A stretch of 64,000 nucleotides of DNA from Sphingobium sp. TCM1 (lineage in GTDB: Bacteria > Pseudomonadota > Alphaproteobacteria > Sphingomonadales > Sphingomonadaceae): the NCBI RefSeq assembly GCF_001650725.1, contig NZ_LXVX01000039.1:125131-189130 (forward strand). Direction: 5' to 3'. Both the position numbers and the translations under genes were made by a program. Of this stretch, positions 1-64,000 are shown in pieces. Within the stretch, counting starts at the first letter, position 1. Each line of letters opens with the position of its first letter. Under the pieces are notes generated by a model. It did no database searches. It saw only the letters and a list, made by a program, of their open reading frames with translations, and was not told the DNA's origin.

Positions 1-8
1 CCTTTCGT

Positions 9-656
9 TTATCCCTGCGTCACGCTTTCCAGCACGGCGGCGCGCAGTTCGGGGATGCCCATGCCCTTCTCGCTCGACGTGGCGATGATGTCGGGATGGG
101 CAGCCGGGCGCTTGCGGATCGCTTCGGCCGTGGCCTGGGTGACGGCGGCCAAGTCGCTCGCCTTGATCTTGTCGGTCTTGGTGAGGACGATGCGGTAGCT
201 GACCGCGGCCCCGTCCAGCATGTCGAGCATGTCGGTATCGACATCCTTGATGCCGTGGCGACTGTCGATCAGCACCAGCGCACGCTTCAGGGCCGCGCGC
301 CCGCGCAGATAGTCGTTCACCAGATAGCGCCATTTGCGCACCATGTCCTTGGGCGCCTTGGCATAGCCATAGCCGGGCATGTCGACGAGGCGGAAGCGCA
401 GCGGATCGCCCACGTCGAAGAAATTGAGCTCCTGCGTGCGGCCCGGCGTGTTGGACGTGCGGGCAAGACCGTTGCGGTTGGTCAGCGCATTGAGGAGCGA
501 CGACTTGCCGACATTGGAGCGGCCCGCGAAGGCGACCTCGTTCACGGCCATGTCGGGAAGGAACTTGAGGTCCGGCGCGGACTTGAGGAAGGCGATCGGA
601 CCGGCGAACAGCTTGCGCGCTTCCTCGATCAGGGCAGTGTTTTCGTCTTCTGTCAT
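9..656 (-). CDS. engB: Ribosome biogenesis GTPase YihA/YsxC/EngB
   Basis: A 215-residue TRAFAC GTPase of the EngB family, needed for late assembly of the large ribosomal subunit. The G motifs are in order: P-loop GRSNVGKS (about 45-52), switch I with TSNTPGRTQ (about 67-75), G3 DMPG (about 92-95) and G4 TKTD (about 158-161). Length matches the family (around 200-215). The ATG at 656 gives the usual short N-terminal lead before the G domain. It is the last visible gene of the rpmH-rnpA-yidD-yidC-engB run, but a repeat element of about 120 bp separates it from yidC, so it may have its own promoter. The stop lies 8 bases from the window edge, so the next gene downstream is not visible. Confidence 0.95.
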
Positions 657-669
657 ATCTTATCTCCTT

Positions 670-789
670 CCTCCCCCTGCCGGGGAGGCGGACCATTGGC
701 GCAGCAAATGGTGGAGGGGTGTCCCGCCATCGAGAGCGAGACACCCCTCCGTCAGCCTTGCGGGCTACGACCTCCCCTTACGCGGGAGG
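670..789. repeat. Compound palindromic intergenic repeat (REP-like) between yidC and engB
   Basis: Three nested hairpins sit in the 140-bp gap. Left: CCTCCCC (670-676) pairs with GGGGAGG (682-688). Centre: GGAGGGGTGTC (713-723) pairs perfectly with GACACCCCTCC (740-750). Right: CCTCCC (771-776) pairs with GGGAGG (784-789). Between them ACCAT/ATGGT and AGCC/GGCT can also pair, so the unit could fold as a cruciform. It resembles an abundant intergenic element that I recall from sphingomonad and other alphaproteobacterial genomes; that is from memory, not a search. It may end yidC transcripts or stabilise their 3' ends. Confidence 0.7.
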
Positions 790-796
790 ATGATTT

Positions 797-2497
797 TCAC
801 TTTGCCGTCGCGGCGTTCAGCACGGGGTGGCGCTTGTAGAGCCACCATTGCTGCGCCATCGACAGGCAGTTGTTGGTGATCCAGTAGACCAGCAGACCCG
901 CGGCGAAGGGCGCCATGATGAACATCATCATCCACGGCATGATCGCGAACACCTGCTGTTGCATCGGGTCCATCTGGGCCGGGTTCAGCTTGAACTGCAA
1001 CCACATCGAAATGCCCAGCAGCAGCGCCAGCACGCCGATCGCCAGGAAGGACGGCGGGGTGAAGGGCAGCAGGCCGAACAGGTTGAGGATATGCAGCGGA
1101 TCTGGCGCGGACAGATCCTTGATCCACAGCACGAAGGGCTGGTGGCGCATCTCGATCGTCAGCATCAGCACCTTGTAGAGCGCGAAGAAGATCGGGATCT
1201 GGATGAAGATGGGCAGGCAGCCGGCGAGCGGATTCACCTTCTCCTGCTTGTACAGTTCCATCATCTTCATCTGGAGCTGCTGCTTGTCGTCCTTATATTT
1301 TTCCTGGAGCGCCTTCATCTTGGGCTGCACCGCGCGCATCGCCGCCATGCTGGCGAACTGGCGCTGGGCGACGGGGAACATCAGAGCGCGGACCACAAAG
1401 GTCAGGCAGATGATGGCCACACCGAAATTGCCGAGCGTTCCGAACAGCCAGTGCAGCAGCGCGAAGATCGGCTGTTCGAACCAGTAGAACCAGCCCCAGT
1501 CGATCGCGCGATCGAACAGGGTGACGCCGTCGCGCTCATAGGCCTGGAGCGTCTTCACTTCCTTGGCCCCGACGAACAGGCGCAGCGTCTGCGTCGCAGC
1601 CTTGCCGGGCGCGAGCATGGTCGAGCCGAGCGCGACGTCGGCCTGATATTGCGTGCCGGCGCCCTTGCGGAACTGGCCGGCGAAATCGGCGTCCTTGCCG
1701 GGGACCAGAGCGGAGAGCCAATATTTGTCGGTGAAACCGATCCAGCCGCCCTTGGACTGGAAGCTCTGGGTCGAAGGCCCCTTATCCAGATCCTTGTAGT
1801 TCACATCGTAATTGGCGGCGCCGTTGAACACGCCCATCGGGCCGATATGGATGGTCCAGGTATCGGGGTCCTTGGGGATGCCGGTGCGGCTGATATAGGC
1901 ATAGGGCTTCACGCCCACGGCGCCGGCGCCCGTGTTCGACACCTTCTGCGCGGCCGAGATCATGTAATTGTCGTCAACCGACAGGCGAATCTCGAAAAGT
2001 TGGCCCGCGCCGTTGTTCCACGTCAGGGTGACGGGGCTGGTCGGCGTCAGTTCGCTGCCCTGCGCGGTCCAGACCGTGTCCTTGGTCGGCACCTTCAGCC
2101 CTTCGCCCTGCCAGCCGAAGCCGGCGAAATAGGCGTCCTGCGTGCCCGAGGGGCTGTAGAGGCGGACGTCGGGCGAGCCCTTGTCGATCGTTTCCTTGTA
2201 GGTCGGCAGCACGATGTCGTCGATACGCGCGCCCTTCAGGTTGATCGAGCCGATGAGCTTGGGCGTGCGGATCGCGACGCGCGGGCTGTCCTTCAGCACC
2301 AGGGCGCGGTCGCGAATCACGGCGGGGCCGTCCGCCGTATCGGTGCCGGGCGCGGCGACGGGCGTGGTCTTGCCGCCCTCGATCTTCGTCGCCGGCGGAT
2401 TGGCGGCCGGGAAGAAATAGTTCGAGACATAGGGCCAGCCGAACAGGATGGCCGCGGTCAGCAGCACCGCCAGGATGATATTCTTCTTGTCGTCCAC
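797..2497 (-). CDS. yidC: Membrane protein insertase YidC
   Basis: YidC/Oxa1 insertase of 566 residues, placing proteins into the inner membrane alone or with SecYEG. An N-terminal membrane segment (about 5-23) is followed by a large periplasmic P1 domain (to about 340). The conserved five-helix core comes last and includes the helix with the groove arginine in VVRALMFP. The start is GTG at 2497 with GGAG about 10 nt upstream. It lies 33 bp after yidD in the standard bacterial order rpmH-rnpA-yidD-yidC. Length is normal for a proteobacterial YidC with a P1 domain. Confidence 0.97.
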   Translation of the reverse strand: MDDKKNIILAVLLTAAILFGWPYVSNYFFPAANPPATKIEGGKTTPVAAPGTDTADGPAVIRDRALVLKDSPRVAIRTPKLIGSINLKGARIDDIVLPTYKETIDKGSPDVRLYSPSGTQDAYFAGFGWQGEGLKVPTKDTVWTAQGSELTPTSPVTLTWNNGAGQLFEIRLSVDDNYMISAAQKVSNTGAGAVGVKPYAYISRTGIPKDPDTWTIHIGPMGVFNGAANYDVNYKDLDKGPSTQSFQSKGGWIGFTDKYWLSALVPGKDADFAGQFRKGAGTQYQADVALGSTMLAPGKAATQTLRLFVGAKEVKTLQAYERDGVTLFDRAIDWGWFYWFEQPIFALLHWLFGTLGNFGVAIICLTFVVRALMFPVAQRQFASMAAMRAVQPKMKALQEKYKDDKQQLQMKMMELYKQEKVNPLAGCLPIFIQIPIFFALYKVLMLTIEMRHQPFVLWIKDLSAPDPLHILNLFGLLPFTPPSFLAIGVLALLLGISMWLQFKLNPAQMDPMQQQVFAIMPWMMMFIMAPFAAGLLVYWITNNCLSMAQQWWLYKRHPVLNAATAK

Positions 2498-2530
2498 GCT
2501 ATTTGCGCTCCGCGGTCATTGCATCAGTGT

Positions 2531-2743
2531 CTAGGGAACGGGATCGAAGCCCGAGCCGCCCCATGGGTGGCAACGCATTAGCCGCTTGAACCCCAGCCAG
2601 CTACCCTTGATCGCGCCATATTTGCGCACGGCCTGAATCGCATATTCCGAGCAGGAGGGGGCGTAGCGGCAAGTGGGGGGCAAAATGCGCGAGGGACCAA
2701 GCTGCCAGAAGCGGGCGAGGAGGATGAGCAGGCGGGCGATCAC
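2531..2743 (-). CDS. yidD: Membrane protein insertion efficiency factor YidD
   Basis: Small (70 aa) YidD protein, thought to help YidC-dependent insertion at the inner membrane. Its signatures are visible: an amphipathic N-terminal helix, the [11 protein letters not shown] motif with both cysteines, and the [12 protein letters not shown] ending. The start is GTG at 2743, forming a GTGA overlap with the rnpA stop, so the two genes are probably translationally coupled. Confidence 0.95.
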
Positions 2744-3156
2744 CGCCCCGGCTCCCGATTCGGCCCCTGCCCCGGCTTGCGCGGCGCTTGCGGCTTGCCT
2801 TTCCGCGGGCGCGAATGGCGCGGCGGATCGATCGGCCGGGTCATGATCTTGCCCAGCGCCTTGGTCAGTTCCGCATGGAGCAGGGAAAAGTCGCGCTCAA
2901 TCCCACCGTCGCGGCCGATCAGCACATGGTCGGCGCCGGCCACGCCATGGACCGGCAGCAATTCGCGCGCCAGCACGCGAAAACGGCGCTTCATCCGGTT
3001 GCGGATGACAGCGCCGCCAACTTTTTTGGTGACCGTGATGCCATAGCGCATCGCCGGATCGCCATCGCCGCGCTCGCGCACCAGCAGGACGAAGCCCGGC
3101 ATGGGCGCGCGACGCCCGCGATTGGCCGCCAGAAAATCCGCGCGCCGGACCATCAT
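2740..3156 (-). CDS. rnpA: Ribonuclease P protein component
   Basis: Protein subunit of RNase P, which binds the catalytic RNA and helps process tRNA 5' ends. The family motif RNRMKRRFR is present after a region ending [12 protein letters not shown] place the start at the tandem ATG codons 3151-3156 ([10 protein letters not shown]), which gives about 138 residues. The C-terminal tail of about 30 residues is rich in Pro, Arg and Lys, longer than in minimal RnpA. The frame stays open upstream through all of rpmH to an ATG at 3330; see findings. It overlaps yidD by four bases. Confidence 0.92.
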
Positions 3157-3188
3157 GGCCGGCGCGACGACATTTCCGGGCGTTGGGA

Positions 3189-3323
3189 TCAGGCGCTCAG
3201 GCTCTTGCGGCCGCGCGAACGGCGCGCACGGATCACATTGCGGCCGCCAGGGGTCGCCATGCGCGCGCGGAAACCGTGACGGCGCTTCCGAACCAGATTG
3301 CTCGGCTGATAGGTGCGCTTCAT
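3189..3323 (-). CDS. rpmH: Large ribosomal subunit protein bL34
   Basis: A 44-residue protein, [18 protein letters not shown] at its N-terminus and ending GRKSLSA, with the very basic composition of L34. The ATG at 3323 has GAGGA about 7 nt upstream. It heads the rnpA-yidD-yidC cluster as in most bacteria. The gene is fully contained in the open but shifted frame that continues into rnpA. Confidence 0.98.
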
Positions 3324-3361
3324 CGTTCATTCCTCAAAACAACTAGAGAATCGGGCGTGAC

Positions 3362-3387
3362 AAAAAAGGGCCGCTTGTGCAGCGGCC
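3362..3387 (-). terminator. Rho-independent terminator upstream of rpmH
   Basis: On the minus strand a 7-bp GC-rich stem (3381-3387 with 3369-3375, 5-nt loop) is followed by six T residues (3367-3362). It lies about 105 bp past the DsbA-like gene, whose transcripts it should end. Only 38 bp then remain before the rpmH ATG, so it may instead act as an attenuator in a longer rpmH leader. Confidence 0.7.
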
Positions 3388-3492
3388 GCAAGTCAGGGGG
3401 CGTCCGATAGGGAAATGGGGCGGGGAAGTCAATGCCGGAAGCGGCCAGTCCCGAACCTCTGATCCGTTCGGACCGCCGTCATACGACCCGGC

Positions 3493-4263
3493 CTACTTCC
3501 CGCGTGCCGCCGCCACGCCTTCCCTGAGCGCGTCGTAACCCACAGCACCGCTCAGCACCTGGCCGCCGATCACGAAGGTCGGGGTGCCTGTTGCCTGCAA
3601 TTTCTGCGCGAGCGCGATGTTGGACTGGATTTCGGCGTCATATTTGCTCGACGCGATAGCCGATTCGGCTTCCGATTTCGTGATGCCTGCCCTGGCCGCC
3701 GCAGCGACGATGGTGTCGCGCGTCACCTTGCCCGCGCCGTAAAGCGCCTTGTGATAGGCCATATACTGGCCACGCTCGGCCGCCAGCAACGACACCTTGG
3801 CGGCGTCGCTGCTTTCCTCCGAGAGGATCGGCAGTTCGCGATAGACGACCTTCACCTTAGCGTCCGAGCCGACCAGCTTGGCGAGGTCAGGCAGCGAGGC
3901 GCGGCAATAGCCACAGGCATAGTCGAAAAACTCGACCACCGTGACATCCGCGTTGGCCGCCCCTTCCCACGCGCCGGCATAGGGGGTTTCGAGCGCGCTG
4001 CGGCTCGATTCGATCGTCCCCGACATGCGTTTGGCCTGGAGCTTTTCCACCGCCTGCGGGATGATTTCGGGATGCTCCAATATATAGTCGTGAACGATCT
4101 TCTCGATCGCCGCCTTGTCGGTCGCGTTGACGGAAGCGGGCGCGGCCTGCACGGCGAGCGCGGCGCCGGCGGCAGCCGCGATGAAGGCGAAGGCGCCTAG
4201 AGTCATCTGCATGGTCCTGTTGGATAAGGCGGCGCGAAAGGTCGGCCGGGTCTGGTCTGTCAT
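3493..4263 (-). CDS. DsbA-family periplasmic thiol-disulfide oxidoreductase
   Basis: 256-residue membrane-anchored or exported thioredoxin-fold protein. A hydrophobic segment at about 19-40 is either a signal anchor or a signal peptide, followed by a helical DsbA-type lead (about 50-90). The thioredoxin-like domain carries the active site CGYC (117-120, in EFFDYACGYCRAS) and a later cis-proline in TGTPTF. It probably oxidises or isomerises disulfides in exported proteins. It starts two bases after the M48 protease stop, so the two envelope quality-control genes form one transcript. The ScsC/Com1-like branch fits better than classical DsbA because of the CGYC centre and long N-terminal region. 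Confidence 0.88.
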   Translation of the reverse strand: MTDQTRPTFRAALSNRTMQMTLGAFAFIAAAAGAALAVQAAPASVNATDKAAIEKIVHDYILEHPEIIPQAVEKLQAKRMSGTIESSRSALETPYAGAWEGAANADVTVVEFFDYACGYCRASLPDLAKLVGSDAKVKVVYRELPILSEESSDAAKVSLLAAERGQYMAYHKALYGAGKVTRDTIVAAAARAGITKSEAESAIASSKYDAEIQSNIALAQKLQATGTPTFVIGGQVLSGAVGYDALREGVAAARGK

Positions 4264-4265
4264 GG

Positions 4266-5627
4266 CTATCTTTTCTTCCGCTGCTGCTCAATCGCCGCGC
4301 GCGAGACCATCGCGATATCCTGCGCCCGCAGATAGTCAACGGTGCCGGGCTTCAACCCCTGCATCGCCGCGTCGGCGCTGCGCAGCGCCATCGGATATTG
4401 CGCCATCATCTCGTAGCGTTCGGCCGTCGCCAGCGCCGCGCGCGGAATGTCGCCGCGCCGCTCATAGACGACGCCCAGCTGATACCAGGCGAAGGGATTT
4501 TCCCGGTCGCGCTGCACGGCGAGGCGCAGCACCTGTTCGGCCTCGGCGAAGTTCGCCTCATCTTCGGTCGCGATCAGCGCGTGGGACAACAGCACGGATA
4601 TGAGCGGCTGGTTGGTGATCTTCACCGCCTCGCGCAGCGGCGCGACAGCCTCGGCCGGCTTGCCGCTTTCGAGCAGGATCTGGCCCTTCAGTTCCAGAAA
4701 ATAGGGATCGTGCGGCATGGCGGCGAGCAGGGCGTTCGCCTCCTCCAGCGCCTTTTGCGGATAGGCGCTCTTGTGCCAGGCATAGGCGCGGGCATAATGG
4801 GCGGGAATCGACTGGTCGCTTTCCGGATATTTGGCGAGCGTCTGGCCGGGTTCGGACACGAAGCCGATCAGCTTCGCCTTGATCCGTTCGAACCGGGCCT
4901 CCAGCGCCGGATCGGGCGGCCGGTCCCAGGCCGGATCGACCTCATAGACTTCGCGCAGCACGCTGATCCGCTCGCCCGACAGCGGGTGGGTGCGGCCGTA
5001 GCTGTTGTCCTGCGGGATCGCGAGGCGATATTCCTGATTCTGGAGCTTCTTGAAAAATTCCAGGCTGCCGCGCCCGCTGAGGCCCGCGCTGTGGAGATAG
5101 CGCGCGCCGGCGAGGTCCGCCGAACTTTCCTGCGCGCGGGAAAAGGCAAGGAACTTGCTCATCGCCGCCTGCTGGCCAAGGCCCATGATGCCCATGCCCG
5201 CTTCCGCGCCGCCCGCCGCGATCGCCGCCGCGCCCAGCACCAGGCTGAGCAGGGTGACGCCGGTCGCTTCCTTGATCCCTTCACCCGACCGGATGATGTG
5301 GCCGCCCTCGATATGGCCGAGTTCGTGGGCGACGACGCCCTGCAACTGGTTCACATTGTCGGCCTGGGCGATCAGCCCGCTATGCACCCAGACATATTGG
5401 CCGCCCGCGACGAAGGCGTTGATCTCCGGGTCGTTGATGACCATGACCTGGACATTTTTCGGCTCCATGCCGGCGGCCTTGATGAGCTGGCCCGACATGT
5501 CGGCCATGAAGGCCTCCGTCTCTGCATCGCGCAAGATCTGCTGCGCGAGCGCCGGCCGCACCATGAGCGCGAGCGACGCCAGCGCCAGGGCGATGAACTG
5601 GAGCAGTCTGGTCATCCGGCGGGTCAT
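4266..5627 (-). CDS. Periplasmic M48 metalloprotease with TPR region (BepA-like)
   Basis: 453 residues with a signal peptide (about 1-29, cleavage after ALA), a zinc protease domain with HELGH (101-105) and a downstream glutamate in QESSAD (about 167). A C-terminal half of tetratricopeptide-like helices follows. The layout matches BepA, which degrades or rescues stalled outer-membrane barrel proteins. A second ATG lies at 5615, so the start could be four codons later. It is co-transcribed with the DsbA-like gene. Membership in the BepA/YfgC group is inferred from domain order, not from a search. Confidence 0.88.
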   Translation of the reverse strand: MTRRMTRLLQFIALALASLALMVRPALAQQILRDAETEAFMADMSGQLIKAAGMEPKNVQVMVINDPEINAFVAGGQYVWVHSGLIAQADNVNQLQGVVAHELGHIEGGHIIRSGEGIKEATGVTLLSLVLGAAAIAAGGAEAGMGIMGLGQQAAMSKFLAFSRAQESSADLAGARYLHSAGLSGRGSLEFFKKLQNQEYRLAIPQDNSYGRTHPLSGERISVLREVYEVDPAWDRPPDPALEARFERIKAKLIGFVSEPGQTLAKYPESDQSIPAHYARAYAWHKSAYPQKALEEANALLAAMPHDPYFLELKGQILLESGKPAEAVAPLREAVKITNQPLISVLLSHALIATEDEANFAEAEQVLRLAVQRDRENPFAWYQLGVVYERRGDIPRAALATAERYEMMAQYPMALRSADAAMQGLKPGTVDYLRAQDIAMVSRAAIEQQRKKR

Positions 5628-5681
5628 CGGGCGGAGCCGATGCCATGGCCGGCCTGAACCTGCCGTGAAGCCCTACAACGG

Positions 5682-5728
5682 AAAAGCGCCGCTGCGCGCC
5701 GGTCGGAACCGGAAGGGCAGCGGCGCTT
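5682..5728 (-). terminator. Strong terminator after the RNase E gene
   Basis: A perfect 12-bp stem (5684-5695 with 5717-5728) encloses a 21-nt loop that can itself fold (CCGGT/ACCGG). A short T tract follows on the minus strand. It lies 24 bp past the RNase E stop and separates that gene from the M48/DsbA pair. Confidence 0.85.
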
Positions 5729-5751
5729 CTCCATCTCAAGCGTTCCGGGCG

Positions 5752-8481
5752 TTACTGACCGAAGGTGCGCTGCCACCAGCCGCGACGGGGACCGCCTTCG
5801 CCATCGTCGCCCATGGCGCCATCCTCGGCCGGCACCGCGTCAGCGGGTTCGGCGACAGGCGCGTCAACCATCGGCGTGGCGGCGGCTTGCGCCTCCACCT
5901 GCGCGGCAGGCTCTGCTGCGGCTTCGACGTCGCTCGGGACGGGCTTCTTCTTGCGCGTCCGCTTGGGCTTGACCGGTGCGGCTTCCTCGACGGCAGGCGC
6001 TGCCTCGGCTTCCACCACGGCATGAGCCGCTTCGCCTTCGGCCTCGGCAGGCTTCTTGCGACGGGTCCGCTTGGGCTTGGCGGGCGCTTCCACGGCTGTC
6101 TCGACCGCGACAGTTTCGACCACGACAGGCGCCTCGACCGCTTCCTCCGGTGCAGCAGCCTCAGCCACAACTTCCGGCTCGGCGTCCGCCTTCTTGCGGG
6201 CGCGGGGACGGCGACGGGTCTTGGGTGCAGGCTCGGCGGCTTCCTCGGCCACGGCTTCGACGGCGGGTGCTTCTTCCGCCACCGGTTCGGCCACGACTTC
6301 CGCTTCGGGCGCATCGGCCGATTCGGCCCCGTCGGTCAGGACGGCCTCGCCGCCTTCGCGACGGCGACGACCGCCACGGCGACCGCGACGACCGCGGCGG
6401 CGTGCCCCGCCCTCCTCGGCTTCGGCATCGCCCTCACCGGCTTCGGCGGCAACCGCCTCGTCCGCGACAGCCTCATCGGCTTCGGCGGCTTCGCCTTCTG
6501 CTTCGTCGCCGGCTTCGCCCTCATCCTCGTCCTCGGTCGAGCCTTCGGCGCGATTCTCATCGCGCTGGCCCCCGCGGCGGCGACGGCGACGACGGCGACG
6601 GCGCCCCCCCTCGCGATCTTCGCGGTCCTCGCCGCGCGCCTCGCGTTCGGGCGCCGCTTCGGCTTCCTCGATCTCTTCTTCTTCCTCCTCCTCGGGGAGG
6701 TCGATGTCATCCTCCTCCTCGGCAAGCGGGGCGTAGGTCACGACGCGTTCGGGACGGGGGCCGCTGGCCTCCACAGACATGCGCGCGCCCTCGATCTCGC
6801 CATCGGGCAGGATCACGATGGTCACGCCATAGCGCTGTTCGATCTCGTCCAGCTCGCGACGCTTGTTGTTGAGGACGTAGAAGGCCGCTTCCTGGCTGGC
6901 GCGTAGCGTGATGACGCTGCCGCGACCGCGTGCAGCTTCCTCTTCCAACATGCGCAGCGCGCCCAGGCCCGCCGACGATGCCGTGCGAACGAGGCCGGTG
7001 CCCTCGCAATGCGGGCACTGACGGGTCGATGCCTCCAGCACGCCGGTGCGCAAACGCTGGCGGCTCATTTCCATCAGGCCGAAGCCGGAGATGCGGCCGA
7101 CCTGAATGCGGGCGCGATCGTCCTTCAGCGCCTCCTTCATCGCCTTCTCGACCTTGCGGATGTTGGAGTTCATCTCCATGTCGATGAAGTCGATGACGAC
7201 CAGGCCCGCCATGTCGCGCAGGCGCAGCTGGCGCGCGATTTCGCGGGCGGCTTCGAGGTTGGTGGCGACGGCGGTCTGCTCGATGCCATGCTCGCGGGTC
7301 GAGCGGCCCGAGTTGATGTCGATCGACACCAGCGCCTCGGTCGGGTTGATGACCAGATAGCCGCCGGACTTGAGCTGCACGACCGGATTATACATGGCCG
7401 CCAACTGATCCTCGACACTGGCCCGCTGGAACAGCGAGACGGCATCGGCATATTGCTTCACCCGGCGCGCATGGCTGGGCATCAGCAGCTTCATGAAGTC
7501 CTTGGCGGCGCGATATCCTTCCTCGCCCTCGACGATCACTTCCTCGATATCCTTGTTGTAGATATCGCGGATCGCCCGCTTGATGAGGTCGCTGTCATTG
7601 TGGATCAGCGCCGGCGCGTCCGACTTCAGCGTCTTCTCGCGGATCTCGTCCCACAGGCGGGCGAGATAGTCGAAGTCGCGCTTGATCTCCGGCTTGGTGC
7701 GCTGGAGGCCGGCGGTGCGGACGATGCAGCCCATGGTGGAGGGCAGCGCCATTTCGGCGATGATCGTCTTCAGCCGCTTGCGGTCGGCCGCGTTGCTGAT
7801 CTTGCGCGAAATCCCACCGCCGTGCGACGTGTTCGGCATCAGCACGCAATAGCGGCCAGCGAGCGACAAATAGGTGGTCAGGGCAGCGCCCTTGTTGCCG
7901 CGCTCTTCCTTGACGACCTGGACCAGCAGCACCTGGCGGCGCTTGATGACGTCCTGGATCTTATAGCGGCGGCGCAGCGCCATGCGCTTGCGGCGCAGTT
8001 CGTCGGCGGCATCGTCGCCATTCTTCTCGCGCTTGCGGCGACCGCCCTTGGCGGCTTCGGGCGCTTCGCCCTCGGCGCTTTCCTCATCGTCATGATGATG
8101 GGTCGCCTCGACGACCTCGACCCCGTCCTCGCCATGATGACCTTCATCCTCGTCATCATCATAGTCGGCGCGCAGCGCGGCCTCTTCCTCGGCGTGGGCA
8201 CGCTCCTCGCGCAGCAGCGCTTCGCGGTCCTCGCGCGGAATCTGATAATAATCGGGGTGAATTTCGCTGAAGGCCAGGAAGCCATGGCGGTTGCCACCAT
8301 AATCGACGAAAGCCGCCTGGAGCGAGGGCTCCACGCGGGTCACTTTGGCCAGATAGATATTGCCCTTGAGCTGCTTGTGCTCGGCCGATTCGAAATCGAA
8401 CTCCTCGATCCGGTTACCTTTGACGACCGCGACCCGGGTCTCTTCCCGGTGGCGCGCATCGATCAGCATACGCATTGTCAT
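5752..8481 (-). CDS. rne: Ribonuclease E/G family endoribonuclease (RNase E)
   Basis: 909-residue single-strand-specific endoribonuclease central to mRNA decay and rRNA processing. An S1 RNA-binding domain begins at about residue 37. It is interrupted at roughly 90-165 by an acidic, histidine-containing insertion, as in alphaproteobacterial RNase E. The DNase I-like catalytic region shows SIDINSG and VVIDFIDM with its aspartates. The zinc-link CPHC (near 488) holds the tetramer. The last 350 residues are low complexity with alternating acidic and Arg/Lys-rich blocks, a likely disordered degradosome scaffold. ATG at 8481; long leader upstream; strong terminator downstream. Confidence 0.95.
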   Translation of the reverse strand: MTMRMLIDARHREETRVAVVKGNRIEEFDFESAEHKQLKGNIYLAKVTRVEPSLQAAFVDYGGNRHGFLAFSEIHPDYYQIPREDREALLREERAHAEEEAALRADYDDDEDEGHHGEDGVEVVEATHHHDDEESAEGEAPEAAKGGRRKREKNGDDAADELRRKRMALRRRYKIQDVIKRRQVLLVQVVKEERGNKGAALTTYLSLAGRYCVLMPNTSHGGGISRKISNAADRKRLKTIIAEMALPSTMGCIVRTAGLQRTKPEIKRDFDYLARLWDEIREKTLKSDAPALIHNDSDLIKRAIRDIYNKDIEEVIVEGEEGYRAAKDFMKLLMPSHARRVKQYADAVSLFQRASVEDQLAAMYNPVVQLKSGGYLVINPTEALVSIDINSGRSTREHGIEQTAVATNLEAAREIARQLRLRDMAGLVVIDFIDMEMNSNIRKVEKAMKEALKDDRARIQVGRISGFGLMEMSRQRLRTGVLEASTRQCPHCEGTGLVRTASSAGLGALRMLEEEAARGRGSVITLRASQEAAFYVLNNKRRELDEIEQRYGVTIVILPDGEIEGARMSVEASGPRPERVVTYAPLAEEEDDIDLPEEEEEEEIEEAEAAPEREARGEDREDREGGRRRRRRRRRRGGQRDENRAEGSTEDEDEGEAGDEAEGEAAEADEAVADEAVAAEAGEGDAEAEEGGARRRGRRGRRGGRRRREGGEAVLTDGAESADAPEAEVVAEPVAEEAPAVEAVAEEAAEPAPKTRRRPRARKKADAEPEVVAEAAAPEEAVEAPVVVETVAVETAVEAPAKPKRTRRKKPAEAEGEAAHAVVEAEAAPAVEEAAPVKPKRTRKKKPVPSDVEAAAEPAAQVEAQAAATPMVDAPVAEPADAVPAEDGAMGDDGEGGPRRGWWQRTFGQ

Positions 8482-8993
8482 TTATTAGTCTCCGGCGTGG
8501 ACGGGCCGCGGCACAGGGCCGCGCCGCCACGCGATAGTGAAGGGACGGCCGGGCGCGCTCCGGTAAGGGCGCGGATGTCGGCATCGTCCGGGTTTGAAGG
8601 AAAATATGCGCGTCTGCTGCATCGGCAGGGCCGGACAAGGCGCCGGGCCGAACCATCCACGCCGCTGCGCCCGTGACCGGGGCAAGCGTGGAAGGGAATT
8701 CATGCCTCATGCAGCGTCAACCTGTTCTGTACCGCCGGCCAGAAAATGCCGGCGCGTCATTATCGTCCCACAGGACCGCTAGCATATGGGCGGTTCTTGC
8801 AGGAATGTGAATGGGTAGCAGCCAAAGACCCAGGGAGCAACGGGTGGCCGAAATATTGTGACATGCCACCTGCCCCGGCGGTCTTTTGCCCCAATCATCC
8901 TGAAGACGGCGTTAACTCTCTCATTTTACCTAGGCAAAAGGTGCCGATGCTTAATCCGTTGTTCAGCGTGGGGACGCTGGACGGATTAACGTC
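8482..8993. other. 512-bp divergent intergenic region between rne and the amidase gene
   Basis: No convincing gene here. It must hold both divergent promoters and probably a long rne 5' leader, since RNase E genes often autoregulate through such leaders (family knowledge). A 7-bp hairpin (8733-8739 with 8748-8754) lies about 250 nt upstream of the rne ATG. The right half is clearly less GC-rich than the coding DNA around it. A compound hairpin at 8951-8989 abuts the amidase start. I could not assign confident -35/-10 boxes. Confidence 0.6.
8951..8989 (+). promoter_or_regulatory. Compound hairpin directly before the amidase start codon
   Basis: TTAATCCGT (8951-8959) pairs with ACGGATTAA (8981-8989), and inside it CAGCGT (8964-8969) pairs with ACGCTG (8974-8979) around a GGGG loop. 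The structure ends four bases before the ATG at 8994 and leaves no room for a normal Shine-Dalgarno site. It may be a translational control element, an operator, or a hint that the true start is internal. Confidence 0.5.
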
Positions 8994-10274
8994 ATGAAAT
9001 ATGGCTGGACGGCCGATCATCGTGCGTTGCACAAGCATCGTATGTTTCTGAGCCTTGCCCTGGCAAGTGGCATATTGTTTGCCGCACCCGGCAGCGCGGG
9101 GGGGATTTCCGGCGTCGACGTGCGCGACGACCGCGTCATCGTCCGTTTCGACGACCGGGTCGAGGGCGCATCAGCCTTCCTGCTCGACGCGCCGCGCCGG
9201 ATCGCGCTCGACATCGATGGCGCGCAGATGGGACGCGCCCGCTTCGCGCCGGGTAACGGCGCCATCGCCGCCGTGCGCCAGGGGCAGCTGAACGACGCGA
9301 CGGCGCGCGTGGTGCTGGACCTCGCCGCCCCCGCGACTCTGGGCGACGCCCGGATCGCGCCCGACGGCAAGTCGCTTAGTTTCTCGCTCCAGAACGTGTC
9401 GGACGGCCGTTTCCGCAACGAGGTCGGAAAGGGCCGCACGCGGTTCGATGCGCCCGCCGACATGGCGGCCCGGCCGCAGAAACGGCTCCATTCGATCAGC
9501 GTACCGATCCCGACCGCGGCGCGCGGGGTCGCGCTGCCCGCAGTGGAAGGCGCCAATGACGGCGCGCGGCCGCTGGTGGTGATCGATGCGGGCCATGGCG
9601 GCCATGATCCGGGCGCGATCAACCGGGACAATGGCAAGCGCGAGAAGGATGTGACGCTGGCCATCGCGCAGGCGATCCGCGATCAGCTGGTCAAGGCCGG
9701 CCGGGTGCGCGTGGCGCTGACCCGCGACGACGACAAGTTCCTGGTGCTGCAGGAACGCTATGGCATCGCGCGCCGGCTGGGCGCCGACCTCTTCATCTCG
9801 ATCCATGCCGATGCCGCCGAAAACCCGCAAGCGCGGGGCGCGACCGTCTACACCCTGTCCGAAACCGCATCGGACCGCGAGGCCGCGCGGCTCGCCGCGC
9901 GGGAGAACAAGGCGGACATCATCAACGGCGTCAATCTGGGCAGCCAGTCGGGCGACGTATCCTCGATCCTGATCGACCTGACGCAGCGCGAATCGCTCAA
10001 CATCTCGGCCAGCTTCGCGCGGCTGCTCCAGCGCGAGGCATCGCCGCTGGTGCCGTTCCGCAGCGCCTATCACCGTTTCGCATCGCTCATGGTGCTGAAA
10101 GCGCCCGACACGCCGTCGGTGCTGTTCGAGACGGGCTATATCAGCAATGCCGACGATGCCGCCTTCCTGTCGTCGCGCGAGGGCCAGGGCCGGGTCGCCC
10201 AGGGCGTCGCCCGCGCGATCGAGGTGCATTTCGCCCGCAAGATGGCTATGCGCGGCGGCACGGCGGGCGGTTGA
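8994..10274 (+). CDS. N-acetylmuramoyl-L-alanine amidase with AMIN domain (AmiC-like)
   Basis: 426-residue exported zinc amidase that removes stem peptides from peptidoglycan during daughter-cell separation. A basic lead and hydrophobic segment (about 17-36) form a long signal peptide. An AMIN-like beta region follows (about 37-135), then the Amidase_3 catalytic domain. Zinc and catalytic residues are in DAGHGGHDPG, KREKD, SIHADA and FETGYISN. The start at 8994 has no visible ribosome-binding site; an internal ATG at 9042 (MFLSLALA) would leave a standard signal peptide. It precedes PBP1A by 50 bp, a sensible cell-wall pair. Confidence 0.92.
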   Translation: MKYGWTADHRALHKHRMFLSLALASGILFAAPGSAGGISGVDVRDDRVIVRFDDRVEGASAFLLDAPRRIALDIDGAQMGRARFAPGNGAIAAVRQGQLNDATARVVLDLAAPATLGDARIAPDGKSLSFSLQNVSDGRFRNEVGKGRTRFDAPADMAARPQKRLHSISVPIPTAARGVALPAVEGANDGARPLVVIDAGHGGHDPGAINRDNGKREKDVTLAIAQAIRDQLVKAGRVRVALTRDDDKFLVLQERYGIARRLGADLFISIHADAAENPQARGATVYTLSETASDREAARLAARENKADIINGVNLGSQSGDVSSILIDLTQRESLNISASFARLLQREASPLVPFRSAYHRFASLMVLKAPDTPSVLFETGYISNADDAAFLSSREGQGRVAQGVARAIEVHFARKMAMRGGTAGG

Positions 10275-10313
10275 TCGAAACGCCGCTGGCCTTGCGCGCA
10301 TTTTGACCCTAGA

Positions 10314-10335
10314 GCCTCTTCCCCATGGAAGAGGC
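10314..10335 (+). promoter_or_regulatory. Perfect 9-bp hairpin containing the PBP1A start codon
   Basis: GCCTCTTCC (10314-10322) is exactly complementary to GGAAGAGGC (10327-10335). The loop is CCAT, so the ATG at 10325 spans loop and stem. No Shine-Dalgarno sequence precedes it. If formed in the mRNA it would hide the start codon. Confidence 0.55.
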
Positions 10336-12868
10336 CCGTTCCGAAACCGCCCCGACGTCCTTCGCCTATCGCCTGCGCCGCGACGCCGGCGGCTTTCTGG
10401 ACCGGCTCCGTCCGCTCTGGGGCCGCCGCCTGTTCCGCTGGGCCGCGATCCTGCTGGGCGGCTTCCTGCTCGCCTGCGCCCTTTTCTGGCTGATCTTCGC
10501 GCGCGGCCTGCCCGATGCCGCGACGCTGCTGGAATATGAGCCGCCGCTGCCCACCATGGTGCGCGACATCAACGGCCAACCGGTCCACAGCTATGCCCGC
10601 GAGCGCCGCGTCCAGCTGCAATATAGCGACTATCCGCCGCTGCTGATCCGCGCCTATCTGGCCGCGGAGGACAAGACATTCTTCGACCATCATGGCGTCG
10701 ATTTCCCCGGCTTTGCAGGGGCCGTGGTCGACTATGCGAGCAAGCTGGGATCGGGCCAGCGCGCGCGGGGCGGCTCCACCATCACCCAGCAGGTGGCCAA
10801 GAACCTGCTGATCGGCGACGAATATTCGCCCACCCGCAAGGTCAAGGAGATGATCCTGGCCTGGCGCATCGAAGATGTGCTGTCCAAGCAGCAGATACTC
10901 GAACTCTACCTCAATCAGATTTTCCTCGGCCGCAACGCCTATGGCGTACAGGCCGCCGCGCGCGCCTATTTCGACAAGGATGTCGCCGACCTGCAACTGC
11001 ACGAAATGGCCTATCTGGCCATCCTGCCCAAGGGGCCGGCCAATTATCGCCCCGAAAGCGAAACCGGCCATGCGCGCGCGCTGGAACGGCGCAACTGGGC
11101 GCTGGGCGAGATGGAGAAGAATGGCTGGATCACCGATGCGCAGCGCGATGCGGCGCAGGCCCAGCCGCTGGGCACCGTCGCGGCGCACGGCTCCAGCTTC
11201 GACGCGCGCGCGGGCGGCTATTATATGGAGGAAGTGCGCCGCCGCCTGATCCAGCTGTTCGGCGAGAAGGCGGAAGACAGCCCCAACAGCGTCTATGCCG
11301 GCGGCCTGTGGGTGCGCAGCCCCTATGATCCGGTGGCGCAGGAACGGACGCAGGATGCGCTGCGCAACGGCTTGCTGCGCTTCGATGCGGGACGCGGCTG
11401 GTCCGGGCCGGTCGGCCATATCAATCCCGACAATGGCTGGCAGCGGGAATTGGCCGCCAGCTATATCAGCGTCGATTATGCCAGCTGGCGTGTCGCCGCC
11501 GTCATCGGCCGCTCCGCCAGCGACGCGCGGATCGGCTTTTCCGACGGCACGACCGGCACGCTGCCCGCCGGAATGGCGCAGATGCCCTATCGCCGCACCG
11601 GCGGCCCCGCCTTCGACGCGCTCAAGCCCGGCGACCTCATCGTCGTCGCCCGCAATGGCGCGAGCTGGGCGCTGCGCAACATTCCCGAAGTGTCGGGCGG
11701 CATGGTAGTCGAGGAAGTCCATTCGGGCCGCATCCGCGCGATGCAGGGCGGCTTCGATTCGCGCCTGTCCTCCTACAACCGCGCGACCCAGGCGCTGCGC
11801 CAGCCCGGATCGACCATCAAGCCCTTCGTCTATGCCGCCGCGCTGGACAATGGCATGACGCCGGCCTCCATCATCGTCGATGGCCCCTTGTGCGTCTATC
11901 AGGGCGCGGGCCTCGGCCAGAAATGCTTCCGCAACTTCTCGGGCGGCAGCGCGGGGCCGCAGACGATGCGCTGGGGTGTCGAGCAGTCGCGCAACCTGAT
12001 GACGGTGCGCGCCGCCAGCCAGACCGGCATGGACCGCGTCGTTCGCACGATCAAGGCGATGGGGATCGGCGACTATCAGCCCTATCTCTCCTTCGCGCTG
12101 GGCGCTGGCGAGACGACGGTGGAGCGGATGGTGAACGCCTATGCGGCTCTGGCCAACCAGGGGCGGCAATTTCCGTCCAAGGTGATGGACTATGTGCAGG
12201 ACCGGCGCGGCAAGGTGATCTGGCCGGAGCGCTGGCGTCCATGCGAAGGCTGCAACATGGCGAACTGGGACGGCAAGCCGATGCCCCGCTTCGGCATGGA
12301 GGGCAAGCAGGTGATGAACCCGATGACCGCCTATCAGGTGGTCCACATCACCGAGGGTGTGATCCAGCGCGGCACCGCGACGGTGCTGGCCGACCTCAAT
12401 CGCCCGCTGTTCGGCAAGACGGGGACGACCAACGGCCCGACCAATGTCTGGTTCGTGGGCGGATCGCCCGACTTGGTGGCGGGCGTCTACATCGGCTACG
12501 ACCAGCCGCGCAGCCTGGGCGGCTGGGCGCAGGGCGGCCGCGTCGCCGCGCCGATCTGGAAGGCGGCGATGGCGCCGATGCTGGAAACCATGCCCAAGAC
12601 GCCGTTCATCGCGCCCGCCGGCGTCCGCATGGTCGCGATCGACCGGCGATCGGGCAAGCGTGTCTACGGCGTGTGGCCCGGAACCGACCCCAAGCCAGCC
12701 GTCATCTGGGAAGCGTTCAAGCCCGAATCCGAACCGCGCCGCTCGATCCGCAAGGAAGAGGCCGAGGAACAGGCCAAGGTCGCCGCCGCCCGCGCTGCAT
12801 CGGCCATCTCACGCGGCCGCCAGCGCACCGACGCCGACTTCCTGGAAGGCCAGGGCGGGATTTACTGA
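10325..12868 (+). CDS. mrcA: Bifunctional class A penicillin-binding protein 1A
   Basis: 847-residue peptidoglycan synthase. It has a short cytoplasmic tail, one membrane anchor (about 37-58), and a GT51 glycosyltransferase domain with its catalytic glutamate in AAEDKTFFDHHG (E115) and RGGSTITQQ. A linker/OB-like region follows, then the transpeptidase with SxxK at S496-K499 (GSTIKP), an SRN motif about 50 residues later and KTGT at 698-701. Length is typical for proteobacterial PBP1A. The C-terminal 50 residues are charged and probably disordered. It follows the amidase gene and probably shares its transcript. Confidence 0.95.
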   Translation: MEEARSETAPTSFAYRLRRDAGGFLDRLRPLWGRRLFRWAAILLGGFLLACALFWLIFARGLPDAATLLEYEPPLPTMVRDINGQPVHSYARERRVQLQYSDYPPLLIRAYLAAEDKTFFDHHGVDFPGFAGAVVDYASKLGSGQRARGGSTITQQVAKNLLIGDEYSPTRKVKEMILAWRIEDVLSKQQILELYLNQIFLGRNAYGVQAAARAYFDKDVADLQLHEMAYLAILPKGPANYRPESETGHARALERRNWALGEMEKNGWITDAQRDAAQAQPLGTVAAHGSSFDARAGGYYMEEVRRRLIQLFGEKAEDSPNSVYAGGLWVRSPYDPVAQERTQDALRNGLLRFDAGRGWSGPVGHINPDNGWQRELAASYISVDYASWRVAAVIGRSASDARIGFSDGTTGTLPAGMAQMPYRRTGGPAFDALKPGDLIVVARNGASWALRNIPEVSGGMVVEEVHSGRIRAMQGGFDSRLSSYNRATQALRQPGSTIKPFVYAAALDNGMTPASIIVDGPLCVYQGAGLGQKCFRNFSGGSAGPQTMRWGVEQSRNLMTVRAASQTGMDRVVRTIKAMGIGDYQPYLSFALGAGETTVERMVNAYAALANQGRQFPSKVMDYVQDRRGKVIWPERWRPCEGCNMANWDGKPMPRFGMEGKQVMNPMTAYQVVHITEGVIQRGTATVLADLNRPLFGKTGTTNGPTNVWFVGGSPDLVAGVYIGYDQPRSLGGWAQGGRVAAPIWKAAMAPMLETMPKTPFIAPAGVRMVAIDRRSGKRVYGVWPGTDPKPAVIWEAFKPESEPRRSIRKEEAEEQAKVAAARAASAISRGRQRTDADFLEGQGGIY

Positions 12869-12881
12869 TCGGCGCGGCAGG

Positions 12882-12908
12882 AAAAGGGCCGGAGCGACGC
12901 CCCGGCCC
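12882..12908 (-). terminator. Hairpin terminator between PBP1A and the TPR gene
   Basis: GGGCCGG (12886-12892) pairs with CCGGCCC (12902-12908), 9-nt loop, followed on the minus strand by TTTT. It lies between two convergent genes and probably ends the minus-strand TPR transcript; the stem could also slow plus-strand transcripts. Confidence 0.65.
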
Positions 12909-12928
12909 GCTGCGACAGGGGCAGCGCC

Positions 12929-13702
12929 TTATCCTGCCGCCCCGATCATCGCCGCGATCGACGGCTTGTTGGTTGCGTCGATCGAGCCGTCTGCGGTCAT
13001 CGCCTTGCCCATACTGATCACCTCGTCGCGCAGCCCCTCTTCCATCGAGGTCTGGCTGGCGCCAATGAGAGCCGAGAGCAGGATATTCTTGTTCACGGCA
13101 TCGGCGGGCTGTTCCGCGACCGACTTGCGCGCGAGCGCCAGCGCTTCCTGGTAGAAGGGGTCTGCGCCGTTGGTGTCGCCTGCACCGAGTTTCCGGTTGC
13201 CCAGCTGAATCAGGATGCCCGCCAGGATGTTGCGACTGGCCGCATCGGTCGGCTTCCCCTCCACCAGCTTGCGCCAGTGCGGCAGGGATTCAGCATAAAG
13301 CGCGATCACCTTGTCCATCTGCCCCAGCGCGCCATAGGCGGCCGCGTCGGCATAGAGCGCATTGGCAAGGAAGTTCACATTGTCGATCTTGGTCGGGTCG
13401 GCCTCCACCGCCGTGCGGATGGCGGGGATGGCGGCATCATATTTGGCGACAGCGCCGGCATTGTCGCCGGTCTGTTGCGCGCTCTGTCCGGCGGTGAAGT
13501 CGGTCACTGCCTGATTGAAGGCGGCGATCTCGTCCGGGGTCAGTGCCCTGGCGGCGGGGGCCGTTTCGGCCTTGGCCGCTTCCGCCGGCGCAGCTTCCGC
13601 AGGGGCGCTCTGGGGAGCCGGGGTTTGCTGCGCCAGAGCAGGCGTCGCAAGCGCCAGCGGCGCCGACAGGGTCATCAGAAAAAACTTGGTGAACTCGGCC
13701 AA
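12929..13702 (-). CDS. Exported TPR-like protein of unknown function
   Basis: 257 residues when started at the TTG at 13702, which has a strong AAAGGAGG eight bases upstream; the frame is open further but without such a site. A signal peptide (about 1-24, LATPALAQ) is followed by an Ala/Pro/Glu linker and then helical TPR-like repeats (about 60-250) such as FNQAVTDFTAGQSAQQ. Probably a periplasmic scaffold. It follows the ATP12 gene after about 105 bp on the same strand. No enzyme motif is visible, and I cannot name a family. Confidence 0.75.
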   Translation of the reverse strand: MAEFTKFFLMTLSAPLALATPALAQQTPAPQSAPAEAAPAEAAKAETAPAARALTPDEIAAFNQAVTDFTAGQSAQQTGDNAGAVAKYDAAIPAIRTAVEADPTKIDNVNFLANALYADAAAYGALGQMDKVIALYAESLPHWRKLVEGKPTDAASRNILAGILIQLGNRKLGAGDTNGADPFYQEALALARKSVAEQPADAVNKNILLSALIGASQTSMEEGLRDEVISMGKAMTADGSIDATNKPSIAAMIGAAG

Positions 13703-13807
13703 TGTCAGGGCCTCCTTTGCATGATCGCATCGAAAAGGTCGGTCCGGCGCGGATTTCGCGCGGTCGGGCTTTTCAATCAACGAAGGAATAGCCCGGTTCC
13801 CGATCTT

Positions 13808-14500
13808 TCAAATGCGGCTCATCGCGCAAAAGGCTCCGGCCGTGGAAAATGCAGCGCGGCGATGGGCCGCCCGTTCCGCTGCCTCGGCATCCGCGCCCCA
13901 TTGTTCGGCCTGCCATGCCTCGTCTATCTCGGCCGCCTGCCAGAGCGCGTCGATGTCGTGCCCCCCTTCCACCGCCGCCAGTCCGCAGACCAGAGAGCCG
14001 CTCAACGTCACCAGGGTCGACAGGCCGCAAAGAGTGAAGGGATCGAGCGCCGCGACCGCCGTGCCCAGCCGCGCCAGCATGTCGTCGGGCTGCGGCACCG
14101 GGATGATCCCGTGCGTCACGGCGAAGGTCACGTCATAGCGCGTCCGCGCCCAGTCGAGCAGCGGATCCCAGGCCGCCGCCTGCCGTGCGACCAGCGTGGC
14201 GGGTCCATCGGCCCGGTAGCAGAGCAGATCGCTCTGCGCGTAGCGGGCCACGCCAGCGGCAAAATTATCCCTGTCGGTCGCGACATGATCGATCGCGGCA
14301 TTGGCTAGACCGGTGATCGGCATGGACGCGGGATCGACAACCTCGCCCTGCGCGCGCCATTCGGCCGCGACCGCTTCGGCCAGCGCGGCGGTCGGCAGCG
14401 CCAGGAGCGCGCGCGCGGGGGTGCGGACCGGCCGCCCGTCGAGCTGGATCGACATCCCCTCGCCCTCGACAACCGTGACATCGGTGTAAAAACGCTTCAT
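13808..14500 (-). CDS. ATP12-family ATP synthase F1 assembly chaperone
   Basis: 230 residues starting MKRFYTDVTV, the usual opening of bacterial ATP12 homologues. These bind the F1 alpha subunit before assembly (known from mitochondria; assumed here). Recognisable blocks are QLDGRPVRTPAR, LAEAVAAEWRAQGEVVDP, ITGLANAAIDHV and a region ending HDIDALWQAAEIDEAWQAEQWG. The ATG overlaps the stop of the preceding two-TM gene (ATGA), placing it last in the crcB-rluC-PaiB-HAD run. No ATP synthase genes are in the window. Confidence 0.92.
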   Translation of the reverse strand: MKRFYTDVTVVEGEGMSIQLDGRPVRTPARALLALPTAALAEAVAAEWRAQGEVVDPASMPITGLANAAIDHVATDRDNFAAGVARYAQSDLLCYRADGPATLVARQAAAWDPLLDWARTRYDVTFAVTHGIIPVPQPDDMLARLGTAVAALDPFTLCGLSTLVTLSGSLVCGLAAVEGGHDIDALWQAAEIDEAWQAEQWGADAEAAERAAHRRAAFSTAGAFCAMSRI

Positions 14501-14754
14501 TGCGGCGGCCTTGTGCGGAACAGCGCCAGCAGCAGGCGCGGGACGATGATGAACTGGACCAGGCCGGTGACGACCATGATCGCGCCGAACGCCTTGGCCT
14601 TGTCCCCCTGCACCCAGGAAAAGCGCTGCATGAGGGCAAGAAAGCCGAACATGACGATGAGGGCGCCCGACAGGCGGAAGAGGCCAATCGCGAAATGGCG
14701 CTGGCGGGCGATCTTGTCGGGGTCTGGCCGAGGCGGCGGAGGCATGTCGTTCAT
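14497..14754 (-). CDS. Small two-helix membrane protein
   Basis: 85 residues with a proline-rich cytoplasmic start (MNDMPPPPRPDPD) and two likely membrane helices (about 21-42 and 52-78). No enzymatic motif. It overlaps both neighbours by four bases (HAD phosphatase stop and ATP12 start), so it is almost certainly a real, coupled gene. Placement next to ATP12 suggests, but does not show, a link to respiratory complex assembly. Confidence 0.8.
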   Translation of the reverse strand: MNDMPPPPRPDPDKIARQRHFAIGLFRLSGALIVMFGFLALMQRFSWVQGDKAKAFGAIMVVTGLVQFIIVPRLLLALFRTRPPQ

Positions 14755-15410
14755 GGTGGGCCGATATGGCCGCGCAGTTCCAAACTGTCCATCGCCAGCG
14801 CATGGGCACCGGCGACCAGAAGATCATCGGGGGGATGATAGCCCCAGCCCACGCCGATCGTCCGCGCGCCGGCGGCCAGCCCCATGTCGATGTCGAAACT
14901 GGTGTCGCCGATCATCACCGTAGTCTCCGGCGCCGCGCCCGCTTCGGCCATGGCAGTGTGGAGCATGGAAGGGTGCGGCTTGGACGGGTGCCGGTCAGCG
15001 GTCTGGAGCGTGACGAACCGGTCGAGAATGCCATGATGGGTGAGGCAGAGATGGAGGCCGCGGTCTGACTTTCCGGTCGCCACGCCCAGCAGCCATCCGG
15101 CCCCGTCCAGTTCCCTTACCAGGTCGGCCATGCCGGGATAGAGCGGTTCCGACACCGCATTTTCGCGGCGCAGGGCATGAAAGGCGCGCTTGTAGCAATC
15201 GGCCAGATGATCGTGGAAATCGCTGTCCGCCTCCGGCAGGAGCCGCGCCATCGCGATCGGCAACGACAGGCCGACGGCCGACAGGATCGCCAGCCGCTCG
15301 GGCGGGGTGAGCTTCACTTCCTCGAAGGCGCGGACCATCGCCGTGCAGATACTGTGCTGGCTGTCGACCAGCGTGCCGTCGCAATCGAATACGACCAGTT
15401 TGTTGGTCAT
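14751..15410 (-). CDS. HAD-IA hydrolase, phosphoglycolate-phosphatase-like
   Basis: 219-residue HAD phosphatase. Motif I is FDCDGTLVDS (nucleophile D in the first ten residues), motif II lies in GVATGKS, and motif III/IV show KPHPSML and MIGDTSFDIDMG. The helical C1 cap sits between motifs I and II, which marks subfamily IA as in Gph. The substrate cannot be told from sequence; phosphoglycolate or pyrophosphate are candidates. It follows the PaiB-like gene by 23 bp and overlaps the two-TM gene by four bases. Confidence 0.85.
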   Translation of the reverse strand: MTNKLVVFDCDGTLVDSQHSICTAMVRAFEEVKLTPPERLAILSAVGLSLPIAMARLLPEADSDFHDHLADCYKRAFHALRRENAVSEPLYPGMADLVRELDGAGWLLGVATGKSDRGLHLCLTHHGILDRFVTLQTADRHPSKPHPSMLHTAMAEAGAAPETTVMIGDTSFDIDMGLAAGARTIGVGWGYHPPDDLLVAGAHALAMDSLELRGHIGPP

Positions 15411-15433
15411 GGCCTATCGCTCATGCCCATCGT

Positions 15434-16036
15434 TCATGCCGGCGGCTGCCGCATCAGGGCGGCGATGGCATGGTCGCCCGCCGCCGCCAGCGCATCGGCC
15501 ACACCGGCCCGCGCGGCGTCCGGCTTGTCCTGCCCCAGCTTGGCGGTCCCGTGCATCGCCGCCACGCGCATTTCGAAGCCGACCAGCCCGGTCAGCGTCC
15601 GCTCGAACAAGCCCTCGGTCATCTTGTCGCGGGTCCAGGCCGGCTTGGGCGCGACCCGGCCTTCCTGTTCGGCGCTCAGCGCGTCGACCTGCGCCACGGT
15701 CGCATCATGGTCCAGCCGCACCATCGGCCCCCGCAATTCGACCGCCAGATAGTTCCAGGTCGGCACCTTGTCGGGCAGGCCATACCAGTCGGGACTGACA
15801 TAGGCGTGCGGCCCGGTGACGACGATCAGCGCCTCGCCCTCATCCAGATGCCGCACGATCGGATTGGCGCGGTGGAGATGCAGCCCGATCCGCCGCTCGT
15901 CCAGCCAGACGATCGGCAGGTGGACGGCATGGAGCCGATCCGGCCCGGCCGCGCACAGCAGGCCGAACCCGGTCTGCGCCACGAAGGCGCGCATCGCCAC
16001 CTCGTCCGACCAGCGATAGGGCGCCCCCGGCGTCAT
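15434..16036 (-). CDS. PaiB-like FMN-binding split-barrel protein
   Basis: 200 residues with the features of the PaiB/FMN-binding negative regulator family: an early HAVHLPIVW, then HLHRANPIVRHL, VVTGPHAYVSPDWY, the VPTWNYLAV block and a late QDKPDAARAGV. Family members bind FMN-like cofactors in a split beta barrel; the Bacillus member affects protease and sporulation genes, but many may be enzymes. It overlaps rluC by ATGA and lies in the same run as the HAD phosphatase. Confidence 0.88.
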   Translation of the reverse strand: MTPGAPYRWSDEVAMRAFVAQTGFGLLCAAGPDRLHAVHLPIVWLDERRIGLHLHRANPIVRHLDEGEALIVVTGPHAYVSPDWYGLPDKVPTWNYLAVELRGPMVRLDHDATVAQVDALSAEQEGRVAPKPAWTRDKMTEGLFERTLTGLVGFEMRVAAMHGTAKLGQDKPDAARAGVADALAAAGDHAIAALMRQPPA

Positions 16037-17421
16037 CCCTGGCGCGCGCTCCCCCGCGACCGGCGCTCGCCCTTGCGGCCCTTGCGAATCTGCTTGGCGT
16101 GCTGGCGGGCGGCCTTCTTCTCATCCTCGCGGGTCGGCGTCCGGTCGATCTCGTCGTCCAGCGGCAAATCGCCCAGGCTGAGGTCGAAGCCGAGATCATG
16201 CAGGCTGTTGGCGAAGTGCGTCGGCAATTCGGCCGTCACGTCGACCCGGCCGCCATCGGGATGATCGACCCGGATGCGGCGCGCATGAAGGTGCATCTTT
16301 CGGCTGATCGTGCCGGACAGGAAGGCGTCCTTGCCGCCATATTTGCCGTCCCCCACGATCGGATGGCCGATCGCCGCCATATGCACGCGCAGTTGGTGAG
16401 TGCGGCCGGTATAGGGTTGCAACTCGACCCAGGCGGCGCGATTGCCGGCGCGTTCGATCACGCGATAGCGCGAACGGGCGGGCAGCCCCTCCTCTTCGTC
16501 CACATGCATCTTCTCGCCGCCGGTGCCCGGCTGCTTGGCGATCGGCAGTTCGACCATGCCGTCCTCGATCGAGGGCACGCCCATCACCAGCGCCCAATAG
16601 ACTTTCCGCGCGGTGCGGCTCGAAAAGGCCTTGGCGAAATGGGCGGCAGCACGACTGCTGCGCGCCAGCAACAGCGCGCCCGACGTGTCCTTGTCCAGCC
16701 GGTGAACCAGCTTGGGCCGCGATTCGGCGTCGAACAACAGGCCGTCGAGCAGCTTGTCGACATGCTCGTCGGTCTTGGTGCCGCCCTGCGTGGCGAGGCC
16801 CGGCGGCTTGTTGATGACGATCGCCTGCGCGTCGCGGTGGATCACCATCTCCTGGGCATAGGCGATCTCGTCCGGGGTCAGATCGATCACGCGGACGCGC
16901 TTGGGCTTTTCGGCGGCCTCTGGCTTCTGCTCGGCGGGAGGGACGCGAATCATCTGCCCTTCGGCGATGCGATCGCCCGGCGCGGCGCGCGCGCCATCGA
17001 CCCGCAACTGCCCGGTGCGCGACCAGCGCGACACCAGATTGAAGCCGACATCGGGCAAATGCCGCTGGAACCAGCGATCGAGGCGGATACCGTCGTCGTC
17101 CGCCTTCACCCGGAACTGGCGCACGTCGAGCGAGACGCCCTTGGCGGGGTTGGGCTTTGCCGCCTTGGGCTGAACGGGCGCAGCCTTTGCGGGGGCGGAT
17201 TTCGCCGCCGCCGACTTGGCCGCAGCCGGCGCTCTTGGCTTGAAGGCCGGCTTGTCGCCATCGCCCTGGCGCGGGCCGGACGGCTTGCCGCGACCCGGCG
17301 CGGCGCCGGGCTTGCGATCCGAAGGGCGTCCGCCCGCAGGCTTGCCTCCCCGCGGCCCGGCGCCGCGCGAGTCATTGCCGGACGAACGGGCGCCGCCCTT
17401 GCCTGGAGGCCGCCCCTTCAT
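16033..17421 (-). CDS. RluA-family 23S rRNA pseudouridine synthase with long basic N-terminal extension
   Basis: 462 residues. The first 105 or so are low complexity, rich in Gly, Lys, Arg, Pro and Ala, probably disordered and RNA-binding. An S4-like domain follows (FQRHLPDVGFNLVSRW), then the catalytic domain with the aspartate in LVHRLDKDTSG, and PYTGRTHQLRVH further on. The RluC/RluD branch is likely, with RluC positions most probable; the exact uridines cannot be read from sequence. It overlaps crcB (ATGA) and the PaiB-like gene. Confidence 0.9.
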   Translation of the reverse strand: MKGRPPGKGGARSSGNDSRGAGPRGGKPAGGRPSDRKPGAAPGRGKPSGPRQGDGDKPAFKPRAPAAAKSAAAKSAPAKAAPVQPKAAKPNPAKGVSLDVRQFRVKADDDGIRLDRWFQRHLPDVGFNLVSRWSRTGQLRVDGARAAPGDRIAEGQMIRVPPAEQKPEAAEKPKRVRVIDLTPDEIAYAQEMVIHRDAQAIVINKPPGLATQGGTKTDEHVDKLLDGLLFDAESRPKLVHRLDKDTSGALLLARSSRAAAHFAKAFSSRTARKVYWALVMGVPSIEDGMVELPIAKQPGTGGEKMHVDEEEGLPARSRYRVIERAGNRAAWVELQPYTGRTHQLRVHMAAIGHPIVGDGKYGGKDAFLSGTISRKMHLHARRIRVDHPDGGRVDVTAELPTHFANSLHDLGFDLSLGDLPLDDEIDRTPTREDEKKAARQHAKQIRKGRKGERRSRGSARQG

Positions 17422-17804
17422 GCCGCGACACTCCTGACAACGGTGAGGCCCAGCGCCAGCGCGGCTACGGACCCGATCACCGACGCGAGCGCATAGCCCA
17501 GCGCCAGCGCGACCTGGCCACGCCCGATCATCAGCATCGTTTCCAGGCTGAAGGCGGAAAAGGTGGTGAAGCCGCCGAGCACGCCGACGCCCAGCAGCAG
17601 GCGCATCGGCTCACCCGACACGGCACTGCCCCGCGCCAGCCATCCGGCCAGCAGCCCCATGGCGAATCCGCCGATCAGATTGGCGGCGAAGGTACCCCAG
17701 GGCCAGGCCGCGCCGGGAGCCATCTGCCCGGCGAAGCGCCCCAGTTGATAGCGCAGCGCCGCGCCAACCGCGCCGCCGCCCATCACAAGAAACATATTGG
17801 TCAT
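17418..17804 (-). CDS. crcB: Fluoride exporter CrcB/Fluc
   Basis: 128 residues with four membrane helices forming half of a dual-topology fluoride channel. The motifs GGGAVGAALRY near the start and GVLGGFTTFSAFS in the third helix are diagnostic. It heads a tightly coupled minus-strand run. I saw no fluoride riboswitch in the 75-bp gap upstream; that gap holds a hairpin that may end rsh transcription. Confidence 0.95.
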   Translation of the reverse strand: MTNMFLVMGGGAVGAALRYQLGRFAGQMAPGAAWPWGTFAANLIGGFAMGLLAGWLARGSAVSGEPMRLLLGVGVLGGFTTFSAFSLETMLMIGRGQVALALGYALASVIGSVAALALGLTVVRSVAA

Positions 17805-17833
17805 GCAATCCGCCCTATAGCGATTCCGCCAAA

Positions 17834-17858
17834 GGGGAAAGGCCGTCCCTGGCTTTCC
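17834..17858 (-). terminator. Possible weak terminator after rsh
   Basis: In the rsh-crcB gap, CTTTCC (17853-17858) pairs with GGAAAG (17836-17841), extended by CC/GG across one bulged G, and a pyrimidine-rich stretch follows on the minus strand. The T run is poor, so read-through into crcB is likely. Confidence 0.4.
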
Positions 17859-17879
17859 TTGCCGTTCGGGGCGCGCGGG

Positions 17880-19985
17880 TTACACCCGGTCGGCCTGAAC
17901 CACCGTATCGAGCGCCCGCAAGGCCGACAGGATGCGGTTCAGATGCTGCGCGTCGGCCACTTCCAGATCGATGATGTCGGTATGGAAAGGCCCTTCGCGG
18001 TTCACCAGCTGGAGGTTCAGAATGTTCGCCTTGGTGGCGCCGAACACATTGGTGACGGCGGCGAGGGCGCCCGGCTGGTTCTTGACGATGACGGAGAGGC
18101 GCGCGGTGCCGCCTTTGGACTTGCTGTCCCAGCTGAGATCGACCCAGTCGTCGCCCTGCTCCACCTCCAGCGAACGGCAGTCGATGGTGTGGACCTCGAT
18201 CGGCTCGCCCGTGCGCCGTACGCCCACGATCCGGTCGCCCGGCACCGGGTGGCAGCAATCGCCCAGATTATAGGCGATGCCGGGCGTCAGGCCGCGGATC
18301 GAGACAGGTTCATGCTGGCGTGGATGGGCTTCCTCCATCCCTTCGGCCGTGGTGGAGCCGGGGATCAGCGCCTCCATCACCTCCGAATCGAGCACGCGAT
18401 GCGTGGCGATCGCCACCATCAGCGAGGCGCGATCCTCCAGCTTCAGCCGTTTGAGCGCGGCATTCAGCGCCTTGTCGCCCAGTTCCTTGGCAAGGTCGGG
18501 CGAAAAGCGGCCGACAATCTCCTGATAGAGCTTTTCGCCCAGCTTGATTTCCTCGCCGCGCTGCTTCTGCCGGATGTAGCGGCGGATCGCGGCGCGGGCC
18601 TTGCCGGTGATGGCGAAGGTGAGCCAGCCGGGCTGCGGCTCCTGCCCTTCCGACTTCAATATCTCGACCTGGTCGCCATTTTCGAGGCTGGAGCGCAACG
18701 GCACGACCCGGCCGTTGACCTTGACGCCGACCGTCTGGTTGCCGAGCGAGGTGTGGACCGCATAGGCGAAGTCGACGGGCGTCGACCCCTTGGGCAGCTG
18801 GTGCAGTTCGCCCTTGGGGGTGAAGGCGAAGATCCGGTCCTGATACATCGCCATGCGGGTATGTTCGAGCAGTTCGTCCGCATCCTGGCTCTGCTCCAGG
18901 ATTTCGACCAGGTCGCGCAGCCAGGCGGCATGATGGTCGCCGGCATCGCCCTTCTGCTTGTAGGCCCAGTGCGCCGCCAGCCCCAGTTCGGCGTCATGGT
19001 GCATTTCGCGGCTGCGGATCTGCACCTCGATACGGGCATTGTCCTGGTGGATGACGGTGGTGTGCAGCGACTGATAGCCGTTGCGCTTGGGCGTGGAGAT
19101 GTAATCCTTGAAGCGGCCGGGGACCATCTTGTAGGTCTGGTGGATGATGCCCAGCGCGCGGTAGCAGTCCTCGGTCGTGGCGGTGATGACGCGGAAGGCC
19201 ATGACGTCGGTCAGCTGCTCGAAGCTGATATGGCGCTCCTGCATCTTCTTCCAGATGGAGAAGGGATGTTTTTCGCGGCCCGACACGCTGACCGACATGC
19301 CCTTGCCCGCCAGCAACAATTGCAGTTCCGCGCCGATCCGGTCGACCTTGTCATGGCCGCCTTCCTTCAGCTGCTCCAGCCGCTTGGTGACGCTGTCATA
19401 GGCTTCCGGCTCGATCTCGCGGAAGGCGAGCAGCTGCATCTCGCGCATGAAGTCATACATGCCGATCCGCTCCGCGAGCGGGGCGTAGATGTCCATCGTC
19501 TCCCGCGCGATGCGGCGGCGCTTGTCGGGATTCTTGATGAAATGCAGCGTCCGCATATTGTGCAGCCGGTCGGCCAGCTTGACCAGCAGCACCCGGATGT
19601 CGTCCGACATGGCGAGCAGGAACTTGCGGAGATTTTCCGCCGCCCGCTCATTCTCGCTCATCGCCTCGATCTTGCTGAGCTTGGTCACGCCGTCGACCAT
19701 GCGCGCGACATCCTTGCCGAACGCCTGCTCGATCTCCTCATAGGTGACGAGCGTGTCCTCGATCGTGTCGTGCAGCAACGCCGTCACGATAGTCTGGTCA
19801 TCCAGGTTGAAGTCCGTCAAAATACCTGCGACTTCAATGGGATGACTGAAATAGGGGTCGCCGCTCGCGCGCTTTTGCGAGCCATGTTTCTGGACCGAGA
19901 AGACGTAGGCGCGGTTGATCATCGCCTCGTCCGCTTGCGGATCATAGCGCTTTACACGTTCGACGAGTTCATATTGGCGTAGCAT
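17880..19985 (-). CDS. rsh: Bifunctional (p)ppGpp synthetase/hydrolase RelA/SpoT
   Basis: 701 residues. Domain order: HD hydrolase domain (HPIEVAG, LLHDTIEDT at about 60-85), synthetase domain, TGS domain (beginning IFAFTPKGELHQLP) and a C-terminal ACT domain (ARLSVIVKNQPGALAAV). The synthetase carries RFKD in PGRFKDYI, the RxKD form typical of bifunctional enzymes rather than the ExDD of RelA. Start at 19985 (MLRQYELV) matches alphaproteobacterial Rsh; the frame is open 17 codons further. As the only long Rsh visible it would set ppGpp in stress and starvation. Confidence 0.95.
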   Translation of the reverse strand: MLRQYELVERVKRYDPQADEAMINRAYVFSVQKHGSQKRASGDPYFSHPIEVAGILTDFNLDDQTIVTALLHDTIEDTLVTYEEIEQAFGKDVARMVDGVTKLSKIEAMSENERAAENLRKFLLAMSDDIRVLLVKLADRLHNMRTLHFIKNPDKRRRIARETMDIYAPLAERIGMYDFMREMQLLAFREIEPEAYDSVTKRLEQLKEGGHDKVDRIGAELQLLLAGKGMSVSVSGREKHPFSIWKKMQERHISFEQLTDVMAFRVITATTEDCYRALGIIHQTYKMVPGRFKDYISTPKRNGYQSLHTTVIHQDNARIEVQIRSREMHHDAELGLAAHWAYKQKGDAGDHHAAWLRDLVEILEQSQDADELLEHTRMAMYQDRIFAFTPKGELHQLPKGSTPVDFAYAVHTSLGNQTVGVKVNGRVVPLRSSLENGDQVEILKSEGQEPQPGWLTFAITGKARAAIRRYIRQKQRGEEIKLGEKLYQEIVGRFSPDLAKELGDKALNAALKRLKLEDRASLMVAIATHRVLDSEVMEALIPGSTTAEGMEEAHPRQHEPVSIRGLTPGIAYNLGDCCHPVPGDRIVGVRRTGEPIEVHTIDCRSLEVEQGDDWVDLSWDSKSKGGTARLSVIVKNQPGALAAVTNVFGATKANILNLQLVNREGPFHTDIIDLEVADAQHLNRILSALRALDTVVQADRV

Positions 19986-20017
19986 CGTTGCCCGATTGTG
20001 TTGGAACCCCCTTGTGG

Positions 20018-20068
20018 TGCAACAAAAAAATCCCATGTTGCAGCAATTAGGCGGCGATTTTGCAACAT
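20018..20068. promoter_or_regulatory. Cluster of TGCAACA half-sites between rsh and the HxlR gene
   Basis: TGCAACA occurs at 20018-20024, its complement TGTTGCA at 20036-20042, and TGCAACA again at 20061-20067. The last two form a perfect 8-bp inverted repeat ATGTTGCA/TGCAACAT (20035-20042, 20061-20068). This lies 29-79 bp before the HxlR start and could serve that gene, rsh or both. Candidate operator for the HxlR protein itself. Confidence 0.5.
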
Positions 20069-20096
20069 TCCCAGCTTTACGCTATGCGTGACCACC

Positions 20097-20579
20097 ATGA
20101 AACATAATCTGGCCCAGGATCTGGAACAATGCGCGCTTCCAAGCGCGCTGGAGATGATGGGTGAACGCTGGTCGTTCCTGATCTTGCGCGGCGCCCTGTC
20201 AGGCATCCGCCATTTCGAGGAGTTCCAGTCGACCCTCGGCATTGCCCGCAACATCCTTGCCAACCGGCTAGCGCGACTGGTGGAAAACGGCATCATGCTG
20301 CGCCAGCCGATGCAGTGCGACCGGCGCAAGGTCGAATATCGGCTGACCGAAAAGGGGCAGGATCTGGCGCCGGCCATGATCGCGCTGCGCCAATGGGGCG
20401 AGAAATGGGGCTGCGGCACCCCGGCCTGCCAGGTGCTGGCGGACAAGCGGGACGGCCAGCCGATCCGCCTGATCGGCATCCAGGCGCATGACGGACGCAC
20501 CCTCGACCTGTCCGATCTGGTCTGGCTGTGCCGGGACGAGGTGACGCCGATGGCGGAAGAACCCGCAGCGGCGGCCTGA
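20097..20579 (+). CDS. HxlR-family winged-helix transcriptional regulator
   Basis: 160 residues beginning MKHNLAQDLEQCALPSALEM. The HxlR signature is visible: a near N-terminal cysteine, then MGERWSFLILRGAL, GIRHFEEFQ, ARNILANRL and the wing EYRLTEKGQDL. A C-terminal tail of about 50 residues contains GCGTPAC and may bind a ligand or sense redox. Members often sense reactive electrophiles or aromatic compounds and bind as dimers, frequently near their own promoter. It is divergent from rsh and unlinked to an obvious target enzyme. Confidence 0.9.
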   Translation: MKHNLAQDLEQCALPSALEMMGERWSFLILRGALSGIRHFEEFQSTLGIARNILANRLARLVENGIMLRQPMQCDRRKVEYRLTEKGQDLAPAMIALRQWGEKWGCGTPACQVLADKRDGQPIRLIGIQAHDGRTLDLSDLVWLCRDEVTPMAEEPAAAA

Positions 20580-20621
20580 CGCGGCTTCACCCCGGCGCGG
20601 AAAGTCTCTAGGCTGGGGGAG

Positions 20622-21728
20622 ATGTCTGCTCCCCGTATCCAGCCTCAGCCCTTTTTCGCTGACAAGAACCGCGCCTTCTGGAACCTGCAATCGCTGGGAT
20701 GGGCGGGCGCGTTCCTGCTGCGCGGCTCCTCCACAGTCGCTAATGGGCAGCCATTGTCCAGTCTGGTGCCGGTGATGATTTCGACCGTCACCGGCTATTC
20801 GGTGACGCTGCTGATCGCGGTCGTCTTCCGCTTCCTGCTCAAGCAGCGGCCGATCGTCACCTGGGGTGTGTCGATTCTGACCGTGGTGCTGGCGGCGGGC
20901 CTGGTCGCATTCATCGACTCCTGGGTCTTTTCCACCCAGAACCGGGGCAGCGAGACGGCGGGCCTGCAACTCTTCCTGGGCGCCTTTTACCTGTCTATGA
21001 CGCTGGTGGGCGCCTGGTCAGCGCTCTATTATGCGATCAACTTCTACCTGACGGTCGAGGAACAGGCGGACCAGCTGCTGCGGCTGGAAAACCAGGCCGC
21101 CAACGCCCAGCTGGCAATGCTGCGCTACCAGCTCAACCCGCATTTCCTGTTCAACACGCTCAACAGCATATCGACGCTGGTCCTGCTCAAGCAGACCGAC
21201 CGGGCGAATGCGATGCTGTCGCGCCTGTCCTCCTTCCTGCGCTATACCCTGATCAACGAGCCGACGGCCCAGGTGACGATCGAACAGGAGGTGGAGACGC
21301 TGAAACTCTATCTGGAGATCGAGAAGATGCGGTTCGAGGATCGACTCCGCCCGGTCTTTTCCATCGATCCGATGGTGGCCCATGCGCGACTGCCGTCGCT
21401 GCTGTTGCAACCGCTGGTCGAAAATGCGATCAAATATGCGGTGACCCCCAAGGAAGAAGGGGCCGAGATTTCGGTGGCGGCGCAGCCCGCCGGTGAAAAT
21501 GTCCGGATCGTCGTATCGGACACCGGACCGGGATTGAACGACGGCGCCATGAAACCGCACATTCCCATGAGCGAAGGAACGGGCGTCGGCCTGCCGAACA
21601 TCCGGGACCGGTTAATTCAGGCCTTCGGGGAACGACAGAGCTTCGAAACGCGTTCCACGCCAGGCGGATTTTCGGTCATCATCGAAATTCCGCTGAACAT
21701 GGAAGAAACATCGAAAGTGGCCGCATGA
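20622..21728 (+). CDS. LytS/AlgZ-type sensor histidine kinase
   Basis: 368 residues. Four likely membrane helices occupy about 20-145. A short coiled region follows, then the His_kinase domain with the phosphoacceptor in QLNPHFLFNTLNS (H174) and an ATPase domain with N box LLQPLVENAIKYA and DTGPGLN. No PAS or extracellular sensor domain is seen, so the signal is probably sensed in the membrane. It overlaps the LytTR regulator gene by four bases. Confidence 0.92.
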   Translation: MSAPRIQPQPFFADKNRAFWNLQSLGWAGAFLLRGSSTVANGQPLSSLVPVMISTVTGYSVTLLIAVVFRFLLKQRPIVTWGVSILTVVLAAGLVAFIDSWVFSTQNRGSETAGLQLFLGAFYLSMTLVGAWSALYYAINFYLTVEEQADQLLRLENQAANAQLAMLRYQLNPHFLFNTLNSISTLVLLKQTDRANAMLSRLSSFLRYTLINEPTAQVTIEQEVETLKLYLEIEKMRFEDRLRPVFSIDPMVAHARLPSLLLQPLVENAIKYAVTPKEEGAEISVAAQPAGENVRIVVSDTGPGLNDGAMKPHIPMSEGTGVGLPNIRDRLIQAFGERQSFETRSTPGGFSVIIEIPLNMEETSKVAA

Positions 21729-22525
21729 CCATCAGAACAATCCTCGTCGATGACGAAAGCCTGGCCATTCAAGGTCTCCAGCTGCGTCTGCAAGCGCATG
21801 AGGATGTCGAAATCATTGAAACCTGCACCAATGGCCGCGAAGCCATCCGTGCCATCAAGACGCATAAACCCGACCTTGTGTTCCTCGACATTCAAATGCC
21901 CGGTTTCGATGGCTTTTCCGTCGTCCAGGGTATGATGGAGGTGGAGCCGCCGCTGTTCATCTTCGTGACTGCCTATAGCGACCATGCGATCCGCGCGTTC
22001 GAGGCGCAGGCCGTGGACTATCTTATGAAACCGGTGGAGGAAGGCCGCCTCGCCGACGCGCTCGACCGGGTGCGGCAGCGCCTGAGCGAAAAGCGTCAGG
22101 TGCAGGAAGCCGAGAAGCTGCGCGAAGTGCTGGCCGAAGTCGCTCCGCAGGCGATGAGCGATTTCGCGGCGGACGACGATGCCCCGGCGTCCAATCGGTT
22201 CGAAAAGCTCATCAACATCAAGGATCGCGGCCAGATTTTCCGCGTCGACGTGGATTCGATCGAGCGGATCGATGCGGCCGGCGACTATATGTGCATCTAC
22301 ACCGCCGACAATTCGTTGATCCTGCGCGAGACGATGAAGGATCTGGAAAAGCGGCTCGATCCGCGCAATTTCCAGCGGGTCCACCGCTCCACCATCGTCA
22401 ATCTCAGCCAGGTGCGTCAGGTGAAGCCGCACACCAATGGCGAATGTTTCCTGGTGCTGGAATCGGGCGCCCAGGTAAAGGTCAGCCGATCCTATCGCGA
22501 CGTGGTGGCACGCTTCGTCCACTGA
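21725..22525 (+). CDS. LytTR-family response regulator
   Basis: 266 residues. The receiver domain has acidic pocket DD (9-10), phosphorylation site D55 in LVFLDIQMPG and K in LMKPVEEG. A linker of about 30 residues leads to a LytTR DNA-binding domain (about 160-266) with NIKDRGQIFRVD and FQRVHRSTIVNL. It is the partner of the upstream kinase by overlap. Its targets are not evident; the only co-directional neighbour is the glutathione transferase 25 bp downstream. Confidence 0.93.
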   Translation: MTIRTILVDDESLAIQGLQLRLQAHEDVEIIETCTNGREAIRAIKTHKPDLVFLDIQMPGFDGFSVVQGMMEVEPPLFIFVTAYSDHAIRAFEAQAVDYLMKPVEEGRLADALDRVRQRLSEKRQVQEAEKLREVLAEVAPQAMSDFAADDDAPASNRFEKLINIKDRGQIFRVDVDSIERIDAAGDYMCIYTADNSLILRETMKDLEKRLDPRNFQRVHRSTIVNLSQVRQVKPHTNGECFLVLESGAQVKVSRSYRDVVARFVH

Positions 22526-22550
22526 TCGCCTGCAGGGGAGGAGGATGGCG

Positions 22551-23207
22551 ATGCTGCAATTGTTCGGCCACCCCTTCTCCTCCTACTGCCAAAAGGCACT
22601 GATCGCCTTTTACGAGAATGATATTCCCTTCACCTTCCGGATGCTCGACCCCGACCACCCGGACAATGGCGCGCGACTGTCCGAACTCTGGTCGATCGGC
22701 AAATTCCCGGTGCTGGAGGATGACGGGAACGCGGTGTTCGAGGCGAGCATCATCGTCGAGCATCTCCATCTCCATCATCCCGGGCCGGTGCGGCTGATCC
22801 CGGATGATCCTGCCGCGGCGCTGGAGGTGCGGCTGCTCGACCGTGTCTTCGACAATCATGTGGCGACGCCGCAGCAGAAGCTGGTGTTGGATGCCTTGCG
22901 TCCCGAAGGCCAGAAAGACCCGGCGGGCGTCGCCGATGCGCGGGCTGCGCTGGACCAGGCCTATGCCTGGCTCGACGCGCATATGGCGGGGCGGGAATGG
23001 GCTGCGGGTGACATGTTCAGCCTGGCCGACTGCGCCGCCGCGCCGCATCTTTTCTACGCCCACTGGTCGCATCCCGTTCCGGAGACCATGCGCCATGTCC
23101 GCGCTTATCTGAGGCGGCTGCTGGAGCGGCCATCCTTCGCCCGCGCGGTGGAGGAAGCGCGACCGTGGCGACCCTATTTTCCGTTGGGCGGGATGCCGGA
23201 GACCTAG
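22551..23207 (+). CDS. Glutathione S-transferase family protein
   Basis: About 218 residues. N-terminal thioredoxin-like GST domain with LFGHPFSSYCQKAL, GKFPVLEDDG and the glutathione-binding EASIIVEHL. A helical C-terminal domain with GDMFSLADCAAAPHL follows. Two ATGs are possible (22545 and 22551). The GGGGAGGAGG run ends right before the first, so the second at 22551 has the better spacing. The substrate is unknown. It probably belongs to the LytS/LytTR transcript. Confidence 0.88.
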   Translation: MLQLFGHPFSSYCQKALIAFYENDIPFTFRMLDPDHPDNGARLSELWSIGKFPVLEDDGNAVFEASIIVEHLHLHHPGPVRLIPDDPAAALEVRLLDRVFDNHVATPQQKLVLDALRPEGQKDPAGVADARAALDQAYAWLDAHMAGREWAAGDMFSLADCAAAPHLFYAHWSHPVPETMRHVRAYLRRLLERPSFARAVEEARPWRPYFPLGGMPET

Positions 23208-23306
23208 CTCGAGCGGTCAGGCGAAGTTGGACGAGGGAGCTTTGCGATAGCCGGGCGCATTTTCGCGCGCTTGCACCCCCTCAGCCCTTTTTGCCAACCT
23301 GCCCCC

Positions 23307-24581
23307 TTATTCTTTGGCCACCGCCAGCACCGCATGGCCCTGCGGCTCGCCCTTCATGCTTGCCGCGACCTTTTCAGCTGCCGCCATGACACGCAGCACA
23401 TTCTCCCCGGCCAGCTTGGCGATGTCGCCGTCGCTCCAGCCGCGGCGCATCAACTCGGCGAACAGGGCGGGATAGGTTTCGACGCCGCTCAGCCCCTGGG
23501 GCAGCGCGCCCACCCCGTCGAAGTCGCTGCCGATCCCGACATGGTCGATGCCGGCTTGTCTGGCGATATGCTCGACATGATCGGCAACCTGGCCGATGGT
23601 CGTCACCGGCTCCGGGTTCGCCCTTTCCCAGTCGGCCAGCGCCCTCGCCGCCGCGTCCGGGTCGCCGATATGCAGGCCGCCGAAAGGCGGGGCGTTGTTG
23701 CGGGTGATTTCGGCGCTGCGGTCCGATCCCCAGACGCGGCGCGCTTCGGACACATATTGGGCCGCGAAATTGACCATCACCACGCCGCCATTGACCGCGA
23801 CCTGCTTGAGCACCCTGTCCGACACGTTGCGCGACGTGTTGCAGAGCGCGCGGGCATTGGAATGGGAGAAGATCACGGGCGCCTTCGTCACGCGCAGCGC
23901 GTCGAGCATCGTCGCTTCGCTGACATGGCTGAGGTCGACCAGCATCCCCAGCCGGTTCAGTTCATGCACCACCGCCTCGCCGAAGGGGGTGAGACCATCA
24001 TGCTGCGGATTGTCGGTCGCGCTGTCGGCCCATGCGATGGTGCGGCTGTGGGTCAGCGTCAGATAGGAAGCGCCCAATTCCCGATAGGCGCGCAGCACCG
24101 CCAGGCTGCCGTCGATCTGGCCACCGCCCTCGACCCCGATCAGCGATCCGATCCGCCCTGCCCTGTGCGCGGCGCGCATGTCGGCGGCGGTGCGGGCCAA
24201 CCGGAAATGCTGCGGATAGCGGGCGACGAGGCTGTGGACCATGCCGATCTGGTCGAGCGTGTCCTTCACCTGCTGCACCTGCGGCAGATCCGCCGACACC
24301 CATACCGACCAGAATTGCCCCCCGACGCCGCCGGCGCGCAGGCGGGTGATGTCGGTATGATATTGCTTCGGGTCGAGCCGGGTCAGGTCCATCGTCCAGC
24401 GGGCGTCCTTCGCCTTCTCCGCCAGCGCCTCCGGCCAGTCATTATGGCCATCGATCAGCGGCGTGGCCTTCAGCAGCTTGTCGATCCGCGCGGCATAGGG
24501 ACCGGCGACCGGAGCGTTAGCAGCGTGCACGGAGGGAATGGCGAGGAGGAGCGGCAGCAGCGCCAAGCATATGTTTTTCAT
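23307..24581 (-). CDS. M19-family membrane dipeptidase (renal dipeptidase-like)
   Basis: 424 residues with a signal peptide (MKNICLALLPLLLAIPSVHA). The dizinc amidohydrolase fold shows PLIDGHNDWP, LIGVEGGG, LTLTHS, DLSHVSEATM, FSHSNARAL and GIGSDFDG. Family enzymes hydrolyse dipeptides, including D-amino-acid and dehydro dipeptides. Start at 24581 is chosen because the frame upstream lacks signal-peptide character. It stands alone; the secreted small protein gene lies 32 bp upstream on the same strand. Confidence 0.9.
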   Translation of the reverse strand: MKNICLALLPLLLAIPSVHAANAPVAGPYAARIDKLLKATPLIDGHNDWPEALAEKAKDARWTMDLTRLDPKQYHTDITRLRAGGVGGQFWSVWVSADLPQVQQVKDTLDQIGMVHSLVARYPQHFRLARTAADMRAAHRAGRIGSLIGVEGGGQIDGSLAVLRAYRELGASYLTLTHSRTIAWADSATDNPQHDGLTPFGEAVVHELNRLGMLVDLSHVSEATMLDALRVTKAPVIFSHSNARALCNTSRNVSDRVLKQVAVNGGVVMVNFAAQYVSEARRVWGSDRSAEITRNNAPPFGGLHIGDPDAAARALADWERANPEPVTTIGQVADHVEHIARQAGIDHVGIGSDFDGVGALPQGLSGVETYPALFAELMRRGWSDGDIAKLAGENVLRVMAAAEKVAASMKGEPQGHAVLAVAKE

Positions 24582-24613
24582 GGAAGACGACGCTAGGCAC
24601 GCGCCAGCCCGTG

Positions 24614-24961
24614 TCAATCGCCCGCGCGCATTGGCAGCACATAGGCGCCATGTCCGTCCGGCGGGATCAGGTCGCTGTCGCGCACCGTCAACTGCAGCGT
24701 CTCGAAACCCGGCTCCGGCACGTCCTTCGTTTTCTCGGCCTTCAGCAGGACAATGCCGTCCTTCTCGCTCCAGCGCCCTTCGGCGAACAGGTCGAGCGCG
24801 CCGATCACCAAATACCATTGAAATCGGCCATCGGGTCGCAGCAGCAGTTCCGACCCCGTCTCCATCACGCCGCGCAGATAATAATGGCCGCTGCGGTCGG
24901 ATCGGGCAAGGACGGGAACCGCAAGGCTGGCCAGCAGCAGGAAAATCAGCACAAGGCGCAT
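24614..24961 (-). CDS. Small exported protein of unknown function
   Basis: 115 residues with a clear signal peptide (about 1-19, ending PVLA). The remainder looks like a small beta-rich domain (HYYLRGVMETGSELLLR, FQWYLVIGALDLFAEGRW). No catalytic motif. It lies 32 bp upstream of the M19 dipeptidase start, so co-transcription is likely. Confidence 0.75.
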   Translation of the reverse strand: MRLVLIFLLLASLAVPVLARSDRSGHYYLRGVMETGSELLLRPDGRFQWYLVIGALDLFAEGRWSEKDGIVLLKAEKTKDVPEPGFETLQLTVRDSDLIPPDGHGAYVLPMRAGD

Positions 24962-25047
24962 GGGGCATCATAAGCCGCGCGGGACAGCGCCGAAAGCGGT
25001 CGTAAGGGGCTGGTCCTTCCGTCCGGGTCTGCTAATCCTGATGGAGC

Positions 25048-25800
25048 ATGATGATCGACCCGCTGATCCTGTTGCAGGCCTATTCCATCGGCGTCTTCCC
25101 CATGTCGGACGATCGCGACGCGCGCGAGGTCTACTGGGTCGAGCCAAAATATCGCGCCATATTGCCACTGGAGGGCTTTCACCTCTCCCACTCGCTGGCC
25201 AAAGTGATTCGCCGCGAACGGTTCCGCGTCACCGCGAACCGCGCCTTCGGCGAGATATTGGCGCTTTGCGCGCAGGCCGCGGCGGATCGCCCCTCCACCT
25301 GGATCAACCATGAGATAGAGCGCGCATATCGCGATCTCCATGCGCGCGGCTTCGCCCATTCGGTCGAGGTCTGGGAGGGCGAGGAACTGGTTGGCGGGCT
25401 CTATGGCGTGGCGCTCGGCCAGGCGTTTTTCGGCGAATCCATGGTGTCGCGCCGCACCGACGCGTCAAAGGTCGCGCTGGCCTGGCTGGTGGCGCGACTG
25501 CGCTTTGCCGGCTTCACCCTGCTCGACTGCCAGTTCATGACCGATCATCTGCGCTCCATGGGCGCGATCGAGATCAGCCAGCGCGATTATCTTCAGTTAT
25601 TGGGCGCGGCGGTCGCGGGCGTACCGCTGGGCGTAGGCGCGGACCCGCTGTCGGCCGGTTCGGGGCTGGCGGCCGAACTGGCGTTCGCCCCGCTCGCAGG
25701 AGAGGCGGCGGACACCGGCTCGCCCTTGCCGCCCAGCTTGACCGTGTCAGGGCCGGTTTCCGGCCATTCCATCGCACAGCTCCTGACCCAGACGTCATAG
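25048..25800 (+). CDS. aat: Leucyl/phenylalanyl-tRNA-protein transferase
   Basis: 250 residues. This enzyme adds Leu or Phe to N-terminal Lys/Arg, creating N-degrons for ClpS/ClpAP. Family blocks: YSIGVFPMSDDRD, VYWVEPKYRAILPL, GGLYGVALGQAFFGESM, SKVALAWLVARL and LLDCQFMTDHL. clpS is in the same window, near 58 kb. The last 70 residues overlap, antisense, the 3' end of the DUF2155 gene. The ending IAQLLTQTS fits the usual C-terminus, so the overlap looks real rather than a missed stop. Confidence 0.94.
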   Translation: MMIDPLILLQAYSIGVFPMSDDRDAREVYWVEPKYRAILPLEGFHLSHSLAKVIRRERFRVTANRAFGEILALCAQAAADRPSTWINHEIERAYRDLHARGFAHSVEVWEGEELVGGLYGVALGQAFFGESMVSRRTDASKVALAWLVARLRFAGFTLLDCQFMTDHLRSMGAIEISQRDYLQLLGAAVAGVPLGVGADPLSAGSGLAAELAFAPLAGEAADTGSPLPPSLTVSGPVSGHSIAQLLTQTS

Positions 25801-26255
25801 ACCGGGTGCTGCACGACATTGCGGTCGGGCCGGTCGCGGAACAGCCAGCCGGAAAAGGCGCGACGCCATTTATTGTCGGCGCTGGATCGCACGTCGAGCT
25901 GGACGAAGGCGCCGGTTTCCTGGACATTTTCCCAGGGCGCGCTGGTTTCGCAAGCCTGGAGGCGGACGATCGCATCGCCGACACGCAGTGCTTCGCCCGG
26001 CTTCATCGTCAAATCGCGGGTCAGCCCGTTGCGCTTGTTGAGCAGGCCGATGACGGCGCTGCGTTGCGCCATCGGCGTACCGGGCAACACGCCATTGTCG
26101 GCCGTGCGGATCGGGCTGCCTTCGACCTTGACCGGCCCCGACTGGTTGGCGGCGGGCAGATCATTGTCGCCACAGGCAGCCAGCACCAGGGCGCAGGACA
26201 GCAGGGGAAGGCCATGCAGGATCGGCGGGAACGCCCCCGCCGGACGCCGGGTCAT
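25593..26255 (-). CDS. DUF2155-domain lipoprotein
   Basis: 220 residues. Start chosen at 26255 because it overlaps the NDUFA12 stop (ATGA); an in-frame ATG at 26273 is also possible. The signal peptide ends in a lipobox (LVLAAC), so the product is probably a lipoprotein. The DUF2155 core (about 65-170) includes RNGLTRDLTMKPGEALRVG and ETSAPWENVQETGAFVQL. A Ser/Ala/Pro-rich tail of about 45 residues follows. The function of the family is unknown. That tail is encoded opposite aat. Confidence 0.88.
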   Translation of the reverse strand: MTRRPAGAFPPILHGLPLLSCALVLAACGDNDLPAANQSGPVKVEGSPIRTADNGVLPGTPMAQRSAVIGLLNKRNGLTRDLTMKPGEALRVGDAIVRLQACETSAPWENVQETGAFVQLDVRSSADNKWRRAFSGWLFRDRPDRNVVQHPVYDVWVRSCAMEWPETGPDTVKLGGKGEPVSAASPASGANASSAASPEPADSGSAPTPSGTPATAAPNN

Positions 26256-26650
26256 GCCGCGTCGGGGCTCCACGCCTCATAGTCGCCGGTCGCCTTCTGG
26301 CGCTGGCCGCCCTTTTCGAGCGCGCCCGACGGGCGATAGGCGTTGGCGGTGCCGGTCGCGTTGGGGGTATATTCCCGTTCCCAGATACGCGGCGGCGGCA
26401 GGAAGCTTTCGGGCGCGCCCTCGATCGAATGATGCAGCCAGCCATGCCACTCGGCCGGCACGCGGCTCGCGTCATTGGCGCCGTTGTAGATCACCCAGCG
26501 GCGGGTCAGGCCATTGGGGTCGGTGCCGCCTTCATAATAGACATTGCCCTGATGGTCTTCGCCCACCTTGGTGCCCTTGCGGGTCGTGAAGAGCCAGGTG
26601 CCGAAGGTGGCGCCATTCCACCAGGTGAAGATGTTAGCCAGGATTCCCAT
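26252..26650 (-). CDS. NADH:ubiquinone oxidoreductase subunit NDUFA12 family
   Basis: 132 residues of the B17.2/NDUFA12 type, an accessory subunit of complex I found in alphaproteobacteria and mitochondria. Motifs: TRKGTKVGEDHQGNVYYE, RRWVIYNGANDASRVPAEWHGWLHH and a C-terminal ANAYRPSGALEKGG. It stands away from any nuo operon, as is usual for this gene in alphaproteobacteria, and is coupled to the DUF2155 lipoprotein gene. Confidence 0.93.
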   Translation of the reverse strand: MGILANIFTWWNGATFGTWLFTTRKGTKVGEDHQGNVYYEGGTDPNGLTRRWVIYNGANDASRVPAEWHGWLHHSIEGAPESFLPPPRIWEREYTPNATGTANAYRPSGALEKGGQRQKATGDYEAWSPDAA

Positions 26651-26700
26651 GGGCCATGCGCTTAGCCGCTGCGCCCCGCCTCGGCAAGGTGGATATGGCG

Positions 26701-27231
26701 CTATCGCGCCGGGGCGGGACAGAAATTGAGGTCGGTCGTGAGCTTTTCCCCCGGCACCGCGCAGCCGCCCCAGGCGACCCGGTCGCCTTCGCCGATGCCC
26801 AGTTCCGCCGCGCGCCCGCCGCGCAGTTCGAGCACCGCCGCCACCGGCACGCCGGCGGACACGGGTATGCGCGAATAAGGTTCGGCTTCGGCCTTGAGCA
26901 AGGCGATGGTGCCGTCGGTGCGGACGAAGAGCATGTCGAGCGGGATCAGTGTGTCCTTCATCCAGAAGCTGGCCGTGCGCGGCGGCTCCATGGGAAAGAG
27001 CATCCCGCCGTCATCCGGCAGCTCTTTGCGGAACATCAGCCCCTTTTCCTGTTCCTGGGGCGTGCGCGCGACCTCCACGGCGAAGCGACGGGCGCCACCA
27101 GCGGTGCGGATGACGACCGGGACGAGCGCGTTCCTATTCTCCTGCGCGGATGCGGCGGTATCGGCGGCGCGCGGGGGGCTGGAACAGGCGGCAGGAAGAG
27201 CGAGGGCGAGCAAGGCGGCAAAGCGGGTCAT
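26701..27231 (-). CDS. DUF192 lipoprotein
   Basis: 176 residues starting at the ATG at 27231 (MTRFAALLALALPAACSS), giving a lipobox with cysteine near residue 16. The DUF192 domain (about 40-170) carries RTPQEQEKGLMFRKEL, FWMKDTLIPLDMLF and AAELGIGEGDRV. The family is widespread; its function is not settled. It lies 50 bp before the NDUFA12 gene in one minus-strand run. Confidence 0.9.
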   Translation of the reverse strand: MTRFAALLALALPAACSSPPRAADTAASAQENRNALVPVVIRTAGGARRFAVEVARTPQEQEKGLMFRKELPDDGGMLFPMEPPRTASFWMKDTLIPLDMLFVRTDGTIALLKAEAEPYSRIPVSAGVPVAAVLELRGGRAAELGIGEGDRVAWGGCAVPGEKLTTDLNFCPAPAR

Positions 27232-27306
27232 CGCGCCGGCCTTAAACCATAACCGGCTCGGCCGGAACAGCGGACGGCGCGCAGGATCAAGAGCGGCCGG
27301 GCGCAC

Positions 27307-28038
27307 CTATACCGCGATCAGCGCATAGGGGCGGCCGAACTGTTCCGACACCACAAACTGCGCGCAATTATAGACCGGGACGCCGCGCCGCGTCTTGCCC
27401 TCGAAAGCGCCGCGATGGGCATGGCCATGGACAGCGAAGCGTACATTGTCGAACCGGTCGATCGCGTCGGCCAGGCGCGAGGAGCCGAGGAAGGGGAAGA
27501 TTTCGGGCGGCTCGCCCATCACGGTGTCCGCAATCGGGGCATAATGGAGCACCGCCACCACCCGGTCGGTGCGCAGGCTGCGCAGCGCATTTTCCAGTTT
27601 GCGCGCTTCGTTGATCGATTCCTCGACGAACCCCTTGATCGCCCTTTCACCGAAGGCACCCAGTTCGCCCCGGCCAAAGCCGCCGACAAAGCCCTTCACC
27701 CCGGCAAAGCCGACACCCCGTATCTCCACCGCCTGCTCGTCCAGCAGGGTGACGCCCGCGCCATGAAGGATGCGCGCCACTTCCTCCGGCTGGCCGCATT
27801 CATGATCATGATTCCCCAGCACCGCGACCGTGGGGATAGTGCAGGCGTGCAGATCTTCGGCCAGTATCTCCGCCTCCCGCGTCTTGCCGAAATTGGTAAG
27901 ATCGCCGCACAAGGCCAGCACGTCGGCCTTTTCCGAAATCTCGGCGAACATGTCCCGATATTTATGCTCCGACGTGTCGGTCACATGCAGGTCGCCGATC
28001 GCGGCTATGGTCAGGCCGCCCTCACTTGTTGCGGTCAT
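27307..28038 (-). CDS. Calcineurin-like metallophosphoesterase
   Basis: 243 residues when started at 28038, where GGAGGA lies about 6 nt upstream; this start is inside the end of the preceding gene (17-bp overlap). The dimetal motifs are complete: GDLHVTD, CGDLTNFG, LGNHDHE, LHYAPI and HGHAHRG. It is cytoplasmic. Substrate unknown: phosphodiesters of nucleotides or nucleic acids are plausible. The overlap with a nucleotidyltransferase-fold gene suggests opposing or sequential reactions. Confidence 0.9.
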   Translation of the reverse strand: MTATSEGGLTIAAIGDLHVTDTSEHKYRDMFAEISEKADVLALCGDLTNFGKTREAEILAEDLHACTIPTVAVLGNHDHECGQPEEVARILHGAGVTLLDEQAVEIRGVGFAGVKGFVGGFGRGELGAFGERAIKGFVEESINEARKLENALRSLRTDRVVAVLHYAPIADTVMGEPPEIFPFLGSSRLADAIDRFDNVRFAVHGHAHRGAFEGKTRRGVPVYNCAQFVVSEQFGRPYALIAV

Positions 28039-28795
28039 GGCTTTCCTCCAGTCCTTTCCCGACGACATCGGCGAAGCCCCATTCGGTGATGTCGACCAGA
28101 TAGTCGCGCGGGGACAGGAGCCGTCCCCGGCAGACGCGGATGTTGGGCACGGGCAGTTCCGCCCGTGTCTGCAACCGGCCCAGCAATTCCTCGAACAGCC
28201 AGAGCGGAATGCAGTGGCGCTCGGTCGGATAGATGAAGCGGAAATTGAGCAGGTGGATCAGCAGCAATTCCCAATGCAGTTCCATCGCGTCGAGTAGTCG
28301 CTGCCAGTCGATCGCCTCATGCTGCTTCAGGATCATGTGGGCGACGTCCGCTCCGTCATAGCGGTAGCGATCCTGGATGAAGAGCTTGGAGAGGATGAAT
28401 TCGGTCGGCGGCGTGATGCGGACGCGGGTGCCGTAAACCTCGGCATAGGAAATGTCGCGAAACCACTCCTCCGTCACCGGCAGGCTCGCCGAGGAGATAT
28501 TGTAGATGACGTCGAAGAAATTGCCGTCCTTCCAGACCTTGCCGATCCAGCGTTCGTCCTCGAACTCCACTTCATGGCCCAGATGCTTGAAATGGGCGAG
28601 GATGCGCGGCGCGTCCCCCGCTTTGCAGAAGACGTCCAGATCCTTGGTCGGCCGCACGATCCCGGTGTGGCATCCCAGCGCATAGGTGCCCGACAGCATG
28701 AAGGGTATGCCCGACGCGACCAGCTCCGCCAGGCTTTCGGTGTAGAATTGCCTTGCTTCGGGCGGGGGATCGAAGGCGGCGGGATCACAGGTCAT
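28022..28795 (-). CDS. Nucleotidyltransferase-fold protein, function unknown
   Basis: 257 residues. The N-terminal half has the minimal nucleotidyltransferase pattern: LSGTYALG (G36-T37), an Arg-rich turn, KDLDVF with the two metal-binding aspartates (D52, D54) and a third acidic residue in GNFFDVIYN (D95). The C-terminal half is helical and aromatic (HWELLLIHLLNFRFIY). It would transfer a nucleotide to an unknown protein, RNA or small molecule. It overlaps the metallophosphoesterase gene by 17 bp. No antitoxin-sized partner is seen. Confidence 0.75.
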   Translation of the reverse strand: MTCDPAAFDPPPEARQFYTESLAELVASGIPFMLSGTYALGCHTGIVRPTKDLDVFCKAGDAPRILAHFKHLGHEVEFEDERWIGKVWKDGNFFDVIYNISSASLPVTEEWFRDISYAEVYGTRVRITPPTEFILSKLFIQDRYRYDGADVAHMILKQHEAIDWQRLLDAMELHWELLLIHLLNFRFIYPTERHCIPLWLFEELLGRLQTRAELPVPNIRVCRGRLLSPRDYLVDITEWGFADVVGKGLEESHDRNK

Positions 28796-29024
28796 GGGCT
28801 GGCTTCCTCAGGGGGAAGAAGGGGAACGGGCGGCCGCCGCTTCCGTTCCGGATGCTTCCCGGCCCTTCCGCCCTCGCCTCCCGACCGCGCACATGGACAG
28901 TGGGCGGAGGATGGAAGAGCCGCGACGCAATGATCTGCCCCACCGCCGCGGGAATGATGGTTTGATTTCGGAACCTTGGGTTCTAGGGTGCGCCATCGCC
29001 GCTGATCGAGGACCGACGCCAACC

Positions 29025-31073
29025 ATGACCCGCCATCTTCCCTGGCTCCTGACAGCCATCATCGGCGCAATCGCGCTCTGGGTCGTCGCGGTGTCGCGCG
29101 GCGAGGCCGTCAATGCGCTCTGGATCGTGGTGGCGGCGGTCAGCTGCTTCCTGGTCGCCTATCGCTATTATGCGCTGTTCATCGCGCGCCATGTGATGCG
29201 GCTCGATCCGTCGCGGCCCACACCCGCGATCCGCCGCGCCGACGGCCTCGACTATGTTGCGACCGACCGCACCGTGCTGTTCGGCCATCATTTCGCGGCG
29301 ATCGCCGGCGCGGGGCCGCTTGTCGGCCCGGTGCTGGCGGCCCAGATGGGCTATCTGCCCGGCACGCTGTGGATCATCGTCGGCGTCGTGCTGGCGGGCG
29401 CGGTGCAGGACTTCATGGTCCTCTTCATCTCCATGCGTCGCGACGGCAAGTCGCTGGGCGAACTGATCCGCATGGAAATGGGGCAGCTTGCAGGCACCAT
29501 CGCCCTGTTCGGCGCCTTCATGATCATGGTCATCATCCTCGCCGTGCTGGCGCTGATCGTGGTCAAGGCGCTTGCCGAAAGCCCATGGGGCATGTTCACG
29601 GTCGCCGCCACCGTGCCGCTCGCCATGCTGATGGGCGCCTATACCCGCTGGATCAGGCCCGGCCGCATCGGCGAAGTGTCGATCCTGGGCCTGATCGGCC
29701 TGCTCGCCGCCATCGTCTATGGCCAGGCTATTGCCGCCTCGCCCGTCTGGGGTCCGGCTTTCACCTTCACGCCCGTCCAACTCTGCTGGATATTGATCGG
29801 CTATGGCGCGGTCGCCTCCGTCCTGCCGGTCTGGCTGCTTCTGGCGCCGCGCGACTATCTGTCGACCTTCCTCAAGATCGGCGCGATCGCGGCGCTGGCC
29901 GTCGGCATCGTCATCATGGCCCCGCCTCTGAAGATGCCGGCGCTGACCCAGTTCGTCGGCGGCGACGGCCCGGTCTGGGCCGGCGGCCTCTTCCCCTTCC
30001 TGTTCATCACCATCGCCTGTGGCGCGGTGTCGGGCTTCCACGCTCTGATTTCCAGCGGCACCACGCCCAAGCTGATCGCCAGCGAGACCCATGCGCCGAT
30101 GATCGGCTATGGCGCGATGCTGATGGAGGCGTTCGTGGCGATCATGGCCCTGGTGGGCGCGTCGATCCTGGACCCCGGCATCTATTTCACGATGAACAGC
30201 CCCGCCGCGCTGATCGGGACGGACGCCGCCAGCGCGTCCGCCGCCGTCACCGCAATGGGCTTCCCGATCACGCCTAACCTCATCGCCCAGACGGCGAAGG
30301 ATGTGGGCGAACAGAGTATCATCAGCCGTGCGGGCGGCGCGCCGACGCTGGCGGTGGCGATGGCGGAGATATTCTCCCATGTCGTCGGCGGCCCGGCCAT
30401 GAAGGCCTTCTGGTATCATTTCGCGATATTGTTCGAGGCCTTGTTCATCCTGACCGCCGTGGACGCCGGCACCCGCGCCGGGCGCTTCATGCTCCAGGAC
30501 CTGATCGCGCTCGCCGTCCCCGCGTTCAAGGACACGAAAAGCCACGTCCCCGGCATCATCGCCACGGGCCTGTGCGTTTCGGCCTGGGGCTTCTTCCTCA
30601 ACCAGGGCGTCACCGATCCGCTGGGCGGGGTGAACACGCTCTGGCCGGTGTTCGGCATTTCCAACCAGATGCTCGCCGCCATCGCGCTGATGCTGGGGAC
30701 CGCCGTGCTCTTCCGCATGAAACGGGACAAGTTCGCCTGGGTCACCATGTTGCCGACCGCCTGGCTGCTGATCTGCACCCTGTCCGCGGGCTGGCTCAAG
30801 CTCTTCTCGGCCGATCCCAAGGTCGGATTCCTGGCCCATGCCGCCAAGTTCAGCGCTGCGGCTCAGTCCGGCGAACTGCTCAGCCCGGCAAAGTCGATGG
30901 CGGAGATGGAGCGCATCATCTTCAACGACAGGGTCGATGCGGCGCTGGTCGCGCTATTCCTGGCGGTGGTGCTCTCGATCCTCCTCTTCACGATCCGGAC
31001 CTGCCTGGCCGCGCGCCGGATCGCTGCTCCCACCGCGCGCGAAATCCCGGCGCAACTGGTGCCGGCGGAATGA
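29025..31073 (+). CDS. cstA: Carbon starvation protein CstA family transporter
   Basis: 682-residue polytopic membrane protein. CstA-type proteins import pyruvate or peptides in starvation. The family block GHHFAAIAGAGPLVGPVLAAQMGY appears near residues 86-110, and SGFHALISSGTTPK and GISNQMLAAIALMLG further on. Start at 29025 gives a normal N-terminus (MTRHLPWLLTA); the open frame upstream is not signal-like. The stop overlaps the start of the small YbdD-type gene, the usual partner of cstA. Confidence 0.94.
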   Translation: MTRHLPWLLTAIIGAIALWVVAVSRGEAVNALWIVVAAVSCFLVAYRYYALFIARHVMRLDPSRPTPAIRRADGLDYVATDRTVLFGHHFAAIAGAGPLVGPVLAAQMGYLPGTLWIIVGVVLAGAVQDFMVLFISMRRDGKSLGELIRMEMGQLAGTIALFGAFMIMVIILAVLALIVVKALAESPWGMFTVAATVPLAMLMGAYTRWIRPGRIGEVSILGLIGLLAAIVYGQAIAASPVWGPAFTFTPVQLCWILIGYGAVASVLPVWLLLAPRDYLSTFLKIGAIAALAVGIVIMAPPLKMPALTQFVGGDGPVWAGGLFPFLFITIACGAVSGFHALISSGTTPKLIASETHAPMIGYGAMLMEAFVAIMALVGASILDPGIYFTMNSPAALIGTDAASASAAVTAMGFPITPNLIAQTAKDVGEQSIISRAGGAPTLAVAMAEIFSHVVGGPAMKAFWYHFAILFEALFILTAVDAGTRAGRFMLQDLIALAVPAFKDTKSHVPGIIATGLCVSAWGFFLNQGVTDPLGGVNTLWPVFGISNQMLAAIALMLGTAVLFRMKRDKFAWVTMLPTAWLLICTLSAGWLKLFSADPKVGFLAHAAKFSAAAQSGELLSPAKSMAEMERIIFNDRVDAALVALFLAVVLSILLFTIRTCLAARRIAAPTAREIPAQLVPAE

Positions 31074-31267
31074 CGCGCCTGCTCCACAGATTTTTCCGGA
31101 CATGGACGCACACCGCGCGGCTGATGGTCGGGCTGCCCGACTATGACGCCTATCGGCGCCACATGGCCGATCTACATCCCGAACAACCCGTCATGGACCG
31201 CACCCAATTTTTTCGGGACCGGCAGGAAGCACGTTATGGCGGCAAAAATGGCGGGCGATGCTGTTAG
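31070..31267 (+). CDS. YbdD/YjiX family small protein
   Basis: 65 residues with the family pattern MVGLPDYDAYRRHM and a C-terminal FFRDRQEARYGG...RCC. Genes of this family follow cstA/btsT transporters and are needed for or modulate their activity in enterobacteria (family knowledge). The ATG overlaps the cstA stop (ATGA). The product was too short for many gene finders but is well supported. Confidence 0.92.
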   Translation: MTRLLHRFFRTWTHTARLMVGLPDYDAYRRHMADLHPEQPVMDRTQFFRDRQEARYGGKNGGRCC

Positions 31268-31453
31268 AAAGCATTGTTAATCAATAGGATAATGACATTT
31301 TCTGGCAAGGCGCGCCGCAATGTTTCGCAATATTACAAATGTAAAATCCCATCTTGCGACAGGAAATTTCACAAATACGTCATCCGAGCTATTGATCCTG
31401 CCAGTCGCTTTGCTAACGCCCCTCCGTCCTTTGTGCCCGACAGCGTAAGGGAT

Positions 31454-31487
31454 ATGTCCCCTGCCCATCCCTTGCGGCAGGGGACAT
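31454..31487. terminator. Terminator between cstA-ybdD and the XdhC gene
   Basis: A perfect 12-bp stem, ATGTCCCCTGCC (31454-31465) with GGCAGGGGACAT (31476-31487), 10-nt loop, sits between convergent genes. T runs are poor on both sides, so it may be a bidirectional but leaky terminator. The 185 bp before it (31268-31453) are distinctly AT-rich and hold no recognisable gene. Confidence 0.7.
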
Positions 31488-31496
31488 TCTTGCATT

Positions 31497-32438
31497 TCAG
31501 CGCTTCACGTTGAACCCGGCGACCATGCCCGCGGTGATCGACAGCGCAATCTCCGCCGCACCGACCGCGCCGATATCCAGCCCCGCCGGCCCGTCAATCC
31601 GTGCCAGATCCTCCGCTGAAAACCCCATGGCGCCCAGCCGCTCCAGCCTCGCGGCATGGCTGCGTCGGGACCCGAGCGCCGCGACATAGCCTGTCGGCGC
31701 GCGCAGCGCCGCGACAAGCGCCGGATCATCGATCTTGATGTCATGACTCAGCGTGACGATGGCGGTCGATTCGCCGGGCAGGCGCGCGGCGACCGCCTCG
31801 TCGGGCCAGCGGTCGTCCAGTTCGACGCCAGGAAACCGCTCCTCCGTCAGGAAGCGGCCGCGCGGATCGATCACCACCGGCGTCACGCCGATCGCCTGCG
31901 CCAGCGGCACCAGCGACTGCGCGATCTGCACCGCGCCCACGATCAGCAGACGACGCGGCGGATCGTAGCGGTTGACGAACCGGCCCTCCTCCATTCCCTC
32001 GCGGGTCACGCCGCTTTCGAGATCGGTGGCGAGCGCCAACGCCCGCCCCCGCGCGTTTTCGGTCCTGATGCGGTCGAACAGATCGGCAGCGAAGCCGCCT
32101 TCCCCGACTGGCTGGATCAGCACCGCAATCTCGCCGCCGCACGGCAACCCGACCTCCCAGGCATCGCCGTCAGCCACGCCGTAAATCTGCATATGGGCCG
32201 GCCGGCCGGCGATCACTTCGGCCGCACGCTGCAATACGTCCGTTTCGACGCAACCGCCTGAAATACTGCCTTCCAGCCGGCCATCCTGATGGACCAGCAT
32301 ATGGCTGCCCCTGGGACGCGGCGCCGATCCCCAGGTGGAAATGACGGTCGCCAGCGCCATCGGCGCGCCGCGCCATTCGATCGCCTTGCGAATCACCGCG
32401 CCATTGTCGGTCAATGCGAACACTCCTGCACCGGTCAT
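31497..32438 (-). CDS. XdhC/CoxI family molybdenum-enzyme maturation protein
   Basis: 313 residues. The XdhC_CoxI N-terminal domain has TWGSAPRPRGSHMLV, SGGCVETDV and the second cysteine motif PCGGEI. The C-terminal Rossmann-like domain has RRLLIVGAVQIAQ and YVAALGSRRSHAARL. Family members bind the molybdenum cofactor and protect or sulfurate it before insertion into xanthine-dehydrogenase-type enzymes. An iorA-type 2Fe-2S subunit that such enzymes use is encoded at 63.2 kb, but not linked. Confidence 0.9.
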   Translation of the reverse strand: MTGAGVFALTDNGAVIRKAIEWRGAPMALATVISTWGSAPRPRGSHMLVHQDGRLEGSISGGCVETDVLQRAAEVIAGRPAHMQIYGVADGDAWEVGLPCGGEIAVLIQPVGEGGFAADLFDRIRTENARGRALALATDLESGVTREGMEEGRFVNRYDPPRRLLIVGAVQIAQSLVPLAQAIGVTPVVIDPRGRFLTEERFPGVELDDRWPDEAVAARLPGESTAIVTLSHDIKIDDPALVAALRAPTGYVAALGSRRSHAARLERLGAMGFSAEDLARIDGPAGLDIGAVGAAEIALSITAGMVAGFNVKR

Positions 32439-32488
32439 CCTGTTACAGCGGTCAACGCCCGCTTGACGGCAATGAAGCCGCGGCGCGT

Positions 32489-33157
32489 TCAGTGCAAGCG
32501 TCGCCCGGTCCAGACCACGCGCCCGACAATATCGACCAGGGCCGGGTCGATATCGGCCCAGTCGGGATAATGCGGATTGTCGCTGACGACGCTGAAGCGC
32601 CCCCGCAGCGGCCCGATAGCGATGCGCTTGACCATCAACACGCCGTCGAGACGCAGCACATAGACGCCGTCGCGCAGCCGTTCCGCGGCGTCATCATGAT
32701 CGACCATGATGTCATCGCCGTCGCTCAGCGTGGGCGCCATCGATTCGCCATCGACCCGGATGATCGACACATGCTGCGGCCGCACGCCAAGATGGCGAAG
32801 CCAGCGCGCATCGAACGCCATCACGCCCGCAGCCCGTTCATCCTCGTCCAATGTGCCCACGCCCGCCGATGCCCCCAGCGCCAGCCGGGGCACGGCGACC
32901 ACGGAGGGAAGCGCGCGCACGCGCGGTGGCGGCGGCGCCTCCACCGCTGCGGCGCCCAGCATCGCTTCGGCCACGCCGAAATAGCGCGCCAGCACCCGCC
33001 GATCATTCTCGTCCAGCTTGCGCGGTGTGCCGCGCTTGATGAACTGCTGGATATAGGCCGGGTTGCGGCCGATCAGCCGCGAGAGATCGGCATAATTTTC
33101 CCCCCGTTCGGCGATCAGCCGATCAAGCGCGATCCGGGCGTCCTGCGAGTCATCCAT
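32489..33157 (-). CDS. LexA/CI-like S24 autoproteolytic repressor
   Basis: 222 residues from the ATG at 33157. An in-frame TTG at 33193 is less likely because it lies inside an operator-like palindrome. The N-terminal helix-turn-helix is NYADLSRLIGRNPAYIQQFIKRG. A hinge with an Ala-Gly pair (A98-G99, LGASAGVG) could be the self-cleavage site. The S24 domain has the serine in DGESMAPTL (S139) and lysine in GVLMVKRIA (K177). Such proteins repress until RecA filaments or another signal trigger cleavage. It is divergent from two small coupled genes. No phage genes lie nearby. Confidence 0.88.
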   Translation of the reverse strand: MDDSQDARIALDRLIAERGENYADLSRLIGRNPAYIQQFIKRGTPRKLDENDRRVLARYFGVAEAMLGAAAVEAPPPPRVRALPSVVAVPRLALGASAGVGTLDEDERAAGVMAFDARWLRHLGVRPQHVSIIRVDGESMAPTLSDGDDIMVDHDDAAERLRDGVYVLRLDGVLMVKRIAIGPLRGRFSVVSDNPHYPDWADIDPALVDIVGRVVWTGRRLH

Positions 33158-33181
33158 ATCCGATCCATTATCGATAAGATT

Positions 33182-33249
33182 TTTCCTAGACAAGTAGGAA
33201 ATTGAGCATGAGATAGGAATATACCTATCGACTCATATCCGTCGAGTCG
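33182..33249. promoter_or_regulatory. Palindromic operator cluster of the S24 repressor region
   Basis: Three palindromes fill the 116-bp divergent gap: TTTCCTA-gacaag-TAGGAAA (33182-33201), GATAGG-aatata-CCTATC (33212-33229) and CGACTC-N9-GAGTCG (33229-33249). The first two share TAGG/CCTA and have centres 29 bp apart, close to three helical turns. The first lies just before the repressor ATG, the others in the probable promoter of the divergent genes. This fits autoregulation by the S24 protein. Confidence 0.6.
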
Positions 33250-33273
33250 CATCGAACAGGGAGACCAGAGCGA

Positions 33274-33462
33274 ATGCTTCTGCTGATGACGATCGAGAAA
33301 TTCCTGCACCGGCACGACATGCCACCCACCCGATTCGGCCGCGAATGCGCGCGCGATCCGCGGCTTGTCTTCGACCTGCGCAACGGCCGCGAACCTGGCA
33401 CACGGGTACAGAGGAGGATAGAACATTTCATGAACACTTATCGCAGGAGCATCGGCCAATGA
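33274..33462 (+). CDS. Small basic protein, possible DNA-binding
   Basis: 62 residues (MLLLMTIEKFLHRHDMPPTR at the start), rich in Arg and His. The order EKFLHRHDMPPTRFGRECARDPRL, predicted helix-turn-helix-like, resembles small Cro-type regulators; I recall similar short proteins in sphingomonads. GGGAGA lies about 10 nt upstream of the ATG. Its stop overlaps the next start (ATGA). It is transcribed away from the S24 repressor across the operator cluster, so it is a prime candidate for control by it. Confidence 0.7.
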   Translation: MLLLMTIEKFLHRHDMPPTRFGRECARDPRLVFDLRNGREPGTRVQRRIEHFMNTYRRSIGQ

Positions 33463-33830
33463 CAAGCGTCGATCCGCTTTTCGCCCGCGCCAACCTTGTC
33501 CGTTCTCAAGCAATAGGAAATCGCACGGCCGATCCCCTGCCCCGCCTCCTGGCGCAGCTGCTGGCGCGGGCAGGCGCGCCGGCCGTCATCGAACGCGCCA
33601 CCAGCCGGCCCTGGGCCAGCGCCTTGTTCGAGGGGCGCCGCCATGTCGTCAGGCTGACGTTGGGCGGGGACGATGCGGCCGCACGCGGCGCCCTGTTCGC
33701 CCAGGGATTGGCGGAAGCCGAGTGGACACTGCCCCATCATTTCGTCGCCGACATCGTCATCGACGATCAGGGGGAGCATGTGGACGGCGTCTGGATCGAG
33801 ATGTCGGCACTGACGATTCGCGACTGGTAG
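33459..33830 (+). CDS. Conserved-looking protein of unknown function, coupled to the small basic protein
   Basis: 123 residues with no signal peptide or membrane segment. The central part (ALFEGRRHVVRLTLGGDD, HHFVADIVIDDQGEHVDG) suggests an alpha/beta fold with paired strands. Start at 33459 makes a four-base overlap with the upstream gene. It ends seven bases before the end of a convergent gene. I do not recognise a family. Confidence 0.7.
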   Translation: MTSVDPLFARANLVRSQAIGNRTADPLPRLLAQLLARAGAPAVIERATSRPWASALFEGRRHVVRLTLGGDDAAARGALFAQGLAEAEWTLPHHFVADIVIDDQGEHVDGVWIEMSALTIRDW

Positions 33831-33837
33831 ATGCGCG

Positions 33838-34872
33838 TCAGCGCTGGCGGGCCACCGCCATGCTGCGCAGCGCGCCGAGTGCCGCGCGAAGCGCCTCGTC
33901 CGCGTCGGGTGCGACCGAATCGCGCACCGGCACGGGCGGGACGACGGGCATGTCGGCAAGCACCTGGGCCGCGCCGGTTGGCAGGCCGCGACGACGCAGG
34001 GCCAGGCCGCGCTCCAGCCGCTCGGTAAGCTGGGCTATGGACAGCCCATGAGTCGGCAGGGGCAGAGGTGCGAGCGATGCCGTCGCCGCCATTTGGACCG
34101 GCGCTGCCATCATGTCCCGGTCGATCGCTTCTGCATCGCCGGACATCGCATCGGCCCATTGCTCATCGGATGCAGGGATGACCGACGCAGTTTCATCATC
34201 CCCGACCGGCTCTGGTGCTTCCTTCGCCGTTTCCACGAGCGAGGCGGCCGGGCGCAGGAAGGCGGGCTGGGGCATGGCATCCTCCGCCAGCGGCTCAGGC
34301 GCGCGCGGCATGGTGAAGCCGGGGACGGATCTTACCGATTCGGGTTCGGATTCAGGATGAGCGACCAGGGGACGCCGCCCCGCGCCCTGTCGCGCGAAAA
34401 TTTCGACCCCTTCGAAATCCCGGCTCGCGAAGATGGGCGGGCGCGACGGCGCATCCGGGTGCGCGTCGGCCCGACGCAGCGAGGGCGCATCGGACCGGGC
34501 TTCCGGCATGGCGCGGCCTCGCGCAAGAGCGGTCAGCTTTGAAAAGGCGAAACCCATTTTGCTTGCTCCCTGGATGCGCGACCCGCGCTCCTCATCGTCC
34601 AATCCGCCATCCGCTTCTTGCGGATCGCGCCGAGTAATACCCACTATTCCTGCCGCCAGCAGCGCGGCGAAGCCGGCCATCGACAACCGGGCCGTCAGTC
34701 CCAGCGGCGGCGCGGCGGCGGCCAGAACCTCGCTCAGGCCACTCGACGCCACGACCGTTTCGAGCAACCCGACCGGCGTCGCCAGCAGGGCGATCGCGGC
34801 GCCTGCGGCGGCCAGCACCACCCTTGTCGCTCCGCGTCCGATTCCCGGGCCAGTCAACGCATCGACCTTCAT
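33838..34872 (-). CDS. Unknown membrane protein in the glycosyltransferase transcript
   Basis: 344 residues. Two likely membrane helices (about 17-40 and 58-78) are followed by a long cytoplasmic region rich in Pro, Ala, Arg and acidic residues, probably disordered. A short helical segment comes near the end (LSIAQLTERLERGLALRRRG). It starts six bases after the glycosyltransferase stop, so the two are co-transcribed. No enzymatic motif; a scaffold or regulator for surface glycan export is a guess from context. Confidence 0.7.
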   Translation of the reverse strand: MKVDALTGPGIGRGATRVVLAAAGAAIALLATPVGLLETVVASSGLSEVLAAAAPPLGLTARLSMAGFAALLAAGIVGITRRDPQEADGGLDDEERGSRIQGASKMGFAFSKLTALARGRAMPEARSDAPSLRRADAHPDAPSRPPIFASRDFEGVEIFARQGAGRRPLVAHPESEPESVRSVPGFTMPRAPEPLAEDAMPQPAFLRPAASLVETAKEAPEPVGDDETASVIPASDEQWADAMSGDAEAIDRDMMAAPVQMAATASLAPLPLPTHGLSIAQLTERLERGLALRRRGLPTGAAQVLADMPVVPPVPVRDSVAPDADEALRAALGALRSMAVARQR

Positions 34873-34878
34873 TCCTGT

Positions 34879-36105
34879 TCACGCCGCCGCCCGCGCCCGA
34901 CCGGGGCAGGCAAGCAGGCGCTGGTAAACAGGCTCGTAACGCAAAATGTTTGACGACCAGTTACGCTCGCGTTCGACGAAGGCGCGCGCCACGGCGCGAC
35001 GCTCCTCCCAGATGGCCGGGTTCGCCAGCAGGTCCGCCAGGGCGGCGGCGATGGCGGACGGGTCATTGGGCGCGAACAGGGTGCCGGTGACGCCATCCTC
35101 GATCAGTTCGCGGTGCCCGCCGACGCTCGACGCCGCCACCAGCCGGCCCTGCGCCATCGCCTCCAGCGGCTTGAGGGGCGTCACCAGTTCCGTAAGCCGC
35201 ATCGCCTTGCGGGGATAGGCCAGCACATCGACCTGGGAATAATAATTTTCGACCTGGTCGTGCGGCACCCGCCCGACGAACCGGATATGATCGGCGAAGG
35301 GACATGCCAGCGCCTGATCGCGCAGCGCCTGCTCCATCGGACCACCGCCGACCAGCAACAGCTTCGCCCTGGGCCGCGCCCGCACGAGTCGCGGCATGGC
35401 GGCGATGAGGTCGTCCAGCCCTTCATAATCGTAAAAGCTGCCGATGAAGCCGACCACCTCGGCTCCCTCCAGCCCCAGCTTCGCGGTCAACGCAGGATCG
35501 CGCGGCACCGGGGCCCCGAACTGCTCCATGTCGACCCCGTTCGGCGACACGATGATCTTGGCCGGATCGATGCCGCGCGCAATCAGATCGCCGCGCAGCC
35601 CTTCACAGATCACGGCGACGGCATCGGCGGATCGCACACTGTGGGTTTCCAGCTGGCGGGTCAGCCAGTAACGCGGACTGCCCTCGACGCCCGTGCCGTT
35701 GCCGACCGACGCATCCTCCCAGAAGGCGCGAATTTCATAGATCATGGGAATGTCGTGGCGCTTCGCCACGCGATGCGCGGCGATGGCGTTGAGCACCGGC
35801 GAATGGGCATGAATGACATCGGGCCGCCACGCGCGCACCAGCGCGTCGATCGAATCGGCGTGCGCGGCAATGTCGCGCCATTCGCGCAGCAGCGGATTGC
35901 CCGTCGCCGGTTCCCCGGGCGTGCGGTGGAAGGCCAGGCCGTCGACCAGTTCTTCCTGCGGGCCGCCCGCCTTGTGGCGGCGTCCGGTGATGCCGCGCAC
36001 CTCCCACCCCTTGGCGATCTGCGCGCGCAGGATCGCCCTGGTGCGGAAAGTGTAGCCGCTGTGCATCGGCAGGCTGTGGTCCAGCACATGGAGAATGCGA
36101 GTCAT
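34879..36105 (-). CDS. GT4 glycosyltransferase, exosortase-A-system type
   Basis: 408 residues of GT-B fold. The opening MTRILHVLDHSLPMHSGYTF and the later RTRAILRAQ are close to what I recall of the PEP-CTERM/exosortase-A-associated glycosyltransferase family (TIGR04063). The donor site is in the C-terminal domain with EVVGFIGSFYDYEGLDDLI and the EX7E-like region AMRLTELVTPLKPLEAMA. Start at 36105 uses the internal ATG with GGGCGGG before it. It is divergent from the O-ligase run, with which it probably builds an exported polysaccharide. Confidence 0.88.
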   Translation of the reverse strand: MTRILHVLDHSLPMHSGYTFRTRAILRAQIAKGWEVRGITGRRHKAGGPQEELVDGLAFHRTPGEPATGNPLLREWRDIAAHADSIDALVRAWRPDVIHAHSPVLNAIAAHRVAKRHDIPMIYEIRAFWEDASVGNGTGVEGSPRYWLTRQLETHSVRSADAVAVICEGLRGDLIARGIDPAKIIVSPNGVDMEQFGAPVPRDPALTAKLGLEGAEVVGFIGSFYDYEGLDDLIAAMPRLVRARPRAKLLLVGGGPMEQALRDQALACPFADHIRFVGRVPHDQVENYYSQVDVLAYPRKAMRLTELVTPLKPLEAMAQGRLVAASSVGGHRELIEDGVTGTLFAPNDPSAIAAALADLLANPAIWEERRAVARAFVERERNWSSNILRYEPVYQRLLACPGRARAAA

Positions 36106-36196
36106 AGCCCGCCCTGTGTGCCGCAAAAGGTTTAACGGCCCGTCAACTCTGTCGCGCTACCAGTCGCCGCAGAGGCACTGGAAATCCAAACGAGCG

Positions 36197-36319
36197 ATGA
36201 TCGACACCCTGTCCCTGCTGATCAGCCATGGCGTGATCCTGCTCGCCGCCTGGCGCCTGTTGCCGCGCGCCGATCTGGACCGCGACGTCGAGCCGCAGGA
36301 GCCGCACCGCGATGCGTGA
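36197..36319 (+). CDS. Very small single-helix protein before the O-ligase gene
   Basis: 40 residues, MIDTLSLLISHGVILLAAWR at the start, with one hydrophobic helix and an acidic C-terminus. It overlaps the O-ligase start by eight bases and could be a small membrane partner or a translational leader. No homologue can be named; retained because of position, overlap and clear hydrophobicity. Confidence 0.5.
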   Translation: MIDTLSLLISHGVILLAAWRLLPRADLDRDVEPQEPHRDA

Positions 36320-37676
36320 TCTCTTCTTCGTCGCCTTTCTCGGCCTCTTCTTCCTCATGGGCTTCCGCAGGCCGTTCCTGCTGGTGGCGGTCTATGCCTA
36401 TATCGACATCGTCTCGCCCCAGCGCCTCTCCTACTTCCTGCTCAATTCCATCCCCATTTCCTTCATCGCCTTCGCCGCGATGGTGGGCGCATGGCTGCTG
36501 GTCGACGACAAGAAGGATTGCCGCTTTTCCGCCCGCCAGGGGCTGATGCTGATGCTGCTCGCCTGGTGCGGCTACACTACGATGACGGCGGATTTTCCGG
36601 TCGAGGCGCTGACCAAATGGAACTGGGTGTGGAAGGCGATCATCGCCGGCGTCTTCCTGCCGCTGGTTCTGCGCACCCGTCTGCGAATCGAGGCACTTGC
36701 CCTGTTCATGATCCTGTGCGCCAGCACGATCATCATAAACGGCGGCATGAAGACCGCGCTGTCGGGCGGCGGCTATGGCGTGCTCAACCTGATGGTCGAC
36801 AATAATAGCGGCCTGTATGAAGGCAGCATCATCAGCTGCGTCGCCATCGCGCTGATACCGCTGATCCTCTGGGTGGCGAACCATGGCACCATCTTCCCGT
36901 CGGACTGGAAGACGAGCGGCTTCTGCTACGCGCTCTGCCTTGCCTGCCTGTTAATGCCGGTCGGCACGGAGGCACGCACGGGGCTCGTCTGCATCGTGGT
37001 CCTGGCAGGGCTGATGCTGATGCGATCGAAACGGAAATTCGTCTACGGGCCGCTCATGCTGCTGGCGGCGCTCGTCTCCATTCCGTTCCTGCCCGCCAGC
37101 TTCACCCAGCGGATGCAGACGATCGAGAATCACCAGGGCGACGAGAGCGCCTCCACCCGCGTCGCGGTGTGGATGTGGACGCTCGACTATGTGAAGCAGC
37201 ATCCGGGCGGCGGCGGCTTCGACAATTATCTCCAGAACAGCTTCACCTATGTCGCCCAGAGCACCGTCACGGACGGCGGTGGCACACGGATCGAGCGGAG
37301 AATCGTCACTGATCGCGGCCGCGCCTATCATAGCGCCTATTTCGAGCTGCTCGGCGAGCAGGGCTATGTCGGCTTCGCCCTCTGGGCGCTGCTGCACCTC
37401 ATCTGCTTCGTCCGCACCGAATCGATCCGCCGGCTGTACCGCAAGCGCGACGGACCGGACGAAGCCTGGATCGCGCCCTTCGCCGTGGCGCTGCAACAAG
37501 GACATATCATCTACATGATCGGATCGCTGTTCGTGGGCATCGCCTATCAGCCTTTCATCTTCATGATGCTGGCCCTGCAAATCGGGCTGGACACCTATCT
37601 CACGCGCAGGCGCAAGGCGGCGGCGCGGCAAAGTCTGGGGGCGTCGCTCGCCATGCAGAGGGGACTACCGGCATGA
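36312..37676 (+). CDS. Exosortase-A-associated O-antigen ligase/polymerase-like protein
   Basis: 454 residues with ten or more membrane helices. The N-terminal region (MRDLFFVAFLGLFFLMGFRR, AVYAYIDIVSPQRLSYF) matches my memory of the putative O-glycosylation ligase of exosortase A systems (TIGR03097, DUF5935 plus Wzy_C). A periplasmic loop contains STRVAVWMWTLDYVKQHPGGGGFDNYL and YHSAYFELLGEQGYVG, typical of WaaL/Wzy ligases. It would polymerise or transfer lipid-linked glycan. It overlaps the following membrane protein by four bases. Confidence 0.88.
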   Translation: MRDLFFVAFLGLFFLMGFRRPFLLVAVYAYIDIVSPQRLSYFLLNSIPISFIAFAAMVGAWLLVDDKKDCRFSARQGLMLMLLAWCGYTTMTADFPVEALTKWNWVWKAIIAGVFLPLVLRTRLRIEALALFMILCASTIIINGGMKTALSGGGYGVLNLMVDNNSGLYEGSIISCVAIALIPLILWVANHGTIFPSDWKTSGFCYALCLACLLMPVGTEARTGLVCIVVLAGLMLMRSKRKFVYGPLMLLAALVSIPFLPASFTQRMQTIENHQGDESASTRVAVWMWTLDYVKQHPGGGGFDNYLQNSFTYVAQSTVTDGGGTRIERRIVTDRGRAYHSAYFELLGEQGYVGFALWALLHLICFVRTESIRRLYRKRDGPDEAWIAPFAVALQQGHIIYMIGSLFVGIAYQPFIFMMLALQIGLDTYLTRRRKAAARQSLGASLAMQRGLPA

Positions 37677-38383
37677 GCGGAGAATTGCGCGCGCTGGGCC
37701 TGGCCCATGGCCTGCTGCTGGGCCTGCTGCTCGCCTCGCCCATGGTGGCGCCGGACCTGCTGCCCTGGGCCGTCGAAGCCCTGTTCATCCTGGGCGGCTT
37801 TCAGCTGCGCCTGGCCGATCGCCGCTGGGATCTGCGCGGCGGGCCGCTGGGCTGGATCAGCCATATCCGCATGGCGCCCCGGCGCCTGCTCCCCTGGGCA
37901 GCCGCGGCGGTCGTGGCGTTGATTGCGGGCAGGATGGACGACGCCCAGGCGATCCTGGGCGCGGCGCTGCTCTGCGAACTGCTTGTCTACCCGGTCTGCG
38001 CGCATCTGCTCGGCCGGTTGGGCCGTCCGGTGATAGGCGGACTGCTGGTCCTGTTGATTCTGGGCATCGGCGCGGCGGCGAGCGAGCCGATGCGCTACAT
38101 CGTCGCCTTCGTCATCGGCATGAGCAGCTGCCTGTTCTGGCTGCGCGGTCCGGACGGCGACGGACGGGCGCTGGCGCTGGCCGCTGCGGGCGTGGGCGCG
38201 GCCATCGTCGCGCCGCTGCTGTTGCCTGCTACCCTGCCCTTCGCCTTCCTCGCGGGTACGGTCTGCGCGACGCTGGCGCTGGCACATCTGTCGGTTCTGC
38301 GCCAGCGCCCGGTGCCGTGGCGCCCCGACGGCCAGCCTGTCGCCAAGCGGGGATTGTGGCCGATCCAGGCGCGGCTGCCCTGA
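37673..38383 (+). CDS. Polytopic membrane protein of unknown function in the glycan run
   Basis: 236 residues with about seven hydrophobic helices and short loops; Ala, Leu and Gly dominate. Its ATG overlaps the O-ligase stop. No motif suggests an enzyme. Coupling to the O-ligase makes a role in glycan synthesis or transport likely. Confidence 0.7.
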   Translation: MSGELRALGLAHGLLLGLLLASPMVAPDLLPWAVEALFILGGFQLRLADRRWDLRGGPLGWISHIRMAPRRLLPWAAAAVVALIAGRMDDAQAILGAALLCELLVYPVCAHLLGRLGRPVIGGLLVLLILGIGAAASEPMRYIVAFVIGMSSCLFWLRGPDGDGRALALAAAGVGAAIVAPLLLPATLPFAFLAGTVCATLALAHLSVLRQRPVPWRPDGQPVAKRGLWPIQARLP

Positions 38384-38440
38384 TCGCGCTGCTTCGGAAC
38401 GAAGCGACAATCTGCGGGTTTGCGCCATGAGAAGGACATT

Positions 38441-39448
38441 ATGGCGCAAACCTCCATCGTCCATGCGGACGACAGCATTCCCGGCATCACGCGCCGCGCG
38501 CTCAGGCGGGGCTGGGCCTATCATGATGCGCAGGGCAGCCGCATCACCGACCGAGACGAGATCGACCGGCTGAACGCCGTCGCGCTGCCCCCCGCCTATC
38601 GCGACTGCTGGTTCTGCCCTTCGCCCTGGGGCCATATCCAGGCGACCGGCTATGATGACCGGGGTCGCAAGCAATATCGCTATCACCCGGACTTCCGCGC
38701 CGCGCGGGAGGCGGAGAAATATGCCGGCTGTCCCGATTTCGGTCGCGCCCTGCCCAGGCTGCGCGCGCGGCTGGAGGTGGATCTGTCGCGGCGCGGTCTG
38801 CGCAAGGACAGGACCATCGCCGCCGTCGTGCGCTTGCTCGACCTCGCCAAGCTGCGCGTCGGCAACGAACATTATGCCACCACCAACAAGAGCTTCGGCG
38901 CCACCACGCTGCGCCGCCGCCATCTCGACATACAGGGCCGGTCGCTGACTTTGTGCTACCGCGCCAAGTCGGGCAAGCAGCATCGACTGACCGTCACCGA
39001 CAGCCGCCTGCTGCGCTTCGTGCGCCAGGTGCAGGATCTGCCCGGCCAGCATCTGTTCCAATATCTGGACGAGGATGGGGAAGCCCGGCCGATCTGCTCC
39101 AGCGACGTCAATGCCTATATCGCGGACGCCATGGGCGCGCCCTTCACCGCCAAGCATTTCCGCACCTGGGGCGCATCGACCATCGCTTTCGAAACGCTCG
39201 CCGCCGGTCCTGTCTCGTTGAAGGCGATGATCGCCCCGGTTGCGGAGGCGCTGGGCAACACGCCGGCCATCAGCCGCAAAAGCTACATTCACCCCGCGCT
39301 GATCGCGCTGTGCAGGGACGGACAGGATGAATGGCGCGCAGGACTTCGCTTGCCGCGCAGGACGCGCTATCTGTCCCGCGAGGAACGCGGCCTGATCGCA
39401 TTCCTCGATTCCATCGCGGAATGCGCGCCGCTTGCAGCGGCCGCCTGA
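38441..39448 (+). CDS. Type IB DNA topoisomerase (poxvirus-like)
   Basis: 335 residues. Start at 38441 has GAGAAGGA about 4 nt upstream; a TTG seven codons earlier is weaker. Family features: an N-terminal beta region with LPPAYRDCWFCPSPWGHIQATG, then RVGNEHYATTNKSFGATTL, the basic KSGKQH block, FRTWGASTIAFE and the catalytic tyrosine in NTPAISRKSYIHPAL. It relaxes supercoils by a 3'-phosphotyrosyl nick. Bacterial members are small, like this one. It stands alone between the glycan locus and MscS. Confidence 0.93.
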   Translation: MAQTSIVHADDSIPGITRRALRRGWAYHDAQGSRITDRDEIDRLNAVALPPAYRDCWFCPSPWGHIQATGYDDRGRKQYRYHPDFRAAREAEKYAGCPDFGRALPRLRARLEVDLSRRGLRKDRTIAAVVRLLDLAKLRVGNEHYATTNKSFGATTLRRRHLDIQGRSLTLCYRAKSGKQHRLTVTDSRLLRFVRQVQDLPGQHLFQYLDEDGEARPICSSDVNAYIADAMGAPFTAKHFRTWGASTIAFETLAAGPVSLKAMIAPVAEALGNTPAISRKSYIHPALIALCRDGQDEWRAGLRLPRRTRYLSREERGLIAFLDSIAECAPLAAAA

Positions 39449-39473
39449 CCCGCCCTTCACCAGACGGAACAGC

Positions 39474-40634
39474 ATGGCCGACAAGAAAGACCCCGCCCTG
39501 CCCGACATCAGTGTCGATGCGCCCAATCTGCGCGAGATGTGGGACTCCACCATCGGCTGGTTCCAGCTTCACTATGGACAGATACTGATCGCGATCGGCG
39601 CAGGCATTCTGATCTATCTCGCGCTGACCGCGCTCAAGGAGGTGGGGAAACGCTACACCGGCCATCGCGGCGACCCGCTGGGCTACGCCAATGTGCTGGG
39701 TCGCGCCGCCGCGCGCACCACCCATTATTTCATGATCATGGTCTCCGCGCGACTGGTCGTGGGCTATGCCGACGCGCCGCCCGCGCTCTACCGCACGGTC
39801 GCCTTCCTCTTCACCATCACCGCCGTCCTGCAAGCCGCCATATGGGCGCGGGAGATCATCCTCGGCCTGATCGAGCGCAAGACGCTGGCCGAGGATGGCC
39901 AGGGCGAGACGCTGGCCAATGCGATGGGCCTGATCCGCGTCCTCGTCACCTTCGCGCTGTTCGCGATCGCGGCGATCGTGGTGCTCGACAATCTGGGCGT
40001 CAACGTCACCGGCCTGGTGGCGGGCCTGGGCATCGGCGGCATCGCCATTGGCCTTGCCGCGCAGGGCATCTTCTCCGACCTGTTCGCCGCGCTCTCGATC
40101 ATCTTCGACAAACCGTTCCGCCGGGGCGAGATCATCACCTATGACCAGACGACCGCGCGGGTCGAGAAGATCGGCCTCAAAAGCACCCGCCTGCGCGCCA
40201 TGAGCGGCGAGAAGAAGGTCATTTCCAACGCCAACCTGCTCCAGAAGGAAATCACCAGCCTCCAGACGCTGGTCCAGCGGCGCGTCACCTATGCCATCGG
40301 CATCATCTACCAGACGGCCGAGGACAAGGCGGAGGCGATCCCGGACATGCTGAAGGATATCGTCGAAGCGGAGGGCATGATCTTCGTCAATGCCGGCATC
40401 ATCCAGTTCGGCGCCAGCTCGCTCGACTATCAGCTCAATTTCGACGTGCCCGATCCAGACCATCACGACTATTTCCAGATGCGCCACCGCATCGGCCTCG
40501 CCATCTGGAAACGCTTCAATGCGGAGGGCATCGAGTTCGCCTATCCGACCCAGACCAGCTTCACCGCCGCGCCGGACGGCAAGGCGATCATGCCCTATCC
40601 CGAAGGCCAGTCGGTCAGGCGGGTGGGAAGCTGA
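39474..40634 (+). CDS. MscS-family mechanosensitive ion channel
   Basis: 386 residues, start at 39474 (MADKKDPALPDIS). Four membrane helices lie at about 36-60, 85-105, 112-135 and 160-205. The pore-lining TM3 is rich in Gly/Ala (GLVAGLGIGGIAIGLAAQGI), then the beta domain with FDKPFRRGEIITY and the alpha/beta C-terminal domain with LDYQLNFDVP. It opens under membrane tension to release solutes. It follows topoisomerase IB by 25 bp. Confidence 0.93.
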   Translation: MADKKDPALPDISVDAPNLREMWDSTIGWFQLHYGQILIAIGAGILIYLALTALKEVGKRYTGHRGDPLGYANVLGRAAARTTHYFMIMVSARLVVGYADAPPALYRTVAFLFTITAVLQAAIWAREIILGLIERKTLAEDGQGETLANAMGLIRVLVTFALFAIAAIVVLDNLGVNVTGLVAGLGIGGIAIGLAAQGIFSDLFAALSIIFDKPFRRGEIITYDQTTARVEKIGLKSTRLRAMSGEKKVISNANLLQKEITSLQTLVQRRVTYAIGIIYQTAEDKAEAIPDMLKDIVEAEGMIFVNAGIIQFGASSLDYQLNFDVPDPDHHDYFQMRHRIGLAIWKRFNAEGIEFAYPTQTSFTAAPDGKAIMPYPEGQSVRRVGS

Positions 40635-40709
40635 ACATTCCGCCGCATCCGCGACTCACCTCGCCCCTTGGGCCTTGCCGCGGGCAGGCCGTCGTCCTAG
40701 CGCCATGAA

Positions 40710-41102
40710 ATGATCGTCCTTCGCACTGCCCTGATCGCCACGGCGCTGGCCGCCCTGCCCGCCACCGCCCAGGCGGAAGGGCTGGGCGCAGAGCTCAACT
40801 ATGGCCGTGCCGACGGTCATTGGGGCACGGAGATAGGCGCAGGCTATGCGCTCGACGTAGCGGGCTTCAGCCTCACGCCCGGCGGCGGCGTCTATCTGCG
40901 CGATGGCGCCACCCGGCTCTATGGCCGGGTCGAGGCCGCCTACACCATTCCGCTGTCGGTCACGATCGGCGCAGGTGTGCGCTTCAGTGGCGACAACACC
41001 CGCCCTTATGCGACCCTGGCCATGCCGCTCATCCCCAAGCTGCGCGCCAAGGCCAATGTCGGCCCGAAATATTATGCGCTGGGGCTGACGCTCGGATATT
41101 GA
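40710..41102 (+). CDS. Small exported beta-rich protein
   Basis: 130 residues with a signal peptide (about 1-22, ending AQA) and alternating amphipathic strands such as LGAELNYGRADGHWGTEIGAGYALD ending in an aromatic-like LGLTLGY terminus. It suggests a small outer-membrane or periplasmic beta barrel; the C-terminal tyrosine is compatible with outer-membrane targeting. Family unknown. The 195-bp gap after it (41103-41297) shows no gene. Confidence 0.7.
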   Translation: MIVLRTALIATALAALPATAQAEGLGAELNYGRADGHWGTEIGAGYALDVAGFSLTPGGGVYLRDGATRLYGRVEAAYTIPLSVTIGAGVRFSGDNTRPYATLAMPLIPKLRAKANVGPKYYALGLTLGY

Positions 41103-41297
41103 GCGATGGATTTCCGGGGGCCGCCCGGTCCCATGGCATGACCAATCGGGACGGCTCGAACCGTCATACAGCGGTCGCGGAAATTATACGGGCTGTCCGC
41201 GTTCCCAACGTCACCCATTGACGCTGTCCCCGATCGTCATATGGCTGACACAGGTCGGCCGGCATAAGTCCGCCTTTCCAGAAGGAACATCTGCTCC

Positions 41298-42590
41298 GTG
41301 ACATCCCGCGAACTGACCGGCTTTCTTCCCCTGAGCGAGACGCAACCCGGCGAGGACGACCTGCCGCGCCGCCTGTCCGACATGGCCTGGCGCATCGGCT
41401 TCGGCGCGATCGGCTGGCCCTGGCTGCTGGCCAGCCTGTCGGGCGGGCGCAAGGCGGACAAGCGCGCGCTGCTGGACGAGCTGGGCCTCGCCCATGACGC
41501 CCTGCCGCATCTGGGCAGCTGGAAGGCGGACGTCGGATTCCTGCGCCACATCGTGCGCGAAATCACCCGGCTCCGCCCTGCTCATGTCGTGGAACTGGGT
41601 GCCGGCGCCTCCTCCCTGGTCGCGGCGCGCGCCCTGCAACTGCATGGCGGCGGACGGCTGCACAGTTTCGACCAGCATGGCGGTTTCGTCGATGCCACCC
41701 GCCAGTGGCTGGCCGACAACGGCCTGGGCGTGGACATTCGCCACGCGCCGCTGACCCGCGAAAGCGCGGACTGGCCGGGCCGCTGGTATGCGATCGACAA
41801 CCTGCCAGACCAGATCGACCTGCTGATCATCGACGGCCCGCCCTGGAGCGTGCATCCGCTGGTGCGCGGCGCCGCCGACAGCCTGTTCGCGCGCCTTTCC
41901 CCCGATGGCGTGGTGCTGCTGGACGATGCCGCCCGCCCTGGCGAGCGGCTGGTGGCCCGACGCTGGCGGCAGCGCTGGCCGCATATCGACTTCCGCCTGA
42001 TGAAGGACGGCACCAAGGGCACGTTGGTCGGCCGCCGTCGCGACGTCACCTTGCCGGTCGCGAACGACAACGACGCCGCCCGCACCTGGCGCCACCTTGG
42101 CCGCGCCGCCGGCATCGCAGCGCTGATCGCGACGGGCTGGATCGCACGCGGAGCACTGGGCGAATTTCCCCAGCCGGCGCAGGCCAGCAGCTTCCTCGAC
42201 GAGGCGGCAGCTTCCCGCCGGGCCGCCCTGCTGCGCCAGGCGATGGCGTCCCAAGTGGAGAGCGCGACACTGAACCCTCAGGAGATCGAGCGATCGACCG
42301 GCATTATCCTGCCCGCCCTTCCGGTCGGCTGGCGCGTCGCCGATGTCCAGCTCTTCCCCACCGCCGACAGCCCGGCGATCGCCATGTCGCTGGAAAGCCC
42401 GCGCGGCGAGCATCTCTCCTTCTTCGCCGACCGTGCGGAAACCCCTGCGGACGCCAAGCCGATGCTGGCGGAGCGCGCCGGGGACGTCATCGCCTATTGG
42501 GAGGCGGGCGACATGGCCTATGCCCTCACCGGACAGGCCACCCCTCGCCGCATCATGGAACTGGCGGCAACCATAGCGCCTGCGAGCTGA
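41298..42590 (+). CDS. Class I methyltransferase fused to an anti-sigma-factor-like C-terminal region
   Basis: 430 residues in two unlike parts. Residues 1 to about 250 form a SAM-dependent methyltransferase: motif I VVELGAGASSLVAARAL, then LLIIDGPPW and VVLLDDAARPGERLV. A single membrane helix follows (about 271-290). The remaining 140 residues resemble the extracytoplasmic part of anti-sigma factors (LPVGWRVADVQLFPTADSP, SFFADRAETP, VIAYWEAGDMAYALTG). No zinc anti-sigma domain and no ECF sigma gene are seen nearby. The methyl acceptor is unknown. The join is in one open frame with no stop or obvious frameshift. Confidence 0.75.
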   Translation: MTSRELTGFLPLSETQPGEDDLPRRLSDMAWRIGFGAIGWPWLLASLSGGRKADKRALLDELGLAHDALPHLGSWKADVGFLRHIVREITRLRPAHVVELGAGASSLVAARALQLHGGGRLHSFDQHGGFVDATRQWLADNGLGVDIRHAPLTRESADWPGRWYAIDNLPDQIDLLIIDGPPWSVHPLVRGAADSLFARLSPDGVVLLDDAARPGERLVARRWRQRWPHIDFRLMKDGTKGTLVGRRRDVTLPVANDNDAARTWRHLGRAAGIAALIATGWIARGALGEFPQPAQASSFLDEAAASRRAALLRQAMASQVESATLNPQEIERSTGIILPALPVGWRVADVQLFPTADSPAIAMSLESPRGEHLSFFADRAETPADAKPMLAERAGDVIAYWEAGDMAYALTGQATPRRIMELAATIAPAS

Positions 42591-42671
42591 TCGGCCTTCA
42601 AGGCGGGCGGAGCGGACTGCCAACGGTTCGCTTGTCCTGTTTTGCGCGCTGCCGGCAGTTCCAAGTCGATC

Positions 42672-42780
42672 GCCTGTCGCAATTTCCGAGCCGTCAGCTG
42701 TTCCAGCTGACTTCAAAATGCCGGTCATTTGCCTGTCGCATTTTGCTGGTCGTCAGCTGTTCCAGCTGACTTCAAAATGC
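42672..42780. repeat. Tandem 59-bp duplication of a compound palindrome
   Basis: A 30-bp unit starting CGTCAGCTG and ending CAAAATGC occurs at 42692-42721 and again, identical, at 42751-42780. A GCCTGTCGCA box also repeats 20 bp before each (42672-42681, 42731-42740). Each copy holds GTCAGCTG-ttc-CAGCTGAC, a perfect 8-bp hairpin. In the second copy GCATTTTG (42738-42745) and CAAAATGC (42773-42780) make an outer stem. It lies 14 bp before the ABC exporter start. A REP-type element or a double operator are both possible. Confidence 0.8.
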
Positions 42781-42794
42781 TCTAAGCGCCGCCC

Positions 42795-44582
42795 ATGGAG
42801 GATGCCGCACCCATTTCGCCGCCCGCGCCCAAACGCCCCGCTCTCGGCAGCCTGGCGATGCTCTGGCGCTTCGTCCGGCGCTATCCCGGGCGGATCGCGG
42901 GCGCCCTGGCAGCGCTGATCGTCTCGTCCGCCGCGACCCTCGCCATCCCCAACGGGTTCAGGCTGGTCATCGACAAGGGCTTCATGGGCGGCGGCGACAT
43001 CAGCCGCTGGTTCGAATATCTGCTGCTGATCGTGGTCGTGCTCGCGCTGGCGAGCGCGCTGCGCTTCTACTTCGTCTCCTGGCTGGGCGAGCGCGTCGTC
43101 GCCGACATCCGCAGCGCCACCCAGGCGAATCTGTTGCGTCAGGCGCCCCGATTCTTCGAGGAAAACCGGCCCTCCGAAATCGCGTCGCGCATGACCGCAG
43201 ACACCGCCATCGTCGAGCAGGTCGTTGGCTCGACGGTGTCGGTCGCGCTGCGGAACATGGTGACGGGCATTGGCGGCCTTGCCTATCTGTTTGCCTTGGC
43301 GCCCAAGCTGGCGGGGCTGCTGCTGCTCGGCATCCCGGTCATCCTGCTCGTCCTCGTCAGCCTGGGCCGGCGGGTGCGCCTGTTGTCGCGTGCCAGCCAG
43401 GACCGGCTCGCCGATATCGGCAGCCTGACCACCGAAGTGCTGGGCGCGATGCGGATCGTCCAGGCGTTTGGACAGGAGGCGCGGGAGGCCGCCCGCTTCG
43501 ACGCGACGGTCGAGCATGGCTTTGTCACCGCGCGGCGTCGCATCCTGTTGCGCGCCGCCATGACAGCGATCGCCTTCGCGCTGGTGTTCGGGTCGATTAC
43601 CGGCGTCATGTGGCTGGGTGCGATCGACGTCGCGGCGGGCCGCCTGTCGGGCGGCAGCATCGCCGCCTTCGTGCTGACCGGAGGGCTGGTGGCGGGCGCC
43701 TTCGGCTCACTGTCCGAAAGCTGGGGCGACCTGCTGCGCGGCGCCGGCGCGGCGAGCCGGCTGGACGAACTGATGCGGGCCGAACCGGACATCCTGCCCC
43801 CGCCCGCGCCGACGTCCGTGCCCGTCATTGCCCAAGGTGGACGAATCAGTTTCGAGGATGTGCATTTCCATTATCCCACCCGCCCGGACCAGGCCGCGCT
43901 GAATGGCGTCACGCTCGACATCGCACCGGGGGAAACCGTCGCGGTGGTCGGCCCGTCAGGGGCCGGCAAGTCCACGCTGATCCAGCTTGCACTGCGTTTC
44001 TACGATCCCGACGGCGGAGCGATCCGCTTGAACGGCGTGCCGCTGCCTGACGCCGATCCGGCCATGGTCCGCGCCATGATGGCGATGGTGCCGCAGGACA
44101 GCGTCATCTTCGCCGCGTCCGCGCGCGACAATCTGCGCTATGGCCGCTGGGATGCCAGCGACGCCGAAATATGGGACGCTGCCCGCGCCGCCAATGCCGA
44201 AAGCTTCCTGCGCGCCCTGCCGCAGGGGCTGGACACATTTCTGGGCGAGGGCGGCGCGCGCCTGTCGGGGGGGCAGCGCCAGCGTATCTCGATCGCCCGC
44301 GCTCTGCTCCGCGATGCCCCTATCCTTCTGCTCGACGAAGCGACCTCTGCGCTGGATGCCGAATCCGAGCGGCTGGTGCAGGATGCGCTCGCGCGCCTGA
44401 TGCAGGGGCGCACGACGATCGTCATCGCCCATCGGCTCGCGACTGTGCGCGCGGCCGATCGCATCATCGTTCTCGATCATGGCCGGATCGTGGAGCAGGG
44501 CGACCATGCAGCCTTGGTCGGTGAAGGCGGCCTCTATGCACGCCTCGCGAGCCTGCAATTTCAGGACGGCCCGGTCGCCTGA
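42795..44582 (+). CDS. ABC exporter, fused permease and ATPase (MsbA-like)
   Basis: 595-residue half-transporter. Six membrane helices occupy about 25-320. The nucleotide-binding domain (about 350-590) has Walker A GPSGAGKST (386 onward), Q-loop in MVPQDSVIF, signature LSGGQRQRIS, Walker B LLLDEATSALD and the H-loop IVIAHRL. It works as a homodimer. The substrate may be lipid, lipid-linked glycan or a drug. It is preceded by a duplicated palindrome. Confidence 0.93.
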   Translation: MEDAAPISPPAPKRPALGSLAMLWRFVRRYPGRIAGALAALIVSSAATLAIPNGFRLVIDKGFMGGGDISRWFEYLLLIVVVLALASALRFYFVSWLGERVVADIRSATQANLLRQAPRFFEENRPSEIASRMTADTAIVEQVVGSTVSVALRNMVTGIGGLAYLFALAPKLAGLLLLGIPVILLVLVSLGRRVRLLSRASQDRLADIGSLTTEVLGAMRIVQAFGQEAREAARFDATVEHGFVTARRRILLRAAMTAIAFALVFGSITGVMWLGAIDVAAGRLSGGSIAAFVLTGGLVAGAFGSLSESWGDLLRGAGAASRLDELMRAEPDILPPPAPTSVPVIAQGGRISFEDVHFHYPTRPDQAALNGVTLDIAPGETVAVVGPSGAGKSTLIQLALRFYDPDGGAIRLNGVPLPDADPAMVRAMMAMVPQDSVIFAASARDNLRYGRWDASDAEIWDAARAANAESFLRALPQGLDTFLGEGGARLSGGQRQRISIARALLRDAPILLLDEATSALDAESERLVQDALARLMQGRTTIVIAHRLATVRAADRIIVLDHGRIVEQGDHAALVGEGGLYARLASLQFQDGPVA

Positions 44583-44613
44583 CTGGCCGATCGTCTGACC
44601 GGGGATCGGCGTG

Positions 44614-44943
44614 TCAGCCGGCCGCTTCGGCCTGTCCCAGCCGGACGATATGGTCGAGGATGGCGGGGTGAAGGGGGCGTTCGAACGTGCATCCCGCCTC
44701 ATGCCCGCGAGTCCACAATATGCGCGCGCGACGGCCTTCGAACCCCGGCAGCATGACCCACAGATCGCTGCCGACCGACAATTTCATGAAGCTCTGAAGA
44801 CGGAATCCGCTCAGCGAAAGGTCGGCGATGCGGCTGGTGAACCAGGTCTCACCGGGACGGCGGACCTTGACGCCGATCTGCACATGCCGGCGATCAGCTC
44901 CACGCCGTTTGCGATCCTGTTCAAGATGCGGTTCTGCGCCCAT
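44614..44943 (-). CDS. PilZ-domain protein
   Basis: 109 residues consisting mainly of one PilZ domain. An Arg-rich lead (DRKRRGADRRHVQIGVKVRR) and the IADLSLSGFRL motif match the c-di-GMP binding pattern (RxxxR and D/NxSxxG). It could act as a c-di-GMP receptor for motility, envelope or glycan control. A MASE1-GGDEF cyclase is encoded at 52-54 kb. It is convergent with the ABC exporter. Confidence 0.88.
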   Translation of the reverse strand: MGAEPHLEQDRKRRGADRRHVQIGVKVRRPGETWFTSRIADLSLSGFRLQSFMKLSVGSDLWVMLPGFEGRRARILWTRGHEAGCTFERPLHPAILDHIVRLGQAEAAG

Positions 44944-45011
44944 GGTCCGTCCTTGCCCGCATGATCGCGGATCAGGGTAAGGAAAATGTTAAGGGACGCC
45001 CTGCTGCGCGG

Positions 45012-45041
45012 AAAAAATAAGGGGCCGCCGAAGCGACCCCT
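45012..45041 (-). terminator. Terminator of the tonB-exbB-exbD-exbD run
   Basis: On the minus strand a 9-bp stem (45033-45041 with 45020-45028, one U-G pair) closes a UUCG tetraloop and is followed by TATTTTTT-type sequence (45018-45012). It is placed 88 bp after the last exbD stop. The UUCG loop makes it very stable. Confidence 0.88.
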
Positions 45042-45128
45042 GAAGATGCAGGCAGATATGAGCCCTGATTCCTGCCGCCCCGCGTGAGGGGGAAGTCCTG
45101 ACAGCGCGGACCGGCTGGATCTCAGCGC

Positions 45129-45551
45129 TTAGAAGCTGCCATATTGTTCGTTGCCGACGAAACCCAGCTTGGTCACGCCCGCACGCTTGATCTCCGCCAG
45201 CACCTCGTCGACGACGACGTAACGGGTTGCTGCGGCCGGCTGGAACTGGAGTTCCGGCTCAACCGGCAGGCGCAGCGACTGCTGCAGATACTGACGCAGG
45301 GTCAGCAGGTCGATCGGCGATCCGTTCCAGGTGATGACGCCACCGGCGTCGATCGCGACCTTGTTCTTGACCGGGTCGATCACGCTGTCCGTAGGCGGCG
45401 CGTTCTGCGGCAGGTCGATCTTCACCGCATGGGTCTGGATCGGGATGGTGATGATGAACATGATGAGCAGAACGAGCATGACGTCGATGAGCGGCGTCGT
45501 GTTCATTTCCACCATCGGCTCGCCATCTTCGGAGCCGGCACTCATTGCCAT
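45129..45551 (-). CDS. exbD: ExbD/TolR-family biopolymer transport protein (second copy)
   Basis: 140 residues. After a short cytoplasmic start (MAMSAGSEDGEPM), the membrane helix carries the proton-pathway aspartate in NTTPLIDVMLVLLIMFI. A periplasmic domain follows. It partners ExbB to power TonB-dependent outer-membrane transport. AAGGAG lies about 8 nt before the ATG. It is the last gene of the run and parallels the longer ExbD upstream; the two may form a mixed stator or serve different TonBs. Confidence 0.93.
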   Translation of the reverse strand: MAMSAGSEDGEPMVEMNTTPLIDVMLVLLIMFIITIPIQTHAVKIDLPQNAPPTDSVIDPVKNKVAIDAGGVITWNGSPIDLLTLRQYLQQSLRLPVEPELQFQPAAATRYVVVDEVLAEIKRAGVTKLGFVGNEQYGSF

Positions 45552-45575
45552 GGCGAATTCTCCTTCTTCGGCCGA

Positions 45576-46064
45576 TCAGAGGCGGGTGGTGCCCGAACCG
45601 GGTTCCGGTTCGGAGATGAAGCCCACCTTCGGGAAACCGGCGCGCTGCATCGTGTAGATGGTGCCGCCGATGCACCGATAGGGGGTATTGATGTCGCCGC
45701 GGATATGCACTTCGGGCAGATCCTCGGGCGTCATGTTTTCAACGCCGCCAGCCTTCTTGATGTCCGCTTCGAGCTTCGCGACCGCACGGTCGAGCAGCTC
45801 GTTCGAATTGACCGGAGCCATGCCCCAGAAAACCGCGCAGCTGCCATCCGCAGCCGTGGTGACCGAGAGGGACACATTTTCCGGCTTCGTCGTGGTCGGC
45901 TCGAACGCCACCTTGGGAAGCTGCAGATCGACCGTCTGGACGACGACCGGGACCGCGATGAGAAAGATGATGAGCAACACCAGCATGACGTCGACGAGCG
46001 GCGTCGTGTTGATGTCGGACATCGGCTTGTCGTCACCGCCGTCGGAGCCAACACTCATTGCCAT
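45576..46064 (-). CDS. exbD: ExbD/TolR-family biopolymer transport protein (first copy)
   Basis: 162 residues, close in its first 45 residues to the next gene (MAMSVGSDGGDDKPMSDINT, then DVMLVLLIIFLIAVPVV). The periplasmic part is longer and contains a cysteine and PEDLPEVHIRGD. It lies between exbB and the second exbD and has a 127-bp gap behind exbB. Confidence 0.93.
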   Translation of the reverse strand: MAMSVGSDGGDDKPMSDINTTPLVDVMLVLLIIFLIAVPVVVQTVDLQLPKVAFEPTTTKPENVSLSVTTAADGSCAVFWGMAPVNSNELLDRAVAKLEADIKKAGGVENMTPEDLPEVHIRGDINTPYRCIGGTIYTMQRAGFPKVGFISEPEPGSGTTRL

Positions 46065-46191
46065 TGATACTATCCTAACCTTGGTGTCGATGGCGCCCCG
46101 TCAATGCGGGCATCGCGAGGGCCATGGTCGGCGGGGGAACCGGGCGGTCGCAGCCGCCACCCGATTCCCTGCGCCGGCGTCTTGAGACCGA

Positions 46192-46947
46192 TCAGGCCTT
46201 GGTCGGTGCGGCGGCCGGCTTGGCGGCCGGAGCAGCCGGAGCGGCAGTGACGGCCGGCTTCACGGCGCCGTCCGAAACCAGATAGGCCAGCAGGTCGACG
46301 GTGAAGCCGTTCAGCTGTTCGGCGATCGACTTGTTGCGGCGCTGCAGGAAGTTGTAGGCGAGCACCGCGGGAACGGCCACGGCCAGACCCAGGGCGGTCA
46401 TGATCAGAGCTTCACCGACCGGGCCGGCAACGGCGTCGATCGAGGCCTGACCAGCGGCGCCGATCTTGATGAGGGCGCGGTAGATGCCGATAACGGTACC
46501 GAACAGACCGATGAACGGCGAGGTCGAACCGACGGTCGCGAGGAAGGCCAGGCCACCGCCCAGCGACGAGTTGATCGCGGCTTCCGAGCGAGCCAGCGAG
46601 CCGTGCAGCCAGTCATGCGCTTCGACCGGATCCTTCAGCTTGCCATGCTCTTCCTGAGCCTTGATGCCGTCGTCGACGATCTGCTTGTAGGCCGAGTTCT
46701 TTTCCAGCTTGGCCGAGGCTTCCTTGAGCGAGGCCGAACGCCAGAAGGTCGCGCGGACCTTCTTGCCCTGGTTGATCACCTTCTGCTGTTCGATCAGCTT
46801 GGTGAACAGAATGTAGAAAGTGCCGACCGACATGCCGCACAGGATGATGAAGACGGTCCAGGCGATGGTGCCGCCCTGCTCGAGGGCTTCCATCAGACCA
46901 TAGGGGTTTTCCGGCTTCGGAGCCGCAGCTGCGAGATACATCAACAT
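46192..46947 (-). CDS. exbB: ExbB/TolQ/MotA-family proton channel protein
   Basis: 251 residues. Start placed at the ATG at 46947, eight bases after GGGAAG; a TTG two codons earlier is possible but too close to it. Three membrane helices with the TolQ core LATVGSTSPFIGLFGTVIGIYRAL and EALIMTALGLAVAVPAVLAYNF. An Ala/Pro-rich cytoplasmic tail ends the protein. Forms the motor with ExbD that energises TonB. Confidence 0.94.
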   Translation of the reverse strand: MLMYLAAAAPKPENPYGLMEALEQGGTIAWTVFIILCGMSVGTFYILFTKLIEQQKVINQGKKVRATFWRSASLKEASAKLEKNSAYKQIVDDGIKAQEEHGKLKDPVEAHDWLHGSLARSEAAINSSLGGGLAFLATVGSTSPFIGLFGTVIGIYRALIKIGAAGQASIDAVAGPVGEALIMTALGLAVAVPAVLAYNFLQRRNKSIAEQLNGFTVDLLAYLVSDGAVKPAVTAAPAAPAAKPAAAPTKA

Positions 46948-47019
46948 GTTCAAGACTTCCCTCTCAATGAGATCAAGCTTGGGACGGGCGGCGCCGGGCG
47001 CGCACCCTCCCGATTTCGA

Positions 47020-47682
47020 TTATTCCGGCAGACGCCAGGTGATGCGCCCGTTGTAGGTGTCGGGCATTTCCGCGCCATCGGAACCCTTGGCCGGCTTGAA
47101 CCGCGCACGGCGCGGCAGCAGGCGGCAGGTCGCTTCGTCAAGGTCGGCATGGCCGGTCGACGAAGTGATGGTGCAGTTGGTCACCCGGCCATCGGCGCCG
47201 ATTTCCAGACGGAAACCTGCGGTACCCGAACGTTCTTCACGCTGGGCGCGGCTCGGATAGTCCGCATCGCTGAGCCAGCTGCCTGGCGAGCTGCGCGGCG
47301 AAGCCCGCGTGGCAGCCTGAGGCGGCGGTGGCGGTGCGGCCGGCGGCGGCGGCGGTGCGGCGACCGGGACCGGATTGAACACCGGCGGGGGCGTCCGAAC
47401 CGTCTGGATCGGCGGCGCCGGAGCCGGGGTCTGAACGATCGGCGGAGGTGCGACGACCGGCGGCGGTTCGACCGGCTGGTCTGGCGGCGGCGGCGGCGGC
47501 TCCTCGTCCGGTGGCGGCGGTTCCTCCTTCACGTCGATCACGTTCAGCTGTTCCGCCGCCTTTTTGACATATTTCATGCCAAGACCGGTGACGAAGGCAT
47601 AGCCGAGAACAGCGTGAATCAGGGCGACGATGACGATCGATATCGTGCGACTCGATCCTTGCGAGTGGTCAGCATAGGCCAT
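47020..47682 (-). CDS. tonB: TonB energy transducer
   Basis: 220 residues. An N-terminal membrane anchor (about 14-33) leads into a proline-rich rod (about 50-130, runs of PPP with Val/Glu). The C-terminal TonB domain has SDADYPSRAQREERSGTAGF, GRVTNC and ends RITWRLPE. It spans the periplasm to TonB-dependent receptors. It heads the run tonB-exbB-exbD-exbD. AAGGAG lies about 12 nt before the ATG, rather far. The 252-bp gap upstream (47683-47934) holds its promoter and that of the divergent gene; I see no clear Fur box. Confidence 0.93.
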   Translation of the reverse strand: MAYADHSQGSSRTISIVIVALIHAVLGYAFVTGLGMKYVKKAAEQLNVIDVKEEPPPPDEEPPPPPPDQPVEPPPVVAPPPIVQTPAPAPPIQTVRTPPPVFNPVPVAAPPPPPAAPPPPPQAATRASPRSSPGSWLSDADYPSRAQREERSGTAGFRLEIGADGRVTNCTITSSTGHADLDEATCRLLPRRARFKPAKGSDGAEMPDTYNGRITWRLPE

Positions 47683-47934
47683 TCGGCAACGACACTCCTT
47701 AACTCATCTTACCAGTGGTTTATACAAATCAGCCAAAAACGACCCAAGCTGCCCGGGAGCTATCCCGGCCACCTTTGGCCCCTGTCCGTCCAATTGCTAC
47801 CGAGCGAACTCCTATCGCGGCGCACCGTGGCACGCAAACGCTTTATCGATATCCTCATTTGCGTGTACCAATTCCTATCAGAAAGACTTGCCTGTGATAT
47901 CCTTGCCACGGGCCAAAACCATAGGACGAAGCTG

Positions 47935-48810
47935 TTGAAGAAATCCGCCATCCTCTCGCGCACGCTGGGCATCGCCTGCCTCATTTCCGCCGCATATCCT
48001 ACGGTTTTCCCCGCCTTTGCTCAAATTGGACCGATGGTACCGCAAACATCCGCTACGCGTCCGGGCCTGTCCTATGCGGATATTGTGGACCTGGCGGACA
48101 AAGCGCCGCTAGTGGCCAATGTGCGTATTCGCAACATCATCATCCTCAAGCCGGAACAGGCCGGAACGGTGCCGCAGGGGCATCGGCGGCTCTATCTGGA
48201 GGCCGATGTCACCGGCCTGATTCGCGGCGAAGGGGGAATCAGCCCTACCGTGGCCTATCTGTACGACGCGCCGCTGGACGCCCGGGGCAAGTTGCCCAAG
48301 CTGAAGAAGGCCCAGGTCATTCTCTTCGCCCGCCCGGGCGGGCGACCCGGCGAAATCCAACTGATCGCGCCCGATGCACAGATCCCGGCGACCCCCGGCG
48401 AGGTCGAGCGGGTGAAACAGATTCTGTCCGCGCTGGTGGCACCGGACGCCCCGCCCAGGATTCTCGGGCTGGGTGACGCCTTTCATGTCGCGGGCACGAT
48501 CGCGGGCGAAGGGGAGACGCAGATATTCCTGCGCACCGAAAACGGCACGCCCGTCTCACTGTCCATCCTGCGTCGCCCTGGCCAGGGGCCGCGCTGGGCA
48601 GTCGCCCTGGGCGAGATCGTGGACGAGGCAGCCCGCCCGCCCGAACCGGGCAGCCTGCTCTGGTACCGGCTGGCGTGCAGCCTGCCCCCCGCCCTGCCGC
48701 CGAGCGCGGTGCGTACGCTCTCGATCACCGATGCGGAAGCGGCGCAGACCGACTACAGGCTGGTGCTCGATGCGCTCGGTTCCTGCGGCCGAACGCGCAC
48801 CGCGGCCTGA
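47935..48810 (+). CDS. Exported protein of unknown function
   Basis: 291 residues from a TTG start at 47935 with AGGA about 8-11 nt upstream. The frame is open far upstream across the tonB/exbB antisense strand, but codons there are shadow sequence. The signal peptide is MKKSAILSRTLGIACLISAA... ending near AFAQ. The mature part is alpha/beta (DIVDLADKAPLVANVRIRN, RRLYLEADVTGLIRG), with a later CSLPPALPPS region. I recall similar sphingomonad proteins of unknown role but cannot name a family. Divergent from tonB. Confidence 0.75.
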   Translation: MKKSAILSRTLGIACLISAAYPTVFPAFAQIGPMVPQTSATRPGLSYADIVDLADKAPLVANVRIRNIIILKPEQAGTVPQGHRRLYLEADVTGLIRGEGGISPTVAYLYDAPLDARGKLPKLKKAQVILFARPGGRPGEIQLIAPDAQIPATPGEVERVKQILSALVAPDAPPRILGLGDAFHVAGTIAGEGETQIFLRTENGTPVSLSILRRPGQGPRWAVALGEIVDEAARPPEPGSLLWYRLACSLPPALPPSAVRTLSITDAEAAQTDYRLVLDALGSCGRTRTAA

Positions 48811-48889
48811 ATCGCGCTTTTCCTTGGACAGGGGCGCAGAGGCGGCTATCAGCGCCGCTTTCGGAACGTCGGAAGGGAAGATAGCCGCC

Positions 48890-50194
48890 ATGACCAATCT
48901 GCACCGCCATGCCCCGCTGCGCGTCGCGCTCGTCGGCCTCGGCACGGTGGGCGGCGGCGTCATTCGGCTGCTGGAGAAGAATGGCGACCTGATCGCGCGC
49001 CGGGCGGGCTGCCCGATTCAGATCGTCGCCATTTCCGCGCGCGACCGCAACAAGGACCGCGGCGTCGATCTGTCGCCCTATGAATGGGTCGACGACATGA
49101 CGACGCTCGCGACGCGCGACGATGTCGATGTGGTGGTGGAACTGATCGGCGGCGCGGACGGCCCGGCCCTCACCCTCGCCCGCCAGTGCCTGACCATCGG
49201 CAAGCCCTTCGTCACCGCGAACAAGGCGATGCTGGCGCATCACGGCCTCGACCTCGCCCGCCTCGCGGAAAAGGGCGGCATCGCCCTCAAATATGAAGCC
49301 GCGGTCGCCGGCGGCATCCCGGTCATCAAGGGAATGCGCGAAGGCGCCGCCGCCAACGAGATCAGCCGGGTTTACGGCATCCTCAACGGCACCTGCAATT
49401 ATATCCTGACCACCATGGAAAAGGAGGGCCGCAGCTTCGACGCGGTGCTGAAGGAAGCGCAGGAACTCGGCTATGCCGAAGCCGATCCGAGCTTCGACAT
49501 CGACGGCGTGGACGCCGCGCACAAGCTGACCATCCTCGCCAGCCTCGCCTTTGGCACCGAGCTGGACTTCGATGCGGTCGCCACCACCGGCATCCGCCAT
49601 GTCATCGCCGCCGACATCGCCGAAGCGGCCGCGCTGGGCTTCCGCATCCGCCTGGTCGGCATGGCGCAAAATGGACCCGATGGCCTGTTCCAGCGCGTCC
49701 ACCCGATGCTGGTGCCACTCGACCATCCGCTCGCCCATGTCGACGGCTCCCTGAATGCCGTGGTGGCGGAAGGCAATTTTGTCGGCCGCCTCTTCTTCCA
49801 GGGGCGTGGCGCGGGCGATGGCCCGACCGCCTCGGCCGTGGTCGCCGACCTGATCGATGTCGCGCGGGACGAATATGGCGACGCCTTCGCCATGCCGGTC
49901 GCCGCGCTCACCCCACAGAAGACCGCCGACGCCGGCAAGCGCGTGGGCCGCGCGTATCTGCGCTTCAAGGTCAAGGACCAGCCCGGCGTGCTGGCCGAGA
50001 TCGCCGCCGCCACCCGCGATGCGGGCGTGTCGATCGAAAGCATGATCCAGCGCGGCGCCCATCAGGAAGATGGCGTGCTGGTCGCGATCGTCACCCATGC
50101 GAGCGAGGAGCGCGCCGTGCGGAACACGCTGGAACGGCTCGCCGGATCGGACAGCCTGCTCGACACGCCGATGGTGATGCACATTCTGGACTGA
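48890..50194 (+). CDS. hom: Homoserine dehydrogenase
   Basis: 434 residues. Reduces aspartate semialdehyde to homoserine for Thr, Met and Ile synthesis. NAD(P) site GLGTVGGGV (about 16-24), catalytic region KYEAAVAGGIPVI, GILNGTCNYIL, EAQELGYAEADPSFDIDG, then DAAHKL. A C-terminal ACT domain (about 350-430, KDQPGVLAEIAAATRDAGVSIESM) allows threonine feedback control. Start at 48890 follows GGAAGGGAAG. It is monofunctional, with no aspartokinase domain. Confidence 0.96.
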   Translation: MTNLHRHAPLRVALVGLGTVGGGVIRLLEKNGDLIARRAGCPIQIVAISARDRNKDRGVDLSPYEWVDDMTTLATRDDVDVVVELIGGADGPALTLARQCLTIGKPFVTANKAMLAHHGLDLARLAEKGGIALKYEAAVAGGIPVIKGMREGAAANEISRVYGILNGTCNYILTTMEKEGRSFDAVLKEAQELGYAEADPSFDIDGVDAAHKLTILASLAFGTELDFDAVATTGIRHVIAADIAEAAALGFRIRLVGMAQNGPDGLFQRVHPMLVPLDHPLAHVDGSLNAVVAEGNFVGRLFFQGRGAGDGPTASAVVADLIDVARDEYGDAFAMPVAALTPQKTADAGKRVGRAYLRFKVKDQPGVLAEIAAATRDAGVSIESMIQRGAHQEDGVLVAIVTHASEERAVRNTLERLAGSDSLLDTPMVMHILD

Positions 50195-50202
50195 CCCGTC
50201 GG

Positions 50203-50637
50203 TCAGTGCAGCCCGGCGCCGTCCAAGCGATCGGGCAGCGCCGGCGGCGGAGCGAGATCGGCATCGGGATCGATGATCGCGGTCGCCGCCTTCAACAGGA
50301 TGCCCGCCGCCTGGAACAGTGGCAGGCCACCCGTGCATCCTGCCCCCTGCCCACCGACCACGCCGCAACTCCCCTGCTTGACCGGCGCGGCCGACGCGCG
50401 CGGCGCGTCGCCTTTCGCCACGCCTCCATCCGCCGGATCGCGCGGCAGCGGCAGCCGCTCCTTTGCATTGCGCTCGGCCCGGCTACCGCACACGACGATG
50501 CCGCCGCCGCTCCTGTCGCACGGCTTCGCCACCTGCGTCTTCGCGCGATAGACCACCATCGGATCCTGCCCTTCGGCCGCCATCGCACCGGCCGGCGGCG
50601 TCAGCAGGAACGCGAGAGGAAGGCACGATATTTTCAT
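50203..50637 (-). CDS. Small exported protein of unknown function
   Basis: 144 residues with a signal peptide (about 1-21, ending AMAA). The mature region has four cysteines, in PCDRSGGGIVVCGSR and SCGVVGGQGAGC, which may form disulfides, and many Pro/Ala/Gly residues. It is convergent with hom, ending eight bases after the hom stop. No family recognised. Confidence 0.65.
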   Translation of the reverse strand: MKISCLPLAFLLTPPAGAMAAEGQDPMVVYRAKTQVAKPCDRSGGGIVVCGSRAERNAKERLPLPRDPADGGVAKGDAPRASAAPVKQGSCGVVGGQGAGCTGGLPLFQAAGILLKAATAIIDPDADLAPPPALPDRLDGAGLH

Positions 50638-50744
50638 CGGTTGAGAAGGAAATCATCCAATGATGGCCGCATGATGGCCGACGCTCGACAAGGGCCGGCC
50701 CAGCGCCTAGCGCCCTCAATCAAAGCAAAGGGAAGAGGAACAAG

Positions 50745-51728
50745 ATGGTGCAGGGAAGCTCGATTCTCGACCGTGTCCTGGTGTTGGAAATGGTCCGCGT
50801 CACCGAAGCCGCCGCGATCGCCGCGTCGAAGCTGATCGGGCGCGGTGATGAAAAGGCCGCCGATGCCGCCGCGGTCGAAGCCATGCGCCTCGCCTTCAAC
50901 GATCTCTACATGGACGGCACGGTCGTGATCGGCGAAGGCGAGCGCGACGAGGCGCCGATGCTGTATATCGGCGAGAAGGTCGGCAACGCGATCGGCACCG
51001 GACCTAAGATCGACATCGCGCTCGATCCGCTCGAAGGCACGACCATCACCGCAAAGGCCGGCCCCAATGCGCTCGCCGTCCTCGCCATTTCCGAAGAAGG
51101 CGGCCTGCTCAACGCCCCCGACGTCTATATGGAAAAGCTGGCGGTCGGCCCCGGCTATCCCGACAACATCATCGACCTCAACAGGTCGGTGAAGGAGAAT
51201 GTGGAGGCGGTCGCCGCGGCCAAGGGCGTCGATCCGCACGAAATCATCGTCTGCGTACTCGACCGGCCCCGCCATGAAAAGCTGATCGCCGAACTGCGCG
51301 CCATCGGCTGCGGCATCATGCTGATCCCCGATGGCGACGTCGCCGGTGTGATCGCCACAACCGACCCGGAGACCACGATCGACATGTATATGGGATCGGG
51401 CGGCGCGCCCGAGGGCGTCCTGGCCTGCGCGGCGCTGCGCTGCGTCGGCGGCCAGTTCAAGGGCCGCCTGCTCTTCCGCAACGAGGATGAGAAGGCGCGC
51501 GCGCGCAAATGGGGCATCACCGATCTCGACCGCATCTACGACATCAAGGAACTGGCGAAGGGCGACTGCATCTTCGCGGCGACCGGGGTGACGGACGGGT
51601 CGCTGCTCCATGGAGTCAAGCGCCTGCCCGGCGGCAGGCTCACCACCGAAAGCGTGGTGATGCGCGCCAGCACCGGAACCGTGCGCTGGGTGCGGGGCGA
51701 ACATCGCAGCGACCATCGAGGCAACTGA
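50745..51728 (+). CDS. glpX: Class II fructose-1,6-bisphosphatase
   Basis: 327 residues. Catalyses the gluconeogenic hydrolysis of fructose 1,6-bisphosphate. Motifs: VVIGEGERDEAPML, DIALDPLEGTT with the metal ligands, AKAGPNALAVLAIS, and the late FAATGVTDGSLLHGV. AAGAGGAACAAG before the ATG provides the ribosome site. hom lies upstream on the same strand, separated by a convergent gene, an arrangement (hom near glpX) that I recall as common in alphaproteobacteria. Confidence 0.95.
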   Translation: MVQGSSILDRVLVLEMVRVTEAAAIAASKLIGRGDEKAADAAAVEAMRLAFNDLYMDGTVVIGEGERDEAPMLYIGEKVGNAIGTGPKIDIALDPLEGTTITAKAGPNALAVLAISEEGGLLNAPDVYMEKLAVGPGYPDNIIDLNRSVKENVEAVAAAKGVDPHEIIVCVLDRPRHEKLIAELRAIGCGIMLIPDGDVAGVIATTDPETTIDMYMGSGGAPEGVLACAALRCVGGQFKGRLLFRNEDEKARARKWGITDLDRIYDIKELAKGDCIFAATGVTDGSLLHGVKRLPGGRLTTESVVMRASTGTVRWVRGEHRSDHRGN

Positions 51729-51749
51729 CCAGCCAGGGTCGGCCGAACG

Positions 51750-51780
51750 AAAAAGGGAGCCTGAACCGGCTCCCTTTTTT
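51750..51780. terminator. Bidirectional terminator after glpX
   Basis: GGGAGCC (51755-51761) pairs with GGCTCCC (51768-51774), loop TGAACC; flanking A and T runs extend the stem to 12 bp and give T tracts on both strands. It lies between glpX and the convergent MerC-domain gene. Confidence 0.92.
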
Positions 51781-51789
51781 CATGTCCAG

Positions 51790-52167
51790 CTATCGACCGG
51801 CGCGGTGATTGAGGTCGTGGCCGAGCGCCAATATACCGACGCCGATCAGCGTGTAGAGGCTTTCCTGCGGGCCATGATCCATGGTCAGAGCGCCGGCCAT
51901 GACACCCAGTCCGAGCGATCCGATCGCGGCGGGCATCATGAAGCCATGGACGATCGCGCCATGGCCCAGCGCCACGGCGCCCAGCAGGATGGCAAGGCCC
52001 AGCCCCACTTCATGGAAGATCGGGCTTTCGAAAATGCCCCCCGCCGAGGCGAGCAGGCCGAGCACCACGGCCGTCACGAAGCAATGCGCCACGCACAGCC
52101 CCGACAGCGCGATCGCGATGCGATCGAGTCGTCCGGTCAGAAAGGCATGGCGAAGGCTCTGCGGCAT
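51790..52167 (-). CDS. MerC-domain membrane protein
   Basis: 125 residues from the ATG at 52167; the frame is open 21 codons further, but that region holds a Zur-like palindrome and is better read as leader. Four membrane helices with ALSGLCVAHCFVTAVV, the cysteine-containing first helix of MerC proteins. Classical MerC imports mercuric ion, but many alphaproteobacterial relatives lie outside mer operons. No mer gene is nearby, and the upstream site suggests zinc control. Confidence 0.82.
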   Translation of the reverse strand: MPQSLRHAFLTGRLDRIAIALSGLCVAHCFVTAVVLGLLASAGGIFESPIFHEVGLGLAILLGAVALGHGAIVHGFMMPAAIGSLGLGVMAGALTMDHGPQESLYTLIGVGILALGHDLNHRAGR

Positions 52168-52198
52168 GATGGTCGCTACATAGGGCAGCCCGCTGTAA

Positions 52199-52211
52199 GT
52201 TACAACATAAC
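52199..52211 (-). promoter_or_regulatory. Zur-like operator before the MerC-domain gene
   Basis: GTTAcaacaTAAC is a 13-bp inverted repeat (GTTA-N5-TAAC) in an AT-rich patch 32 bp upstream of the chosen ATG. Its form is close to the GTTATNNNATAAC-type Zur boxes of alphaproteobacteria as I recall them. A Fur-family site of another kind is possible. Confidence 0.5.
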
Positions 52212-52257
52212 ATCGGGAATATTTCGGCATTGCGGCGATAGCTGTCGGGCGGCGGGA

Positions 52258-54042
52258 TCAGGCCGCCAGGCGCAGGCAGTTGCGGCCGCTATGCTTGGCA
52301 CGATAGAGCGCCTTGTCGGCGGCTTCCAGCATGGCTGATCGGGTCGAATCGCCATCCAGTTCGACCAGGCCCGCGCTGAAGGTGATGCCGATCGCCTCAC
52401 CCCGGTCATTCAGTTCGATCGGACGGACCAGCCGCGCGCGCAGCTTTTCACAGAGGATGGTCGCCCGGTCGATGTCGCAGTCGACCAGCAATATGGCGAA
52501 TTCCTCGCCCCCCAGCCGGCCGATGCTGTCCACGCCGCGCAAGCCGGCTACCAGCCGCTCGACGAAGCCAGTGAGCACGCGGTCCCCCGCATTATGGCCG
52601 TGGCGATCATTGACGGACTTGAAATGGTCGATGTCGATCAGCAGCAGGCTCGACCGCGCGCCTTGCCGCACGCGCAGCATTTCGGCGTCGAGCTTTTCCA
52701 GGAAGGCGCGCCGGCTGTCGGCGCCAGTCAGCGAATCGCGTGCGGCGACCTGTTGCAGCGCTCGCTGCCGCGCCTTGTGCCGCGATATGTCGCGAATCAT
52801 GCTGACGACCCCGCTGGGCTGGCCGCGGTCGTCGATCACGGCCCGGCTGACCATTTCGCACCAATCGAGATCGCTGACCGCAAGAAGGGGACGAAACTCG
52901 ACCTTGTGGACTGCGCCGGGCTGCGCCAGCGCACGACGATGCGCGGCGGATACGACGGCGCGATCGCGCGGATCGACCAGATCGGCGGCGGACTGGCCGA
53001 CCAGCAGATCGGGCGCACACCCGATCTGCTCCAGCGCCGAGGGCGAGGCATATGTGATCACCCCGTCGACACGGATGTCCAGCACCAGGTCCCCGCTATG
53101 TTCGGCGATCGCGCGGAAACGCGATTCGCTTTCCTGCAACATCTGGAACAGCCGCCGCCGGCCATTGAGTTCGGCCGCAACCGGCATGGACAGCAGGAAA
53201 CTGAGCGCCAGATAGAATTGAAACGCCTGGACCCGCTCGCCCAGCGTCGCGGGAATGATCATCAGCGGCCCCAGGCCCGACAGGGTCGCCATGCCCCCGA
53301 TCACCGCAAGGATGACGATGGATGCCGCCGCACCCATATGACCGACGCGGAATGCGATCAGGACCAGCGGGAGCAGGGGCGCGAACAGCATCGGATAGCG
53401 CGCCCAGTAGAAGATATGCACGGTCACCAGCGTGAAGAGGGCCAGCAAGGCCAATGCCTCCAGCTTCATCGCGGTCGGCGTGTGGCGCATCCACCGTCCG
53501 AACTCTCCCTGCAACAGCATCAGCAGGATCGGCGTGCAGGTCAGGCCGCCCAGCGCATGGCCGGTATACCATTGCAGCCAGGACGCGGTGAAGCCGACGG
53601 GCGTCAGCAGCGATGCGACCGCTGCGGCCGCCACGCCCGTCACGACATCGGCGACACCGCACAGGGCAAGGATGAAGACGACCAGCGGACGCACCGACCC
53701 GGTGACGGCCCGCTCGCTGAGATAGTGGCGGCAGATGAGCGCGACGATCAGCGATTCGCTGACGTTGATCGCCGCCATGGGCAGAGCGGCCAGCGGCCCC
53801 ATTCCGAACAGCGACGTGGACAGAGCGCTGGCGATGGCGCAGGCGATGATCGTCCGGGGCCAGTGGGCCGTGCGCGATGTCAGAAGTTGGGCCATCAGGA
53901 AGGCATTGGCGCCCCAAATGAACGCCAGGCCGCCTTCGAAGCGCGAGGCCATCAGCGCGATCGACGCCACCACGAAATAGACGCTGCCGGTAATCAGCAG
54001 CGAAAGCAGGGACGAGGATTGGCGAGGGACGGGCCGCGACAT
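52258..54042 (-). CDS. MASE1-PAS-GGDEF diguanylate cyclase
   Basis: 594 residues from the ATG at 54042. Eight or so membrane helices form a MASE1-type sensor (about 10-290). A PAS domain (about 310-425, ESESRFRAIAEHSGDLVL) is followed by GGDEF (about 430-590) with the active site RLGGEEFAILL. The I-site RGVD sits five residues before GGEEF, so product inhibition is expected. It makes c-di-GMP. A PilZ receptor gene lies 9 kb away. No EAL domain is present. Confidence 0.92.
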   Translation of the reverse strand: MSRPVPRQSSSLLSLLITGSVYFVVASIALMASRFEGGLAFIWGANAFLMAQLLTSRTAHWPRTIIACAIASALSTSLFGMGPLAALPMAAINVSESLIVALICRHYLSERAVTGSVRPLVVFILALCGVADVVTGVAAAAVASLLTPVGFTASWLQWYTGHALGGLTCTPILLMLLQGEFGRWMRHTPTAMKLEALALLALFTLVTVHIFYWARYPMLFAPLLPLVLIAFRVGHMGAAASIVILAVIGGMATLSGLGPLMIIPATLGERVQAFQFYLALSFLLSMPVAAELNGRRRLFQMLQESESRFRAIAEHSGDLVLDIRVDGVITYASPSALEQIGCAPDLLVGQSAADLVDPRDRAVVSAAHRRALAQPGAVHKVEFRPLLAVSDLDWCEMVSRAVIDDRGQPSGVVSMIRDISRHKARQRALQQVAARDSLTGADSRRAFLEKLDAEMLRVRQGARSSLLLIDIDHFKSVNDRHGHNAGDRVLTGFVERLVAGLRGVDSIGRLGGEEFAILLVDCDIDRATILCEKLRARLVRPIELNDRGEAIGITFSAGLVELDGDSTRSAMLEAADKALYRAKHSGRNCLRLAA

Positions 54043-54121
54043 GGTGCGACCGCGATACAATGCTAACCTTAATATTTGCTCACGATGCGCGAAATGGCCG
54101 GGCCACGCAGGCGCGCGAAGC

Positions 54122-55600
54122 TCAGACCGTCGGCAGGCTTTTCGCCAGGACCGATTGCCAGCCGGCCAGCCTCCCCGCATGTTCTGCCGCCAGCATGACG
54201 GGGGCGAAGTGGGTCCGCTGCGATTCCCACGCCGCGACCGCCGCCGCCAGAGTCGGGAATATGCCCGCCCCCACCGCCGCCAGCATCGCCGCGCCGCGTG
54301 CGGTGGTTTCGACATCGGCGGGCCGATCGACCGGCAGGCGCAATATGTCCGCCATATCCTGCGCGATCCAGTCATTGGCGCTCATGCCGCCGTCGATCCT
54401 CAGCATGTGCCAGGGCGCGCCATCGGCAGCGAAGGCAGCCGCTAGGTCATGCACCTGGTGCGCGATCGATTCGAGCGCGGCGCGGACGATATGCGCCCGG
54501 CCGGTGCCATGGGTCAGGCCGTGGATGCTCCCGGTCATGCCCGCCTGCCAATGCGGCGCGCCCAGACCCGACAGGGCGGGCAGCAGGACGACGCCGCCAT
54601 TGTCGGGGACGGATCGGGCGATCGCTTCCGTGTCGGCCGCCGTCTCGATCAGCCCCATCCGGTCGCGCAGCCACTGGACCAGGCTGCCGGCCACGAAGAT
54701 CGCGCCTTCCAGCGCATAATGGCGAACGCCCTCGTTCTGGTACAGCACCGTGCCCAGCAGGCGATGGGACGAGATGGGCGGCGTCGCGCCCGTAGGCGCC
54801 AGGATGAACGCCCCCGTCCCCAGCGTCGCCTTGACCGCACCGGGGGCAAGGCAACCCTGCCCGATGGTCGCGGCCTGCTGGTCCCCGGCCAGCCCGCAAA
54901 TCGGGATCGGTCCGCCCAGCAGGTCCGGCATCACGGCGCCGAACGCGCCGGCATTGTCGACGATCCGGGGCAGCGCCGCCCCTGGCACGCCGAACAGGCC
55001 GCACAGTCCCGCGTCCCAGTCCTGCCCGTCCAGCGCCATCAGTTGGGTGCGGCTGGCATTGCTGGCGTCGGAGACATGCACGCCGCCGGTCAGTTTCCAG
55101 ACCAGCCAGCTTTCGACCGTTCCCAGCGCCAACGCATCCCCCGCAGCCGCGACATCGGGTGCATGGTCGATCAGCCAGCGCATCTTGGTCCCGGAAAAAT
55201 AGGGATCGATGACAAGCCCGGTGCGCGCCTGGACCAGCGTTTCATGGCCTTGCTCGCGCAGGGCTTGGCACCGGCCGGCGGTCCGCCGGTCCTGCCAGAC
55301 GATGGCGCGCGCCAGCGGCGCGCCGGTGCGCCGGTCCCAGGCGACGACCGTCTCGCGCTGGTTGGTGATGCCGATCGCCGCGATCCGGCCTGCCCCGCCG
55401 GCTTGGGCGACCATCTCGCGCGCGCAGGCCAGGGTGCGGTCCCATATTTCCGCCGCATCATGCTCGACCCAGCCGGGACGGGGATAATATTGGGTCAGTT
55501 CCCGCTGCGCAGTCCCGACCCGAACCCCCTCCACCGTGTAGAGCATCGCGCGGGTCGAGGTCGTGCCTTCGTCCAGCACCAGGATCATGCGTTCGCCCAT
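54122..55600 (-). CDS. glpK: Glycerol kinase
   Basis: 492 residues of FGGY kinase: LDEGTTSTRAMLY phosphate loop, QRETVVAWDRRTG, the WQDRRT block and the C-terminal LTHGTGRAHIVRAALESIAHQ. Phosphorylates glycerol for GlpD. Three starts are possible (55588, 55600, 55618). The ATG at 55600 has AAGGAGAG about 5 nt upstream and is preferred, overlapping the glpD stop by 16 bp. No glycerol facilitator or glpR is seen. Confidence 0.93.
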   Translation of the reverse strand: MGERMILVLDEGTTSTRAMLYTVEGVRVGTAQRELTQYYPRPGWVEHDAAEIWDRTLACAREMVAQAGGAGRIAAIGITNQRETVVAWDRRTGAPLARAIVWQDRRTAGRCQALREQGHETLVQARTGLVIDPYFSGTKMRWLIDHAPDVAAAGDALALGTVESWLVWKLTGGVHVSDASNASRTQLMALDGQDWDAGLCGLFGVPGAALPRIVDNAGAFGAVMPDLLGGPIPICGLAGDQQAATIGQGCLAPGAVKATLGTGAFILAPTGATPPISSHRLLGTVLYQNEGVRHYALEGAIFVAGSLVQWLRDRMGLIETAADTEAIARSVPDNGGVVLLPALSGLGAPHWQAGMTGSIHGLTHGTGRAHIVRAALESIAHQVHDLAAAFAADGAPWHMLRIDGGMSANDWIAQDMADILRLPVDRPADVETTARGAAMLAAVGAGIFPTLAAAVAAWESQRTHFAPVMLAAEHAGRLAGWQSVLAKSLPTV

Positions 55601-57108
55601 TGCCTCTCCTTCAGCCATGCGTCGAGCGCGGCGAGCTGCGCCGCATTCAGCCGCAGGCCCAATTTGGTCCTTCTCCAGACGATGTCCTCGGTGGTTCGCG
55701 CCCATTCGCGCGCCACCAGATAGGCGACTTCGGCCTCGGTCAGCCCGACACCGAAATGGACACCCAGATCGGCCATGCCGCGCGCCTCGCCCAGCCAGTC
55801 GCGCGCCCGCGTGCCATAGGCCCGGCCGATGCGGTCGGCGCTCGCCGCGTCGAGGAAGGGATAGTCGCGCGCCAGCCCCGCGATCAGATCGGCAAGCCCC
55901 GCCGTCGCGAAATCGCCGCCCGGCAGCGGCGCGTCGGCCGTCCAGTCGCCGCCTTGCAGCATGGACAGATGCGGCTGGAGCAGCGCCACCGCTTCCTCCG
56001 CGAGATGGCGATAGGTCGTGATCTTGCCGCCCAGCACATGGAGCAGCGGCGCTTCACCGTCCGCGTCCCCCTCCAGTTCCAGCCGATAGCCGCGCGTCGC
56101 CGCCTCGGGCCGGGTCGACCCGTCATCGATCAGCGGCCGCACTCCGGCATAACTCCACACGACATCGGCCGGTGTGATCGACCGGGCGAAATAGCGGTTC
56201 GCGCCCGCGCACAGATAGGCGATCTCCTCGGGACTGGCCACGACATGGTCCAGCCCGCCATCATGGTCGCGGTCGGTGGTGCCGATCAGGGTGAAGTCGC
56301 GCTCATAGGGAATGGCGAAGAAGATGCGCCCGTCGGGCAGCTGGAAAAAATAGGCGAAGCCGTGATCGAACAGGCGCGGCACGACGATATGCGACCCGCG
56401 CACCAGCCGCATCCGGCCGTCGCCCCTCCCACGAGCCATGCACATCAGCGCCAGCACAGACGGCCCGGCCGCGTTGACAAGCGCCCGCGCACGAAAACGC
56501 AGCGGGGCGCCATCGCCGGTCCGCGCGTCGATGATCCAGCCATGATCGGCACGCGCCAGCCCCGTCACCTCGGTCCGCGTGCGGATGTCCGCGCCCCGGT
56601 CGGCCGCATCGCGCGCATTGAGGATCACCAGCCGGGCGTCATCGACCCAGCCGTCCGAATAGCAATAGGCGGGGCCGAAGCCGGGCTTGAGCGGCGCGCC
56701 CGCCACATGATGGCGCAGGTCTATCGCCTCGGTCGCGGGCAGCGCGCGGCGGCCGCCGATATGATCGTAGAGGAACAGGCCGAGCCGCAGCATCCAGCGC
56801 GGCCGCAGCCCCCTGGTCCAAGGCAGGACGAAGCGCATGGGATGGATGATGTGTGGGGCGATCCGCCACAGCCGCTCGCGCTCCGACAGCGCCTCGCGCA
56901 CCAGTGCGAACGCACCATGCTCCAGATAACGCAGCCCGCCATGGATCAGCTTGGTGGAGGCGGAGGATGTGCCCTGCGCCAAGTCGCCCCGCTCCAGCAG
57001 CAGCACGCTGGCGCCCCGCCCCGCCGCGTCGCGGGCGATCCCGCAACCATTCACCCCGCCGCCGATGACGGCCAGATCATGGATGGCGGCTTGGCTCTCC
57101 TCGCTCAC
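55585..57108 (-). CDS. glpD: Aerobic glycerol-3-phosphate dehydrogenase
   Basis: 507 residues. The start is a GTG at 57108 (MSEESQAAIHDLAVIGGG); an ORF start 29 codons upstream lacks support. FAD-binding Rossmann motif GGGVNGCGIARDAAGRG, then TSSASTKLIHGGLRYLEHG, a DAAGP-type region and the C-terminal domain. A membrane-associated flavoenzyme passing electrons to ubiquinone. It precedes glpK with overlapping ends. Confidence 0.93.
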   Translation of the reverse strand: MSEESQAAIHDLAVIGGGVNGCGIARDAAGRGASVLLLERGDLAQGTSSASTKLIHGGLRYLEHGAFALVREALSERERLWRIAPHIIHPMRFVLPWTRGLRPRWMLRLGLFLYDHIGGRRALPATEAIDLRHHVAGAPLKPGFGPAYCYSDGWVDDARLVILNARDAADRGADIRTRTEVTGLARADHGWIIDARTGDGAPLRFRARALVNAAGPSVLALMCMARGRGDGRMRLVRGSHIVVPRLFDHGFAYFFQLPDGRIFFAIPYERDFTLIGTTDRDHDGGLDHVVASPEEIAYLCAGANRYFARSITPADVVWSYAGVRPLIDDGSTRPEAATRGYRLELEGDADGEAPLLHVLGGKITTYRHLAEEAVALLQPHLSMLQGGDWTADAPLPGGDFATAGLADLIAGLARDYPFLDAASADRIGRAYGTRARDWLGEARGMADLGVHFGVGLTEAEVAYLVAREWARTTEDIVWRRTKLGLRLNAAQLAALDAWLKERQWANA

Positions 57109-57159
57109 CGGCGCAGATGTAGGACGCGCCGTCGGGCAAGGGAAGCATCTAAAGGCGAT

Positions 57160-57187
57160 GCCGGCGGGACGGCGAAGCCCCGCCGGC
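57160..57187 (-). terminator. Stem-loop after the 57.2-57.8 kb gene
   Basis: GCCGGCGGG (57160-57168) pairs with CCCGCCGGC (57179-57187), 10-nt loop, in the gap between the unknown gene and glpD. The T run after it is short on the minus strand, so it may be only a partial terminator. Confidence 0.55.
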
Positions 57188-57216
57188 TCCGTCACCCGTC
57201 CCCGGTGACGTCAGGA

Positions 57217-57825
57217 TCAGGCGAGGCTGTCGACGACCAGCCCGCTGTTGCTGCTGTCGGTGCTCGTTGCCGTGCCGCCGTAGAGCGACTGCGTCAGGCT
57301 CGATCGCAGATTTTCCAGAAAGGCGATGATCGAATCGAGCTGCTCGGTGGCGCTGGCGCTATCGCTGCTGTCGGTCGAACCGCTGCTGTCCTCGCTCGCG
57401 CTGCCGGACGGCGGCGGTCCGGGCGGCGGGCCACGCATCGCGCCGGTACCACCGATCCCGCCCATGCCTTCGACCGCCATGCCGCCATCGCTGCTGGCAG
57501 CATCGGTGCCGGAACCGCCCCCTGGCCCTTGCGCGAAAAAGCTCTGGAGCTGCGTCGCCTGTTCCTCCGTCAGCGTGCCCGCCGAAACCTGTTCCTCGAT
57601 CAGCGACTCGATCCGGTCCTGCATCTCGGACGGATCGAGCCGCGACGTGCCGTCGCTCGCCGTGGAAGACAGCGCGCTGTCGATCGAATCGAGCGCGGTT
57701 TCCAGGGCGTCGCCGTCCACTTCGGAGAGCGATCCCGCCTCCACGGCGGCGTCGATGCGACGATCCATCATCGCGCGCGGCGATGGCGGCATCGCCATGC
57801 CATAATTATTGGATATGCTGGTCAT
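57217..57825 (-). CDS. Low-complexity protein of unknown function
   Basis: 202 residues from the ATG at 57825; an in-frame GTG five codons upstream is possible. The first half is helical and acidic (SLSEVDGDALETALDSIDSAL, DPSEMQDRIESLIEEQVSAGTL). The second half is Gly/Ser/Pro-rich with a PPPGPPP run and ends GLVVDSLA. No signal peptide or membrane segment. Two short acidic stretches resemble calcium-binding loops but lack full EF-hand spacing. Function unknown. Confidence 0.65.
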   Translation of the reverse strand: MTSISNNYGMAMPPSPRAMMDRRIDAAVEAGSLSEVDGDALETALDSIDSALSSTASDGTSRLDPSEMQDRIESLIEEQVSAGTLTEEQATQLQSFFAQGPGGGSGTDAASSDGGMAVEGMGGIGGTGAMRGPPPGPPPSGSASEDSSGSTDSSDSASATEQLDSIIAFLENLRSSLTQSLYGGTATSTDSSNSGLVVDSLA

Positions 57826-57958
57826 GCTTGAAGTCCCCACTTCATGTTGGCAGGGACATCATGCGATGAATTTCTAAAAAAACCTTATATTTCAGTCATG
57901 TAATGATATGAAATATAAGCGCTACACAGGCTTTCGACCGGTCGACGCGCGCAGGGCG

Positions 57959-58297
57959 TCACGCCTTCTCCAGCGTGCATTGCAACGGATGCTGGTTCTG
58001 CCGGGCGAAATCCATCACCTGGTTGACCTTCGTCTCGGCCACTTCGTAACTGAAGATGCCGCAGACGCCGACGCCGCGCTGATGGACATGGAGCATCACC
58101 CGGGTGGCTTCCTCCATGTCCATGCGGAAAAAGCTCTGCAGGACATGCACGACGAATTCCATCGGCGTATAGTCGTCGTTCAGCATCAACACCTTGTAGA
58201 GGGACGGCTTCTTGGTGCGCGTGCGGGTACGGGTCGCGATGCCGACGCTGGGGCCGCCCGGTCCCTCGCCCTGATCGTCCTGATCCCGGCCCGCCAT
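57959..58297 (-). CDS. clpS: ATP-dependent Clp protease adaptor ClpS
   Basis: 112 residues from the ATG at 58297 ([11 protein letters not shown]). After a disordered lead the ClpS core has [32 protein letters not shown], then [30 protein letters not shown] and the C-terminal [10 protein letters not shown]. It delivers N-degron proteins to ClpA(P). aat, which makes such degrons, is in the same window. clpA is not seen. In-frame ATGs upstream (to 58369) lack a good ribosome site. Confidence 0.94.
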
Positions 58298-58423
58298 CTT
58301 CACGGACCACGCCGATGCGGTGGTGACATTGTTCATGATGAAGCAGGATATGGCGATTCGTCCGGTCATGGCAAGGGGTCGCTGTGGCCACTCGGCGCGC
58401 CACGGAGCGCATCGCCCTCATGC

Positions 58424-58457
58424 AAAGGGCGCCCCTTCCCGGTGGAAGGGGCGCCCT
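58424..58457 (-). terminator. Terminator of the phasin gene
   Basis: A perfect 14-bp stem (58426-58439 with 58444-58457) with a 4-nt loop, followed on the minus strand by TTTG. It lies 29 bp after the phasin stop and upstream of clpS. Confidence 0.85.
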
Positions 58458-58485
58458 CGCGCTATAGTCCGGGGGCCGGGACGCC

Positions 58486-59424
58486 TCAGGCGGCGAGCGA
58501 CTTCACCTTGTCGGTGACCAGGGTCACGCGCGCCGTCAGCGGCTGGGCGACATCACCGGCCAGCTTCATGAGCGCTTCGCTGCTCTTGGCGGCTTCCTTG
58601 GTGAATTCGTCGAAGCTGCTCGAGAGGAGCTGGCTCTGCAACTGGAAGAATTCGGTCGGGGTCTTGACCGTCGAGAAGGTCTTGAACGAGGTCGTCGCCT
58701 TCTCGAAGCTCTTGCGACCATAGTCGACGGCTTCCTGGCCCAGCGATTCCATGCCCTTGGCGGCGATCTTGCCGGATTCGACCAGCGCCTCGACATTGCC
58801 CTTGGCGATGTCGCTCAGTTCCTCGATCGCCTTGGTCGACTTCTCGACATTGGCCTTGGCCTTCTCGTTGAAATCGGCATAGGCGGTTTCGAACTTGGCC
58901 TTGGTTTCCTCGGCGAACTTCTTTCCGGTTTCGATGACGTCGTTCATGATCTTGGTTCCTTCTGTGGCGGGCAGCGGCTGGGTCGCGATGGTTTCGGCCT
59001 TGGCCAGGCTCTCTGTAATTTCGGGTTCGGTCACGGTCGGCGCCATGACGGGCGCCGGCGTCTCGGCCGCAGGCTCCGGCTCGGGCGCAGCATCGACGGC
59101 GGTGGTGGCGGCGATGACGGCCACCGGATCGACCGGCATTGCCTCCGGCTCGGCGGGCTGACCCGACGGATTGACGTCGATCGGCTTCACGCTGTCCTGA
59201 GGGTTGGTGTCGACGGGCGGCACATTATCCTGCGGATTGCTGTCCACCGGCTTCACGCTCGCTGTCGCGACCTTGCGGGGCGCGGGCTTGGGGGCAGGCT
59301 TCTTCTTGACGGGTTCAACGCCGATCGCCGCTTCCGCAGCCTTGAGCGCCTCGGTCGCCGACAATGTCGTCGTACCGGCCTTGCTGCGCGGTGTGTTCCT
59401 CGGGGTCTTCGGGGTATCGGCCAT
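58486..59424 (-). CDS. Phasin family protein
   Basis: 312 residues from the ATG at 59424, which has GGAGG six bases upstream (an ATG two codons earlier is too close to it). The last 140 residues form a phasin domain of long amphipathic helices (NDVIETGKKFAEETKAKFE, SFEKATTSFKTFSTVKTP). The N-terminal 170 are Pro/Ala/Glu-rich, with three imperfect copies of a PVDxNPQD-like repeat. It coats polyhydroxyalkanoate granules. phaC lies 140 bp upstream on the same strand, with PhaR-like sites between. Confidence 0.9.
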   Translation of the reverse strand: MADTPKTPRNTPRSKAGTTTLSATEALKAAEAAIGVEPVKKKPAPKPAPRKVATASVKPVDSNPQDNVPPVDTNPQDSVKPIDVNPSGQPAEPEAMPVDPVAVIAATTAVDAAPEPEPAAETPAPVMAPTVTEPEITESLAKAETIATQPLPATEGTKIMNDVIETGKKFAEETKAKFETAYADFNEKAKANVEKSTKAIEELSDIAKGNVEALVESGKIAAKGMESLGQEAVDYGRKSFEKATTSFKTFSTVKTPTEFFQLQSQLLSSSFDEFTKEAAKSSEALMKLAGDVAQPLTARVTLVTDKVKSLAA

Positions 59425-59437
59425 GACCATCCTCCGT

Positions 59438-59500
59438 TTGTTGCAGTGCACAATATAGCGATCGCAAGTCCAATGCAACACTTATTGTGCAGTGCAACAA
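59438..59500. promoter_or_regulatory. PhaR-like operator pair before the phasin gene
   Basis: TTGTTGCAGTGCACAATA (59438-59455) and TATTGTGCAGTGCAACAA (59483-59500) are 18-bp near-perfect inverted copies, differing only at the centre. Each core is TGCA-G-TGCA. A further TGCAACA half-site is at 59474-59480. On the minus strand a plausible -10 TATATT overlaps the first site. TGC-rich palindromes are the known targets of PhaR, repressor of phasin genes in alphaproteobacteria (family knowledge); the match is inferred. Confidence 0.7.
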
Positions 59501-59564
59501 AACTGCCATCCACGACCCGCCGCAAGACTCCGGCGCCCTGTCGCAAAGGCAGGATTAGAAGGAG

Positions 59565-61304
59565 TTAACGCGCCTTAACGTAACGTCCCGGCGCATCCTC
59601 GACCGCCTTGAACCGGCCCTTGCCCGGCACGCGCGCGCCCTTCACCGGCACCGTCCGCGAATCGAGTCCCTCGATCCAGCCGCGCCAGTCGGGCCACCAG
59701 CTGCCCTTCGTCTCCTTCGCACCCGCCAGGAAGGCGTCCAGCGTCGGCTGCGCCTCGTCACAGGCCCAATATTGATATTTCATCGCCGCGGGCGGGTTGA
59801 TGACGCCCGCGATATGGCCCGAACCGGCGAGCAGGAAGCGGATCGGCCCGGACAGGTTCCGGGTCAGCTGCCACACGCTTTCCAGCGGCGCGATATGATC
59901 CTCCTTGCCGGCCTGGACATAGGCCGGGGTCATGATCCTGGTCAGGTCGATCGGCGTGCCGTCGATGCTGATCGCGCCCGGAACCACCAGCAGATTGTCG
60001 CGATAGAGCTGCGTCAGATAATCCCGATGCCAGCGCGCCGGCAGGTTGGTGGTGTCGCCGTTCCAGTAGAGGAGGTCGAAGGGCGGATAATCCATGCCGA
60101 GCAGATAATTGTTGACGACATAGCTCCAGATCAGGTCGCGACCGCGCAGCAGGTTGAAGGTCGCCGCCATATAGCGCCCGTCCAAAAAGCCCTTGGATGA
60201 CAGTTGCTCGACCATCTTCATCTGCTCGTCATCGACGAACAGGGCCAGGTCGCCGGCCTGGCTGAAATCGACCTGCGCCGTGAAGAAGGTCGCGCTGGCC
60301 ACCTTTTCCGCCTCACCCCGCGCCGCGAGCAACGCCAGCGTCGCGGCCAGCGTGGTCCCGGCCACGCAATAGCCGATCGTGTGGACGCTCTTCACCTTCA
60401 GCAGGTCGCGCACCGTGTCGATCGCGTCCACCTGCCCCTTCAGGATATAATCGTCCCAGACCAGATCCTTCATCGACGCATCGGCCGACTTCCAGGACAC
60501 CAGGAAGACGCTGATCCCCTGGTCCACCGCCCATTTGACGAAGCTTTTTTCGGGCGAGAGGTCGAGAATGTAGAAGCGGTTGATCCATGGCGGGAAGATG
60601 ATGAGCGGCGTCTCCAGCACCGCGTCCGTCGTGGGTGCATAATGGATCAGCTGGTAGAGCGGGGTTTCGTGGATCACTTTGCCCGGCGTCGCGGCGATGT
60701 TGCGCCCCAGCTCGAACTGGGTGCCATCGGTATGGGTGAGTTGGCCCTTCTCCAGGTCGGCGAGCATATGCTTGAGACCCTTGACCAGATTCTCACCCCC
60801 GCTCTCGATCGTCTTCTGCACGACCTGCGGGTTGGTGAAGGGGAAATTGCTGGGCGCGATCGCGTCGAGCAGGCCGGTGGTGGCGAAGCGCAGCTTGGCC
60901 TTCTGCTTCGGGTCCACCCCGTCGACCGCGTCAGCCATCTTCATGAGATAGTCGGACAGCAGCAGATAGCTTTGCCGGATCAGGTCGTAGAAGGGATGTT
61001 CGGTCCAGGCCGGGTCGGCAAACCGCCTATCCTTGCGCGAAGCGGGGCTGGTCGCCGGCGCCGGCGCCGGCTGGCTGCGCAGCAGTCCGCCCGAATCGAG
61101 GAAGCGCCGCCACAAGGCCATGCCCTCGTCCGCGAAGCTGGTCTGGATGCGGGCGACGATCGCCGGGTCGAAGGGCAGGGTCTGGCCGGTGGTGCCCGCC
61201 GCCTGCTCCAGCATCAATTGCTGGGCGCGGCCGATCACCTGGGTCCATTGCTGCATCTCTTCCAGGGTGGGCAGATGGGGCTCCATGATGTCGGCGTTCT
61301 GCAT
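59565..61304 (-). CDS. phaC: Class I poly(3-hydroxyalkanoate) synthase
   Basis: 579 residues, start at 61304 with GAGGAAGGTG upstream. The alpha/beta-hydrolase catalytic domain carries the lipase-like box GYCVAG with C313, D469 in GKEDHIAP and H497 in GSGHIAGV. Positions match class I synthases of about 590 residues. It polymerises hydroxyacyl-CoA into storage polyester at the granule surface. The phasin gene follows. phaA/phaB are not in the window. Confidence 0.96.
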   Translation of the reverse strand: MQNADIMEPHLPTLEEMQQWTQVIGRAQQLMLEQAAGTTGQTLPFDPAIVARIQTSFADEGMALWRRFLDSGGLLRSQPAPAPATSPASRKDRRFADPAWTEHPFYDLIRQSYLLLSDYLMKMADAVDGVDPKQKAKLRFATTGLLDAIAPSNFPFTNPQVVQKTIESGGENLVKGLKHMLADLEKGQLTHTDGTQFELGRNIAATPGKVIHETPLYQLIHYAPTTDAVLETPLIIFPPWINRFYILDLSPEKSFVKWAVDQGISVFLVSWKSADASMKDLVWDDYILKGQVDAIDTVRDLLKVKSVHTIGYCVAGTTLAATLALLAARGEAEKVASATFFTAQVDFSQAGDLALFVDDEQMKMVEQLSSKGFLDGRYMAATFNLLRGRDLIWSYVVNNYLLGMDYPPFDLLYWNGDTTNLPARWHRDYLTQLYRDNLLVVPGAISIDGTPIDLTRIMTPAYVQAGKEDHIAPLESVWQLTRNLSGPIRFLLAGSGHIAGVINPPAAMKYQYWACDEAQPTLDAFLAGAKETKGSWWPDWRGWIEGLDSRTVPVKGARVPGKGRFKAVEDAPGRYVKAR

Positions 61305-61447
61305 GGCCACCTTCCTCTTCCTGGCATCGTCCGTGGGCGCGGCTTTCACTGGCGCGTCACAGATTGGCGGGTTATAGCCAGATTGTGACACGTCAGCGGC
61401 GCGTCACGCACTATTCCCTACAGAGAGCTTTCAGGAAAGCCCCAATA

Positions 61448-62659
61448 ATGTCCGAAGAATTCTACCGCATGAAGCGCCTGCCGCCCTATGTCATCGCCGA
61501 AGTGAACGCGATGCGGGCCGCGGCCCGCGCCGCGGGAGAGGATATTATAGATCTGGGCATGGGCAATCCCGACCTGCCGCCGCCCGACCATGTGATCGCG
61601 AAACTGATCGAGGTCGCGCAGAAGCCGAGCGCCCACGGCTATTCCCAGTCGCGTGGCATCCCCGGCCTTCGCAAGGCGCAGGCCAACTATTATGGTCGCC
61701 GCTTCGGCGTGGACATCGACCCCGAAACCGAGGTCGTCGTGACCATGGGGTCGAAGGAAGGCCTCGCCAGCCTCGCCACCGCGATCACCGAGCCGGGCGA
61801 CGTGGTGCTGGCCCCCAACCCCAGTTATCCGATCCACACCTTCGGCTTCATCATCGCGGGCGCGACCATCCGGTCGGTGCCGACCACGCCGGACGAGAAT
61901 TATTTTCGTTCACTCGATCGCGCCATGGCCTTCACCGTGCCACGCCCGTCGATCCTGGTGGTGAACTATCCGTCCAACCCGACGGCGGAGACGGTCGACC
62001 TCGCCTTCTACGAAAGGCTGGTCGCCTGGGCGAAGGAGAACAAGGTCTGGATCCTGTCCGACCTCGCCTATTCCGAACTCTATTTCGACGGCAACCCGAC
62101 GCCCTCCATCCTCCAGGTGCCGGGCGCCAAGGATGTCGCGATCGAATTCACCTCGCTCAGCAAGACCTACAGCATGGCCGGCTGGCGCATGGGTTTCGCG
62201 GTCGGCAACAGGAAGCTGATCGCGGCGATGACGCGGGTGAAATCCTATCTCGACTATGGCGCCTTCACCCCGATCCAGGCAGCGGCCTGCGCCGCGCTGA
62301 ACGGCCCGCAGGACATCGTCGAGAAGAACCGGCAGCTCTACCACAAGCGCCGCGACGTGCTGGTCGAAAGCTTCGGCCGGGCGGGCTGGGACATTCCGCC
62401 GGCGCGCGCGTCGATGTTCTGCTGGGCACCGTTGCCGCCCGCGCTGAAAGAGATGGGCAGCCTGGAATTTTCCAAGCAGCTCCTGACCCACGCCAAGGTC
62501 GCGGTCGCGCCGGGGGTGGGCTATGGCGAGGATGGCGAGGGCTTCGTGCGGATCGCCATGGTCGAGAATGAACAGCGGCTGCGCCAGGCGGCGCGCAACA
62601 TCAAGCAGTATCTCAAGTCCATGGGCATCAACACCCCCTCGTCCAAGGGCGTGGCCTGA
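61448..62659 (+). CDS. alaC: PLP-dependent aminotransferase, AlaC-type
   Basis: 403-residue class I/II aminotransferase: LGMGNPDLPPPDHV, YSQSRGIPGLRKA, the substrate loop VVNYPSNPTAETVD, and the Schiff-base lysine in FTSLSKTYSMAGWRMGF. The pattern fits the alanine transaminase AlaC / LL-diaminopimelate aminotransferase relatives. It starts at 61448 (MSEEFYRMKRLPP). It is divergent from phaC across 143 bp. Confidence 0.9.
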   Translation: MSEEFYRMKRLPPYVIAEVNAMRAAARAAGEDIIDLGMGNPDLPPPDHVIAKLIEVAQKPSAHGYSQSRGIPGLRKAQANYYGRRFGVDIDPETEVVVTMGSKEGLASLATAITEPGDVVLAPNPSYPIHTFGFIIAGATIRSVPTTPDENYFRSLDRAMAFTVPRPSILVVNYPSNPTAETVDLAFYERLVAWAKENKVWILSDLAYSELYFDGNPTPSILQVPGAKDVAIEFTSLSKTYSMAGWRMGFAVGNRKLIAAMTRVKSYLDYGAFTPIQAAACAALNGPQDIVEKNRQLYHKRRDVLVESFGRAGWDIPPARASMFCWAPLPPALKEMGSLEFSKQLLTHAKVAVAPGVGYGEDGEGFVRIAMVENEQRLRQAARNIKQYLKSMGINTPSSKGVA

Positions 62660-62735
62660 ACTATCGACCGGACCGGACGGGCGGGCGCGGCATCGCCACT
62701 TTTCTCCTGATCCGCTGGTTGGTAGGGAAGCGGGG

Positions 62736-63221
62736 ATGACCATGATCCCCGCCCTCCCCCAAGTCTCGCAGGTCGCACAGACGATCCAGCTGGCGCTCGC
62801 ACCGGTCTTCCTGCTGGCGGGCATCGGCGCCTTCCTGAATGTCTGCGTCAGCCGCCTGGCGCGGATCATCGATCGCGCCCGCGCGGTGGAGGAACTGGTG
62901 CTCACCACCCGCGGCAAGGAGCATGACCGGATGGTGAGCGAGATCCGCGTGCTCGACCGGCGGATGAGCGTGGTCAATGCCGCCATCTTCCTGTCGGTCG
63001 CATCGGCCTGCGCGGTCTGCCTGGTCGTCATCCTGCTGTTCGCGGGCAATCTGTTCGGCGCCCATCTCGGCACGCCGATCGCAATCCTGTTCAGCCTGGC
63101 CATGCTGTTGCAGGCGGGCGCCTTCGCCACCTTCATCCAGGAAATCCGGCTCGCCTCGCGCACCATCCATATCCGCAACGAAGTCCTCTACCACAAGGTG
63201 GAGGAGGAAGAGGCGGCGTGA
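62736..63221 (+). CDS. DUF2721 membrane protein
   Basis: 161 residues with three membrane helices (about 19-40, 80-102, 108-132) and a charged cytoplasmic loop (RLARIIDRARAVEEL, EIRVLDRRMSVVNAA), the DUF2721 layout. Function unknown. GGGAAG lies before the ATG. It overlaps the following GTG start by four bases (GTGA). Confidence 0.85.
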   Translation: MTMIPALPQVSQVAQTIQLALAPVFLLAGIGAFLNVCVSRLARIIDRARAVEELVLTTRGKEHDRMVSEIRVLDRRMSVVNAAIFLSVASACAVCLVVILLFAGNLFGAHLGTPIAILFSLAMLLQAGAFATFIQEIRLASRTIHIRNEVLYHKVEEEEAA

Positions 63222-63772
63222 CCAAATTCACCGTCAACGACCGGCCGGTGCAATATCGGATGGACCCGGACACGCCCCTGCTCTGGGCGCTGCGCGATGC
63301 CTCCAACCTCACCGGCACCAAATATGGCTGCGGCACCGGCGACTGCGGCGCCTGCACGGTCGACATCGATGGCGAGGCGATACGCGCCTGCCAGGTGTCG
63401 ATCGGCAAGACCGAGGGGCGCTTCGTCACCACGATCGAGGCGCTTTCGCCCGATCGCGGCCATCCGCTGCAACAGGCATTCGCCGCCGACAATGTGTCGC
63501 AATGCGGCTATTGCATCCCCGGCATGATCATGGCCGCGTCGGTGCTGCTGCGCCGGACCAACGATCCGAGCGACGAGGAGATTGACGCCGCGATCACCAA
63601 TATCTGCCGCTGCGGCATCTATCCCCGGCTCCGGGGCGCGATCAAGCGCGCGGGGCGGATCATGCGGGGGGAGGAACAGGTGGCCGCTGCGCCGCCACCG
63701 GGCATCGCGCCCGAAGAGGCGGCGCGGACGGTTCCGGCTCTCGGCCGCCCCACCGCTCAGCCGAAGCGATAG
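63218..63772 (+). CDS. iorA: 2Fe-2S subunit of an isoquinoline-1-oxidoreductase-type molybdenum hydroxylase
   Basis: 184 residues, GTG start. Two 2Fe-2S clusters: plant-type C38, C43, C46, C58 (YGCGTGDCGAC) and the second set C96, C99, C130, C132 (QCGYC, ICRCG). The C-terminal tail (about 145-184) is Pro/Ala-rich. It is the small electron-transfer subunit; the large molybdenum subunit (iorB) is not downstream here, because a convergent gene follows. Substrate unknown. Confidence 0.88.
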   Translation: MTKFTVNDRPVQYRMDPDTPLLWALRDASNLTGTKYGCGTGDCGACTVDIDGEAIRACQVSIGKTEGRFVTTIEALSPDRGHPLQQAFAADNVSQCGYCIPGMIMAASVLLRRTNDPSDEEIDAAITNICRCGIYPRLRGAIKRAGRIMRGEEQVAAAPPPGIAPEEAARTVPALGRPTAQPKR

Positions 63773-64000
63773 CCCGACACGGTCCAGCCCATCACGCTGC
63801 TGCGATGGTCGCAGGTCGCCGCATCGTCGCCTCCTGCGCCCAGCGCCACCATCAGGGGCAGCAGATGCTCCTCGCGCGGATGGGCGAAGCGGGCCTGCGG
63901 CAACTGGTCCCAGGCGGCGACCCGCATCGCCCGGCGCTCCGGGTCCGGGTCGGTGACGGCGGCGGTCAGCGCATAGTCCCAGGCGGTCGACGGCGCGATC
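63757..64000 (-). CDS. Class III extradiol dioxygenase (DODA/LigB-type), 5' part cut by window edge
   Basis: Only the last 80 residues are in view, running off the right end. Readable blocks: ARFAHPREEHLLPLMVALGAGG and SSVMGWTVSGYRFG at the C-terminus. This matches LigB-superfamily DODA/YgiD dioxygenases that open catechol-type rings; the histidine of HPREEHLLP is a metal-site residue in the family. The stop at 63757 overlaps the iorA-type gene end by 16 bp (convergent). Confidence 0.85.
   Translation of the reverse strand, partial: IAPSTAWDYALTAAVTDPDPERRAMRVAAWDQLPQARFAHPREEHLLPLMVALGAGGDDAATCDHRSSVMGWTVSGYRFG

Follow-up and report, generated by a model that had tools for sequence, protein, structure and literature searches.

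A methyltransferase fused to a putative membrane helix and an anti-sigma-type periplasmic domain in Sphingobium, and related transferase fusions in Sphingomonadaceae

The closest described relatives of the protein analyzed here are proteins that we take to be RsiW-like membrane ECF anti-sigma factors of alphaproteobacteria (COG5662-type), whose membrane helix and periplasmic domain are homologous to those of the fusion. Unlike these factors, the fusion carries an enzyme instead of the sigma-binding N-terminal half, and no ECF gene adjoins it. The nine RsgI anti-sigma factors of Clostridium thermocellum are reported to sense different substrates. The extracellular modules of RsgI proteins vary. 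RsgI proteins and the fusion family are alike in having an anti-sigma architecture with one variable half. In RsgI it is the outer half that differs between members, and the sigma-binding half is kept; the fusion family instead keeps the outer half and has an enzyme as its inner one. ECF sigma factors fused to anti-sigma parts are likewise known, as IutY and ECF48/52/53 (PMC8999054). As in the fusion, an anti-sigma membrane part is joined in these proteins to another cytoplasmic domain, but this partner is a sigma factor in IutY and ECF48/52/53 and a transferase in the fusion family. Our searches of the open-access literature found no description of a methyltransferase, or of any other transferase, joined to the periplasmic domain of an anti-sigma factor.

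The fusion gene lies in a 64,000-nucleotide stretch of Sphingobium sp. TCM1 DNA, which was analyzed as a whole and is called the window below. An uninterrupted frame (41298..42590, + strand) with a GTG start encodes a 430-aa protein in the order methyltransferase, membrane helix, and anti-sigma-type periplasmic domain, and this full length is kept in many genomes. An AlphaFold model of the full-length protein from 47 aligned sequences (mean pLDDT 79.2) contains a methyltransferase domain, a helix at residues 258-278, a poorly defined stretch at residues 278-296, and then helices and a beta domain. A sequence-only reading of this DNA had claimed that a methyltransferase, a membrane helix, and a C-terminal part share one frame, that the enzyme stands in place of the cytoplasmic half of an ECF anti-sigma factor, and that the C-terminal half reads like the extracytoplasmic portion of such a factor. 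Each claim was borne out, by the intact frame in many other genomes, by the assignment of the N-half to Methyltransf_24 from Pfam and fold, and by homology of the C-terminal half to anti-sigma factors, respectively. Neither of the outcomes that it had named as refuting occurred: the C-terminal half is strongly similar to anti-sigma factors, and many species share the fusion. A sequencing error that joined two genes is ruled out, and chance is not the explanation, because intact fusions of the same kind occur in many independent genomes.

The N-terminal half matched Pfam Methyltransf_24 at residues 98-210 (E 2.5e-10; 41.6 bits vs. a cut-off of 26.3), and the class I SAM methyltransferase domain, with a COMT-type fold, spans residues 63-251 (41484..42050, +). 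The top structures in VIA-align comparisons of model residues 63-253 were COMT-type O-methyltransferases, including 8c9v (Z 19.3, rmsd 2.4, 171 aligned), rat COMT 2zth (Z 18.9), and MycF 4xvz (Z 17.3). Searching the PDB with the full-length protein, as sequence or profile, produced weak methyltransferase matches or chance matches only, and neither PHROGs nor NCBIfam was informative for the fusion protein. Residues E99, G101, G103, D125, D179, D209, and D210 were invariant in 47/47 rows of a conservation alignment of 35 fused and 12 stand-alone methyltransferases. D179 in the invariant DGPPW motif (41832..41834, +) and D209-D210 in the DDxxRPGER motif (41922..41927, +) are candidate catalytic metal ligands; by general analogy with COMT and MycF, rather than by a tool alignment, they would correspond to the metal-binding acidic residues after strands 4 and 5. 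The methyltransferase half looks active, because these core residues are invariant and acidic residues occupy the presumed metal-binding positions. The COMT and MycF-type O-methyltransferases (Methyltransf_24) share the fold and the Pfam match of this half; the fusion differs from them in its C-terminal membrane module and in a conserved N-terminal hydrophobic helix (residues 22-46; 41361..41435, +), which was assigned from the model and contains W40 and P41 in 47/47 rows. This W-P helix may contact the membrane.

The C-terminal part (residues 258-430), searched against 199 genomes of the family, returned 29 matches in 26 genomes, and 17 of the 29 were proteins with anti-sigma-type N-halves (E 6e-16 to 4e-30). 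By eye, these N-halves follow roughly the motif AYxDGxLDxxRRxxVExxL. Three of the proteins were scanned for Pfam zf-HC2; L030 scored above the cut-off (25.7 vs. 22.2 bits), and L016 and L022 scored below it. The fusion protein itself gave no zf-HC2 match indicative of a sigma-binding N-half at E up to 10, in a search whose filters remove most matches above 0.1. The C-terminal part alone matched no Pfam or NCBIfam family, and a PDB sequence search with the periplasmic anti-sigma-type domain (residues 297-428; 42186..42581, +), called the C-domain below, returned nothing credible. The C-domain contains a conserved AYWE-G core.

When the C-domain was modelled alone (pLDDT 84.6), the top Foldseek and VIA matches were RseB and MucB, whose C-terminal domain is resembled by residues 325-430. 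RseB and MucB filled the first six VIA rows (Z 8.2-8.4), mostly with their C-terminal residues about 211-316, and the best match was 6in9_B (rmsd 3.0 over 92 residues), whose Z of 8.4 is only just above the 7 to 8 that the tool states as a typical best. Identity to RseB/MucB was 8-11%, apo MucB 6in8 reached only Z 4.8, and the first ten Foldseek rows had E values of 5e-4 to 3e-3 with TM-scores below 0.5. The Pfam profile of the MucB/RseB family matched none of 28 C-domains at E up to 10, with filters that remove most matches above 0.1, and DUF4245 gave weak matches in 8 of these 28 (best E 2.5e-4). The C-domain model thus weakly resembles the RseB/MucB C-terminal domain, a likeness that fits the place of that family in anti-sigma signaling. 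In RseB/MucB, the C-terminal domain docks onto the anti-sigma factor at its first periplasmic helix, and the N-terminal domain is held to bind lipid (PMC7400510). The fusion has only a C-terminal-like domain, with a helix before it, and this domain may therefore serve for docking and not as a lipid pocket. The lipid-binding N-terminal domain of RseB/MucB has no counterpart in the fusion, whose C-domain, unlike the one in RseB/MucB, shares a single chain with the membrane helix.

A GTDB genome scan yielded 210 relatives, of which the best 80 were kept, and the following counts therefore give no frequency. These best 80 comprised 49 intact fusions (frames of 427-439 aa), 28 methyltransferases alone (L105-L132; 244-249 aa; 22 titled Sphingomonas), and 3 broken or cut-off copies (L084, L086, and L102). 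The closest relative among them, from Sphingobium lactosutens, was 92% identical. The fused relatives were mostly from Sphingobium, and also from Croceicoccus, Croceibacterium, Aurantiacibacter, Rhizorhabdus, and others. One candidate fusion (L105) matched to query residue 324 by tblastn; its frame stops at 249 and the downstream sequence is unlike the C-domain, and it was classed as stand-alone. Because the methyltransferase also exists without the C-domain, at least some functions of the enzyme must be independent of that domain. A quick methyltransferase tree (57 rows, thinned) was compatible with one or two origins of the fusion (support 75). Another stand-alone copy (L115), in a record titled Bacillus sp. 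2B10, lies in a Sphingomonas-like locus with the gene order of Sphingomonas records, and contamination or a wrong name is likely.

The C-domain also occurs on other partners. A profile survey of 397 Sphingomonadaceae genomes gave 63 C-domain matches in 53 genomes, counts that may be low, as at most nine candidates were scored per genome. Thirty-three of the matches had an anti-sigma N-half and 28 had an enzyme, which was Methyltransf_24 in 21 (one cut by a contig end), an FkbM methyltransferase in 4, and a weakly supported glycerophosphotransferase-like domain in 3; the remaining two were a protein without a recognized N-half (G156) and a short remnant (G812). Four of the 24 genomes with an enzyme fusion in this survey (G174, G380, G784, and G797) also have the anti-sigma form. 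Two fusions are present in the genome of the window, in which a search found no anti-sigma factor carrying the same C-domain. The second fusion (L003 478-2013, on contig C12 beside a gene resembling hemB) joins an FkbM methyltransferase (Pfam 5.9e-12; TIGR01444 7.3e-19) to the same helix and C-domain (37% identity) in a 511-aa protein. FkbM fusions were also assigned in G363, G394, and G736, by eye and by likeness to L003. The glycerophosphotransferase-like N-half was found in G117, G784, and G811; Pfam Glyphos_transf matched L009 with E 0.0041, below the cut-off, and L203 and L204 resemble L009, while L203 trimmed at its N-terminus gave no match and NCBIfam gave none credible for L009 and L204. 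A sulfotransferase N-half (Sulfotransfer_1, 4.2e-22) was found on the C-domain in G321, which came from a survey of the order and is absent from the matches of the 397-genome survey. Outside the family there were 57 C-domain matches, of which 52 had a recognized anti-sigma N-half, a few weakly (E up to 0.003); of the other five, L172 and L273 had no recognized N-half and L263, L268, and L275 were near contig ends. No enzyme was recognized on any of the 57. In the G156 protein (L024/L050), the helix and C-domain are preceded only by a proline-rich stretch, and its flanks contain no clear ECF gene.

On a quick C-domain tree (97 of 118 distinct rows, Sphingobium copies thinned, root not inferred), the partners required five changes, which is the minimum for six labels. 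The FkbM fusions grouped together (98), as did the glycerophosphotransferase-like fusions (99), and the sulfotransferase fusion fell inside one branch of Methyltransf_24 fusions (98 for the branch; 80-94 nearer in). This nesting within the Methyltransf_24 fusions suggests that the sulfotransferase fusion arose by a partner swap. The anti-sigma form is the likely source of the C-domain in the fusions, because the fusions sit among anti-sigma rows on the tree. Judged from sequence, one anti-sigma sensor-type module has been captured by four unrelated transferases.

An ECF sigma gene, defined as a gene like that at L043:2666-3199 (Sigma70_r2 4.6e-18), adjoins the anti-sigma form in 32 of the 33 loci of the family survey (L026, L207, and L239 by tblastn); the exception is L224. 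Such a gene was found in 0/11 fusion neighborhoods, the window included, and 65 further fusion neighborhoods (13 + 52, with overlapping species) contained no ECF match by blastp at E 1e-4. The absence of a cognate ECF sigma gene near the fusion, as originally noted, held up: no ECF sigma gene of the anti-sigma-linked kind was found at positions 30000-54000 of the window, and the six related sigma genes detected in the genome at E up to 0.001 are all on other contigs. In a set of 32 anti-sigma loci compared for their neighbors (L043-L052, L206-L239), 11 have an adjoining gene for a GMC oxidoreductase, 9 for a 2OG-Fe(II)/AhpC protein, and 6 for a glycosyltransferase-like protein, which hints at envelope or redox regulons. 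An origin of the fusions by joining of neighbors within ECF loci received no support from the flanks of C-domain loci without an enzyme; blastp and phmmer detected none of the four enzyme types within 3-7 kb on either side of 33 such loci.

Enzymes of the FkbM methyltransferase, sulfotransferase, and glycerophosphotransferase-like kinds commonly have glycans or lipids as substrates. We propose, with about even confidence, that the window protein is a membrane-tethered, SAM-dependent O-methyltransferase that acts on an envelope precursor and is tuned by a periplasmic cue, with its tether and periplasmic part derived from an ECF anti-sigma factor. The catalytic half would lie in the cytoplasm at the inner face of the inner membrane and would methylate an intermediate of an envelope glycan or glycolipid. 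Binding of a periplasmic partner or envelope component by the periplasmic domain would place, activate, or release the enzyme, so that the signal otherwise passed by an anti-sigma factor to a sigma factor would go to the enzyme instead. The sequence-only reading had suggested a sensor that turns a periplasmic signal into methylation of a cytoplasmic target. Its fusion, anti-sigma homology, enzyme replacement, and absent ECF gene all stood; its sensing role and cytoplasmic signaling target are hypothetical. By analogy with the other fusion partners, which are of kinds often modifying glycans or lipids, the substrate is more likely to be an envelope precursor than a signaling target in the cytoplasm.

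A possible alternative, though on balance an unlikely one, is that the helix and C-domain are a passive anchor that keeps the enzyme on the inner membrane, close to a membrane-bound substrate, with no signaling. The stand-alone methyltransferases, which lack the helix and C-domain, are consistent with this explanation, as are partner enzymes of kinds that may act on membrane-linked glycans. The putative transmembrane helix (residues 263-283; 42084..42146, +; AlphaFold helix 258-278) is of marginal hydrophobicity; the fusion helices are predicted to be less hydrophobic than those of most stand-alone anti-sigma factors of the Sphingomonadaceae survey, and about as hydrophobic as those of several anti-sigma factors of other alphaproteobacterial families (e.g., L154, L155, L160, and L161). 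This weakness of the helix counts against the tethered-enzyme proposal. Among Sphingobium-type rows, dN/dS (ratio of means) was 0.15 for the methyltransferase, 0.41 for the variable first linker (residues 250-262; 42045..42083, +), the most relaxed of the five parts; the helix and the C-domain each gave 0.23, and the second linker (residues 284-296) gave 0.16. Both halves are under purifying selection, and the value for the C-domain implies that this part is maintained. A folded periplasmic domain of ~130 aa, so constrained and with a conserved AYWE-G core, would be superfluous for a bare anchor, and the repeated choice of the same anti-sigma-type domain also argues against an anchor alone.

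Release of the enzyme by proteolysis, in which a cut at site 1 would be followed by a cut of the helix within the membrane, appears rather improbable. The putative site 1 is a P-A-x-A motif (residues 293-296; 42174..42185, +) that resembles a signal-peptidase site and is nearly invariant in the Methyltransf_24 fusions (first A in 35/37 rows, second A in 37/37), within the second linker, with its dN/dS of 0.16. Such release is a fair idea because signal peptidase performs the site-1 cleavage of the anti-sigma factors RsiV and RsiP (PMC8844934). Against it, a strict AxA was not enriched in anti-sigma relatives (15/51 vs. 13.0 expected) and was found in 0/3 glycerophosphotransferase-like rows, and it is for these reasons no general feature. 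A looser small-x-small pattern was present in 42/51 anti-sigma rows, a count made without a shuffled control. A signal-peptidase site was therefore rejected, in the strict AxA form, as a feature of the whole family and kept as a lead for the Methyltransf_24 fusions only, where the motif could also be a helix cap. That the C-domain is a leftover of gene fusion with little function, for which the existence of broken copies might speak, is very improbable given the purifying selection on the helix and C-domain, their conservation across genera, and their several different partners. Among the broken copies, L084 and L086 end early, in records of Sphingobium sp. 15-1 and S. chungbukense, and the short remnant in G812 is L221.

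Returning to the proposal of a tethered and tuned enzyme, we tentatively extend it, at somewhat less than even confidence, to one-protein transmembrane switches of sphingomonads, in which an anti-sigma periplasmic sensor would directly control cytoplasmic transferases (methyl-, sulfo-, and others) with a role in decorating the cell surface. One cue would then govern gene expression where a species has the ECF pair and enzyme activity where it carries the fusion. Anti-sigma factors are usually viewed as transcription switches, and repeated capture of one of their periplasmic domains by unrelated transferases, if true, would mark such sensors as portable modules able to act on enzymes directly. 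The fusion suggests that an envelope signal may govern an enzyme directly rather than induce genes, and the fused enzyme would provide a chemical read-out and a handle on what such sensors detect. Envelope sensing in sphingomonads is of special interest because sphingolipids replace lipopolysaccharide at their surface (PMC11165598).

The gene context gives no substrate, because most genera do not share fusion neighbors; none was common to most genera, and the neighborhoods offered no lead to function. In Sphingobium, an ABC transporter gene is usually downstream of the fusion (cluster C2, 31 loci including the window). By eye, two Croceibacterium fusion loci contain a metal-type ABC cluster, and the stand-alone methyltransferase follows rplM/rpsI-like or purA-like genes in many loci. 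One FkbM fusion (L218) is near Bac_transf (sugar-transferase), glycosyltransferase, PIG-L, and sulfotransferase genes, in line with the proposed action on envelope precursors. Between the fusion gene and the ABC transporter gene of the window (42665-42780), a 57-nt unit occurs twice, with the copies 86% alike at a spacing of 59; a genome-wide search that allowed up to 3 mismatches gave no further copy of a 28-nt part of this unit, and the unit contains a palindrome (GTCAGCTG...CAGCTGAC). Elsewhere in this genome, a stand-alone methyltransferase paralogue that is 52% identical (L002, 1501-2265, G000:C10) lies near a gene that, by eye, is tyrosine recombinase-like.
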